DNA of 36,422 bases from assembly GCA_001508855.1 (NCBI GenBank), contig LGFL01000011.1, forward strand, positions 1 to 36,422. The letters are read 5' to 3'. How positions within the stretch are numbered: position 1 is the first letter of the stretch; every line of letters starts with the position of its first letter. Of the stretch, positions 1-36,422 are shown piece by piece. The stretch comes from Thermoanaerobacterales bacterium 50_218. Lineage in GTDB: Bacteria; Bacillota; DSM-12270; Thermacetogeniales; Thermacetogeniaceae. Both the position numbers and the translations under genes were made by a program. The notes under the pieces are model-generated. The model made no database searches, was not told the DNA's origin, and saw nothing but the letters and a program-made list of their open reading frames with translations.

Positions 1-125
1 TTCGTAGTGCCTTATGAACCGCCGTATACCGAACGGTACGTACGGTGGTGTGGGGGGACGGGGGTTAACCGCCCCCTCCTACCCGATTTTGAGCGCAGCA
101 ACGACAGGAAAGGGGGGAGAAAAAC
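1..125. other. Leader upstream of the primase gene
   Basis: No gene is supported here. The stretch contains two G5 runs (53-57 and 60-64), either of which can pair with the C5 run at 72-76 across TTAACC. The core CGGGGGTT resembles the TCGGGGGTA repeats found after the primase gene. A purine-rich ribosome-binding site, AGGGGGGAG, lies just before the ATG at 126. Confidence 0.4.
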
Positions 126-2750
126 ATGCTGAAAGAATCCCACAAGCAGAAGCTCTTGGAAAACTACGGAATAGACCCGCAGAATCCGTCAATCACAGAC
201 ATGATCGACCGCGGCCTCCTGCGTTCGGTCACGCGGGAAGAGGCCGCGGCGCTGTTGGGGTTAGACCTGAACGACCCCGGGCTGGAATCTGGCGGGGTTT
301 ATCTCGAATACCCCGGCACTGACGGAGCAGCCTTCACCATCCGCTTGGACGTGCCCTACCGGAAGGACGGCAAGGAGCGCAAGTACATGCGCCCGGCAGG
401 CCAGGGCAACCGCCTCTTCGTGCCGCCGTGGACAGACCTGGAGAAAACGCAGGAGTTGTGGCTGACCGAGGGCGAGTTTAAAGCCCTGGCGGTGTCCCTC
501 CGGGGGCAGCCCTGCGTGGCTGTGGCTGGAGTGTTTAACTGGCGCACAAATGTTGTGGAGGCCGAACCCCTCGCCGCCGCGCTCGAACTGGAAGGCGAGA
601 AAACCCCCGACCGCCTGGCGATCATACCGGACTTTCAGGAGGAGTGGGTAGGTGGGAAGGCGTTCGTGCTCTGGTACGACTCAGACATCCGGCCCGATCA
701 CCAAGCCTACCCCGCCTTCCAGCGACTGGCCGAGCAGCTCTACCGCCTGGGGGCGGTTTCGGTGAAGATCCTGACGGTGCCGCCGGTGAAAGGTAGCGGC
801 AAGACCGGCTTAGACGATTATTTTCTAGAGCGTGAAAAAGCGGGAAAAAACGCTTTAGCCGAACTTAACGCTCTGGCTGATGAAACCGAAGAATACCTGC
901 CGGTTGGGGACGGGGCCAGGGCCTACGCCGCGGCCGTGGCCGGCGACCGCAACCCGCCGGTGGCGAAGTGCGTCCGCGCCGTCGCCGCCGTGCTGGTGGC
1001 CGAGGGCGAGGCCGCCGCCGAAGAAGTAGCCGAGGAGATCGACCGCCGCCGGGCGCGGGCGCTCTTGAAGGACGCCAAGCGCCTGGTTAAAGCTCTCAAG
1101 GAGAAGGAAAAGCGCGCAGACGAGGCTAGGGCGAGAAAACGGGCAAAAAAGGAGCTGGAGAGGCTTTTGAGCGAGGCGAGGCAGGCCGACGAGCTCGAGA
1201 GGCTGCGCGAGGCCGTGCAGGCGATAAGGACGCAGGAGAAGAAAAAGGCCGCCGAGGTGCAGCGGGAAGTGTTCGAGCTCACGGCGGCGGTGCTGACCTC
1301 CTTGGGTAAGTTTTATGTGGACGACCAAGACCACACGTATTGGTTCTCCACGAAAGAAAAGATACTCTACCGCATGGACTCGCGGGAGTGGAACCGCCTG
1401 CTTACTAGCGCGACCGGACTGACGGACTCCGAGGTCTTAGGCAACGCCGTGCGCAAGCTCCTGGACGCCCACGCAGCCCAAACGGGAGAAAAGGTTGTTA
1501 TAAACCAGATAAGTTACTTCGACCGGGAAAGTTTAAACCTATACCTACACCTCTACAATGGGCGAGTACTGCGTCTGAGCGGCCAGCAGATCGAAGAGAT
1601 CGACAACGGCACCGACGGCGTGCTCTTCCTCGCACGGCGTGAGTGGGTGCCGTGGGACTTCGTGCCGGAAATCCTGACGGACGCGGCGAAGAGAGCCGAA
1701 GCAGCACGATGGTTCGAGCGCTTCTGCTTGAATGGAAACTTCGATCCCACATCACCGCTTTCTCCCCCCGATGCCAAAACTGTTCTGCTCACCTGGTTGC
1801 TGGCGGGGTTCTTCAGGAGCCTCCTCCCCACGCGGCCGATCCTGCTCCTGCGCGGGGAAACGGAAAGTGGCAAGAGCATGCTGGCGAGGCTCATTCTCAG
1901 GCTGGTGTACGGCGGTTTGGCGGACGTGGGCAAACAACATGAAAGGGAAGAAAACGCAATGACTTACCTCACGAATTACCCCTGGACCGTTTTTGATAAT
2001 GTAGATGAACACGTGGACTGGCTGCCGGACTTGCTTGCCATTGTGGGGACGGGAGGGGAACTGCCAAAACGCAAACTTTACACGACCAACGAGCTGGAAA
2101 GGTTCAAGTTCGACACCTGGCTGATTCTAACCGCCAGGACGCCAAGATTTAAGCGCGACGACGTGGCCACGCGCCTGCTCCCCCTGAGGCTGGCTCCCCT
2201 CACCAAGAAGGAGCCCGAATCCCGCCTGCTGGCCGAGGTCGCCGATCCGGAGAACCGCAACCTGGCGCTGAGCTATCTCGTTATCCTTCTGAATCAGATT
2301 GTGGCCGTTTTCCGGCAGTACGGCCTGCCGGACACCGACGAGGACATCCGGCTGGCCGACTACGCTGCATTCCTGCGCGCCTTCCTCCGGGGGAGCGCGG
2401 GAGACCGCCGAGAGGCAGACGCCGCGACCAACAGGATAATAACTGCTATACAGCAACTGCAAGCCGAGTTCCTGGCCGAGAACGACCCTCTGCTCGACAT
2501 ACTCACGGAAGCCATCGAGGACGGCGCGGTGGAAGAAGGAAAGCCGATAAAGACGAACGAACTCTTCGCCGCGCTGGCAGGGTACTGCAGGGCAAAGGAC
2601 TACGAGGTGCCCGTGCGCCACCCGGTCTGGTTGGCGCGCAGGTTAGTGGAGATGCAGGCAGCCGTGAAGGTGCGCGGGCTGCAGGTCTTGATCACCACCG
2701 ACGGAAAGACGAAGACCAGCACTTTCACTTTCGAAAGAATTTCTACCTGA
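126..2750 (+). CDS. DUF3854-type primase-helicase of an integrated element
   Basis: This 874-residue protein combines a Toprim-like DUF3854 primase region with a C-terminal helicase-like ATPase, so it probably primes and unwinds DNA for the element's own replication. Visible motifs are TEGEFKA (residues about 114-120), WYDSD (183-187) and KTGLDDYF (226-233), the usual DUF3854 signature. A charged coiled-coil stretch follows (about 310-390). A Walker A motif GETESGKS lies near 577-584 and a Walker B-like TVFDNVDE near 620. The ATG at 126 follows AGGGGGGAG. The gene is followed directly by the repeat-rich candidate origin, then by a DNA polymerase, which fits a replication module. Fusion of primase and helicase is known in plasmid and phage proteins; the exact helicase family cannot be settled by eye. 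Confidence 0.85.
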   Translation: MLKESHKQKLLENYGIDPQNPSITDMIDRGLLRSVTREEAAALLGLDLNDPGLESGGVYLEYPGTDGAAFTIRLDVPYRKDGKERKYMRPAGQGNRLFVPPWTDLEKTQELWLTEGEFKALAVSLRGQPCVAVAGVFNWRTNVVEAEPLAAALELEGEKTPDRLAIIPDFQEEWVGGKAFVLWYDSDIRPDHQAYPAFQRLAEQLYRLGAVSVKILTVPPVKGSGKTGLDDYFLEREKAGKNALAELNALADETEEYLPVGDGARAYAAAVAGDRNPPVAKCVRAVAAVLVAEGEAAAEEVAEEIDRRRARALLKDAKRLVKALKEKEKRADEARARKRAKKELERLLSEARQADELERLREAVQAIRTQEKKKAAEVQREVFELTAAVLTSLGKFYVDDQDHTYWFSTKEKILYRMDSREWNRLLTSATGLTDSEVLGNAVRKLLDAHAAQTGEKVVINQISYFDRESLNLYLHLYNGRVLRLSGQQIEEIDNGTDGVLFLARREWVPWDFVPEILTDAAKRAEAARWFERFCLNGNFDPTSPLSPPDAKTVLLTWLLAGFFRSLLPTRPILLLRGETESGKSMLARLILRLVYGGLADVGKQHEREENAMTYLTNYPWTVFDNVDEHVDWLPDLLAIVGTGGELPKRKLYTTNELERFKFDTWLILTARTPRFKRDDVATRLLPLRLAPLTKKEPESRLLAEVADPENRNLALSYLVILLNQIVAVFRQYGLPDTDEDIRLADYAAFLRAFLRGSAGDRREADAATNRIITAIQQLQAEFLAENDPLLDILTEAIEDGAVEEGKPIKTNELFAALAGYCRAKDYEVPVRHPVWLARRLVEMQAAVKVRGLQVLITTDGKTKTSTFTFERIST

Positions 2751-2762
2751 CAGCTTTCGGGT

Positions 2763-2797
2763 GTTTCGGGGGTAAACGAAGAGTTTACCCCCGAAAC
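2763..2797. repeat. 15-bp perfect inverted repeat after the primase gene
   Basis: GTTTCGGGGGTAAAC (2763-2777) and its exact complement (2783-2797) flank a 5-nt loop GAAGA. There is no T-run after it, so it is not a standard intrinsic terminator. It contains one plus and one minus copy of the TCGGGGGTA repeat. Confidence 0.85.
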
Positions 2798-2845
2798 TGA
2801 AAACCTAGAAAAATCAAGGCTTCAAGGGTTTAAACTGAGGTATTG

Positions 2846-2954
2846 TCGGGGGTATCGGGGGTATTTTCGTATTGTTTTTTCTACGAAAATCGAAAAAAAT
2901 TTTTTCCTAAAACCTGGTAAAAAAATTTTCAGATTTTACCCCCGATACCCCCGA
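2846..2954. repeat. 18-bp inverted repeat flanking an AT-rich core
   Basis: Two tandem TCGGGGGTA units at 2846-2863 are mirrored exactly by TACCCCCGATACCCCCGA at 2937-2954; the same minus pair recurs at 3070-3087. The enclosed 73 bp are very AT-rich and contain a smaller inverted repeat, ATTTTCGTA/TACGAAAAT. The layout suggests a melting region bounded by protein-binding repeats. Confidence 0.75.
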
Positions 2955-3159
2955 ATTTCCATTTTCCTTCCAATTGTTTTTTCGGGGGTATACACTGCAT
3001 CCATCGCGTGGCGCGCGCGTGCGCGGGGTTTTTTTTCTTTTAATTTTTGTAGGAAAAACAATAGAAATTTACCCCCGATACCCCCGAAACACCTCCGATG
3101 CCCTACCAGTGAGAGCGAAAAAACCCAGACGCACCAAGGGTTTCGGGGATCGGGGGTTG

Positions 3160-3188
3160 TCGGGGGTAAACTTCCTGTTTACCCCCGA
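3160..3188. repeat. 12-bp inverted repeat of the TCGGGGGTA family
   Basis: TCGGGGGTAAAC (3160-3171) and GTTTACCCCCGA (3177-3188) flank the 5-nt loop TTCCT. It closely copies the 2763-2797 hairpin, so two near-identical hairpins bracket the repeat region. Confidence 0.8.
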
Positions 3189-3258
3189 AAAGAGAGAAAG
3201 ATGTCGGGTAGGTTTTAGGGAATATCTGTCATTACTAACAGCAGCTAGGGAAAAAAGT

Positions 3259-3416
3259 TACCCGACAGCTTTTGATTTGATAAAATAGTATTTGCTTCCA
3301 ATAGTTTCAAGAAAAGTTTGGAAAGGTGTCGGGTGCATTTACCTGACATCTTCCGGTTTGATGAAACGGTGTTTATTTCCAAAAACTTCTAAACAAGTTC
3401 GGAAAGGTGTCGGGTA
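3259..3416. repeat. Two imperfect 81-bp-period direct repeats
   Basis: Copy 1 (3259-3335) and copy 2 (3340-3416) each begin with TACCYGACA and end with GGAAAGGTGTCGGGT, so each is itself bounded by inverted TGTCGGGTA motifs. The spacing between equivalent motifs is 81 bp at both ends. A further TGTCGGGTA lies at 3202, and TACCTGACA at 2744 overlaps the primase stop codon. The second copy runs up to the ribosome-binding site of the next gene, so it could also be an operator. Confidence 0.75.
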
Positions 3417-3436
3417 AAAGAAAGGAGGCCTGTCTG

Positions 3437-4048
3437 GTGCTCCCGGACATAGAAAACGAAGCGCGTCTGGAGTGGCATGAAGACCCTTTCAGGTACCCCT
3501 ACCTGCGGGAGACGTGGGTCATGAAGCCCTCGCGGTCCCGTCCCGTGGCACGAGACGCCTTCGGGGCGGGGAAGCGCGTGGTCGGCTACGCCGTACTGCG
3601 GGAGGATACCCCACCCTCCTCAGTCTCGCCCTGGGGCCGGACGTTCTGGCACCGCAGAGTTTGGTGGCTTTACGAAGACGATGCCGGGATGCCGAACGAC
3701 AGAGGGGCCTACGGCCCCGTCACGGGCGTCTATCCCGTGGAGGCCGTGTCCCCCCAATCTATTCGGACTGCCCGTCCTTCCGTTTTTATAAACGAACGTC
3801 CGTCCGTTGCCGACCTTGAGGGCGAAGACCCCCGCCTGCGCTGCTTGTTGGAGTGGTTGGCCCGGAAGGGTGGAAAGGCGTCCCTGCGCGAGGTACGGCG
3901 GGCTAAGGTCCCCGGCCTGGGGAGCACCCGCGAAGTCCTGACCGCGGCGGGCCGGCTGGCCGAGCTGAGCTGGTGCTGGCTGCGGGAGGAGAGGCGGGGG
4001 AGGACGGGGCAGAGGAGCTTCGTGATCGAGTTGATCGATTTGAGGTAA
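3437..4048 (+). CDS. Hypothetical protein, 203 aa, between origin region and polymerase
   Basis: I do not recognise this protein. The N-terminal half is rich in Trp, Tyr and Arg. The C-terminal third (about 140-203) looks like a small helical, winged-helix-type module ending in LIDLR. The GTG at 3437 is preferred because AAAGGAGG ends nine bases before it; an upstream in-frame GTG at 3407 lies inside the 81-bp repeat and has no ribosome-binding site. The stop codon overlaps the ribosome-binding site of the polymerase gene, so the two are probably cotranscribed and translationally coupled. Its place beside the repeats makes a replication-initiation or repressor role possible, without direct evidence. 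Confidence 0.7.
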   Translation: MLPDIENEARLEWHEDPFRYPYLRETWVMKPSRSRPVARDAFGAGKRVVGYAVLREDTPPSSVSPWGRTFWHRRVWWLYEDDAGMPNDRGAYGPVTGVYPVEAVSPQSIRTARPSVFINERPSVADLEGEDPRLRCLLEWLARKGGKASLREVRRAKVPGLGSTREVLTAAGRLAELSWCWLREERRGRTGQRSFVIELIDLR

Positions 4049-4063
4049 AGGAGGTTGATCGGT

Positions 4064-6739
4064 TTGGGGATCGACCTGAGAGACCTCTTGACCCCCCTGG
4101 GGATAGACCCCGCGTGCCGACAATGTAAAGAAGTGGAAGAAGAAATGAAGGAGGAAGATGTTTTAGCCGAGGCCCACCGTCTTGCTTCTGAGTTCGCCGA
4201 ACGGACTGGACTGAGGCGGTTAGGGCAAAAATACACGACCGAGGACTTAGAGGAGTTCGCGGAGGACCCCGATGCCTTCTCCCACTTCCAGGAACTCTTC
4301 TGGGAGGCGATGGGTTTCGTGCTTGACCCCCCGACGCCGGAGAAGCTGGAGGAGTTCCGGCGCCTGCTGGCCGAAGCCGAGGGCGCTTGGCGGGAGGCCC
4401 GGATGAGGCTGCCTAGCGACCCCAAAAAAGAGCCGGCCCCTGAGCTTCCGCCTTCCGATGGGCAGACGGCGGTGGTGCAGGAGACGTTTTTCGGTGGAGT
4501 CAAAGGGAGAGCGGAGGAGGCGGACTTCGAGTCGGCCCCTACTGTTTGGCGTGATTGGCTTGAGAGTGCGGAAGTCGTGGTGGTCAGCAACTTAGAAGAC
4601 TGGCGCCTCGCCGTCGAGGAGGCGCGGGAGGTTGGGGTCTGCGCTCTCGATTTTGAAACAACTGGCCTCGATCCTTTGCAAAACCAGATCCGGCTGGTTC
4701 AGCTCGCCGTGCCGGTCTATCCTCCAGGCGGACGACGCCTCGTGGCCGAGGACGGCAGGACGCCTGTGCCCGCCTCGAGTGCGAGGGTCTACATCGCCGA
4801 CCTCTTCGTCCTCCCTGAGACAGAGAGGGCCGCGGTCTTGGCGGACCTGGCGGACCTGGTGGCCGATCCTGAAACCGTCAAAGTCGGCCACAACCTCAAG
4901 TTTGACCTAGCCTTCTTGCGCGCCGCTCTGGGCCACAGGATCGCCTGCGAGCGGCTATTTGACACTATGCTCGCCAGTCAATTATGTGCTGCGGGCGATT
5001 TCATCCCCGGAGGGCAGTGGGAGGGCTGGGTGAGAGAGCAGGGCTACTCCTTCGCCAAGAACGACCGCGGGCAGGAGCTGAAGACGAAGCTGCTGGACGA
5101 GCACGGTCACGTGCTGGAGTTCGAGCATGACAACCAGAAGGAGATCAAGCCTTTTTACCCAGCCCACTCCCTCCAGCAGGTGGCGCACCGTCACCTGGAG
5201 GTGTGGCTCCCGAAGGATCTGCAGGCGTCCGACTGGGGAGGCGAGCTTCTTTCGGAAGAGCAGATCCGCTACGCCGTGAAGGACGCCGCAGTGTTGTTGC
5301 CCCTTTACGAAATTTTGAAAACGCTGTTGGTCAAGAACAAACTGGCAGGCGCGGCGAAGGTTGAGTTCGACTGCCTGCCCGCGGTGGTGGAAATAGAACT
5401 TTCCGGTATGCCTTTTGATGCGCCGCGGGCGAGGGGGCTTCTCCGAGAGGCCGAGGCGGAAGCCGAAGCGCTCCGGGAGGAGCTGAGGCGGCTCGCCCAG
5501 GCGGCTGGTTTTAAACCCAAGCCTAAGAAGTCCAAAAAGGTACTAGGCTTCAACCCTGACTCCGGGATCGACTGCACCGACCTCCTCTGGCTCCTCGCCG
5601 AGCGGGAAGGTCTGCTGGCCGGGGAGAAGATTGCCGTTGGAGGTGAGGAGTTCGACGTTGAAACGCGCGACAAGACGCTGAGCCGCCTCACCGGACGGCT
5701 CCCTGAGGGGAGCGCCGTCCGGCGGTTCGCCGAGGGGCTGCGGGCTTACCGGGCGGCGAAGAAGCGGGTGGACTTCCTTAAAAAGTGGTTGGAGTTTCTA
5801 CACCCCGCCGACGACCGTCTGCACCCTGAACTCCGGCAGATAAACCCGCAGGGTGTTGGCCGTTTCTCGGCGAAGAACCCGAACCTCCAGCAGGCCCCGC
5901 GCGGTTCGGAGGTACGGGAGCTGTTTCGAGCCCCGGAAGGCAGAAAGCTTATTGTGGCGGACTACTCGGCCATCGAGATGAGGATAATGGCCCAACTCTC
6001 AGGAGACCGTACGCTCCGGCAGGCGTTCGCGGAGGGCGCGGATGTGCACAGGTTCACGGCTTGCCGGGTGTCCAGTAAACCCCTGGAAGAGGTGACGAAG
6101 GAAGAACGCCGGGCGGCCAAGGCGTTTAATTTTGGTCTGATTTACGGCATGACAGCGGAGACATTCCGCCACTACGCCGAAACAAACTACGGGGTGAAGA
6201 TGACCCTCGAAGAGGCCGATGCCGCGAGGGAGGCCTTCTTTAAAACCTACCCCGGCATCGCCGCCTGGCACGCGCGGCAGAAGAGGAAGATTTACGAGGA
6301 TAATTTTGAAGATTTTTGGCGCCACGAATACAGCAGGGGGTTCTATCTTGAAAAACGCCCCTGTACTCGAACCTTAACCAAACGCCTGCGTGTTTGGCCG
6401 ACAGTCGAACGAGAGCGGAGGGGCGGGACTGGCAAATACAGGTGCAAGGCCGGCTCTGTCACGGAAATTTTCAACACCCCCGACCAGGGCACCGGGGCCG
6501 ACATCCTGAAGCTGGCGATGGCGCTCCTCTACCGCAGACTTCTCGAGCGCGGCTGGGAGGACGTGAAGCTGGTGGCGACGGTCCACGACGAGCTGGTTTT
6601 GGAGGCCCCCGAAGGCCTGGCGAGGGAGGCGGCTGTTCTCCTCAAGGAGACGATGGAGGAGGCAGGGCGGAAGCTGCTCCCCGACGTGCCTGTGGAGGTT
6701 GAGGTCGGGGTCGGCGACAGTTGGGCGGAGAAGGCTTAG
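4064..6739 (+). CDS. Family A DNA polymerase with 3'-5' exonuclease domain
   Basis: The 891-residue product is a DNA polymerase I-type enzyme that probably copies the element's own DNA. The proofreading domain shows LDFETTGLD (about residues 194-202) and VGHNLKFDLAFL further on, the Exo I and Exo II motifs. Polymerase motif A is VADYSAIEMRIMAQL (about 630), motif B KAFNFGLIYGM (about 682) and motif C VHDELVLEAP (about 839). The N-terminal 190 residues carry no recognisable 5' nuclease. The TTG at 4064 is chosen because AAAGGAGG ends nine bases before it; the TTG at 4055 touches that site. Chromosomal Pol I normally has a 5' nuclease, so this form is typical of phage and plasmid replicons. Confidence 0.92.
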   Translation: MGIDLRDLLTPLGIDPACRQCKEVEEEMKEEDVLAEAHRLASEFAERTGLRRLGQKYTTEDLEEFAEDPDAFSHFQELFWEAMGFVLDPPTPEKLEEFRRLLAEAEGAWREARMRLPSDPKKEPAPELPPSDGQTAVVQETFFGGVKGRAEEADFESAPTVWRDWLESAEVVVVSNLEDWRLAVEEAREVGVCALDFETTGLDPLQNQIRLVQLAVPVYPPGGRRLVAEDGRTPVPASSARVYIADLFVLPETERAAVLADLADLVADPETVKVGHNLKFDLAFLRAALGHRIACERLFDTMLASQLCAAGDFIPGGQWEGWVREQGYSFAKNDRGQELKTKLLDEHGHVLEFEHDNQKEIKPFYPAHSLQQVAHRHLEVWLPKDLQASDWGGELLSEEQIRYAVKDAAVLLPLYEILKTLLVKNKLAGAAKVEFDCLPAVVEIELSGMPFDAPRARGLLREAEAEAEALREELRRLAQAAGFKPKPKKSKKVLGFNPDSGIDCTDLLWLLAEREGLLAGEKIAVGGEEFDVETRDKTLSRLTGRLPEGSAVRRFAEGLRAYRAAKKRVDFLKKWLEFLHPADDRLHPELRQINPQGVGRFSAKNPNLQQAPRGSEVRELFRAPEGRKLIVADYSAIEMRIMAQLSGDRTLRQAFAEGADVHRFTACRVSSKPLEEVTKEERRAAKAFNFGLIYGMTAETFRHYAETNYGVKMTLEEADAAREAFFKTYPGIAAWHARQKRKIYEDNFEDFWRHEYSRGFYLEKRPCTRTLTKRLRVWPTVERERRGGTGKYRCKAGSVTEIFNTPDQGTGADILKLAMALLYRRLLERGWEDVKLVATVHDELVLEAPEGLAREAAVLLKETMEEAGRKLLPDVPVEVEVGVGDSWAEKA

Positions 6740-6813
6740 GGATGTAGTGCTGCGTGAAGCGGGCTCGTTCGCATGGGGCATATAAGGCTGAGCTGAGAAG
6801 CAGAAAAAAGCAG

Positions 6814-6835
6814 AGTGCGCACGCGCGTGCGCACT
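6814..6835. repeat. 22-bp perfect palindrome
   Basis: A perfect palindrome with half-site AGTGCGCACGC sits between the polymerase gene and the small zinc-finger gene. A related shorter palindrome, CACGCGCGTG, lies at 7237-7246, after that gene, and a similar GCGCGCGCGTGCGC stretch at 3011-3024. It could be an operator or a cruciform. A T-tract (6861-6867) follows, but the GC stem before it (AGCC/GGCT) is weak. Confidence 0.65.
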
Positions 6836-6902
6836 GGGTCGAGCCTACGCGCCCGGCTTTTTTTATTCTAGCAAAAACGGAGAGAAAAGGGGGGAAGAGG
6901 AC

Positions 6903-7211
6903 TTGGACACTGGACTGCTTTTTACCCTAGAGGAAATTTTCCCAGGCCCGACAATAAAGGGTCCCTGTCCCCACATGCCGACCACCCTACACCTCCGGCG
7001 TTGCGGCGACGAGCTTTACGTGTTGTGCCCCGTCTGCGACACTGTTGGGGTGCTGGACTGCCCCGTGTGCGGCGGCAGGGGCTGCAGTCGGTGCACTGCC
7101 GGTACTGTAGAATGCCCGGCCTGCCTCGGCAGGGGCGAGCTTGCGTGCGAGCGCGCCGGTGAAGTCCTGCGGGCGCTCGCCTGGCTGGAGGCGAGGGCGG
7201 AGTGCTACTAG
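6903..7211 (+). CDS. Small zinc-finger protein with DnaJ-type CxxCxGxG-like motifs
   Basis: The 102-residue product has four Cys pairs in its central and C-terminal part (CPVCDTVG, CPVCGGRGCSRC, CPACLGRG), like the zinc-binding centre of DnaJ but without a J domain. It probably binds zinc and may act as a small adaptor or nucleic-acid-binding protein; no specific role can be given. The TTG start at 6903 follows AAAAGGGGGGAAG. The two GC palindromes flank the gene, at 6814-6835 and 7237-7246. Confidence 0.65.
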   Translation: MDTGLLFTLEEIFPGPTIKGPCPHMPTTLHLRRCGDELYVLCPVCDTVGVLDCPVCGGRGCSRCTAGTVECPACLGRGELACERAGEVLRALAWLEARAECY

Positions 7212-7236
7212 ACGCACAAGCCCGCTTCTAGGCGCG

Positions 7237-7246
7237 CACGCGCGTG
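7237..7246. repeat. Second copy of the GC palindrome core
   Basis: CACGCGCGTG matches the centre of the 22-bp palindrome at 6814-6835; the shared sequence extends to GCGCACGCGCGTG. It lies about 20 bp before the terminator in front of the HU-like gene. Confidence 0.5.
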
Positions 7247-7266
7247 TTCATGTTGTTCCATTTTTT

Positions 7267-7292
7267 GGGGTTAAAAAATTTAACCCCTTTTT
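7267..7292 (+). terminator. Intrinsic terminator directly before the HU-like gene
   Basis: GGGGTTAAA (7267-7275) pairs perfectly with TTTAACCCC (7279-7287) and is followed by TTTTTC. The ribosome-binding site of the next gene starts about 14 bases later, leaving no room for a promoter between them. Confidence 0.8.
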
Positions 7293-7323
7293 CTTCCATC
7301 TCTTCCGAGGAGGTATTTGAGGG

Positions 7324-7626
7324 ATGAGCGCCAACACCAACAGGACGAAAACGAAAGACGTGGTAAAGAAGGTGGCAGAGAGGATGTCCTGCTACCAGAA
7401 GGACGCCAAGGAACTCCTGGAGCACTTCACCGACCTGATAGCCGAGGAGGTCTCGCAGGGGAGGCAGGTCCGCTTCGCCCCCCTGGGCACCTTCTACGCG
7501 CGTCCGGCCAAAAAGCCGCGGCGCGACGGGACCCGCAGGCTGTTGCTGCGCTTCAAACCGTCGAAGGCGGTCCTCCGCAAGCTGGAGGAGGTTGCTGGAG
7601 AGGGTGTTAGAGATGGATTCCATTAA
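7324..7626 (+). CDS. HU/IHF-family DNA-binding protein
   Basis: The 100-residue product fits the HU family: an N-terminal helical dimerisation part (DVVKKVAERMSCYQKDAKE), the FTDLIAEEVSQGRQVRFAPLG segment typical of HU, and a basic arm (PAKKPRRDG). HU proteins bend DNA and assist replication and recombination. The ATG at 7324 is preceded by GAGGAGG. The upstream terminator suggests conditional expression. The 3' end overlaps the next small gene by 14 bases. Confidence 0.8.
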   Translation: MSANTNRTKTKDVVKKVAERMSCYQKDAKELLEHFTDLIAEEVSQGRQVRFAPLGTFYARPAKKPRRDGTRRLLLRFKPSKAVLRKLEEVAGEGVRDGFH

Positions 7627-7849
7627 ACATTTGGCTTTAGTGGTGATCGCCCAGGCTGCACTCGACAGCCGCAAGAAGGCGGCGCAGAGCGCTGACGCGG
7701 TTGCCTTCTTCCAGCGGGCAGCGGCTGGCGGAGACGAAAAAGTGTGGTTTGACCTGGCGGACCTTCGCCCCGGGGCAGTGTTCGGAGGGCTCCGGGAGCG
7801 CCAGGAAACCTCGAACGAAGGGAGGAGAGTGAAGTGGGAGTGCTCCTAA
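7613..7849 (+). CDS. Hypothetical small protein, 78 aa
   Basis: I do not recognise this protein. It begins MDSIKHLALVVIAQAALDS and is otherwise mainly helical and polar. ATG 7613 is preferred to the upstream in-frame TTG at 7592 because GGAGAGG lies eight bases before it. It overlaps the HU-like gene at its start and the next gene at its end, which supports a cotranscribed cluster. Confidence 0.5.
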   Translation: MDSIKHLALVVIAQAALDSRKKAAQSADAVAFFQRAAAGGDEKVWFDLADLRPGAVFGGLRERQETSNEGRRVKWECS

Positions 7850-8283
7850 TGACGCCTTTCCCTCTGCTCAAGGAGGCTGGAGTGGACCCAGGGGGAGTGT
7901 TGATTGACCCTGGCGAGCGAGTCGTCTACCTGGTCTTTTCGGAGTGGGTGAAGCTGTCGAGACACGTCGGTTGGGACCCCCACTCAGAGAAGGAGAAGTA
8001 TGGGGGGTGGAATTTCGAGAAAGTCTCAGGGTTATTCAACCCGTCCGGGAAAGCGCCAGAGCTGACCCCCGAGGAGAGGAGGCAGATGGCCGAGGAACTT
8101 GCAGACTTACACGGGACCGAGGTTGAGGAGTGGATGCTCTGGGAAGGTTGGTCCTGGCGTATCGGCTGTGAGCGCTGTAACGACCTCGGCCCCGAGGCGG
8201 ACTGTTGGGGCCGCGCGGGGTGCCACGGCTACTTCTGGGGTTGCGGCTGCAGGGAATGTGCTCAGAGAGACAGCAAGAGGTGA
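7834..8283 (+). CDS. Hypothetical protein with Cys-rich C-terminus, 149 aa
   Basis: I do not recognise this protein. The first part carries FPLLKEAGVDPGGVLIDPGERVVYLVF, split here as a beta-rich segment around residues 7-33. The last 40 residues hold six Cys with a spacing compatible with metal binding (CERCNDLG, CWGRAGC, CGCREC). The GTG at 7834 follows AGGGAGGAG and overlaps the end of the preceding gene by 16 bases. It is probably part of the HU-like gene cluster. Confidence 0.55.
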   Translation: MGVLLMTPFPLLKEAGVDPGGVLIDPGERVVYLVFSEWVKLSRHVGWDPHSEKEKYGGWNFEKVSGLFNPSGKAPELTPEERRQMAEELADLHGTEVEEWMLWEGWSWRIGCERCNDLGPEADCWGRAGCHGYFWGCGCRECAQRDSKR

Positions 8284-8298
8284 TCGGCATACGGAAGG

Positions 8299-8391
8299 CT
8301 GACCGTAGCTGTTGACGTTGGCTACGGCTTCACGAAGGCCGTCTCAAGCGCGGGCGTCCGCGTCTCTTTCCCGAGTGTGGGCGCGCCTGCA
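8299..8391 (+). pseudogene. 5' fragment of a ParM-like actin gene
   Basis: Translation gives LTVAVDVGYGFTKAVSS, continuing GVRVSFPSVGAPA. This aligns closely with the N-terminus of the intact ParM at 12412 (NIAVDVGYSSVKAVSE, then GRVMFPSFIAPA), including the phosphate-1 loop DVGY. The similarity stops after about 31 codons, just before a terminator. The reading frame stays open and in frame into the topoisomerase gene. No good start codon is visible (CTG at 8299 has GGAAGG touching it). It is most simply a remnant of a duplicated parM, but a leader peptide made from that remnant is possible. Confidence 0.7.
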
Positions 8392-8459
8392 GCTGCGGAT
8401 CTCCTCAGTGCCTGCGGTGGGGTTCGCTGTTGTGGAGAAATCACTTTTAGCATAGGCTT

Positions 8460-8490
8460 CCGGGCGAAAAGGCGCCCGGCTTTTTTGTTT
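8460..8490 (+). terminator. Intrinsic terminator directly before the Topo VIII gene
   Basis: CCGGGCG (8460-8466) pairs with CGCCCGG (8473-8479), loop AAAAGG, then CTTTTTTG. The ATG of the topoisomerase follows only 18 bases after the T-rich tract, with AGGAGG in between, so the gene's transcript must cross this terminator. Confidence 0.85.
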
Positions 8491-8508
8491 TTGCAGGAGG
8501 TGTCCCAA

Positions 8509-11121
8509 ATGGCATTACCTTTGCAGCGCCTAACCGCCAAAATTTCCCGCTCAAGTGAATATTTCTCGACGCGCGAGCTTCAGACCCAGACTGGCCAACC
8601 GGCATCCCGCTTCGCTGCGGTTGTCCTCAAGGAGCTTGTTGACAACGCTCTCGACGCTGCGGAAGCCGCTGGATCCGCGCCAGAGGTGGAGATTACAGTT
8701 GCCACCGAAGGGGCGAACCTCCGGATCTCAGTCTCCGACAACGGCCCGGGGATCGGCCCGGAGGTCGTGCGGCGGGTGCTGGACTTCTCGGTGCGCGTGA
8801 GCGACAAGCACATTTATCCCAGCCCCACCCGCGGGGCGCAGGGGAACGCCTTGAAGACCGTTGTAGGGATTCCCTTCGCTCTGGGGCTGTCCCTGCCCAT
8901 CGTGATTGAGTCCCGCGGCGTGCGCCACACCATCCGCGCCTGGTCGGACCCCCTCGGCGAAGTGCGAGTGGAGCACAGGGAGGAGCCCTGCGGCAAGGTA
9001 GCAGGGACGCTCATCTCGGTCCCGGTCCCGGCTGAGGGGCAGGAGTTCGGGCCGACCTGGTGGGCGGAGGCGTTTGCAGTCTTTAACCCCCACGCTTTGG
9101 TAAAAATCCGGGTTTTTGAAAAAGCCGGGGTTCCGGATTTAGCTTGCTCAATCGAGCCGCGAGGAAAGGGCGAATTTTTACCGACCGCGGAGTTCCCGAA
9201 CGGATGGCGCAAGTTCCTGCCGACAGACCCGACCTCGGCCTGGTGGTACACCGAAGAGGCCCTCGCCCGGCTCGTCTTCGCCTACCTCAAGGAGGGGAGG
9301 AACCTGACCTTGCGCGACTTCGTGCGCGAGTTCCGGGGGCTTTCCGGCAGCGCGAAGGTAAAGGCGGTCTGCGACCGGCTGCCGGGGATCTCCAGGCTGA
9401 GCGACTTTGAACTTCACCCCGAGCTTGTGTCCACCCTGCTGGCGGTCATGAGGGAGCATTCGCGGCCTGCCAGGCCGGAGCTCCTCGGCTGGTGCGGGGA
9501 GGAGCACTTCAGACGGCGGTTTGAGGAGTTCTACGGGGTCAAGCGCTTCTGGTACAAGCGGATGACCTGCGACGTGGGCGGCGTCCCCTTCGTACTGGAG
9601 GCGGCCCTGGCGGAAACTGAGAGGGAAGGCAGCCTCTTCCTCGGGATCAACTTCAGCCCCACCTTCGAAGACCCGCTGGCGTCGACCTTCCTCCAGGGCC
9701 CCGAGTTCGGCAGCTACGGTGTTGCCGGTTTCCTCTCCCGCGCCCGGTGCCACCCACTTCCCTCGTGGGAGTGGGAGCGCCGGAGCCACGTGGCAGCAGC
9801 GTTCCATCTGGTCAGCCCGACCCTCAACTTCCTCGACCGCGCCAAGACGCGGCTCAAAGTGCCAGCGGAAGTGGCGGAGACAGCGGGCCGGGTGCTCTGG
9901 AGCGTCTGCAAGACCATCTACAAGGAAGAGAAGCGCCGGGAGCGCGACGCGGCCCGGGCCGAAAAGGCCGAAAGGGAAAGGGAAAAGGCGCTGCGTAGGC
10001 TTGAGCGGACGCTGAAGGACGCGGTGTTCCACGTCCTGCCCGAAGCCCTGGAGAAGGCTACCGGCGGCAGTAAGTACCCGGTGAGCGCGAGGACGCTTTT
10101 TTATCAGGTGCGGCCGTTAATTCAGGCATACACGAGCAAAGAGTTGGATTACAACTACTTCAGCCAGCAACTGCTGGTGGAGTACCAGGAACTCTTCGGT
10201 CCGCTGCAACTTCTTTACTACGACCCACGCGGCTACCTTTACGAACCGCACACGGGCCGAACATTGGCTCTGGGGACGCGGGAGGTGGAGTCGTATGACT
10301 TTCCAGAGTGGACGTTCGACAAGATCCTCTATGTCGAGAAAAAGGGCATTTGGCCGGTGCTGCAGGCTGCGAATCTGACCGAGCGCTACGACATGGCCGT
10401 GGTTGCTGCTGAGGGCTACGCCACCCAGGCGGCCAGGGTGCTGTTCCACCGAGCCGAGCGGGACCGCGAGTACCGGCTCTTCGTCCTGCACGATGCTGAC
10501 CCATACGGCTACAACATTGCCCGCACCCTGCGGGAGGAAACGCGGCGGATGAAAGGCTACCGCGTGGACGTGGTGGACATCGGGTTGAAGCTTGAGGAAG
10601 CTGTCGAGATGGGCCTCCAGAGCGAAGAGTACACCCGGCAGCAGGACATCCCGCACGGCGTGAAGGAGAGTCTGACAGAACTCGAACAGGAGTGGTTCGT
10701 GGGATGCCAGGTGGGTAAGAGGGCCTGGATATGCCGGCGGGTTGAATTGAACGCCATGAGTGCGCCGCAGCTGGTGTCCTTCATCGAATCGAAGCTGGCC
10801 GAGCACGGGGCCACGGCCAAAATCCTACCACCGGAGGGAGTGGTAGTCACCCAAGCACGCGAGTTATACTGCACCTTGGCCGGGAGGCTGGCCGAGCAGC
10901 GCATCCTGGAGATGCTGGACGTGCCGGGACTGGTGCGCCGGGTCCTCGAGCAGGTGGGCGCGGCTGACTTCACCGGGCTGCGGGAGAGGTTGGCAAGAAT
11001 GTTGGCGTCGAACCCCCCGGAGTCGTGGCGGGACCTCGTGGAGGCCGAGGTGGAGAAGGCTGCGCTGGAGACTGTAGAGGAGGTGGACTGGAAGAGGGTG
11101 CTGCGCGAGTGCCGGTGGTAG
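8509..11121 (+). CDS. Topo VIII-type topoisomerase (fused TopoVI B and A subunits)
   Basis: This 870-residue protein joins, in one chain, a GHKL ATPase like TopoVI-B and a cleavage half like TopoVI-A/Spo11. The ATPase half shows KELVDNALDAAE (residues 41-52; E42, N46), SDNGPGIG (76-83) and GAQGNALK (109-116). The cleavage half shows RTLFYQVR with the probable catalytic Tyr532, and Toprim motifs YVEKKG (Glu610) and LHDADPYG (Asp662, Asp664). Enzymes of this fused class, named Topo VIII, were described on plasmids and integrated elements. It should relax or decatenate element DNA through a transient double-strand break. ATG 8509 is chosen for its AGGAGG; the open frame extends upstream through the ParM fragment and terminator without a convincing start. 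Confidence 0.92.
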   Translation: MALPLQRLTAKISRSSEYFSTRELQTQTGQPASRFAAVVLKELVDNALDAAEAAGSAPEVEITVATEGANLRISVSDNGPGIGPEVVRRVLDFSVRVSDKHIYPSPTRGAQGNALKTVVGIPFALGLSLPIVIESRGVRHTIRAWSDPLGEVRVEHREEPCGKVAGTLISVPVPAEGQEFGPTWWAEAFAVFNPHALVKIRVFEKAGVPDLACSIEPRGKGEFLPTAEFPNGWRKFLPTDPTSAWWYTEEALARLVFAYLKEGRNLTLRDFVREFRGLSGSAKVKAVCDRLPGISRLSDFELHPELVSTLLAVMREHSRPARPELLGWCGEEHFRRRFEEFYGVKRFWYKRMTCDVGGVPFVLEAALAETEREGSLFLGINFSPTFEDPLASTFLQGPEFGSYGVAGFLSRARCHPLPSWEWERRSHVAAAFHLVSPTLNFLDRAKTRLKVPAEVAETAGRVLWSVCKTIYKEEKRRERDAARAEKAEREREKALRRLERTLKDAVFHVLPEALEKATGGSKYPVSARTLFYQVRPLIQAYTSKELDYNYFSQQLLVEYQELFGPLQLLYYDPRGYLYEPHTGRTLALGTREVESYDFPEWTFDKILYVEKKGIWPVLQAANLTERYDMAVVAAEGYATQAARVLFHRAERDREYRLFVLHDADPYGYNIARTLREETRRMKGYRVDVVDIGLKLEEAVEMGLQSEEYTRQQDIPHGVKESLTELEQEWFVGCQVGKRAWICRRVELNAMSAPQLVSFIESKLAEHGATAKILPPEGVVVTQARELYCTLAGRLAEQRILEMLDVPGLVRRVLEQVGAADFTGLRERLARMLASNPPESWRDLVEAEVEKAALETVEEVDWKRVLRECRW

Positions 11122-11145
11122 TCCGGCGTGCTTTCTTCACGGAGC

Positions 11146-11186
11146 AGCCCATGGCTCCCGGCTGCCTGCATGGGCTTTGCTTTTTT
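11146..11186 (+). terminator. Intrinsic terminator after the Topo VIII gene
   Basis: AGCCCATG (11146-11153) pairs with CATGGGCT (11169-11176), followed by TTGCTTTTTT. It lies 24 bases after the stop codon. Confidence 0.8.
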
Positions 11187-11328
11187 GGAAGTGATTGACG
11201 TGGAGCTAGAAGGCGATACCGTCCTCCGATTTCCCGCCCCGTTGCAGCTTGGGCGCTCCCCGCCGCCCGGATGGAAAGCGAGGTAGTTCCGTGCGCTGGG
11301 TTGGTAGTAAAGATAAGGAGGCGAACAC

Positions 11329-11460
11329 CTGGTCTGGGGCCCGGCTTGGCCGGAACTAAAAACAGTCAGGTTTTTTGAACCAGGCAGGTACATTGGTGAC
11401 AAGAGCTGCTGCACGGCCCCGAAGGACGCGAGCTGGTATGAGGGAATTTTAAAATTTTAA
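11329..11460 (+). CDS. Possible small ORF, 43 aa, CTG start
   Basis: In the 344-bp gap after the topoisomerase there is a TAAGGAGG ribosome-binding site at 11314-11321, followed by an open frame from CTG 11329 to TAA 11458-11460. The product would contain two adjacent Cys and no known motif. CTG starts are rare, so this is weak; the frame may instead be a decayed gene. Otherwise the gap holds only the terminator at 11146-11186. Confidence 0.2.
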   Translation: MVWGPAWPELKTVRFFEPGRYIGDKSCCTAPKDASWYEGILKF

Positions 11461-11465
11461 AGTAT

Positions 11466-11735
11466 TTACTTGAGAGAGATTTCGATCTTCGCATCGAGTG
11501 CCTTGGCGACCTTCTTTAGAAAGCGGAGGGAAGGGTTGTAGGATCCGCTTTCCAGGCGGGCGATTGCTGACTGCCGGGTGCCGACTTTCCGTGCCAGTTC
11601 GGCCTGGGTCATTCCCTTGAGCTTTCGCCGTTCGACAATGGCCTTTACAAGCTGATACTCCGGTTCCAGGTTTTCGTATTCCTCCCGGAAAGCAGGGTTT
11701 TTCATCAAATCTTTTTTAAATTCGCTCCATTTCAT
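11466..11735 (-). CDS. higA: HigA-type antitoxin, XRE helix-turn-helix
   Basis: The 89-residue protein carries a Cro/C1-type helix-turn-helix (MTQAELARKVGTRQSAIARL, about residues 41-60). It is the usual antitoxin partner of the HigB-like toxin encoded just upstream on the same strand, binding the toxin and repressing the operon. The toxin-first gene order is typical of higBA. It overlaps the toxin gene by four bases. Confidence 0.85.
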   Translation of the reverse strand: MKWSEFKKDLMKNPAFREEYENLEPEYQLVKAIVERRKLKGMTQAELARKVGTRQSAIARLESGSYNPSLRFLKKVAKALDAKIEISLK

Positions 11736-12091
11736 TTCGTTTCACTCCTTCTTGCTTTGTAGTCTTTCATTCTTTTAATGGCGGTGTGCAGCTCCTTCTG
11801 AGGGATTTTTGCTGATTTTTTGGAGAATCCGTGCACCACAACTATTGTGTTGCCGTGCTTAAAAAACAAGAACCGAAACGCCTGTCCTCCGAAGGGAACG
11901 CGCAATGCCCAGAGACCTTCTTTTCCCGATAAACGCTTCACCCAGGGTCTTCCAATTCCAGGGCCGAATTCTTCTAGGAGATCAAAGGCACGGGCAATCT
12001 TCGCCTGTTCCCGGGGCTTCAGAGAGGCGATAAAATCGGCTACCGGCTGGTTTCCAGAAGCAGTTTCGTACAGCTCGATGGTCCAGGACAT
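11732..12091 (-). CDS. higB: HigB/RelE-superfamily toxin (Gp49-like)
   Basis: The 119-residue protein matches the phage-derived Gp49-like/HigB family of ribosome-dependent mRNA interferases. Characteristic segments are GPGIGRPWVKRLSG, LWALRVPFGGQAFRFLFF and VVVHGFSKKSAKIP. It is followed immediately by the XRE antitoxin. The pair lies opposite to the surrounding replication genes and probably stabilises the element. The ATG is at 12091 on the minus strand. Confidence 0.85.
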   Translation of the reverse strand: MSWTIELYETASGNQPVADFIASLKPREQAKIARAFDLLEEFGPGIGRPWVKRLSGKEGLWALRVPFGGQAFRFLFFKHGNTIVVVHGFSKKSAKIPQKELHTAIKRMKDYKARRSETK

Positions 12092-12105
12092 GGGGCTTCC
12101 CCGAA

Positions 12106-12123
12106 TATAACGCTTATGTTATA
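12106..12123 (-). promoter_or_regulatory. Inverted repeat upstream of higBA, probable operator
   Basis: TATAAC and GTTATA form a 6-bp inverted repeat with a 6-nt centre, 15 bp before the higB start. An AT-rich promoter-like stretch (minus strand TTACAA, then TATATT with 15 bp spacing) overlaps it. Autorepression by HigA through such a site would be normal for this family. Confidence 0.5.
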
Positions 12124-12163
12124 ATTGTAACAGGCAGAAGCACGAAAAGCAACTGTTACCCAG

Positions 12164-12186
12164 TGTCGGGCTTCTTTCCGCCGACA
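12164..12186. repeat. TGTCGG inverted repeat
   Basis: TGTCGG (12164-12169) and CCGACA (12181-12186) flank 11 nt. The arm matches the core of the TGTCGGGTA motif of the candidate origin region. Confidence 0.35.
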
Positions 12187-12198
12187 AGCAGAATTCAG

Positions 12199-12222
12199 GC
12201 CCCCTTCAAAAAGGGGTTTTTT
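12199..12222 (+). terminator. Intrinsic terminator followed at once by a ribosome-binding site
   Basis: CCCCTT (12201-12206) pairs with AAGGGG (12211-12216), then TTTTTT. AGGAGG follows at 12231-12236, but no confident start lies at the right distance; the best frame is a TTG at 12276 with AGGGGGG before it, which runs through the next terminator and overlaps parM. I do not call that frame a gene. Confidence 0.7.
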
Positions 12223-12327
12223 CTTCTTTTAGGAGGTGGTTCCCACGCATTTGGCAGTCAACAGGGGGGTGATAATTGAAACCCAACGAGCTTTGGACCA
12301 ATGCAAGCCTCAAGATCTGCCTGCAGA

Positions 12328-12365
12328 CCCCGGTTTCCAGGAAGGGCCGGGGGTTTTCTTTTTTT
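12328..12365 (+). terminator. Intrinsic terminator before parM
   Basis: CCCCGG (12328-12333) pairs with CCGGGG (12347-12352), followed by a T-rich tract to 12365. The parM start is 46 bases downstream, so little room remains for a promoter. It is the second terminator in the 320-bp gap between higB and parM. Confidence 0.7.
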
Positions 12366-12411
12366 AAAGGTCTGAACTGCGAAAAATTTAAGAAAAGGAG
12401 AGTGGTTTTTT

Positions 12412-13437
12412 GTGAACATCGCTGTAGATGTGGGCTACAGCTCGGTGAAGGCCGTCAGCGAGCACGGCGGCCGCGTCATGTTCCCATCTTTCATCGCTCC
12501 GGCAACGGAGCTGAGCCTGGGTGAACTTTCACAAACCTCTGTTGGCCACTTCGTCAGGGTCAAGCCGTTTGCGGGTGAGCCTCTGTCCTACTTCGTCGGT
12601 GAGCTTGCCCTCAAAGAGGGGCTGGAAGTGGAGTTCACCATGGAGCGCGAAAAGTATCTCGACCGCACACATGATGTCTTCCTTTTGACTGCCGTGGGTC
12701 TTTTGTTCAGCAACTGCAAAAGGGTAGCGGATAAAATCAACATTGCTGTGGGGCTACCGATCTCCTACTTCGCTAAGCAGAAGGACAGCTTGCAGGCCCA
12801 CATCAGGAACCTTTCGGCTTACATCAGCGTTGACGGTTCAGAGTTCCAGTTGATCGAATTCAATGAGGTACTTGTATATCCCCAGGCGGCAGGCGCGCTG
12901 TTCAAAGCCCTTGAACTGCCGGAATCGGGGCTGGCTGCCCTGATCGACATCGGCTACAAGACAACCGACTACTTAGTTGTGGAGACCAGTCCGAAGGTGC
13001 GTCCAGTGTCGAAGCTGTCGGGCACAATAGAGATCGGCGCCTTCAACCTCTACAGTACGGTAGCAAAAGAGTACGAAAGGCAGACCGGTGGAACCCTCGA
13101 CTGGGGCTACCTGCCGTATGTAGTGAAAGAAGGAAAGGTGCCCTACCGGGGAACGGTGATTGACCTGAGAGACACCATCCGCAGCATAAAAGCGGAGACG
13201 GCGCGGGTCATCGCAAGCAGGGTCCTGGCTGCCTGGAAGGGCACTGCCGACATCATCCAGGTGGTCTACCTCGCCGGTGGCGGGGCTTTAGAGTTTGGTG
13301 ATCTGGTCTCAATGCTCCCTGCGGCGAAGGTGCTCCCCGACCCTCAGTGGGCGAACGCTGAAGGGTTCTTATCCGCGCTCCAGGCGAAGCTGCAGAAGAA
13401 TTCCCTCAAGGCAATCTCCACCAGTGCAGGCACCTGA
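12412..13437 (+). CDS. parM: ParM/StbA-like actin, plasmid segregation ATPase
   Basis: The 341-residue protein has actin-fold signatures: IAVDVGYSSVKAV at the N-terminus (phosphate 1), LIDIGYKTTDYLVV (about 178-191, phosphate 2) and YLAGGGAL (about 287-294, adenosine site). ParM-type actins form filaments that push plasmid copies apart. The GTG start at 12412 follows AAAAGGAGAG. The following gene is a small ParR-like DNA-binding protein and the gap between them carries repeated motifs, giving a complete parM-parC-parR-like layout. A 5' fragment of a second copy lies at 8299. Confidence 0.88.
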   Translation: MNIAVDVGYSSVKAVSEHGGRVMFPSFIAPATELSLGELSQTSVGHFVRVKPFAGEPLSYFVGELALKEGLEVEFTMEREKYLDRTHDVFLLTAVGLLFSNCKRVADKINIAVGLPISYFAKQKDSLQAHIRNLSAYISVDGSEFQLIEFNEVLVYPQAAGALFKALELPESGLAALIDIGYKTTDYLVVETSPKVRPVSKLSGTIEIGAFNLYSTVAKEYERQTGGTLDWGYLPYVVKEGKVPYRGTVIDLRDTIRSIKAETARVIASRVLAAWKGTADIIQVVYLAGGGALEFGDLVSMLPAAKVLPDPQWANAEGFLSALQAKLQKNSLKAISTSAGT

Positions 13438-13446
13438 AGAGACCCC

Positions 13447-13615
13447 TGGTGACAGGCTTCAAAACCTTGGGCCACAAGGCTATGAACCCGATTTTTAGAG
13501 AGGGGTGGTGACTCAATTCTTCGAGTTCGGCTTCCAGCGAAAGGTCATGTCACCACCCCCCTGTGGAAAACTGCCTCAATCCCTTGCGCCGCAAGGCGGG
13601 AGGAGGTGTCACCAC
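13447..13615. repeat. Four GTGGTGAC-type motifs between parM and parR
   Basis: GGGGTGGTGAC (13502-13512) and GTCACCACCCC (13549-13559) form an 11-bp perfect inverted repeat. Related copies are TGGTGAC (13447-13453) and GTCACCAC (13608-13615), the last overlapping the region just before the parR start. A palindrome CCTTGCG-C-CGCAAGG lies at 13582-13596. The layout suggests a centromere-like site and autoregulatory operator bound by ParR. Confidence 0.6.
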
Positions 13616-13618
13616 TCC

Positions 13619-13876
13619 ATGCCCCCTGGCCGTGTAAGAGTCACTGTGCGGTTTCCCGCAGACCACTATATCGCAACCCTTCCCCCGGGGACGCGGGCCT
13701 ACGTCGTCCGGCAGTTGGTCGACCAGGCGCTCAAGATTGACAGGCAGCGGGAGAAATTAGAAGAGATCAGCCGGAAGCTCGACCTGATCTTGAGCAGGCT
13801 CCAGGGAAATGTTTCCTTAGAGCAGAAGCCGTCCAATGTCAGCATTGACCCTGACGAGTTTCTGAGTTTCTTCTAA
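13619..13876 (+). CDS. parR: ParR-like DNA-binding partition protein
   Basis: The 85-residue protein has a probable ribbon-helix-helix N-terminus (VRVTVRFPADHYIATLPPG, then TRAYVVRQLVDQAL), a helical middle and an acidic tail ending DPDEFLSFF. This matches ParR proteins, which bind the centromere and use their C-terminus to contact ParM. ATG 13619 is preferred; GGGAGGAGG ends 12 bases before it. The upstream in-frame GTG at 13505 lies inside the repeat region. Assignment rests on size, fold-type and position next to parM. Confidence 0.7.
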   Translation: MPPGRVRVTVRFPADHYIATLPPGTRAYVVRQLVDQALKIDRQREKLEEISRKLDLILSRLQGNVSLEQKPSNVSIDPDEFLSFF

Positions 13877-13892
13877 GGAGGTGTTTTTGGTC

Positions 13893-14453
13893 TTGAGCAG
13901 CTTGTACGAACTTGCAAGAAGAGTCGCCGCCAGAGCCGAGGATCTGCGCCTCGACTGTGAGGAACTGCTCTTGAAGATTGAGCACCCTCTGGAGGACTCC
14001 TTTCTCGAGGTGCTCCCACCGATGCCCGGCGCAGAGGCCAGATGGGACGGGCGCGTGCTGAAGTTCGTTGTGCCCGATTACCCGCCGAGGGTCAGTGCCC
14101 GCGGCAGCTACGAGCGCAAAGTGCGCGACAGGTGGCTCGGGGCGATGATCAACGCCTACACCGAGGCAGACTTACACCTGCGGTTCGAGAAGGCCTTTAT
14201 CGTGATCGCTCTCTACCTGCCGTACTCCCTCGAATGGGACCCGGACAACAGAACGATCAAGCACATCATCAACGCCATCCGCTACCTGAGGCTGGTCGAG
14301 ACCGACAGCTGGAGGCACGTCTCCTACGCAGTCGTTGGGGAGGTCGACAAAGCGAACCCGAGGACTGAGGTCTACGTCTTCGAATGGCCATGGAACGGCC
14401 CAGTGCCGCTCGTGGAAGCACTTACCAGAAATGGGAGCAAAGGTACCAGTTGA
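13893..14453 (+). CDS. RusA-like Holliday-junction resolvase
   Basis: The 187-residue protein contains WDPDNRTIKHIINAIRYL (about 111-128) and VETDSW soon after, similar to the DxDN...K motif and later Asp of RusA-family resolvases, which cut four-way DNA junctions with metal ions. The N-terminal 60 residues are an extra helical part. AAGGAGG ends at 13881; TTG 13893 (11-base spacing) is preferred, but TTG 13887 is possible. Its position after parMR suggests resolution of replication or recombination intermediates of the element. Confidence 0.6.
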   Translation: MSSLYELARRVAARAEDLRLDCEELLLKIEHPLEDSFLEVLPPMPGAEARWDGRVLKFVVPDYPPRVSARGSYERKVRDRWLGAMINAYTEADLHLRFEKAFIVIALYLPYSLEWDPDNRTIKHIINAIRYLRLVETDSWRHVSYAVVGEVDKANPRTEVYVFEWPWNGPVPLVEALTRNGSKGTS

Positions 14454-14748
14454 AGGCATTTGAGGGATGTCCGGTTTTCCAGAGTTTAGCAAAGATGCTT
14501 GTTCAAAAATTCCTTGAAGGGGTGTCCAAAAGGGGGTTCAAAGTCGCCAAACCTTGATATGCAGACTTTGACAGCTATCAAAAGACGGGCGGGGAAGGTG
14601 TTCCTTAAGCCACTTCCCGCCTGGCTTGGAGCGTGCAGGAGTCTTGCAAAATCGCGTCTTTTTCGGCGGCTTTCCCGCGGCGCTCAAACCCCTATGGTTG
14701 AGCCGAACAACGGTTCTTGGAAGAGAAAAGAAGAAGGAGGTGTCAAAA
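14454..14748. other. Gap between RusA-like and replication-relaxation genes
   Basis: No supported gene. An imperfect hairpin formed by GGCGGGGAAGGTG and CACTTCCCGCC lies near 14590-14623 without a T-run. The reading frame open from 14626 continues in frame into the next gene but lacks a ribosome-binding site. Confidence 0.4.
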
Positions 14749-15756
14749 TTGGCGAATAAGAAAGGGGCCGCACGCGAGGTTTTCTGGGGCTCTTGTACGA
14801 GGGGACAGTTGTTGTCGGGAGTTCAATTGCAGCCCCGGGACCGCCGTCTGCTGGAAGCGCTCTGCAGTTGTGAGGTGCTGACGACGCAGGAGGCGCGACG
14901 GCTGATGTATGGGGAGGAGGACGAGCGCGGCCGCTGGTATGTCTACCGGCGCCTGAAGAAGCTGGAGCGAGCTGGCCTGCTGCGCCGCGTGGGCCAGAGG
15001 ATCTGTGTGACCCAGCGGACGCTCGACCTGTTCGGCTACGATGCTACGGCTTACCACGTGCTGGACAAGGAGAAGCGGTGCGTGGGTGAGATCTACATTG
15101 CAGCGGTGCAGTCCGGTTGGGAGTGGCTTCCTGCACGCCAGGCGAAGAAGGAGTACAACTTCAACCGTGGGGACGCGTTCGCTGGGTTGATACGCGGACG
15201 TGGAGCCTATCTACTTTACGTACTGCCCCGCAGCCCTCGCAAGAGCTATGTCCAGCGTGTGCGCTCGGAGGCAAGGCGCTGTGCGCTGCTGGGCTTCGAC
15301 GGTGCGGTTGTCTTTTGCCCCACGCCCGATTCGATGTCTGCGTTTGGGTCTGAGCCTGAGTTCAGCGTGCGCCGCCTGATGGTGCTGCCCCTGCCTTTCG
15401 GCTTGGAGGTCTTGGGGCGTTTCAGGGAAGGTTTCGACTCCATCTACCGCGCTGCGCTGGTCGGCTGTCGCTTCCTGCCTTCCAACCGCACGTTTGCCGA
15501 CCACGTGGTGAGGCAGGGCGAAAAGGAGTACTACCTCTGCGAGTTGTTCACGAACGACCTGAACGTGCGCTGTGTCTTGGCCGAGCAGTCGCGGCGTATC
15601 GAAGAGGTGGAGGGCAGGGGTTTTATCGTGTTCTGCTTCCAGAGCCAGCTTCGGCTTCTGGACTCTCTGAGCTTGGGTTGCGGCACCCAGGTCTGTGTCG
15701 TGTCAGAGGACTGGGGTCGCGTAGACAGACTCTCTCTCGAGGAGTTGAAGACCTGA
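14749..15756 (+). CDS. Replication-relaxation (MobC-like) family protein
   Basis: The 335-residue product begins with a winged-helix part (DRRLLEALCSCEVLTTQEARRL, shown here as residues about 27-48, then a YVYRRLKKLERAGLLRRV segment). A mixed alpha/beta C-terminal domain follows. This layout fits the replication-relaxation/mobilisation family (PF13814) seen on Gram-positive conjugative elements, where it helps open the transfer or replication origin. The TTG at 14749 follows AAGGAGG by eight bases. The following frame shows signs of decay, so the C-terminus may be shortened compared with the ancestral protein. Confidence 0.55.
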   Translation: MANKKGAAREVFWGSCTRGQLLSGVQLQPRDRRLLEALCSCEVLTTQEARRLMYGEEDERGRWYVYRRLKKLERAGLLRRVGQRICVTQRTLDLFGYDATAYHVLDKEKRCVGEIYIAAVQSGWEWLPARQAKKEYNFNRGDAFAGLIRGRGAYLLYVLPRSPRKSYVQRVRSEARRCALLGFDGAVVFCPTPDSMSAFGSEPEFSVRRLMVLPLPFGLEVLGRFREGFDSIYRAALVGCRFLPSNRTFADHVVRQGEKEYYLCELFTNDLNVRCVLAEQSRRIEEVEGRGFIVFCFQSQLRLLDSLSLGCGTQVCVVSEDWGRVDRLSLEELKT

Positions 15757-15933
15757 AGCTGGTTGAGGTTGTGTCTGTTGAAAGCAAGCCTCAGTCGGTC
15801 AGGGCCTCGCTGCGTGCGCTTTAGCCTGTTCCCTGGGACGAGGTCGATGAGCACATGCAGCCCGGCATCCGTGATTTAGGTGTGGTGGCTCCTGCTGACG
15901 ACCGCGAGGTAATCGGCAACGTGAAGCCGGGTT
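15757..15933 (+). pseudogene. Decayed coding stretch after the replication-relaxation gene
   Basis: One frame reads KLVEVVSVESKPQSVRASL, then meets TAG at 15822-15824 and continues PVPWDEVDEHMQPGIRDLG with an open frame beyond. Codon use looks coding but no intact gene or family can be named. It lies between the MobC-like gene and a VirB4-like remnant and is probably part of a lost transfer module. Confidence 0.35.
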
Positions 15934-16254
15934 TTGCCTGTCGGGCGCAGCGCCTGCGTGTCCACCCGCAGGTTGCAGGTCAAACCCGCCTCGGGCATGC
16001 TCAAGAGGGTGCTGACGGTTTTCTTGAGAGGCAATTTCCTCGGCATGTTCGACTGCGAGACGAAAATTCAGCTTTCGGACCGTGTTGTCTGCTTCGACTT
16101 CCACGACATCAAGGACGAGTTCACCAAGTTCTACGCTATGTTCAGGGTGCTGACCTGGGTAAAGCAAAAGTTCGTGCAGCAGAACCGGGAGGTCCGCAAG
16201 AAGGTGGTGATGGACGAGGTCTGGAGCCGAGTTTCCGAGCAAAACCTCTCCTGA
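15934..16254 (+). pseudogene. VirB4/TraE-like conjugation ATPase remnant
   Basis: From about 15997 the frame reads RGNFLGMFDCETKIQLSDRV, then VCFDFHDIKDEFTKFYAMF and, near the end, KKVVMDEVW. This order (a segment before the Walker B motif, then hhhhDE) is what the C-terminal ATPase domain of VirB4-type conjugation proteins shows. The Walker A part and the whole N-terminus are missing, and the frame stops soon after Walker B. The fragment of about 85-107 codons in place of roughly 600-800 indicates a dead gene. It suggests the element once encoded its own conjugation machinery or recombined with one that did. Confidence 0.5.
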
Positions 16255-16277
16255 GGAAAGAAGAGGGGGTGTGAGAG

Positions 16278-16637
16278 TTGTTTTACTGCGAGAACACCGA
16301 ACTCGAGCGCTTCGAGAAATTGATGAAGGGCGAGGCCAGCCTCACGGAGCCTTTTGTCGGTGAGACTCCGCCGTGGGAGCCCTTCAATTCCGACTGCTGC
16401 GGCGGCTGGGAGGTTCAGGGTTACCAGGATGGTTACGGGAACTACTGCCAGGACGGCTACGGAGACTACCTGCCGCCGTTCGGACTCGTCGAGATGTGCG
16501 CTGTGGCTGTTTTCGGCGCCCTCTGGCTGTTGTGGAAGGGACTGAGTTGGCTCTTCATAACTATAGTGGGTGACAGAAAGGTGGGGATGTATCTTGGTGA
16601 AGAAAACGGAGAAAAATCGTGCCGCAGCGCTGGATAA
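16278..16637 (+). CDS. Small membrane protein, 119 aa, unknown
   Basis: I do not recognise this protein. The N-terminal half is acidic with a Gly/Tyr-rich stretch (GYQDGYGNYCQDGYGDY). One membrane segment follows (about residues 70-95: VEMCAVAVFGALWLLWKG and beyond). The TTG start at 16278 follows AGAGGGGG. It lies among decayed genes and may be a transfer-module leftover. Confidence 0.45.
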   Translation: MFYCENTELERFEKLMKGEASLTEPFVGETPPWEPFNSDCCGGWEVQGYQDGYGNYCQDGYGDYLPPFGLVEMCAVAVFGALWLLWKGLSWLFITIVGDRKVGMYLGEENGEKSCRSAG

Positions 16638-16871
16638 GTTGTTGGCGGAGCTGGAATAGGTCCAGTCTTCCGGGCGTTGAAGGTCGGTATCTCCCCGCCG
16701 AGCCTCCGGCTGCGGCAGGAGTTGCGCACTGCGGACGTGGAGATCGAGCATGTCTCCCGGCGGCACCACAGCGACGCCAACATGGTCTACCAGGTGGCGT
16801 CGCTGCTCGGGGCCGACCTGCGGGCCGAGGCGGAGGCCGTCCTGGCGACCTACGGCACGGGGGATTCGTAG
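16597..16871 (+). pseudogene. Broken small gene in two frames
   Basis: A frame from GTG 16597 reads VKKTEKNRAAALDKLLAELE and stops at TAG 16657. Reading through that stop and shifting by one base near 16676 opens a second frame (LKVGISPPSLRLRQELR, then HHSDANMVYQVASLLGADLR) to TAG 16871. Together they look like one helical protein of about 90 residues damaged by a nonsense and a frameshift change. The family is unknown. Confidence 0.35.
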
Positions 16872-17032
16872 GCCGAGGCCGTGCCCTGGCTGCCGAAGAC
16901 TGAAGCCTAGTACGGGTCCGCAGGGCCCGAACCCCAGGCCCCAAGGTCAGGGGCTTGGAGACCGGCACCTTCACGGTGCTGGAGGTGTGGGCCGGGAAGT
17001 TGGGGCGGATACTGCAATGAAGGTGAGAAAGG
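16872..17032. other. Short decayed stretch
   Basis: No intact gene. A short open frame (LETGTFTVLEVWAGKLGRI, ending about 17020) looks like the tail of a lost coding sequence. Confidence 0.3.
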
Positions 17033-17291
17033 ATGCCGGTTATATGCGAGTTTTCCCGGTGTAAAGATATGCATGTACTATAACGATCACTTTCCCCCGT
17101 ATGTACACGTTTTCGCTCACAGCTTTTCGGCCGTGGTGTCCATTCCTAATGGGGAGATCCTGAAAGGAAAACTGCCAGGGGGAACTGAAGCCGGGATCAG
17201 GAAGTAGCTACAGAGAAACGCCGGGGTGCTAATGGAGAACTGGAACCGGGCACGACGGGACGAGCCGTTGTTTCAGGTGCCCGCAGGGTGA
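17033..17291 (+). pseudogene. DUF4160 gene with frameshift and in-frame stop
   Basis: The ATG at 17033 reads MPVICEFSRCKD. A one-base shift is then needed to continue CMYYNDHFPPYVHVF, and later SIPNGEILKGKLPGG and ENWNRARRDEPL, the normal DUF4160 pattern. A TAG at the position of a probable Trp (IRK-stop-LQRNAG) also interrupts it. DUF4160 proteins are usually paired with DUF2442 proteins in toxin-antitoxin-like modules, and an intact DUF2442 gene follows 10 bp later. The DUF4160 member is therefore dead while its partner survives. Confidence 0.75.
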
Positions 17292-17301
17292 GGTGACATG
17301 A

Positions 17302-17592
17302 ATGCACGAGGACCGTGTAGAGTCTATGCTCCACGAGGTCCGGAGCGCTTATCCAGTGGGAAGCCACCACTTGATTCTCGAGTTCGAGACCGGCGAGTAC
17401 CGGGTGGTCGACATCCGGCCTTTCCTGAAGGGCCCGGTGTTCGAGCCGCTCAAGGACCCGGTCTTCTTCCGGCAGGTGAAGGCGGATCCCGATGTGAGGA
17501 CTGTGGTCTGGCCTAACGGGGCCGACATATGCCCGGACGTGCTGTTTGCTGAGAGCGTACCGCTGAAGCTGCCGGAAGAGTTGGAAGCATAG
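17302..17592 (+). CDS. DUF2442 protein
   Basis: The 96-residue protein has the DUF2442 pattern: a beta-rich start (LILEFETGEYRVVDIRPFL), then FRQVKADPDVRTVVWPNGADI and a final LPEELEA. Members are commonly paired with DUF4160 and predicted to form toxin-antitoxin-like modules. The upstream DUF4160 gene is broken. ATG 17302 follows GGTGAGGTG. An intrinsic terminator lies just downstream. Confidence 0.8.
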   Translation: MHEDRVESMLHEVRSAYPVGSHHLILEFETGEYRVVDIRPFLKGPVFEPLKDPVFFRQVKADPDVRTVVWPNGADICPDVLFAESVPLKLPEELEA

Positions 17593-17615
17593 AGTCGAAA
17601 ACCAGGTGAGTTTCA

Positions 17616-17650
17616 GAAGCGGCCTGAGCAGTCGGGCCGCTTCTTGTTTT
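17616..17650 (+). terminator. Intrinsic terminator after the DUF2442 gene
   Basis: GAAGCGGCC (17616-17624) pairs with GGCCGCTTC (17635-17643), then TTGTTTT. Confidence 0.8.
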
Positions 17651-17787
17651 CCAGGGCCGAACCCTGCCCGTAAACCCATTCCAAAACGGAAAGGAGGGAA
17701 TGGGGCGGGCCGGGGAAGACCGCCCCGACTCATGGAGCGAGAGAGCGACGCTAGAAGCGGAAAGACAAGAGAGAGTGCAAAGTTATC

Positions 17788-17928
17788 GTGCTGAGTGCAG
17801 AAGATGCCGCACGATTCTAGTGCGACCTCATCAGGCAGCCCCGCTGGGCGTGGACCTACCACGATAGGGTCCTGATCAAGTGGGCGGTCGATCCACCCCT
17901 CCGCTTCTTAGAAGGGCGGCTTTTCTAA
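17788..17928 (+). pseudogene. Possible remnant ORF with an internal TAG
   Basis: In the 325-bp gap after the terminator, a frame from GTG 17788 meets TAG at 17818 and then reads CDLIRQPRWAWTYHDRVLI to TAA at 17928. No family is recognised. The 3' end overlaps a weak GC hairpin. The rest of the gap shows nothing else. Confidence 0.2.
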
Positions 17929-17975
17929 AAGGGGTAGAAGCCACTTGGCTTTGCCCGGTTTTTTGACACACACGG

Positions 17976-18317
17976 CTACAGACCCAGGAGTATTCGCACC
18001 CTGTCTTCCACCAAGGCCATCGTTTCGGCAGATACCCTTCCCAGTTTGGCTATCAGCCTCTCGGTCGAGATCGAACGGATGTCCTCGCACTTGACAAAGC
18101 TCGTCGCCTTCACACCTCCCTCCGGGGGGTCCACCCTCACGTGAAGCGGTATGCCTTTTTCTCTTGAAGTCATCGGCAGAACAATTGCGAGTCCTGCCGG
18201 CCCCGTGTTGAAGGCATCCACTGAGATCACCAGGGCGGGACGCTTCCCGGCCTGCTCGTGCCCGCGGACAGGGTTCAGGTCCACCAGCCAGACTTCGCCG
18301 CGCAGCGGGGAGGCCAT
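17976..18317 (-). CDS. mazF: MazF/PemK-family mRNA interferase toxin
   Basis: The 113-residue protein shows the MazF signature: RGEVWLVDLNPVRGHEQAGK, RPALVIS, then VLPMTSREKGIPLHV and KCEDIRSISTERLI. Such toxins cut mRNA at short sequences. The ATG at 18317 is chosen because it shares one base with the stop of the antitoxin gene (TGATG), so the two are translationally coupled. The pair is on the minus strand, opposite to its neighbours. Confidence 0.9.
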   Translation of the reverse strand: MASPLRGEVWLVDLNPVRGHEQAGKRPALVISVDAFNTGPAGLAIVLPMTSREKGIPLHVRVDPPEGGVKATSFVKCEDIRSISTERLIAKLGRVSAETMALVEDRVRILLGL

Positions 18318-18565
18318 CACCCGCCGCCCTCCAGATCGTCGGCCAGGGTTGCTTCCCATTCCCTGCGCTCGGCGACCTCTTCATCCCACTTTTCCGGGTC
18401 GTTCCTCAAGGCCGCATAGGCTTCGTTGGCCCTCTCAAGCAGCCACTGGCGGCGGTACGCTTCCACGGCCCGCTCCAGCACGCTCTGCATCGTCTCCCCC
18501 GTCTGCTCCGCGATCTCCTTCAACACTTCCCACGCCCTGCTGCTGACCCGCACAGTGGACGGCAC
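18317..18565 (-). CDS. Ribbon-helix-helix antitoxin paired with MazF
   Basis: The 82-residue protein begins PSTVRVSSRAWEVLKEIAEQ, a ribbon-helix-helix DNA-binding part, with an acidic, helical C-terminus that would bind the toxin. The GTG start follows TAAGGAGGG. It should repress its own promoter, which carries a matching inverted repeat. Confidence 0.82.
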   Translation of the reverse strand: MPSTVRVSSRAWEVLKEIAEQTGETMQSVLERAVEAYRRQWLLERANEAYAALRNDPEKWDEEVAERREWEATLADDLEGGG

Positions 18566-18601
18566 GACCTATCCCTCCTTAGACAGCATTGCCTCCCTTT
18601 T

Positions 18602-18631
18602 AGTATACCGTTTTGTATACATCTCAGTCAA
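18602..18631 (-). promoter_or_regulatory. Promoter and operator of the MazF pair
   Basis: On the minus strand TTGACT (complement of 18626-18631) and TATACT (complement of 18602-18607) are separated by 18 bp. A GTATAC/GTATAC inverted repeat (18603-18608 and 18615-18620) overlaps the -10 element and is a likely operator for the antitoxin. Confidence 0.75.
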
Positions 18632-18720
18632 ACAAAGTTCTCTTTGGAACGACCTCGGGATGCCGCCTGTACTGCGCGCGGTCCATAAACCAAGGGTCTC
18701 CGACAGGAGGTATTTCTTTA

Positions 18721-19926
18721 ATGATAGATACGGTCAGAAAACCACCCGAAGGCAGGTTTTCACCCGACCTGAAGACAGGCTCCGCCTGGTGCCCCTACTG
18801 CAGCGGAGTAAAGGATTTCGTCTGGGACGCCCAGTTTGCCGTCTCCAGGTGCCCCACCTGCGGGACATCGAGCGAGGACTTCTGGTTGCGCGTCTGCAAC
18901 TCCGGTACGGTGAAGGTCGGCAGGACCGAGCACAAGGGCCTCTGCTCCGACGCCGGCAAGGCGCGCTTCGACGCCGCCGTGAGGGAGTCCGGCAGGGCCC
19001 CGACGCGGACGCCAAAACCGGAGCAGCCGGAACCGGAGGTAGAGGCGGACGCCTCCATCCCCGGGAGGGGGAGGAATAAGTCGTCCCTGCCCCTCACCAC
19101 CTGCCCAGTCTGCGGGCGGGAGCTCGCCGCCTACCCCGGAAAGGCGACCTGCCCCCGCTGCCTCGCGCCCCTGGAGGTCTCCAGGAACGGCGAGGTGCGC
19201 GCCTTGGAAGATGGCAGGCTGAGGTGCCCGCTGTGTGCTTCCTCGGTGGCCGACAGCCCGGAGCCGGGCAAAAGCTATATGTGCACCAGATGTGGGGTCT
19301 GGGTCAAGCCCGATGGGAGCGTCGACGTAGGCAGCACGGAGAAGGCACGGAAGAAGCAGCCCGCCCGGAGCGGAAACCCGGAGCCTTTCCCCGCGGAGGC
19401 GTCGGTCTCCCCGGTCCTCAAGGAAGTCCCCGGAAAGCCCGAGAGCGGAGCCTGGGCGATTGGAGACGACTGGGTTCTCTGGACCGAGAGCCCGGCGGGG
19501 GCCGAAGCCGCGAGGGAGCTGGGCCTCAGGGAGATGGCGGTGCATGCTGGGAACGGCAGGGCGGCCCTGCAGTTCGCCGGTCCCCCTGAGGCCGTGAAGC
19601 AGGCGCTGCGGGCCGCCCGGGAGGACGGCAGGGTCCTCATAGCGGAGTCCTTTGAGACGAAACTCGAACTCACCCTGGACGTTCCTCCTGCCCCGCCGAA
19701 AGGAGCAAAAGAAGAGCAGCCCGGAAGAACCGTCCGCCAGCCGCGGCTCTTCTTCGAGCCCGAAGGAGAAGACCAGAAAAGCGACAGCGAAACCCGCTGC
19801 GACTGGTGCAAGAAGATGTTTACCCGCAGGAACAACTTCGCCAAATACTGCTCCGAAGCCTGCCGGAGGGCGGCCGAAAGGGAGAAGAAGAGGCTCTGGA
19901 AGCGGAAAAGATCGGCCGCCAAGTAG
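18721..19926 (+). CDS. Multi-zinc-ribbon protein, 401 aa, unknown function
   Basis: Four separate cysteine clusters are visible: WCPYC with CPTCG (about residues 23-47), CPVCG with CPRC (about 129-148), CPLC with CTRCG (about 167-190), and CDWCKKMFTRRNNFAKYCSEAC (shown in full here as positions about 359-378, key residues the Cys pairs at each end). The end is strongly basic. The protein probably binds nucleic acid through several zinc sites. A low-complexity Pro/Glu linker separates the parts. ATG 18721 is preferred, with AGGAGG upstream; the longer frame from 18613 lacks one and overlaps the MazF promoter. It stands upstream of xis and int; a control role is possible but unsupported. Confidence 0.6.
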   Translation: MIDTVRKPPEGRFSPDLKTGSAWCPYCSGVKDFVWDAQFAVSRCPTCGTSSEDFWLRVCNSGTVKVGRTEHKGLCSDAGKARFDAAVRESGRAPTRTPKPEQPEPEVEADASIPGRGRNKSSLPLTTCPVCGRELAAYPGKATCPRCLAPLEVSRNGEVRALEDGRLRCPLCASSVADSPEPGKSYMCTRCGVWVKPDGSVDVGSTEKARKKQPARSGNPEPFPAEASVSPVLKEVPGKPESGAWAIGDDWVLWTESPAGAEAARELGLREMAVHAGNGRAALQFAGPPEAVKQALRAAREDGRVLIAESFETKLELTLDVPPAPPKGAKEEQPGRTVRQPRLFFEPEGEDQKSDSETRCDWCKKMFTRRNNFAKYCSEACRRAAEREKKRLWKRKRSAAK

Positions 19927-20008
19927 GAGGAGCCGAAGACCCCTCAGAGGTAGAAAAAGGGGAATTTTTTCCAGCCCGCAAACCCTTGATTCTAAAGGAT
20001 TTTTTTCT

Positions 20009-20056
20009 GCCCGAAAAGCCGATTTTCGGGCGGGGGTATATAATTATACCCCCGCC
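20009..20056. repeat. Two overlapping perfect hairpins
   Basis: GCCCGAAAA (20009-20017) pairs with TTTTCGGGC (20023-20031). GGCGGGGGTATA (20029-20040) pairs with TATACCCCCGCC (20045-20056). They share three bases and are mutually exclusive. The second contains GGGGGTATA, also found in the origin-like region at 2984-2992. The rest of the 297-bp gap 19927-20223 holds only the terminator before xis. Confidence 0.7.
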
Positions 20057-20175
20057 GGAAAAAACTTCGCTCAAATCGCCTTCTATTTTGAGGACCGAGA
20101 GGCGATCCCGGGACACCTTGAAAATCAAGGCTTTCAGGTTTCCAAGATAAAAGCCGTTTTTCCCGGTTTTTTCGG

Positions 20176-20206
20176 CGCGGGTTCGACCCCGCGTCTCTTC
20201 TTTTTT
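20176..20206 (+). terminator. Intrinsic terminator directly before the excisionase gene
   Basis: CGCGGG (20176-20181) pairs with CCCGCG (20188-20193), followed by TCTCTTCTTTTTT. AGGAGG follows two bases later and the GTG start 17 bases later, so transcription of xis must cross this terminator. Confidence 0.75.
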
Positions 20207-20223
20207 CAGGAGGTGTTTTTGCT

Positions 20224-20406
20224 GTGCGGTTCTACACTGTCTCCGAGGTGGCGAAGATCCTTCGCGTGAGGAAGTCCTACGTCTACGAACTCGTGCACCA
20301 GAAGAGGCTGCGCGCCCTGAGGCTCTCGGAGAGGTGCATCCGCATCCCGGAGGAGGCCCTCCGGGAATTTGTCGAGCAGGAAGCGGGCCGGACGGGGGCG
20401 AATTAA
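20224..20406 (+). CDS. xis: Excisionase-type helix-turn-helix protein
   Basis: The 60-residue protein is a winged MerR-like excisionase domain: FYTVSEVAKILRVRKSYVYE, then LRALRLSERCIRIPEEALREF. Such proteins bend DNA at the attachment site and direct the recombinase towards excision. The gene stands 45 bp before the integrase start and has the same direction. Confidence 0.82.
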   Translation: MRFYTVSEVAKILRVRKSYVYELVHQKRLRALRLSERCIRIPEEALREFVEQEAGRTGAN

Positions 20407-20418
20407 GATCCCATCCGG

Positions 20419-20443
20419 CCCCTCCCTTGTTTATTGGGAGGGG
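20419..20443 (+). promoter_or_regulatory. Hairpin masking the integrase ribosome-binding site
   Basis: CCCCTCCC (20419-20426) pairs perfectly with GGGAGGGG (20436-20443), loop of 9 nt. The 3' arm is the ribosome-binding site of the integrase gene, eight bases before its TTG. Folding would hide the site and lower translation. Confidence 0.65.
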
Positions 20444-20451
20444 ATGGAGAA

Positions 20452-21555
20452 TTGGCGAGGGTGAGAAAGAGGGGTAAGGCGAACTCTTGGGAGATCGAGG
20501 TCTACCTGGGCCGCGACCCTGTGACTGGAAAGAAGCGCTTCTACCGCGAGACCTTCCGCGGCACGAAGACACAGGCGAAGCTGCGCGCCTCCGAGTTAGA
20601 GGTCAACCTCAAGCGCGCACCCGGCGCCGCGAAGGCCCCAGCGACCGTCGGCGAGTGCCTCGACAGGTGGCTCGCCCACGTCCGCGGTTCGGTCGCCGAG
20701 ACCACTTTTGAAAATTACTCGGTCCACGCCCGGCGCCTCAAGCCCTACGTCGGGAGGCTCCCCCTGTGGGGACTCACGCCCGGTGCCCTGCAGGAGGCAT
20801 TGAGCCCGATGTGGGAAAAATTCGTCCCGACCACCTGCCGCAAGACCGTCGGGACCCTCAAGACCTGCCTGCGGCAGGCTGTAGCCTGGGGCTGGGTCTC
20901 CCGCGACCCTACGCAGGGGCTCAAGCTCCCGCGAGTCGCGCGGTCTGAGAAGAGGGTCCTCGCGCCGGGAGAGCTGACCAGGCTCCTGGAGGCACTCAAG
21001 GGCTACAAGCACGGCCTCGCCGTGCGGGTGCTGGCGGTCGCAGGCTTAAGGCTCGGGGAGGTGCTGGCCCTGAGGTGGGAGGACGTTGACTTCGAGAAAG
21101 GCACAGTCACGGTGCGGAGGAGCGCCGACTCGAAGAGGAGGAAGCTGAAGGAAGACACGAAGACACCGGCGGCGCGCAGGACGATCAGACTCGACGCCGA
21201 GACGCTCAGGCTCTTGGAGGAACACAAGAGGAGCCAGAAGGTGCGCCCGCTCAAGGACGCTTTAGTCTTCCCCGCCGAGGACGGGAGACCTCTGAGGTGC
21301 AACGCCGTGAGGAAGACGCTGAGGCTCGCCCTGAAGAAGGCCGGACTGCCGCGGATCCGCGTGCACGACCTCAGGCACACGGCCGCATCGATCCTGATCG
21401 ACGCCGGGGTGTCTCTGACGACAGTCGCCGCCTTCCTCGGGCACTCCAGCCCCGCCACGACCGCGGCCATCTACGCCCACGCCGTGAGGCGCGCCGACAG
21501 CGTCGCCGGGGCCCTGGAGTCGGGCAGCGAGTCGGGCAGGAAGCCGGGAAGCTAG
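20452..21555 (+). CDS. int: Tyrosine recombinase/integrase
   Basis: The 367-residue protein has an N-terminal arm-binding part, a SAM-like core-binding domain and a C-terminal catalytic domain. Catalytic residues are visible: Arg200 (AGLRLGEVLAL), His305 and Arg308 (HDLRHTA), His331 (FLGHSS) and the nucleophile Tyr341 (AIYAHAV). It inserts the element into a tRNA gene and removes it together with Xis. TTG 20452 is preferred, with GGGAGGGG eight bases upstream; that site lies in a hairpin. The tRNA 3' end is 33 bp after the stop. Confidence 0.93.
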   Translation: MARVRKRGKANSWEIEVYLGRDPVTGKKRFYRETFRGTKTQAKLRASELEVNLKRAPGAAKAPATVGECLDRWLAHVRGSVAETTFENYSVHARRLKPYVGRLPLWGLTPGALQEALSPMWEKFVPTTCRKTVGTLKTCLRQAVAWGWVSRDPTQGLKLPRVARSEKRVLAPGELTRLLEALKGYKHGLAVRVLAVAGLRLGEVLALRWEDVDFEKGTVTVRRSADSKRRKLKEDTKTPAARRTIRLDAETLRLLEEHKRSQKVRPLKDALVFPAEDGRPLRCNAVRKTLRLALKKAGLPRIRVHDLRHTAASILIDAGVSLTTVAAFLGHSSPATTAAIYAHAVRRADSVAGALESGSESGRKPGS

Positions 21556-21588
21556 AGCCTGTGCGGGTTTGCAGGTGGGGTCTCTTTG

Positions 21589-21611
21589 TTCAAATCCTTC
21601 CGCGCCCACCA
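21589..21611 (+). other. Displaced tRNA 3' end, attachment-site junction
   Basis: The 23 bases start TTCAAATCC and end CGCGCCCACCA, matching a T-loop, the 3' half of the T-stem, the acceptor strand and CCA. The bases before it (CTTTG) cannot pair with the expected T-stem, so only the 3' part of a tRNA is here. This is the standard result of integration into the 3' end of a tRNA gene: the intact copy should lie at the other end of the element, left of this window. The right boundary of the element is therefore near 21,589. Confidence 0.8.
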
Positions 21612-21624
21612 GTAGGGAACCCTC

Positions 21625-21660
21625 AAACCCGCAAGGCACAAGGCTTTGCGGGTTTTTCGA
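21625..21660 (+). terminator. Terminator of the split tRNA gene
   Basis: AAACCCGCAA (21625-21634) pairs with TTGCGGGTTT (21646-21655), followed by TT. It lies 14 bases after the CCA and is probably the original tRNA terminator. Confidence 0.8.
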
Positions 21661-21928
21661 TTTTAAAATGCACTTCCTCCACCTACATCCTTTTGTTCTG
21701 CAGGAAAAACGGTTAAGTTTGGCGAATACCAAACCTGTCCAGCTTTTTCTGCTCCAAAACCGCAGGGCTGGTGGTCTTCCGTGCGGGTGCTGCTCGCTGT
21801 TATCGGGGTTTTAGAGTCTTGCCCTTCGAGGCATTGCTCCTTTCGATCGGAACGTTGTATACGCTAAAAACCTTGTCTGAAATTCGGCTCAGTGGCTTAC
21901 CAATTATGGTATTATGGGGAAGGTGACT
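21661..21928. other. Gap between the tRNA terminator and the methyltransferase
   Basis: No gene. TTTGG/CCAAA forms a small hairpin near 21718-21732. A possible extended -10 element (TGG-TATTAT, 21907-21915) stands just before the methyltransferase start, without a clear -35. The composition changes to AT-rich from about 21,860. Confidence 0.35.
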
Positions 21929-23227
21929 ATGAACCAAGAAACAAACTATAAAGGTGAAATAATGTTGGAAAAAGCGAAGAGCATAGGTGATTTCTGGGCG
22001 TTTAAAGAAGAACCACTATCAAAGGATAAACAACTGTTACTTTTTGATAATGTTCAATTTATTTATGAGTTGGCATTGGCTCAACTTGAACTGAAATCCT
22101 TGGGTGTAAAATTTGAGTTAACTAATGGATTAAGAGAGTTCAGACTTTTGGAAGAACCCCAAGATGTGGAGTTGTTAAAGAAGAAACTTGCTTACTTTAA
22201 GTTAATTAAAGATAAGTATACAGACTATTTTTATATTGTGAGAAAAAACCGAACAAGGTCTGTGAATCAATATTTAACACATTGGATATACCCGTATAAA
22301 GGAAAATTTCATCCCCAGATGATTAGGGCATTGCTCAATATTATAGGACTCAATAAAGGAGATACGGTATTAGACCCGTTTTTAGGCAGTGGAACCACAG
22401 CAGTTGAAGCCCAATTATTGGGAATAAACTGTGTTGGAATTGATATTTCTCCTTTATGTGTGCTTCAAAGCAAGGTGAAAACAGAATCAATAGAAGTTTT
22501 ACCAGAGATCTTAAAGTGGAAGGATAAAATTTCAGAGAAAGTCGAAGTGAATCTATTTAACCCTGATAACAGGGCTTTGGATAAGGCGATAGAAGACCTA
22601 CCCAATGAAAAAGTTAGAAACTTTTATCTTATGGCAAAATTAGTGGCAGTCAGTGATAATGCAAGAAGGAAGAAAGACTTTACCAATGCATTCAGAAAGA
22701 ATTTAGACTTAATGATTTTGTCAGTTAAAGATTATGTTGATGTGGTAAATAAACTTCAATTAAAAGTTGGGAATGTTGACATAAAAGTTGGTGACTCAAG
22801 AACATTGCCTTTGAAGGATAACAGTGTTGATGGAATAATAACTTCTCCTCCATATTCTATCGCTTTGGATTATGTATCCAATGACGCTCATGCATTAAAG
22901 ACATTGGGTTATGATTTACAGGAGCTACGGGAGGAATTTATAGGAGTTAGAGGTAAGGGACAAAGAAGAATAGACCTTTACAACGAAGACATGAGGAAAA
23001 GTTTACAGGAAATGCATAGGGTTCTCAAGCCTCAAAAGTGTGCGGTAATTGTAATTGGAAATGCCACCTATCAGGGAAAAGAAATAAAAACTGTGGAGTT
23101 TATTATAGATTATGCAGAAAAAATCGGGTTTAGATTGGTGAAAAATATAGATAAAATAATTTTCGGACTTTATAATGTGATGCAGAAAGAAAACATATTG
23201 ATTTTTGAAAAAGAGGGAGAAAAATGA
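21929..23227 (+). CDS. DNA methyltransferase of a restriction-modification pair
   Basis: The 432-residue protein has the AdoMet-binding motif DPFLGSGTT (about 149-157) and the catalytic TSPPY (305-309), the pattern of N6-adenine or N4-cytosine amino-methyltransferases. About 150 residues separate them, a likely target-recognition part. KFHPQMIRALLNIIG precedes motif I, as in many such enzymes. ATG 21929 follows GGGGAAGG; an earlier ATG at 21914 has no ribosome-binding site. The gene is clearly more AT-rich than its surroundings and overlaps the next gene by four bases, so the pair was probably acquired together. Confidence 0.88.
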   Translation: MNQETNYKGEIMLEKAKSIGDFWAFKEEPLSKDKQLLLFDNVQFIYELALAQLELKSLGVKFELTNGLREFRLLEEPQDVELLKKKLAYFKLIKDKYTDYFYIVRKNRTRSVNQYLTHWIYPYKGKFHPQMIRALLNIIGLNKGDTVLDPFLGSGTTAVEAQLLGINCVGIDISPLCVLQSKVKTESIEVLPEILKWKDKISEKVEVNLFNPDNRALDKAIEDLPNEKVRNFYLMAKLVAVSDNARRKKDFTNAFRKNLDLMILSVKDYVDVVNKLQLKVGNVDIKVGDSRTLPLKDNSVDGIITSPPYSIALDYVSNDAHALKTLGYDLQELREEFIGVRGKGQRRIDLYNEDMRKSLQEMHRVLKPQKCAVIVIGNATYQGKEIKTVEFIIDYAEKIGFRLVKNIDKIIFGLYNVMQKENILIFEKEGEK

Positions 23228-23889
23228 GTGAGCATGAAGAATATATAAAACAGCTTGAAGCAGTAATAAGTAAATTTTTAGAGCCTCTCAAAGGCATTCC
23301 ATATCCAGTCGCAATAAAAGCTCTAACCGGTTGCAAAGTATTATCTTTTGATTTATCAATCAAAGAAAATCAGGAATTATTAGAACTTCTAAAAACTGCT
23401 GCACACCTCGCGGGAAGTGAAGCTTATAAGAAAGGAATCTTTACAGGAAGACCTAATGAAGCTGGAAATCATATGGAACCTTTTGTAGTATCAGCTTTAA
23501 GAAAATTAGGGCTCAGAGCAGATAAACCTCGGTCAAGAAGTGGTAAAATCAAAGTGGTTGGTTATCCTGATATTGAAATTATAGATAACAGAGGAAAAAT
23601 TATTTACCTTGACTGCAAGACTTATAACACAGATACAAAAAATCAATCATTTAGAACATTCTATTTTTCGCCATCTAGGGATCCAAAAATCACAAGAGAC
23701 GCTTTTCACTTGCTTTTGAGTTTTGAATTAACAAGGGAAGCAAGAGAGGCTGAAATGGCTTTTGTTCCAATTTCATGGCAACTTTATACGTTAGAAAATC
23801 TACAAGTGCAAGTAAAACACGAATTTAATGCCAGTAACAAAGACCTCTACAAAGAGGAATTTTTATTGGCAAAAGGGAAGTTAAAATGA
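23224..23889 (+). CDS. PD-(D/E)xK restriction endonuclease
   Basis: The 221-residue protein contains GYPDIEII (Asp116 within it) and, 14 residues later, YLDCKTY (Asp130, Lys132), the metal-binding core of PD-(D/E)xK nucleases. Position directly after and overlapping a methyltransferase makes a type II restriction enzyme the best reading. The recognition site cannot be told from sequence. Like its partner it is AT-rich, and the GC-rich chromosome resumes directly after it. Confidence 0.8.
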   Translation: MSEHEEYIKQLEAVISKFLEPLKGIPYPVAIKALTGCKVLSFDLSIKENQELLELLKTAAHLAGSEAYKKGIFTGRPNEAGNHMEPFVVSALRKLGLRADKPRSRSGKIKVVGYPDIEIIDNRGKIIYLDCKTYNTDTKNQSFRTFYFSPSRDPKITRDAFHLLLSFELTREAREAEMAFVPISWQLYTLENLQVQVKHEFNASNKDLYKEEFLLAKGKLK

Positions 23890-23985
23890 TTCCGCCGAGC
23901 TGAACTCTCCGCCCTCGCTTTCTTGATCACCCGAGCACTTTCGCTCAAGCCTGTTGTGGTGCACCAGATGAAGGGGGAGAATTTG

Positions 23986-24537
23986 ATGAACCGGGACGAA
24001 GCCCTCGCCTTCGTGAGGGAAAAGGTCAAAGACGAAGACCTGATTAAGCACCTGCTGGCGACAGAGGCGATCATGAGGGGGTTGGCCAGGCGCCTCGGTC
24101 AGGATGAGGAGAAGTGGGGGCTCACTGGGTTGCTTCACGACATCGACTACGAAGTGACCAAGGACGCTCCTGAGAAGCACGCCATCATCGGGGCGGAGTG
24201 GCTGAAGGAGAGAGGTCTGGACGAGGAAATCGTTCACGCGGTCAGGGCGCACGCCCACAGCGAAATTCCCCGCGAATCTCTCCTCGACAAGGCCCTCTAC
24301 GCCACCGACCCTCTGTCTGGCCTGATCACTGCGGTGGCCTATGTGATGCCTTCACGTACCCTCGCCGAGGTCAAGGTGCGCTCGATCAAGAAGAAGTTCA
24401 AGGACAAGTCTTTCGCTCGTGGTGCCAGCAGAGAGCAGATCAGAACCTGCGAGGAACTCGGCATCACCCTCGAGGAGTTCTTTGAGATTGCCCTCAAGGC
24501 GATGCAGGAGATCGCCCCGTCTCTCGGCCTCGCCTAG
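23986..24537 (+). CDS. HD-domain (HDIG) phosphohydrolase
   Basis: The 183-residue protein has the HD pattern: LLHDIDYE (His51, Asp52), then KHAIIGAEWL, AVRAHAHSE (His89, His91) and ATDPLSG (Asp108). This family cleaves phosphate bonds of nucleotides or other phosphoesters; the substrate is unknown. ATG 23986 follows AGGGGGAG; the 21-codon upstream extension lacks a site. It begins about 100 bp after the AT-rich restriction genes and has normal local composition. Confidence 0.82.
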   Translation: MNRDEALAFVREKVKDEDLIKHLLATEAIMRGLARRLGQDEEKWGLTGLLHDIDYEVTKDAPEKHAIIGAEWLKERGLDEEIVHAVRAHAHSEIPRESLLDKALYATDPLSGLITAVAYVMPSRTLAEVKVRSIKKKFKDKSFARGASREQIRTCEELGITLEEFFEIALKAMQEIAPSLGLA

Positions 24538-24694
24538 AAAAGTTCACGTGTTGGCAGGAATTGCGGGGTTTTCGTAGAAACTATTCTAATTTGAGCAAAA
24601 GTCTCCTAGAGAAAAGGCCTTTTTTTGTTGTGCTGGGAACACTACCATTGTGTCCTTTGCACTTAACTTGTTGCTGTAGGGGCGGAGAGTTTGT

Positions 24695-27598
24695 ATGGCT
24701 GGAGGAAGAAAAAAGCGCAGCAAGAAGCAGAAAAAACCTGCAAGAGCTGCTTCCGTGAAGAGGACCGCCAAACGGGAAAGTGGAGAAGGAAAGGTCTGGT
24801 TAAGCAGAACTGCAAGCAAGGGTACCAGGAAAACGGCCGAAGAAGCTTCGAAAAACCGTTATGTGGTGGCGAGTGGGACGAGCCTGCGCCTGCCTTTTGC
24901 TAGGGAAGAGAGGCGCCTCGCTCTGCGGCCTGCGTTTTCCAGGCTGCTGCCGCTGCTGCGCCAGGCGCTCACAGTAGAGGGTCTGGTGGCACTGCTGCTG
25001 GCAGTGCTGCTCTTCTATCCCCCCTACTTCCGCGGTCTCTTCTTCGCCAGGGAACTACTGCCGACGCATGTCTTCACCGCGGTGATCTTTTCCATCTTCG
25101 CTTTCTACAAGCTCACCAAGGGGGAACTTGTGTTTTTCCAGCGGCCCCTCGATTACGCTGTTTTTGCCCTGCTTGACCTCTACTTCATCTCCTGCTTTGT
25201 CGCCTGGAACGACCGTGATGCCGTCGCCGCTGTCCTCAAGATGGCCAACTATGTTGCCGTCTACTGGCTGCTGGCCTACAGTGTGCGTTCCCTCCGGGCT
25301 GTTGAGAACTACCTCAAGGTGTTTTTCGCCAGCGGCACCGGAGTCGCCCTGCTCGGTCTCGGTGCTGCCTTCGGAACCTTCCATTATAAAGACGCCTTCG
25401 TCGGGGGGCGGATCTACTCCAGCCTCCAGTACCCGAACACACTCGCCTCGTATCTGACGGCGATCAACCTCTTCGGACTCTACCTCTGGGCGAGGGCTGG
25501 CAGCATTCTGACGAAAGTGGCCTTCGCCGTCGGCAACTACCTGCTTTTTCTCGTTTTCCTGGGGACGCAGTCCCGTGGCGGCTACCTCGTCTACCCCCTG
25601 GGACTGTTGCTGTTCCTGGTCAGCCTGCCTGGAGGCCTGCGGTGGCGCGCCTTCGGCCAGTTCTTCCTTCAGGTCGTGGCCGTCTTTGCCGTTGCCGGGA
25701 GGGTCGCTTCCTGCTTTGGTGGTCAGTCAGAACTGGCGGGCTGGCTCTGGGTGCTTGCCGGAGCGGCTCTAATCTCCCTGATCCAGGTTGGGTGGTGGCG
25801 CCTGGAAGAGAGCCTGCGCCCGCGCCTGCAGACAGTCTCTTGGCGGAGTGAAGCTGGTGCTGGAGAACCCGATGTCGGCCACGAAGGTGGCGGAGAACCC
25901 GGCACGGTCGGTGGAGAGAAGTTGGTGCGCAGGCGCCTCCGGCCCTGGGTACTTCCCACCGCTGCCGCCCTCGCGGTGCTGCTCCTGGCCTGGGGAGGCT
26001 ACTCCATCTGGAAGAATTCCGAAGGGTCGGTCATCGCCAGGCTGCTCCCCGAGGCCTGGCTGGAAAGGGTGGAGTCGATCTCCCTCCAGGAGAGAAATGT
26101 CCAGGAACGGCTGATCTGGAGCCGCGATGCCTTCAGGATCATCATCTCCAGCCCGGTCAACGCCCTGCTCGGAACTGGGGGTGGCGGCTGGAACGCCCTC
26201 TACCACAAGTTCCAGGACTACCTCTACTTCTCCACCGAGGTCCACAACCACTTCCTCCAGGTCGGTGTGGAGACCGGCTTTCCGGGTCTGCTTACCTTCT
26301 GCGCCATCTGGGTGTTCTTCTTCTTGAGTACCTGGCGGGTCTGGAGGCAGCGTCCGGCGGCGATTCCGGCTGGACGAGGAGACGCCCGTGGAAGCGATCC
26401 CGGAACCACCCAGGGACCTGGAGAGGTGGAGGTCGTGCCGGAGGCGGCGCGGGGTGCCAGTTGGGCGATCTTCAGTAGTGCCGTTGCCCTCGGTATCCAC
26501 TCGGCGATCGACTTCAACCTCTCGCTGGGTGCGGTGGCTATGCTCCTTTGGGGTCTGTTCGGGCTCGGGCGCGGCCTGGAACGCCTCTACGCGCCCCAGA
26601 ATGCACCCCAAGGAGCGGTACCTCAGAAGAGCAAGCACAAGCGCTCCCAGAGATCGGTGGCGAAGTGGCTTGAGCTTCCCCCGGCGGTTCAGGGAATCAT
26701 CGTGGGGATCGCCGTGGGCTTGTTCTTCTTCGTTTCTCTGAGCCTGATGGTCGGGCAGAAGCACGCCGCCGAGGCGGCGAAGGCAGCCAAGAAGCAGGAC
26801 TCACAAGCAGTCGTCTCCAGCCTCGAGCGGGCTGTCAGCCACGACCCCTGGAATTCCTCCTACCGCGCCGACCTCGCCAGGATCTACCTCTACCACGGCG
26901 AGAAGTCCCAGGATGCCCAGGCACTAAAGAGGGCTCAGCAACTGCTCCAGGAGGCAGTCAGCCACAGCCGGGGCGACTTCCAACTGCGGCTTCTCTATGC
27001 CCGCGTCCTCTTTAGCACCGGCAGGTTCGAGGAAGGGCTGCGGGAACTGGAGACAGCAGTTGAACTGATGCCGCTCAAACAGGAGGTCTACGAAAGCCTC
27101 ACCTCCGGGTACTTCAGCGCCGGTCGCTTCCTGCTGGAAAAGGCGAGAGAATTGTCGGGGAACGGCGAGAAGGAAGAAAGGGTAGCTACGCTCAGGGAGA
27201 AAGCCCGCGGCTACCTGGAGAAGGCAGTGGCCGTTCCCCAGCAGGTGGAAGAAAGGATGGCCGCAGTTCCTGAAGAGCACAAGAAGCTGTGGACGAGGGC
27301 TCCTCTTCTCGAGGTCTCCCACCAGACCTACCTGCAGTCAGGGAAGGCGGCAGCACTGCTCGGAAGGTGGGAAGTGGCAAGCAGTTACCTGGAAAAAGCG
27401 GCAAGAGCCCCTGGTTCTAAGGCCGAGGCCTTGCTCTGGCAGGGGCTCGTCCTGGAGAAGCAGGGGAGGTCTCGAGAAGCAGAGCAGCTCCTTGCCGAGG
27501 CTGTGAAGCTCCAGCCCGACCTGGAGAAGGAGCGCTCCCGCATCGAACCCCTCTTGCCAGACGCAGAGGGAAGTGCAGGTGGGAAGGATAATAGATAA
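24695..27598 (+). CDS. O-antigen-ligase-like membrane protein with TPR repeats
   Basis: The 967-residue protein has a basic N-terminus of about 70 residues, then 10 or more membrane segments. A large outside loop carries the conserved Wzy_C region (LLGTGGGGWNALYHKF and HNHFLQVGVETGFPG, about residues 490-530). The C-terminal third (about 690-950) is helical with several TPR-like units (LLYARVLFSTGRFEEGLREL and others). It probably polymerises or ligates polysaccharide at the outer face of the membrane. ATG 24695 follows GGGGCGGAG. It precedes a Wzz-like gene, and a phosphatase of the same pathway lies 5 kb downstream beyond the MNT/HEPN island. Confidence 0.82.
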   Translation: MAGGRKKRSKKQKKPARAASVKRTAKRESGEGKVWLSRTASKGTRKTAEEASKNRYVVASGTSLRLPFAREERRLALRPAFSRLLPLLRQALTVEGLVALLLAVLLFYPPYFRGLFFARELLPTHVFTAVIFSIFAFYKLTKGELVFFQRPLDYAVFALLDLYFISCFVAWNDRDAVAAVLKMANYVAVYWLLAYSVRSLRAVENYLKVFFASGTGVALLGLGAAFGTFHYKDAFVGGRIYSSLQYPNTLASYLTAINLFGLYLWARAGSILTKVAFAVGNYLLFLVFLGTQSRGGYLVYPLGLLLFLVSLPGGLRWRAFGQFFLQVVAVFAVAGRVASCFGGQSELAGWLWVLAGAALISLIQVGWWRLEESLRPRLQTVSWRSEAGAGEPDVGHEGGGEPGTVGGEKLVRRRLRPWVLPTAAALAVLLLAWGGYSIWKNSEGSVIARLLPEAWLERVESISLQERNVQERLIWSRDAFRIIISSPVNALLGTGGGGWNALYHKFQDYLYFSTEVHNHFLQVGVETGFPGLLTFCAIWVFFFLSTWRVWRQRPAAIPAGRGDARGSDPGTTQGPGEVEVVPEAARGASWAIFSSAVALGIHSAIDFNLSLGAVAMLLWGLFGLGRGLERLYAPQNAPQGAVPQKSKHKRSQRSVAKWLELPPAVQGIIVGIAVGLFFFVSLSLMVGQKHAAEAAKAAKKQDSQAVVSSLERAVSHDPWNSSYRADLARIYLYHGEKSQDAQALKRAQQLLQEAVSHSRGDFQLRLLYARVLFSTGRFEEGLRELETAVELMPLKQEVYESLTSGYFSAGRFLLEKARELSGNGEKEERVATLREKARGYLEKAVAVPQQVEERMAAVPEEHKKLWTRAPLLEVSHQTYLQSGKAAALLGRWEVASSYLEKAARAPGSKAEALLWQGLVLEKQGRSREAEQLLAEAVKLQPDLEKERSRIEPLLPDAEGSAGGKDNR

Positions 27599-27650
27599 AA
27601 ATGTAGAAATTATAGTCTGGTGGTCCTAGAATTCGGGGAAGGAGATGGCC

Positions 27651-28568
27651 ATGGAATTCGAAAAGAAGACCGGGAACGAGCAGGCGATAGATTCAAAGCC
27701 GATTCCTGCATATCCGCCTTATGAGGATGAGATCGATCTCAGGGACATCGTTCTCACCCTGTGGAAGCACCGGACGCTGATCGCCGCGGTTTTCCTCGCA
27801 GCAGTGCTCACCAGCGGTGTCCTTTCTTTTTTTGTGCTCTCACCCGTCTACGAGGTGAAGGCAGCGATTTCTCTGGGCTACCTCCCCTCGATAGGGGAAA
27901 ACCCCATCCACCCCCTTTACACCTCGCCGAGTTACGCCCGTGAGGTTCTTCTCAGCGATGACCTCCTCCGCGAGGTGATATCTGGCCTCAATCTCGAGGT
28001 TCAACCGGCGGAGTTCGAGGCCTTCAAGGAATCGATCGAAGTGGAACCGGTCAAGGACACCAACATGCTCAGGCTGACCATCGAAACCGAGGATCCCGCC
28101 GAGGGGCAGAGGATTCTCAACAAGATGATCGAAATCTTCCGGAGCCGCAGCAGGGAGCAGTTCCAGCGCCAGCGGGAGCTTGTGGAAGGTGAACTGCAGA
28201 GGATCGCCAGCGACCTGGCAGAACTGGAGCAGCACATCGAGGCTACGAAAGAGACGCTGGCAAAACTGGAGGGAGTAGGTAACAGTACCGTGGTCGAGCT
28301 TCAAAGGGCGAGACTCCTCGATGCCCTGTCGCGGTTTGAAGAACAGAGGCAAGGGCTTCTGGAGAAGCAGGCACTCCGGCTGCAGGAACTGCACGGCATT
28401 GAGGGAATCCAGGTGGTGGAAAGCCCTCACCTTCCGGAGAACCCGGTGCGTCCCAGGAAGGTGCTCAACATTACCGTTGCCGGTGTCCTCGGATTGATGG
28501 TCGGAGTCTTTGCTGCCTTTGGGGTGGAATACTTCCGCAACAACCCCCTGTTGAGCAACACGGAATGA
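27651..28568 (+). CDS. Wzz-type polysaccharide chain-length regulator
   Basis: The 305-residue protein has a cytoplasmic start with EIDLRDIVLTLWKHR, a first membrane segment (about 40-60), a long coiled-coil-forming outside domain, and a second membrane segment near the C-terminus (ITVAGVLGLMVGVFAAFG, about 274-292). SPHLPENPVRPRK before it is the usual Pro-rich motif. Such proteins set the length of exported polysaccharide chains; no kinase domain is present. ATG 27651 is preferred to ATG 27645, which touches the GGGAAGGAG site. The stop codon abuts the first copy of the HEPN-tail repeat. Confidence 0.85.
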   Translation: MEFEKKTGNEQAIDSKPIPAYPPYEDEIDLRDIVLTLWKHRTLIAAVFLAAVLTSGVLSFFVLSPVYEVKAAISLGYLPSIGENPIHPLYTSPSYAREVLLSDDLLREVISGLNLEVQPAEFEAFKESIEVEPVKDTNMLRLTIETEDPAEGQRILNKMIEIFRSRSREQFQRQRELVEGELQRIASDLAELEQHIEATKETLAKLEGVGNSTVVELQRARLLDALSRFEEQRQGLLEKQALRLQELHGIEGIQVVESPHLPENPVRPRKVLNITVAGVLGLMVGVFAAFGVEYFRNNPLLSNTE

Positions 28569-28569
28569 T

Positions 28570-28626
28570 GGCTATCAAGTATGCCCGTGAGATCCTGGAA
28601 TTCGTCAGTTCTCAAGTGGCCCGACA
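28570..28626 (+). repeat. HEPN-tail repeat, copy A
   Basis: About 57 bp nearly identical to copy C at 31,797-31,847 and related to copy B at 30,343-30,376. In one frame it reads AIKYAREILEFVSSQVARQ, which resembles the C-terminal helix of a HEPN protein. It begins at the stop of the Wzz gene and overlaps the 5' end of the first MNT gene. Confidence 0.75.
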
Positions 28627-28946
28627 GGAAAGCGGTTGACCGCGCCCTGCGCCAGTGGGCTGAGCGCGTTGCCGCCTCCCGTCGGGATGTCAGAGGAATC
28701 GCTTATTTCGGCTCGTACGCGCGGGGTGACTGGGGCTTCGGCAGTGACCTTGATGTTGTGATCGTTGTCGAAACTTCAGACAAACCTTTTGGGGAACGCG
28801 GCTGTGAGTGGGACCTCACCGAAATCCCCGTTCCTGTTGATCTGCTCATTTACACAGTGGAGGAATGGGAAGCACTCGGAAAGAGCAGCTTCCGGAAGGC
28901 TGTGGAGCACGAAGGGGTTTGGGTGTATCGGTCTCATCTTAGGTAA
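28581..28946 (+). CDS. MNT-family nucleotidyltransferase, orphan
   Basis: The 121-residue protein has the nucleotidyltransferase motif FGSYARGDWGFGSDLD (Gly44, Ser45, Asp56, Asp58) and LKWPDRKAVDRAL before it. These small enzymes act as antitoxins by adding AMP to a HEPN toxin. No HEPN gene is intact beside it; only a HEPN-like tail overlaps its start in another frame. ATG 28581 and GTG 28587 lie inside the repeat and neither has a good ribosome-binding site, so the start is uncertain. It may be a surviving antitoxin. Confidence 0.7.
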   Translation: MPVRSWNSSVLKWPDRKAVDRALRQWAERVAASRRDVRGIAYFGSYARGDWGFGSDLDVVIVVETSDKPFGERGCEWDLTEIPVPVDLLIYTVEEWEALGKSSFRKAVEHEGVWVYRSHLR

Positions 28947-28988
28947 AGAAGTAACCAGGTCTGCTCTTGTCAGCTAGCTCTTTTGGAG

Positions 28989-29156
28989 GATTTGGAGGAC
29001 GAGCCTAAAGAGAACCAACTACTCCCTCAAGGTTTCCCTAAGGCAACTTTGTGCCTTGGCAAGGTATCGGCTAAGCATTAGCTTTAAGGACGAGAGCCTT
29101 GCGTGGCGAGGTCTTCTTACTCATCACCTTTTCGAAGAAGGCACCTACTAAATCTT
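28989..29156 (+). ncRNA. Candidate structured RNA of about 170 nt
   Basis: The 304-bp gap 28947-29250 has no gene but several nested stems. GATTTGG (28989-28995) and later GCC pair with GGCACC and AAATC near 29142-29156, a possible closing stem. Inside are AAGGCA/TGCCTT, CCTTGC/GCGAGG and CTTCTT/AAGAAG hairpins. The long-hairpin layout and size recall 6S RNA, but I cannot match conserved bases and see no good promoter. Identity is unproved. Confidence 0.25.
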
Positions 29157-29181
29157 GACGCGGACGGTGGTTCACACGGCT

Positions 29182-29210
29182 TTGCCTAGATGCACCAGAT
29201 CCGGTATACT
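29182..29210 (+). promoter_or_regulatory. Promoter of the second MNT gene
   Basis: TTGCCT (29182-29187) and TATACT (29205-29210) are separated by 17 bp, 40 bp before the MNT start. Confidence 0.6.
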
Positions 29211-29250
29211 AGAACTAGGAAAACCAGGAACGATTGGGAGGAAGAGTGCA

Positions 29251-29559
29251 ATGATGTCAAAAGCACTAACGAAAGAAACTGTTTTGAGGGAAATAGAAAA
29301 GTTTGCGGATGTCATCAAGGGCTACGGCGTCCGCCGGATAGGGGTTTTCGGTTCGGTGGTCCGGGGCTCCGCGGGAAGGGAGAGTGATCTGGACCTGCTG
29401 GTCGAGTTCTCGGAGAAGTCCTTCGACAACTACTTCGGGCTCAAGTTCTTCCTCGAAGACCTGTTCGGGAAGAAAGTGGACCTCGTAATCGCCGAAGATG
29501 TGAAGCCCCGGCTCAAACCCCGTATCTTCGCGGAGGTGGAGTATGTCCCGGGATTTTAA
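29251..29559 (+). CDS. mntA: MntA-type nucleotidyltransferase antitoxin
   Basis: The 102-residue protein shows FGSVVRGSAGRESDLD (Gly34, Ser35, Asp46, Asp48) and KKVDLVIAEDVKPRLKP, as in MntA antitoxins, which transfer AMP to a conserved Tyr of HepT. ATG 29251 follows GGGAGGAAGAG; a second ATG is adjacent. The HepT start overlaps the last 17 bases. This antitoxin is intact while its HepT has an early stop. Confidence 0.85.
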   Translation: MMSKALTKETVLREIEKFADVIKGYGVRRIGVFGSVVRGSAGRESDLDLLVEFSEKSFDNYFGLKFFLEDLFGKKVDLVIAEDVKPRLKPRIFAEVEYVPGF

Positions 29560-29899
29560 GGTCTAATTGGAAGACATCTTGGAGGCGATCGAGAGGATAC
29601 AGGCATACACCAAAAAGCACTCTCTCGATTCCTTTTTGCAGAACACAATGGTGCAAGATGCTGTTGTCAGAAACCTGAGCATAATCGGAGAAGCGTCTAA
29701 GAAGATTCCTCAAGAGCTTCGAGAAAAACATGCAGAGGTTGAATGCCGAAAAATCGCGGGAATGCGGGACATTTTGGTTCACGACTATTTTCGTGTGGAT
29801 ATGGAAATTGTGTGGGACGCGGTGCAGAACAAGTTGCCTGCATTGAAGCGGGTTGTCGAAGAAATCCGGCGCGAACTTATCGAAGAAATTTCCTCCTAA
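29543..29899 (+). pseudogene. hepT: HepT toxin gene with ochre stop at codon 8
   Basis: From ATG 29543 the frame reads MSRDFKV, then TAA (29564-29566), then [15 protein letters not shown] without a shift. In this family a Tyr is normal at that position (KVYLEDI). The rest is complete and includes the RX4HXY active motif RDILVHDY (Arg67, His72, Tyr74 counted from the TTG at 29567). The gene may be dead by nonsense mutation, or translation may restart at the TTG immediately after the stop and give a 110-residue protein at low level. The overlap with mntA fits the usual mntA-hepT layout. Confidence 0.75.
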
Positions 29900-29952
29900 G
29901 AGGGAAGGACACTTTGCTTTCTCCTGTCGGTGTTTCGGAAGCAAAAGCTCGG

Positions 29953-29980
29953 ACATCGGAAAAGAGCCGATGTTTTTTCT
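29953..29980 (+). terminator. Intrinsic terminator after the mntA-hepT pair
   Basis: ACATCGG (29953-29959) pairs with CCGATGT (29967-29973), followed by a T-rich tract. Confidence 0.75.
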
Positions 29981-30232
29981 TTTTTGAGGAGCAGAGAAAC
30001 AAGAAGTTCATCCTATCTTTTTGAGAAATATGGGCGCAATCTGTAATTTTTGCGACAATTAGGCAATGAAAGCGAAAAATAACAGGGAGAGGCAATTACC
30101 GGTTTCTGTTGGAAAGGTTTGCATTAAAACCGGAAAATGTTAGTCAAAGGAAAATCAAACTTGAAAGGGGGAATCTCCCAAGGGGACAGGTCGATTTGAC
30201 CCTACCACTGGGATGAAATTTCGGGCTATTAA
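29981..30232. other. AT-rich gap
   Basis: No gene, repeat or clear promoter is seen in this stretch; it is more AT-rich than the flanking chromosome. Confidence 0.4.
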
Positions 30233-30376
30233 GTGCAATATCCTGCTACCTCTATACTACAGGGGGAGCGAGCAAGTCGTCCTAACAGCCACCCTGATGG
30301 TGCTCTCTTTGAGCACTACGGACCCCTGCTGAGTGAGGTGGCCGTCAAGTATGCCCGTGAGATCTTGAAGTTCGTC
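30233..30376 (+). pseudogene. C-terminal fragment of a HEPN gene, with repeat copy B
   Basis: The frame reads LQGERASRPNSHPDGALFEH, then YGPLLSEVAVKYAREILKFV, the pattern of the last third of HEPN-domain proteins found next to MNT genes. The N-terminal two thirds are missing. Bases 30321-30376 are repeat copy B, similar to copies A and C. No MNT gene follows; the next gene is a coiled-coil fragment. Confidence 0.55.
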
Positions 30377-30426
30377 GGTGGGTTGTGTGCGCGTTGTGGT
30401 ATACTTACTGTAGGGGGTGAAATCCC

Positions 30427-30684
30427 TTGGTTGCAGTGCCGGAGATAAAGAAAAAACTGGAGGAAGTATTCCCCCCGCACCAGGCCCAAGTGCTGGTGGA
30501 AATGGTGGATTTGGCCAACACACTCGTTAAGGCAAGCGATCTTGCTGAGCTGAAGCAGGTTGTGCAGGAACTTGCCGAGGCGCAAAAGAGGGGCGAAACG
30601 AGGCTCGAGCGCTTGGAGGCAGTAGTGGGGGAGCTCGCCGCCCGCGCCAAGGGCATCGCCCTCTACTATTCCTACGAGTTCTAG
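30427..30684 (+). CDS. Coiled-coil protein fragment, DUF3782-like N-terminus
   Basis: The 85-residue product (IKKKLEEVFPPHQAQVLVEM, then LVKASDLAELKQVVQELAEA and a heptad-rich end) resembles the N-terminal coiled coil of DUF3782-type proteins common in thermophiles; these normally continue with a nuclease-like C-terminal domain, absent here. The TTG at 30427 follows AGGGGG. It is probably a truncated remnant, perhaps still translated. A TATACT -10-like element lies at 30400-30405. Confidence 0.45.
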   Translation: MVAVPEIKKKLEEVFPPHQAQVLVEMVDLANTLVKASDLAELKQVVQELAEAQKRGETRLERLEAVVGELAARAKGIALYYSYEF

Positions 30685-30763
30685 CAACTACTGCTGATTC
30701 CTTTACGGATCCGCAGGCCATAAGGATCCCTCCTCACTCTTACGAGTTCTAGCAATAGGTACG

Positions 30764-30788
30764 CCCGGGAACCGTCCCGGGTTTTCTT
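30764..30788 (+). terminator. Intrinsic terminator
   Basis: CCCGGGA (30764-30770) pairs with TCCCGGG (30775-30781), then TTTTCTTGTT. Confidence 0.75.
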
Positions 30789-30852
30789 GTTAACCATCAC
30801 AAAGAATCGAGAAAACATCGCTGAGTAGATCTGTGCCTTGAGTTTAATTTGG

Positions 30853-30958
30853 CCTTCTGGTAGCACCTGATGAAGAAGCAACCAGGAAGGAGCATCCCGG
30901 CAGTTCGCCGCGCTCCCGGTGGTAGGCCACGCACTCCCAGCAGAGACCCTTCCTCGAA
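30853..30958 (-). pseudogene. Degenerate DUF6485 gene copy
   Basis: On the minus strand this reads [20 protein letters not shown], the core of the intact DUF6485 protein at 33114-33317, then departs with a deletion before a recognisable 3' end (CTTCATCAGGTGCTACCAGAAG complement, 30855-30875). The Cys-rich N-terminal part is missing. It arose by duplication together with the 133-bp repeat that follows. Confidence 0.7.
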
Positions 30959-31088
30959 AGCTGCCCGCTTCCTCCTGCCGTTATATCTGTGCTGTTTTTC
31001 TGATCAAGCGACCTAAGCGACTCTGCTCGCAATACTACCTGTGCAAGGGAATAGCGGATGGCAAAAATTGTGTTTGTGTGGTATCATG
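30956..31088. repeat. 133-bp direct repeat, copy 1
   Basis: Collinear with 33401-33533, offset exactly 2,445 bp, with seven mismatches and no gaps by eye. It ends inside a promoter-like element (TGG-TATCAT, 31079-31087). Confidence 0.85.
31079..31087 (+). promoter_or_regulatory. Extended -10 promoter, duplicated
   Basis: TG at 31079-31080 plus TATCAT at 31082-31087 forms an extended -10 element 27 bp before the MNT start. The same element occurs at 33524-33532 before the phosphatase gene. Confidence 0.5.
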
Positions 31089-31113
31089 ATGATAACCTTA
31101 GGAGGTGATGTTC

Positions 31114-31497
31114 ATGCCCAGGACCGCAAAAGAATTGACACCTGAGGATATGAAGCCGTATCGAGAGTTTCTCAAAGAGAAAGAAGAGAGGGAAAGAGTT
31201 GCATTAAAAATTAGATTTAAACGTGCTTGGGATGTAGCAGAGAAGGCCGCGAAAATACTGTCTCGCAAATACGGGGCGGCACGGGTAGCAGTTTTCGGCT
31301 CTTTGACCGACTTTGAACGTTACACTAGATGGTCGGACATAGATCTTGCGGTTTGGGGTGTTCCCAATAGTTTATTTTACAAAGCCGTGGCCGAGGTAAT
31401 ATCCCTGGATCCGGATTTCAAAATTGATGTTGTCGATCCGGAGGATTGTAGTGAGTCTCTGAGAAAGGTAATCGAAGAAGAAGGTGTTTTTTTATGA
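31114..31497 (+). CDS. MNT-family nucleotidyltransferase
   Basis: The 127-residue protein has a charged helical start and then FGSLTDFERYTRWSDIDLAVWG (key residues Gly62, Ser63, Asp75, Asp77). The loop between GS and DxD is unusual, with FERYTRW in place of the Gly-rich sequence of its neighbours. ATG 31114 follows AGGAGG by eight bases. It overlaps a truncated HEPN gene by four bases, an MNT-HEPN pair layout. Its promoter comes from the 133-bp duplication. Confidence 0.8.
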   Translation: MPRTAKELTPEDMKPYREFLKEKEERERVALKIRFKRAWDVAEKAAKILSRKYGAARVAVFGSLTDFERYTRWSDIDLAVWGVPNSLFYKAVAEVISLDPDFKIDVVDPEDCSESLRKVIEEEGVFL

Positions 31498-31787
31498 TCA
31501 ACAGGTATTTGACGTTGGTGGGACGTATACGACAGGAACTTTCGGATGTAAAAAAAAGCGTTGAGCGGGCGAAAATGGCGTGGGAAAAGGCAGAGAAAGA
31601 GGCAGATTCCCTATACCTTGATAGTGCAGCTTTAAATCTTCACGACTTTTATAATGGTTTGGAACGGATATTTAGACTGATTGCCGAGATTGTCGATGAG
31701 GTAACGCCTGCCGGAAGTAGCTGGCATGTTGAAGGCGAACTAATGGCCTTCTGCAGTTTTTTGGAAGGAAAGACCCCTGCAGAGTGA
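31494..31787 (+). CDS. Truncated HEPN protein (HepT-like, C-terminus lost)
   Basis: The 97-residue product (INRYLTLVGRIRQELSDVKK, then YLDSAALNLHDFYNGLERIF and SSWH) matches the N-terminal two thirds of HepT-like proteins of about 150 residues. After SSWHVEGELMA the match ends, and the frame closes near repeat copy C. The RX4-6H active motif that normally follows is absent, so it cannot be an active nuclease of the usual type. The truncation looks like replacement by recombination at the repeat. Confidence 0.7.
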   Translation: MINRYLTLVGRIRQELSDVKKSVERAKMAWEKAEKEADSLYLDSAALNLHDFYNGLERIFRLIAEIVDEVTPAGSSWHVEGELMAFCSFLEGKTPAE

Positions 31788-31847
31788 GGTAGCTGTCAAG
31801 TATGCCCGTGAGATCCTGGAATTCGTCAGTTCTCAAGTGGTCCGAAA
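31772..31847 (+). repeat. HEPN-tail repeat, copy C
   Basis: The frame reads PLQSEVAVKYAREILEFVSS, the same tail as copies A and B. Identity with copy B starts at GACCCCTGC and identity with copy A runs on to CAAGTGG, so copy C holds the union of the two. It joins the truncated HEPN gene to the next MNT gene. Confidence 0.75.
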
Positions 31848-31878
31848 ACATCGGGCTCTTGCTGGAGGAGGTGTTTCG

Positions 31879-32418
31879 ATGACGAGGTCCCCAGCGGAAG
31901 AAAGAGGTCACAGTTTGGAGCAGGTTGGAAAATTTGGCACCAGCGAAACGGGCGGCAGGCTCTCCGCGAAGTATGCTAGCTTAGAACAGATCCAAGGGCT
32001 CCTAGTGCCTCTCCTCAAGTCCAGAAGTGAAGTGTTGTTTGCCTATATCTTCGGATCCCTCGCCCGGGGCACTACTGGCCCTCTAAGTGACGTCGATATA
32101 GCTATCTACGTTGACGAGACCCTGATCCCGGGGGACCTGCCCTTTGGATACAAGAGCGAGTTGCTCACAGAGATCATGAGTTGCCTCAAGAGGAACGATG
32201 TCGATCTGGTGATTTTGAATCAGGCGCCGACCTTATTGCGTTTCCAGGTGCTTCGTTCCGGCAAACTAATCTATTGCCGTTCTCCGAGAGCCCGGGTGCG
32301 TTTCACTGAAGAGGTCTTCCGCGACTACCAGGATCTTCGGCCACTGCTCGATGTTCAGCGTTATTATCTCAAGAAGAGGCTCCAGGAAGGTAAGTTTGGA
32401 GTGGGTAAAGATGGTTGA
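31879..32418 (+). CDS. mntA: MntA-type nucleotidyltransferase, intact pair
   Basis: The 179-residue protein has FGSLARGTTGPLSDVDIAIY (Gly59, Ser60, Asp71, Asp73) and LKRNDVDLVILNQAP, typical of MntA antitoxins. ATG 31879 follows GGAGGAGG by seven bases. The 3' end overlaps the HepT gene by eight bases. It is the only pair in the island in which both genes look complete. Confidence 0.87.
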   Translation: MTRSPAEERGHSLEQVGKFGTSETGGRLSAKYASLEQIQGLLVPLLKSRSEVLFAYIFGSLARGTTGPLSDVDIAIYVDETLIPGDLPFGYKSELLTEIMSCLKRNDVDLVILNQAPTLLRFQVLRSGKLIYCRSPRARVRFTEEVFRDYQDLRPLLDVQRYYLKKRLQEGKFGVGKDG

Positions 32419-32848
32419 AGTTACAGTAATTGAGCGCAAGTTGAAAGACCTTGACCGCTACCTCCAGCAATTGTCCAGATATCAGGGCATAACAGGAGAG
32501 GAACTTCGGCATGACCTGGAAAAGGCTTGGGCAGTTGAACACGGGCTTCAATTGTGCATTCAAATTCTTCTAGATGTTGGCAATCATCTTCTTTCGGAAA
32601 AAGGGGTTTTCGTTAGCGATTATAAAAGCATTTTCTTTGAATTAGCCCGTCTTGGGGTCCTGCCTATGGATTTTGCCAAACGGATCTCTGGGATGGCTGG
32701 GTTCCGGAACATTTTAGTGCACGCTTATGGAGAAGTTGACCTCGAGAAGGTAGCCCAAATGCTCAGCGAGAATCTTGGGGACTTTCGTAAGTTTGCAGAA
32801 TATCTCTGCACCTATTTGCAAGAACAAGAAGAAGATGATGAACATTGA
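32411..32848 (+). CDS. hepT: HepT (DUF86) toxin, intact
   Basis: The 145-residue protein is an all-helical HEPN RNase with the full RX4HXY motif RNILVHAY (Arg99, His104, Tyr106). The Tyr is the residue that MntA modifies with AMP to silence HepT. ATG 32411 follows GGAGTGGG and overlaps the antitoxin gene. An intrinsic terminator lies 78 bp downstream. Confidence 0.87.
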   Translation: MVEVTVIERKLKDLDRYLQQLSRYQGITGEELRHDLEKAWAVEHGLQLCIQILLDVGNHLLSEKGVFVSDYKSIFFELARLGVLPMDFAKRISGMAGFRNILVHAYGEVDLEKVAQMLSENLGDFRKFAEYLCTYLQEQEEDDEH

Positions 32849-32925
32849 ATTTCTGCTACCCACTCCTCCGAGTTCTGGCAACAGGCACCGCTCTATGCGG
32901 CAGCAAAAAGAGAACAACAGGCACT

Positions 32926-32952
32926 GCTCGGGAGCAATCCCGGCTTTTCTTA
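32926..32952 (+). terminator. Intrinsic terminator after the intact mntA-hepT pair
   Basis: GC-T-CGGGA pairs with TCCCGGC with one bulged T and a GCAA loop, followed by TTTTCTT. Confidence 0.6.
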
Positions 32953-33006
32953 TTATCCGTCGTCAGCTTGAGTTTTGGCTTCCTGAAACTGGGTGAGGAA
33001 GATGAA

Positions 33007-33109
33007 AGCGCGGTTATATGCAACCGCGCTTGGGGTTCAAGGCCTGTGCTTGCTTCTGGTAGCACCTAGACAAAGAATCGAAAAAAGCGCGGCTATGTGC
33101 AGCCACGCT
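33007..33109 (-). terminator. Two tandem copies of the DUF6485 terminator
   Basis: AGCGCGGTT/AACCGCGCT (33007-33030) and AGCGCGGCT/AGCCACGCT (33086-33109) are near-identical hairpins 79 bp apart. Each is followed on the plus side by a CTTCTGGTAGCACCT sequence, the 3' end of the DUF6485 gene. On the minus strand the nearer one is followed by TTTTTTCG, a proper terminator for DUF6485. The farther one is a tandem duplicate with a fragment of the gene's end. Confidence 0.65.
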
Positions 33110-33113
33110 TGGC

Positions 33114-33317
33114 TTACGACTTGCGCTTCTGGTAGCACCTGATGAAGGCCTCGATCGAGCGGTCGTAGGTTCGTTCAACCTCCGGTGGGAAGAAGCATCC
33201 CGGCAGTTCGCCGCGCTCCCGGTGGTAGGCTACGCACTCGCAGCAGAGGCCCTTCCTCTCACAGTGAGGGTAGGTGCAGGTGCACTTTTCCAGGTTCTTC
33301 TCCTTGCGGCACTCCAC
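33114..33317 (-). CDS. DUF6485 small Cys-rich protein
   Basis: The 67-residue protein has the family pattern CTCTYPHCERKGLCCECVAY (7 Cys in the protein's first half), then RGELPGCFFPPEVERTYDR. It probably binds a metal; function is unknown. GTG 33317 is preferred since GGAGG stands nine bases before it; TTG 33323 is too close. A broken copy lies at 30853-30958 and a 3' end fragment at 33053-33068. Confidence 0.8.
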   Translation of the reverse strand: MECRKEKNLEKCTCTYPHCERKGLCCECVAYHRERGELPGCFFPPEVERTYDRSIEAFIRCYQKRKS

Positions 33318-33359
33318 GAACAACCACCTCCATATAAATAGCTGTCAGCCTTTTATGGG

Positions 33360-33387
33360 AATATAGAAAAGTTCAAAAGTTCATCAA
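33360..33387 (-). promoter_or_regulatory. Promoter of the DUF6485 gene
   Basis: On the minus strand TTGATG (complement of 33382-33387) and TATATT (complement of 33360-33365) are 16 bp apart. Confidence 0.5.
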
Positions 33388-33400
33388 TAAAAAGTTCGCC

Positions 33401-33533
33401 GAAAACTGCCCGCTTCCTCCTACCGTTATATCTGTGCTGTTTTTCTGACCAAGCGACCTAAGCGACTCTGCTCGCAATACTACCTGTGTAAGGGGACAGT
33501 GGATGGCAAAAATTGTGTTTGTGTGGTATCATG
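33401..33533. repeat. 133-bp direct repeat, copy 2
   Basis: Nearly identical to 30956-31088. This copy lies between the intact DUF6485 gene and the phosphatase gene and contains the phosphatase's extended -10 element (TATCAT 33527-33532). It is probably the original location. Confidence 0.85.
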
Positions 33534-33584
33534 GTAATATCTAAGTTTGGAAAGCTCTGCTAAAAGCTTGAGGGGGAAAACTGG

Positions 33585-34376
33585 ATGATCGACATTCACA
33601 CCCACATCCTGCCCGGACTCGACGACGGCCCGGAAACGCTCGAAGAAAGCCTCGAGATGGCCGAAGCCTGTGTGAGTGCCGGCTTCACTGCGGTCGTGGC
33701 CACACCCCATGTGATCCCCGGGGTTTTCGAGAACAGCAGCCAGGAGATTCTCGAAAGCGTTCGAGCTCTTCGGAAGGCCCTCGAGGCCGAGAAGATCCCT
33801 CTCGAGGTTTATCCTGGTGCGGAATACCACATTACTCCTGATCTTCCGCAGGACCTTGCCGCGGGGAAGCTGGTCACCCTCGGCAACACTGGCAAGTATC
33901 TCCTCGTCGAGCTTCCGGTCCAAGAACTGCCTCCCTACACCGAGCAGGTGCTCTTCCAGATCCTGCTCAACGGGGTCACCCCGGTGCTGGCGCACCCTGA
34001 GCGCAACGAATACCTCGCCACTCATCCTCAAGCCCTCGCAGAACTCGTGCGGAAGGGTGTCCTCGTCCAGGTGACTGCAGGGTGTCTCACCGGCCTTTTC
34101 GGCTCCCTGCCGAAAAAGGCAGCCCAACGCTATCTTAAAGAAGGGATGGTTCACTTCGTTGCCACTGACGCCCACGGTCCTGGCAGGCGCCTGGAGGCTG
34201 CCGCCAGGGCAGCGGCGCTCCTCGGAAGGATCGCAGACGACCTCTTGCACACTGCCCCTTCTGCTGTGATTAAGGGACAGAAGCTGACCATAGCTACCAC
34301 TGGGAGTGAATGTGAGGAAAGGCCGGCGCCCAAAATCTGGGACCGTTTCTTGAGGAGGATTCTTCCCTCCAGGTGA
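33585..34376 (+). CDS. CpsB/YwqE-type tyrosine-protein phosphatase (PHP family)
   Basis: The 263-residue protein has the metal ligands of PHP phosphatases: MIDIHTHILPGLDDG (His5, His7), ATPHV (His42), PGAEYH, LAHPERN and ATDAHG. Such Mn-dependent enzymes remove phosphate from tyrosine kinases that control capsule or exopolysaccharide export. That agrees with the Wzz and O-antigen-ligase-like genes upstream, from which it is separated by the MNT/HEPN island. ATG 33585 follows GAGGGGG. A promoter-like TGG-TATCAT lies 50 bp before it. Confidence 0.9.
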   Translation: MIDIHTHILPGLDDGPETLEESLEMAEACVSAGFTAVVATPHVIPGVFENSSQEILESVRALRKALEAEKIPLEVYPGAEYHITPDLPQDLAAGKLVTLGNTGKYLLVELPVQELPPYTEQVLFQILLNGVTPVLAHPERNEYLATHPQALAELVRKGVLVQVTAGCLTGLFGSLPKKAAQRYLKEGMVHFVATDAHGPGRRLEAAARAAALLGRIADDLLHTAPSAVIKGQKLTIATTGSECEERPAPKIWDRFLRRILPSR

Positions 34377-34472
34377 GCGACAAGAGAGCAAAAGGGATAA
34401 GCCGACGCAAGGACGGCTAAACGGAGACTGCGTGGCCTTAGAAACACTCTAGAAAATTTTTTGTGAAAAGGA

Positions 34473-34501
34473 TTGCACTTCCAGCTCCTCTGTGGTAAAT
34501 T
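34473..34501 (+). promoter_or_regulatory. Promoter of the SLH protein gene
   Basis: TTGCAC (34473-34478) and TAAATT (34496-34501) with TGTGG before the -10 are 17 bp apart. It lies 57 bp before the SLH gene start. Confidence 0.6.
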
Positions 34502-34557
34502 GTTATCTAAGAGTAGTGTGTCCTTTTTGATCCTGCCGGGAAAGGAGGTGAAACGAG

Positions 34558-36330
34558 GTGATGGGCAAACTGCAAAGCAACCGCCCCCTTCTCGGCAACA
34601 TCGGGTTGGTGGTGTTCCTCGCACTCCTGGTGACACTGACCTTCGGAACCGTCCCCCAAGCCCAAGCATTCCAACCTCAAGTGACCCCATCTCCAGGTAG
34701 TTTTAACCGCGTAGTCACTCCAGAGCAGCCGGTAGCAGTCGAAGGTGAAGATGGATGGGCATACAATGGTCAGACCGCAAAAGTCCAGGCAACGACTGAT
34801 ACAGAAGTAAGCTTCACAATACAGGTTTGCACTCCCAGCGACTTCAACAGCATCTTACTGGAGATTATTGGAGTAGGGAATCTTGATGACGGTAGCAAAG
34901 TTAGCAACGCCATTTACCAGGTTTATGGGAAAGTATATGGGATAACATATTATGCATACCAGTTCATCTATACTTGGGTATACGAGAATCTAAACTTTGA
35001 TAGTAATTATACACTGGCAGTTTACGCTGGTGATGATCAACCATTGGCATCCATTACCCTCGACCTGGAGGCACCACCACCTAGGCCCAGCGGGGGCGGG
35101 GGCGGTGGCGGCGGTGGTGCTGCACCGACTGAAGAGGAAACTGCCACCGGAGAAATCACCGTTGAGGACGGTCAAGGGACCCTCATCGTTGATGCCGACA
35201 AAGTCAAAGAACTCATCGCCGATCCTGAAGTCGAAGCAATCGAATTCGAAATTCCCGCTGATGTCGCTGAAGAAGGAACCGTCGAACTTCCCGCCGATAT
35301 CCTTTTATCTGTGTTCGAGGCCGCCAAGCCTGCAGTATTCGTAGTGGGCAATGTCCAACTGACCGTCGACCCTGCTGACCTCGCCGTGGAAGACCTGCAG
35401 ACACTTGCTGAAGAAGGTGCTACTCTCAACGTCGTCGTTGTCAAGAGCGAGGCTCCGCTGCCGGGATACACCGCACTGAAGGTGGCAAGCGACATCTACG
35501 ACATCAGGATCGATGTCATCGGTGCAGACGGAGTGCGCAAGGGCAGCATTGACTCCTTCAACAACCCGATCACGATCACCCTGCCATACGATCCTGACAA
35601 ACTCGAAGGTGTCAGCGAAGACCTGCTCTCGATCTTCCGCTACAACGAAGAAACCGGTCAGTGGGATCTCGTGCCTGGCAGCAGAGTTGACAAGGAGAAC
35701 AACACCGTCTCTGTTGAGAGCTATCACTTGAGCAAGTACGCGGTGATGGCCTACGAAGCAGCTTTCACAGACATTATCGGCCACTGGGCTGAAGCTGACA
35801 TCAAGCTGATGGCTGCCAAGGGCATCGTCAAGGGTATGTCGGCGACAACATTCGCACCCGAAGCCCAGGTAACGCGGGCCCAGTTCGCCACACTCCTGGT
35901 CAAGGCGCTGAACATCCGTGAACAGGCAGCAACCGGTGAGCGATTCACAGATGTTGCCGCAGACGCTTGGTACGCTAGAACAGTTGAGACCGCGGCAGCG
36001 AACGGTCTAATCAAGGGTTATCCTGACGGAAGCTTCAGACCCAATGCCAAGATCACACGGCAAGAGCTGGCAGCAATGGTGGCCAATGCCCTGAAGTTCC
36101 GCGGCAGAGACGCCGAAGCCCTGACTGCCGAGGAAGTGAACACCATCTTGAGCACCTTCGCCGACCGCAACCAGATCAGCGACTGGGCAAGAGCAGCGGC
36201 AGCAGTCGTCGTCAAGAACGGCATCGTCAAGGGCCGTGCTGTAGACGAGTTCGCGCCACTGGCGACAGCCAAACGCTGCGAGGCCGTGGTGATGATCAAG
36301 CAGATGCTCTCCTTCCTGGGCGAGCTGTAA
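34558..36330 (+). CDS. Secreted S-layer-homology (SLH) domain protein
   Basis: The 590-residue protein begins with a signal peptide (hydrophobic core about residues 15-30, cleavage near AQAFQP). A domain of about 130 residues and a Gly9 linker (about 178-187) follow, then a beta-rich region, and three SLH repeats at about 404-455, 470-520 and 545-588 (each with an FTD/FAD start, GIVKG or GLIKG, and F-P-TR/K). SLH domains bind pyruvylated cell-wall polysaccharide, so the protein is held on the surface. AAAGGAGG lies nine bases before GTG 34558; ATG 34561 is equally possible. Confidence 0.92.
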   Translation: MMGKLQSNRPLLGNIGLVVFLALLVTLTFGTVPQAQAFQPQVTPSPGSFNRVVTPEQPVAVEGEDGWAYNGQTAKVQATTDTEVSFTIQVCTPSDFNSILLEIIGVGNLDDGSKVSNAIYQVYGKVYGITYYAYQFIYTWVYENLNFDSNYTLAVYAGDDQPLASITLDLEAPPPRPSGGGGGGGGGAAPTEEETATGEITVEDGQGTLIVDADKVKELIADPEVEAIEFEIPADVAEEGTVELPADILLSVFEAAKPAVFVVGNVQLTVDPADLAVEDLQTLAEEGATLNVVVVKSEAPLPGYTALKVASDIYDIRIDVIGADGVRKGSIDSFNNPITITLPYDPDKLEGVSEDLLSIFRYNEETGQWDLVPGSRVDKENNTVSVESYHLSKYAVMAYEAAFTDIIGHWAEADIKLMAAKGIVKGMSATTFAPEAQVTRAQFATLLVKALNIREQAATGERFTDVAADAWYARTVETAAANGLIKGYPDGSFRPNAKITRQELAAMVANALKFRGRDAEALTAEEVNTILSTFADRNQISDWARAAAAVVVKNGIVKGRAVDEFAPLATAKRCEAVVMIKQMLSFLGEL

Positions 36331-36377
36331 GCCGGAGTGACTGACGAAGCGACAACTGAGCTGTGCCGGAACAACCC

Positions 36378-36422
36378 GGACCCCGGTTCAGGGTGTCTGA
36401 CCCTGCCGGGGTCCTTAATTTT
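36378..36422 (+). terminator. Strong intrinsic terminator after the SLH gene
   Basis: GGACCCCGG (36378-36386) pairs with CCGGGGTCC (36406-36414), and inside it CAGGGT pairs with ACCCTG. TTAATTTT follows to the window end. Confidence 0.85.

Follow-up and report, generated by a model that had tools for sequence, protein, structure and literature searches.

The window analysed in this study spans positions 1-36,422 of contig LGFL01000011.1 of Thermoanaerobacterales bacterium 50_218, and it carries part of a plasmid-like element that is integrated in a tRNA-Val gene. At one border, attR (21588-21664, + strand) is a 77-bp, 97% repeat of the tRNA-Val(gac) 3' end and its flank; the tRNA gene lies on contig C90 of this genome, where attL is located at C90:111465-111541. 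Arm-type repeats, AGTCGGGCA, were found at both element ends (positions 21518 and 21530 of the window; positions 6603, 6614 and 6625 of L099). On the basis of these att and arm-type repeats, the element was delimited as C90:111465 to the end of that contig, a gap, and positions 1-21664 of the window. A multi-copy group II intron probably accounts for the gap and the contig break. Its 3' end (domains V-VI) occupies 17-87, directly upstream of the primase-helicase gene, and is also present at the ends of contigs C117, C111 and C31 of the same genome. Genes past 21.7 kb lie outside the element. Just outside attR, a low-GC (34-36%) DNA methyltransferase gene and its partner (21914-23889), unlike their surroundings, probably represent another insertion.

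The gene order of the element is DUF3854 primase-helicase, repeat region, DUF6009, family A DNA polymerase, HU-like protein, Topo VIII-like topoisomerase, toxin-antitoxin, ParM, unknown genes and integrase. The polymerase (4055-6739, +; PF00476, E=1.2e-69) has a 3'-5' exonuclease domain (PF01612). The topoisomerase (8377-11121, +) is a fused type IIB enzyme with plasmid relatives, in which HATPase and Top6A/Spo11 Toprim domains are joined in one 914-aa chain; this fusion of Top6B-like and Top6A-like parts on a mobile element is that of Topo VIII. Word scans of genomes and viral contigs gave no match to it, which says little because the words were poorly chosen. Elsewhere, G310 holds a decayed Topo VIII relative (L039, around 9575-9982), 66% identical over about 127 aa. 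An actin-like ParM partition protein (12412-13437, +; ALP_N, MreB-like_C, PHROG 691) and a tyrosine integrase (20434-21555, +; PHROG 1, E=5.4e-72; PF00589) were also identified. Within the element, genes clearly on the minus strand are confined to 11466-12091; they encode an HTH regulator and a Gp49-like protein and are likely a toxin-antitoxin pair.

The primase-helicase (126-2750, +), our candidate initiator, has 874 aa and comprises a DUF3854 domain (Toprim-related; PF12965, E=4.8e-8; PHROG DNA primases), a P-loop ring-helicase-like domain and a putative C-terminal winged-helix-like domain. Alignment with its relatives revealed shared helicase motifs, namely GETESGKS (P-loop), FDN, TGGxxxxRKLYT and an arginine finger, and placed the end of the conserved C-terminal domain just before the putative origin. 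The winged helix is predicted from this alignment together with a weak secondary-structure prediction; the full-length structure model had a mean pLDDT of 38, and searches of solved structures returned generic P-loop matches only. No Pfam match to D5_N, DUF5906/Primase_Cterm or DUF927 was obtained at E<=10 for this protein, or at E<=0.01 for 14 aligned relatives. Close relatives were found in none of the collections searched, and phages, viral contigs and, by exact peptide words, 84,980 genomes gave no relative at all.

The repeat region at 2751-3436

The intergenic region directly 3' of the helicase gene, a putative replication origin, contains 11 exact copies of the 9-mer TCGGGGGTA, at 2766+, 2786-, 2846+, 2855+, 2937-, 2946-, 2982+, 3070-, 3079-, 3160+ and 3180-; a twelfth copy, at 3150+, deviates at one position. 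All copies of the array, in both orientations, fall between 2766 and 3188, in the + strand order +- ++ -- + -- (+)+ -, and the first begins 16 bp past the helicase stop codon, which ends at 2750. The number of copies is far above chance. Across 2000 dinucleotide shuffles of the region, 9-mers never reached more than 4 copies, and no stretch of the contig outside the cluster surpassed that number either; the 1.77-Mb genome has 17 copies in total, comprising the 11 of the array and 6 scattered singles.

Two tandem iteron pairs with opposed orientation (2846-2863, + and 2937-2954, -) bracket an AT-rich core of 73 bp with 78% AT (2864-2936), the presumed melting site. To the right of these are a single iteron (2982-2990, +), a second AT-rich stretch of 41 bp with 85% AT (3029-3069), and another tandem pair (3070-3087, -), the 18-mer of which is identical to 2937-2954. 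The outermost copies form two near-perfect hairpins. On the left (2763-2797) the opposed iterons 2766+ and 2786- lie in 15-nt arms that are 100% complementary, while the outer right group (3150-3188) consists of the degenerate 3150+ and the exact 3160+ and 3180- (hairpin 3157-3191). The region as a whole forms a large imperfect dyad with two nested inverted repeats, 2846-2899/3034-3087 (54 nt, 83%) and 2743-2794/3160-3211 (52 nt, 79%). Thus the eleven both-orientation 9-mers, the nested inverted repeats and the enclosed AT-rich DNA of about 73 bp described in the first-pass annotation were all recovered. The G5 runs, for which it suggested unusual DNA structures, give a single canonical four-run G-quadruplex motif (3138-3166, +), inside the outer right group, and only this one iteron group fits it.

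The same annotation had placed the repeats between a primase-helicase and a DNA polymerase gene; both identifications stand, and a 203-aa DUF6009 ORF (3437-4048) sits between the repeats and the polymerase. It had also missed a second, longer repeat family, AAAGNTGTCRGGTA, present in 6 copies of alternating orientation against 0.06 expected. The copy AAAGCTGTCAGGTA (2744-2757, -) overlaps the helicase stop codon and, with AAAGATGTCGGGTA (3197-3210, +), frames the whole iteron region. The other four copies (3259-, 3322+, 3340- and 3403+) alternate within a likewise overlooked 81-bp tandem duplication (3258-3415), located directly upstream of the DUF6009 gene and possibly an operator/promoter region.

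No DnaA box (TTATCCACA or TTWTNCACA, up to one mismatch) was detected in 2600-3500, and the region therefore lacks the DnaA boxes beside iterons that mark DnaA-dependent iteron plasmid origins. GC skew, proposed earlier as a check, showed no switch at the site and is uninformative here because the large genes of the element share, with few exceptions, a single direction. Rfam searches of the region gave matches to microRNA and similar models far below the cut-offs, attributable to the inverted repeats. Only one viral contig, L013, contained the iteron dimer; there it lies within a coding repeat (DTPDTP), and the contig is unrelated.

Repeat clusters at the 3' ends of related helicase genes

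A profile of the helicase part (A2) was prepared from the window protein, two relatives of the same phylum and one Desulfocapsa plasmid protein; of the 399 genomes of the phylum, 36 contained a match, counting that of the window itself. Twenty loci of distant relatives, recovered by sequence as well as profile searches (19 matched genes with enough flanking DNA and the Desulfocapsa plasmid), were then scanned for the 400-bp stretch in which a single 8-mer recurred most often on either strand. Fifteen of the 20 relatives showed a peak of 5-13 copies, always in both orientations and within -511 to +398 bp of the helicase gene end, and the remaining five had no such cluster. None of 36 control loci (4432 windows) had such a cluster, the highest count of an 8-mer there being 4. 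The same scan of phage P4, used as positive control, gave 5 copies at the annotated crr. The 15 positive relatives are partly non-independent, as two pairs share a genus. The textbook case is G244 (L060), in which five tandem copies are followed by a gap and then by opposed copies.

The iteron sequence differs in each of the 15 positive relatives. Of the conservation of the repeats that was to be expected in relatives of an origin, the exact sequence is therefore not retained, whereas layout and position are; the origin-like character first noted for the region is supported by the both-orientation clusters of these relatives and their absence from the control loci. The layouts do vary, in that 11 of the 15 arrays lie mostly within the 3' coding tail of the helicase gene, beyond the conserved C-terminal domain. 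That these iterons occur in both orientations, with spacings other than multiples of three, speaks against a protein repeat alone. The arrays in coding tails, at L055, L056, L058, L059, L061-L066 and L073, correspond to low-complexity protein tails such as DDIGDDFRDDI.

The comparison also bears on two readings in which the repeats serve no initiator. Long nested inverted repeats, one canonical G-quadruplex motif and a second family that frames units in the manner of terminal repeats would suit a structural or mobile inverted-repeat element (a cruciform, G-quadruplex or MITE-like insertion) without an initiator role. We regard this as very improbable, as the region is not present elsewhere in the genome, the G-quadruplex fits only one iteron group, and the relatives hold layout and position while changing the sequence, as initiator-iteron pairs do. 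Alternatively, the repeats could be the centromere-like partition site of the ParM-like actin encoded on the element (12412-13437), partition sites often being iteron arrays. ParM-type sites, however, normally adjoin the parMR operon, whereas this array is 9 kb from the ParM gene and in relatives goes with helicase genes, so that a partition site is hardly to be expected here.

The DUF6009 protein as a possible regulator

The product of the gene downstream of the repeats (3437-4048, +; PF19472, E=1.1e-9) has a predicted C-terminal winged helix, with residues 131-170 modelled at pLDDT 84-91, and Foldseek matches of this domain were mostly winged-helix regulators with E above 0.02. None of the 398 further genomes sampled from the phylum yielded DUF6009, and no relatives of the protein were found in phages, plasmids or viral contigs. 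The iterons could be read as operators for a regulator, perhaps this winged-helix protein, acting on transcription of either the DUF6009-polA-topo operon or the primase-helicase gene, with the origin elsewhere. The region does lie upstream of the DUF6009 gene, the second repeat family is right at the start of that gene, and there is a slight excess of promoter-like sites (3 against 0.6). Yet clusters occur at the helicase 3' end in 15 of 20 relatives although DUF6009 is missing from the other 398 genomes, and 11 copies across 420 bp around an AT-rich core are more than ordinary operators have; we consider operators alone improbable. Part of the region, above all the second family, may nevertheless also act as promoter or operator. 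We suggest that the DUF6009 protein may bind the AAAGNTGTCRGGTA family and control its own operon, which would perhaps tie copy number to polymerase supply. It is the less likely binder of the TCGGGGGTA 9-mers, given that relatives keep iterons in genomes without it. As judged from the sequences compared, the constant partner of the arrays appears to be the helicase rather than DUF6009.

Comparison with known origins and a proposed mode of initiation

In phage P4, crr likewise follows the initiator gene immediately on its 3' side and is built of short iterons that point both ways, ordered ++--+ in each 120-bp repeat (type 1 repeats), and the alpha protein, like the window protein, combines primase and helicase in one chain. 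Alpha binds the type 1 iterons by its C-terminal domain. P4 differs in its iteron, GGTGAACA, in its use of two separate sites, ori1 and crr, and in the helicase families of P4-type primases (D5_N/DUF5906), neither of which is matched by the window protein. The ++--+ order common to crr and copies 3-7 of the present array was considered and is not significant alone.

The origins of PICIs lie immediately 3' of the initiator gene and always comprise an AT-rich region with a set of iterons on each side, and the origin region 3' of rep has been tested in E. coli (PMC6092414); the initiator helicase of PICIs and SaPIs recognises the origin by its C-terminal domain (PMC7581432). The window shares with this pri-rep-ori arrangement two both-orientation iteron sets around AT-rich DNA, immediately 3' of the helicase gene. 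Although the first-pass annotation recognised no origin type for iterons of this kind, the layout is thus already known, P4 crr and the PICI/SaPI origins having it at the same position. There are also differences: PICI/SaPI initiators belong to DUF927 or D5-type Pfam models, neither of which matches the window helicase, and PICIs are phage satellites, whereas no satellite genes (terS, capsid morphogenesis, interference, cos) or other packaging or helper-interference genes were recognised among the scanned proteins of this element, the left end of which is on another contig.

Taken as a whole, we hold it highly probable that the region is the replication origin of the integrated plasmid-like element, working like the crr/ori of P4 and PICIs, chiefly because 15 of 20 helicase relatives have their own cluster at the gene 3' end against 0 of 36 controls. 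Both-orientation iterons above chance, the AT-rich core and a position that directly follows the helicase gene and precedes PolA also count in favour, as do the PICI precedent and the tRNA-Val borders of the element; the five relatives without a cluster, the differing layouts of the others, the lack of a GC-skew switch and a helicase outside the P4/PICI initiator Pfam families count against.

With the region as origin, the 874-aa primase-helicase would bind the TCGGGGGTA iterons, most likely by its C-terminal winged-helix domain; this domain is preferred over DUF6009 as binder because clusters recur at helicase 3' ends in relatives. By analogy, with iterons opposed on the two sides of the core, two helicase rings would load in opposing orientations, melt 2864-2936 and presumably depart in both directions. 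Priming could be carried out by the helicase's own primase domain and extension by the element's family A DNA polymerase. Resolving and partitioning the copies would fall to Topo VIII and ParM.

What sets this case apart is a helicase without a matching Pfam helicase family, an element with its own PolA and Topo VIII, and the framing second repeat family. The P4/PICI origin layout would thereby extend to integrated plasmids that encode their own PolA and Topo VIII and to a helicase family that lacks a Pfam model. We think it somewhat more probable than otherwise that there is a primase-helicase initiator family, not described in Pfam and spread over many genera of the phylum, in which each protein's origin is carried by its own gene, at the 3' end or within that end, with a constant layout and place but an iteron sequence that changes among relatives; in many members the iterons would then double as coding sequence for a low-complexity tail. 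The most useful general result would be that the helicase gene end marks the origin in this family, a rule by which the origins of unannotated mobile elements could be located. The helicase-iteron pairs of the 15 relatives, with all iterons different, also provide a data set for initiator-site co-change.

Free or integrated plasmids that encode Topo VIII have been described (Gadelle et al. 2014, as cited in PMC8185306), and like the window they combine a fused type IIB topoisomerase with a plasmid-like, in part integrated, existence. On one of these, Halalkalicoccus jeotgali plasmid 5, Topo VIII is paired with a P4-type primase, and no comparable both-orientation iteron array was found 3' of that primase. 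Upstream of its Topo VIII gene, this plasmid (L051) has four copies of CATGTCAGG in the order ++-- (10374-10634), possibly an origin or operator. CyRepA, the Rep of cyanobacterial DUF3854 plasmids, resembles the window protein in its N-terminal DUF3854 and C-terminal helicase-like domain; in the available part of the source, CyRepA2 is discussed as a rolling-circle type and a both-orientation iteron origin is not described (PMC10079941). In Streptomyces plasmid pS1D4-14.2 (L050, 9713-14053), DUF3854, a D5-type helicase and DNA polymerase A are fused in one protein, a set that the window divides among separate genes.
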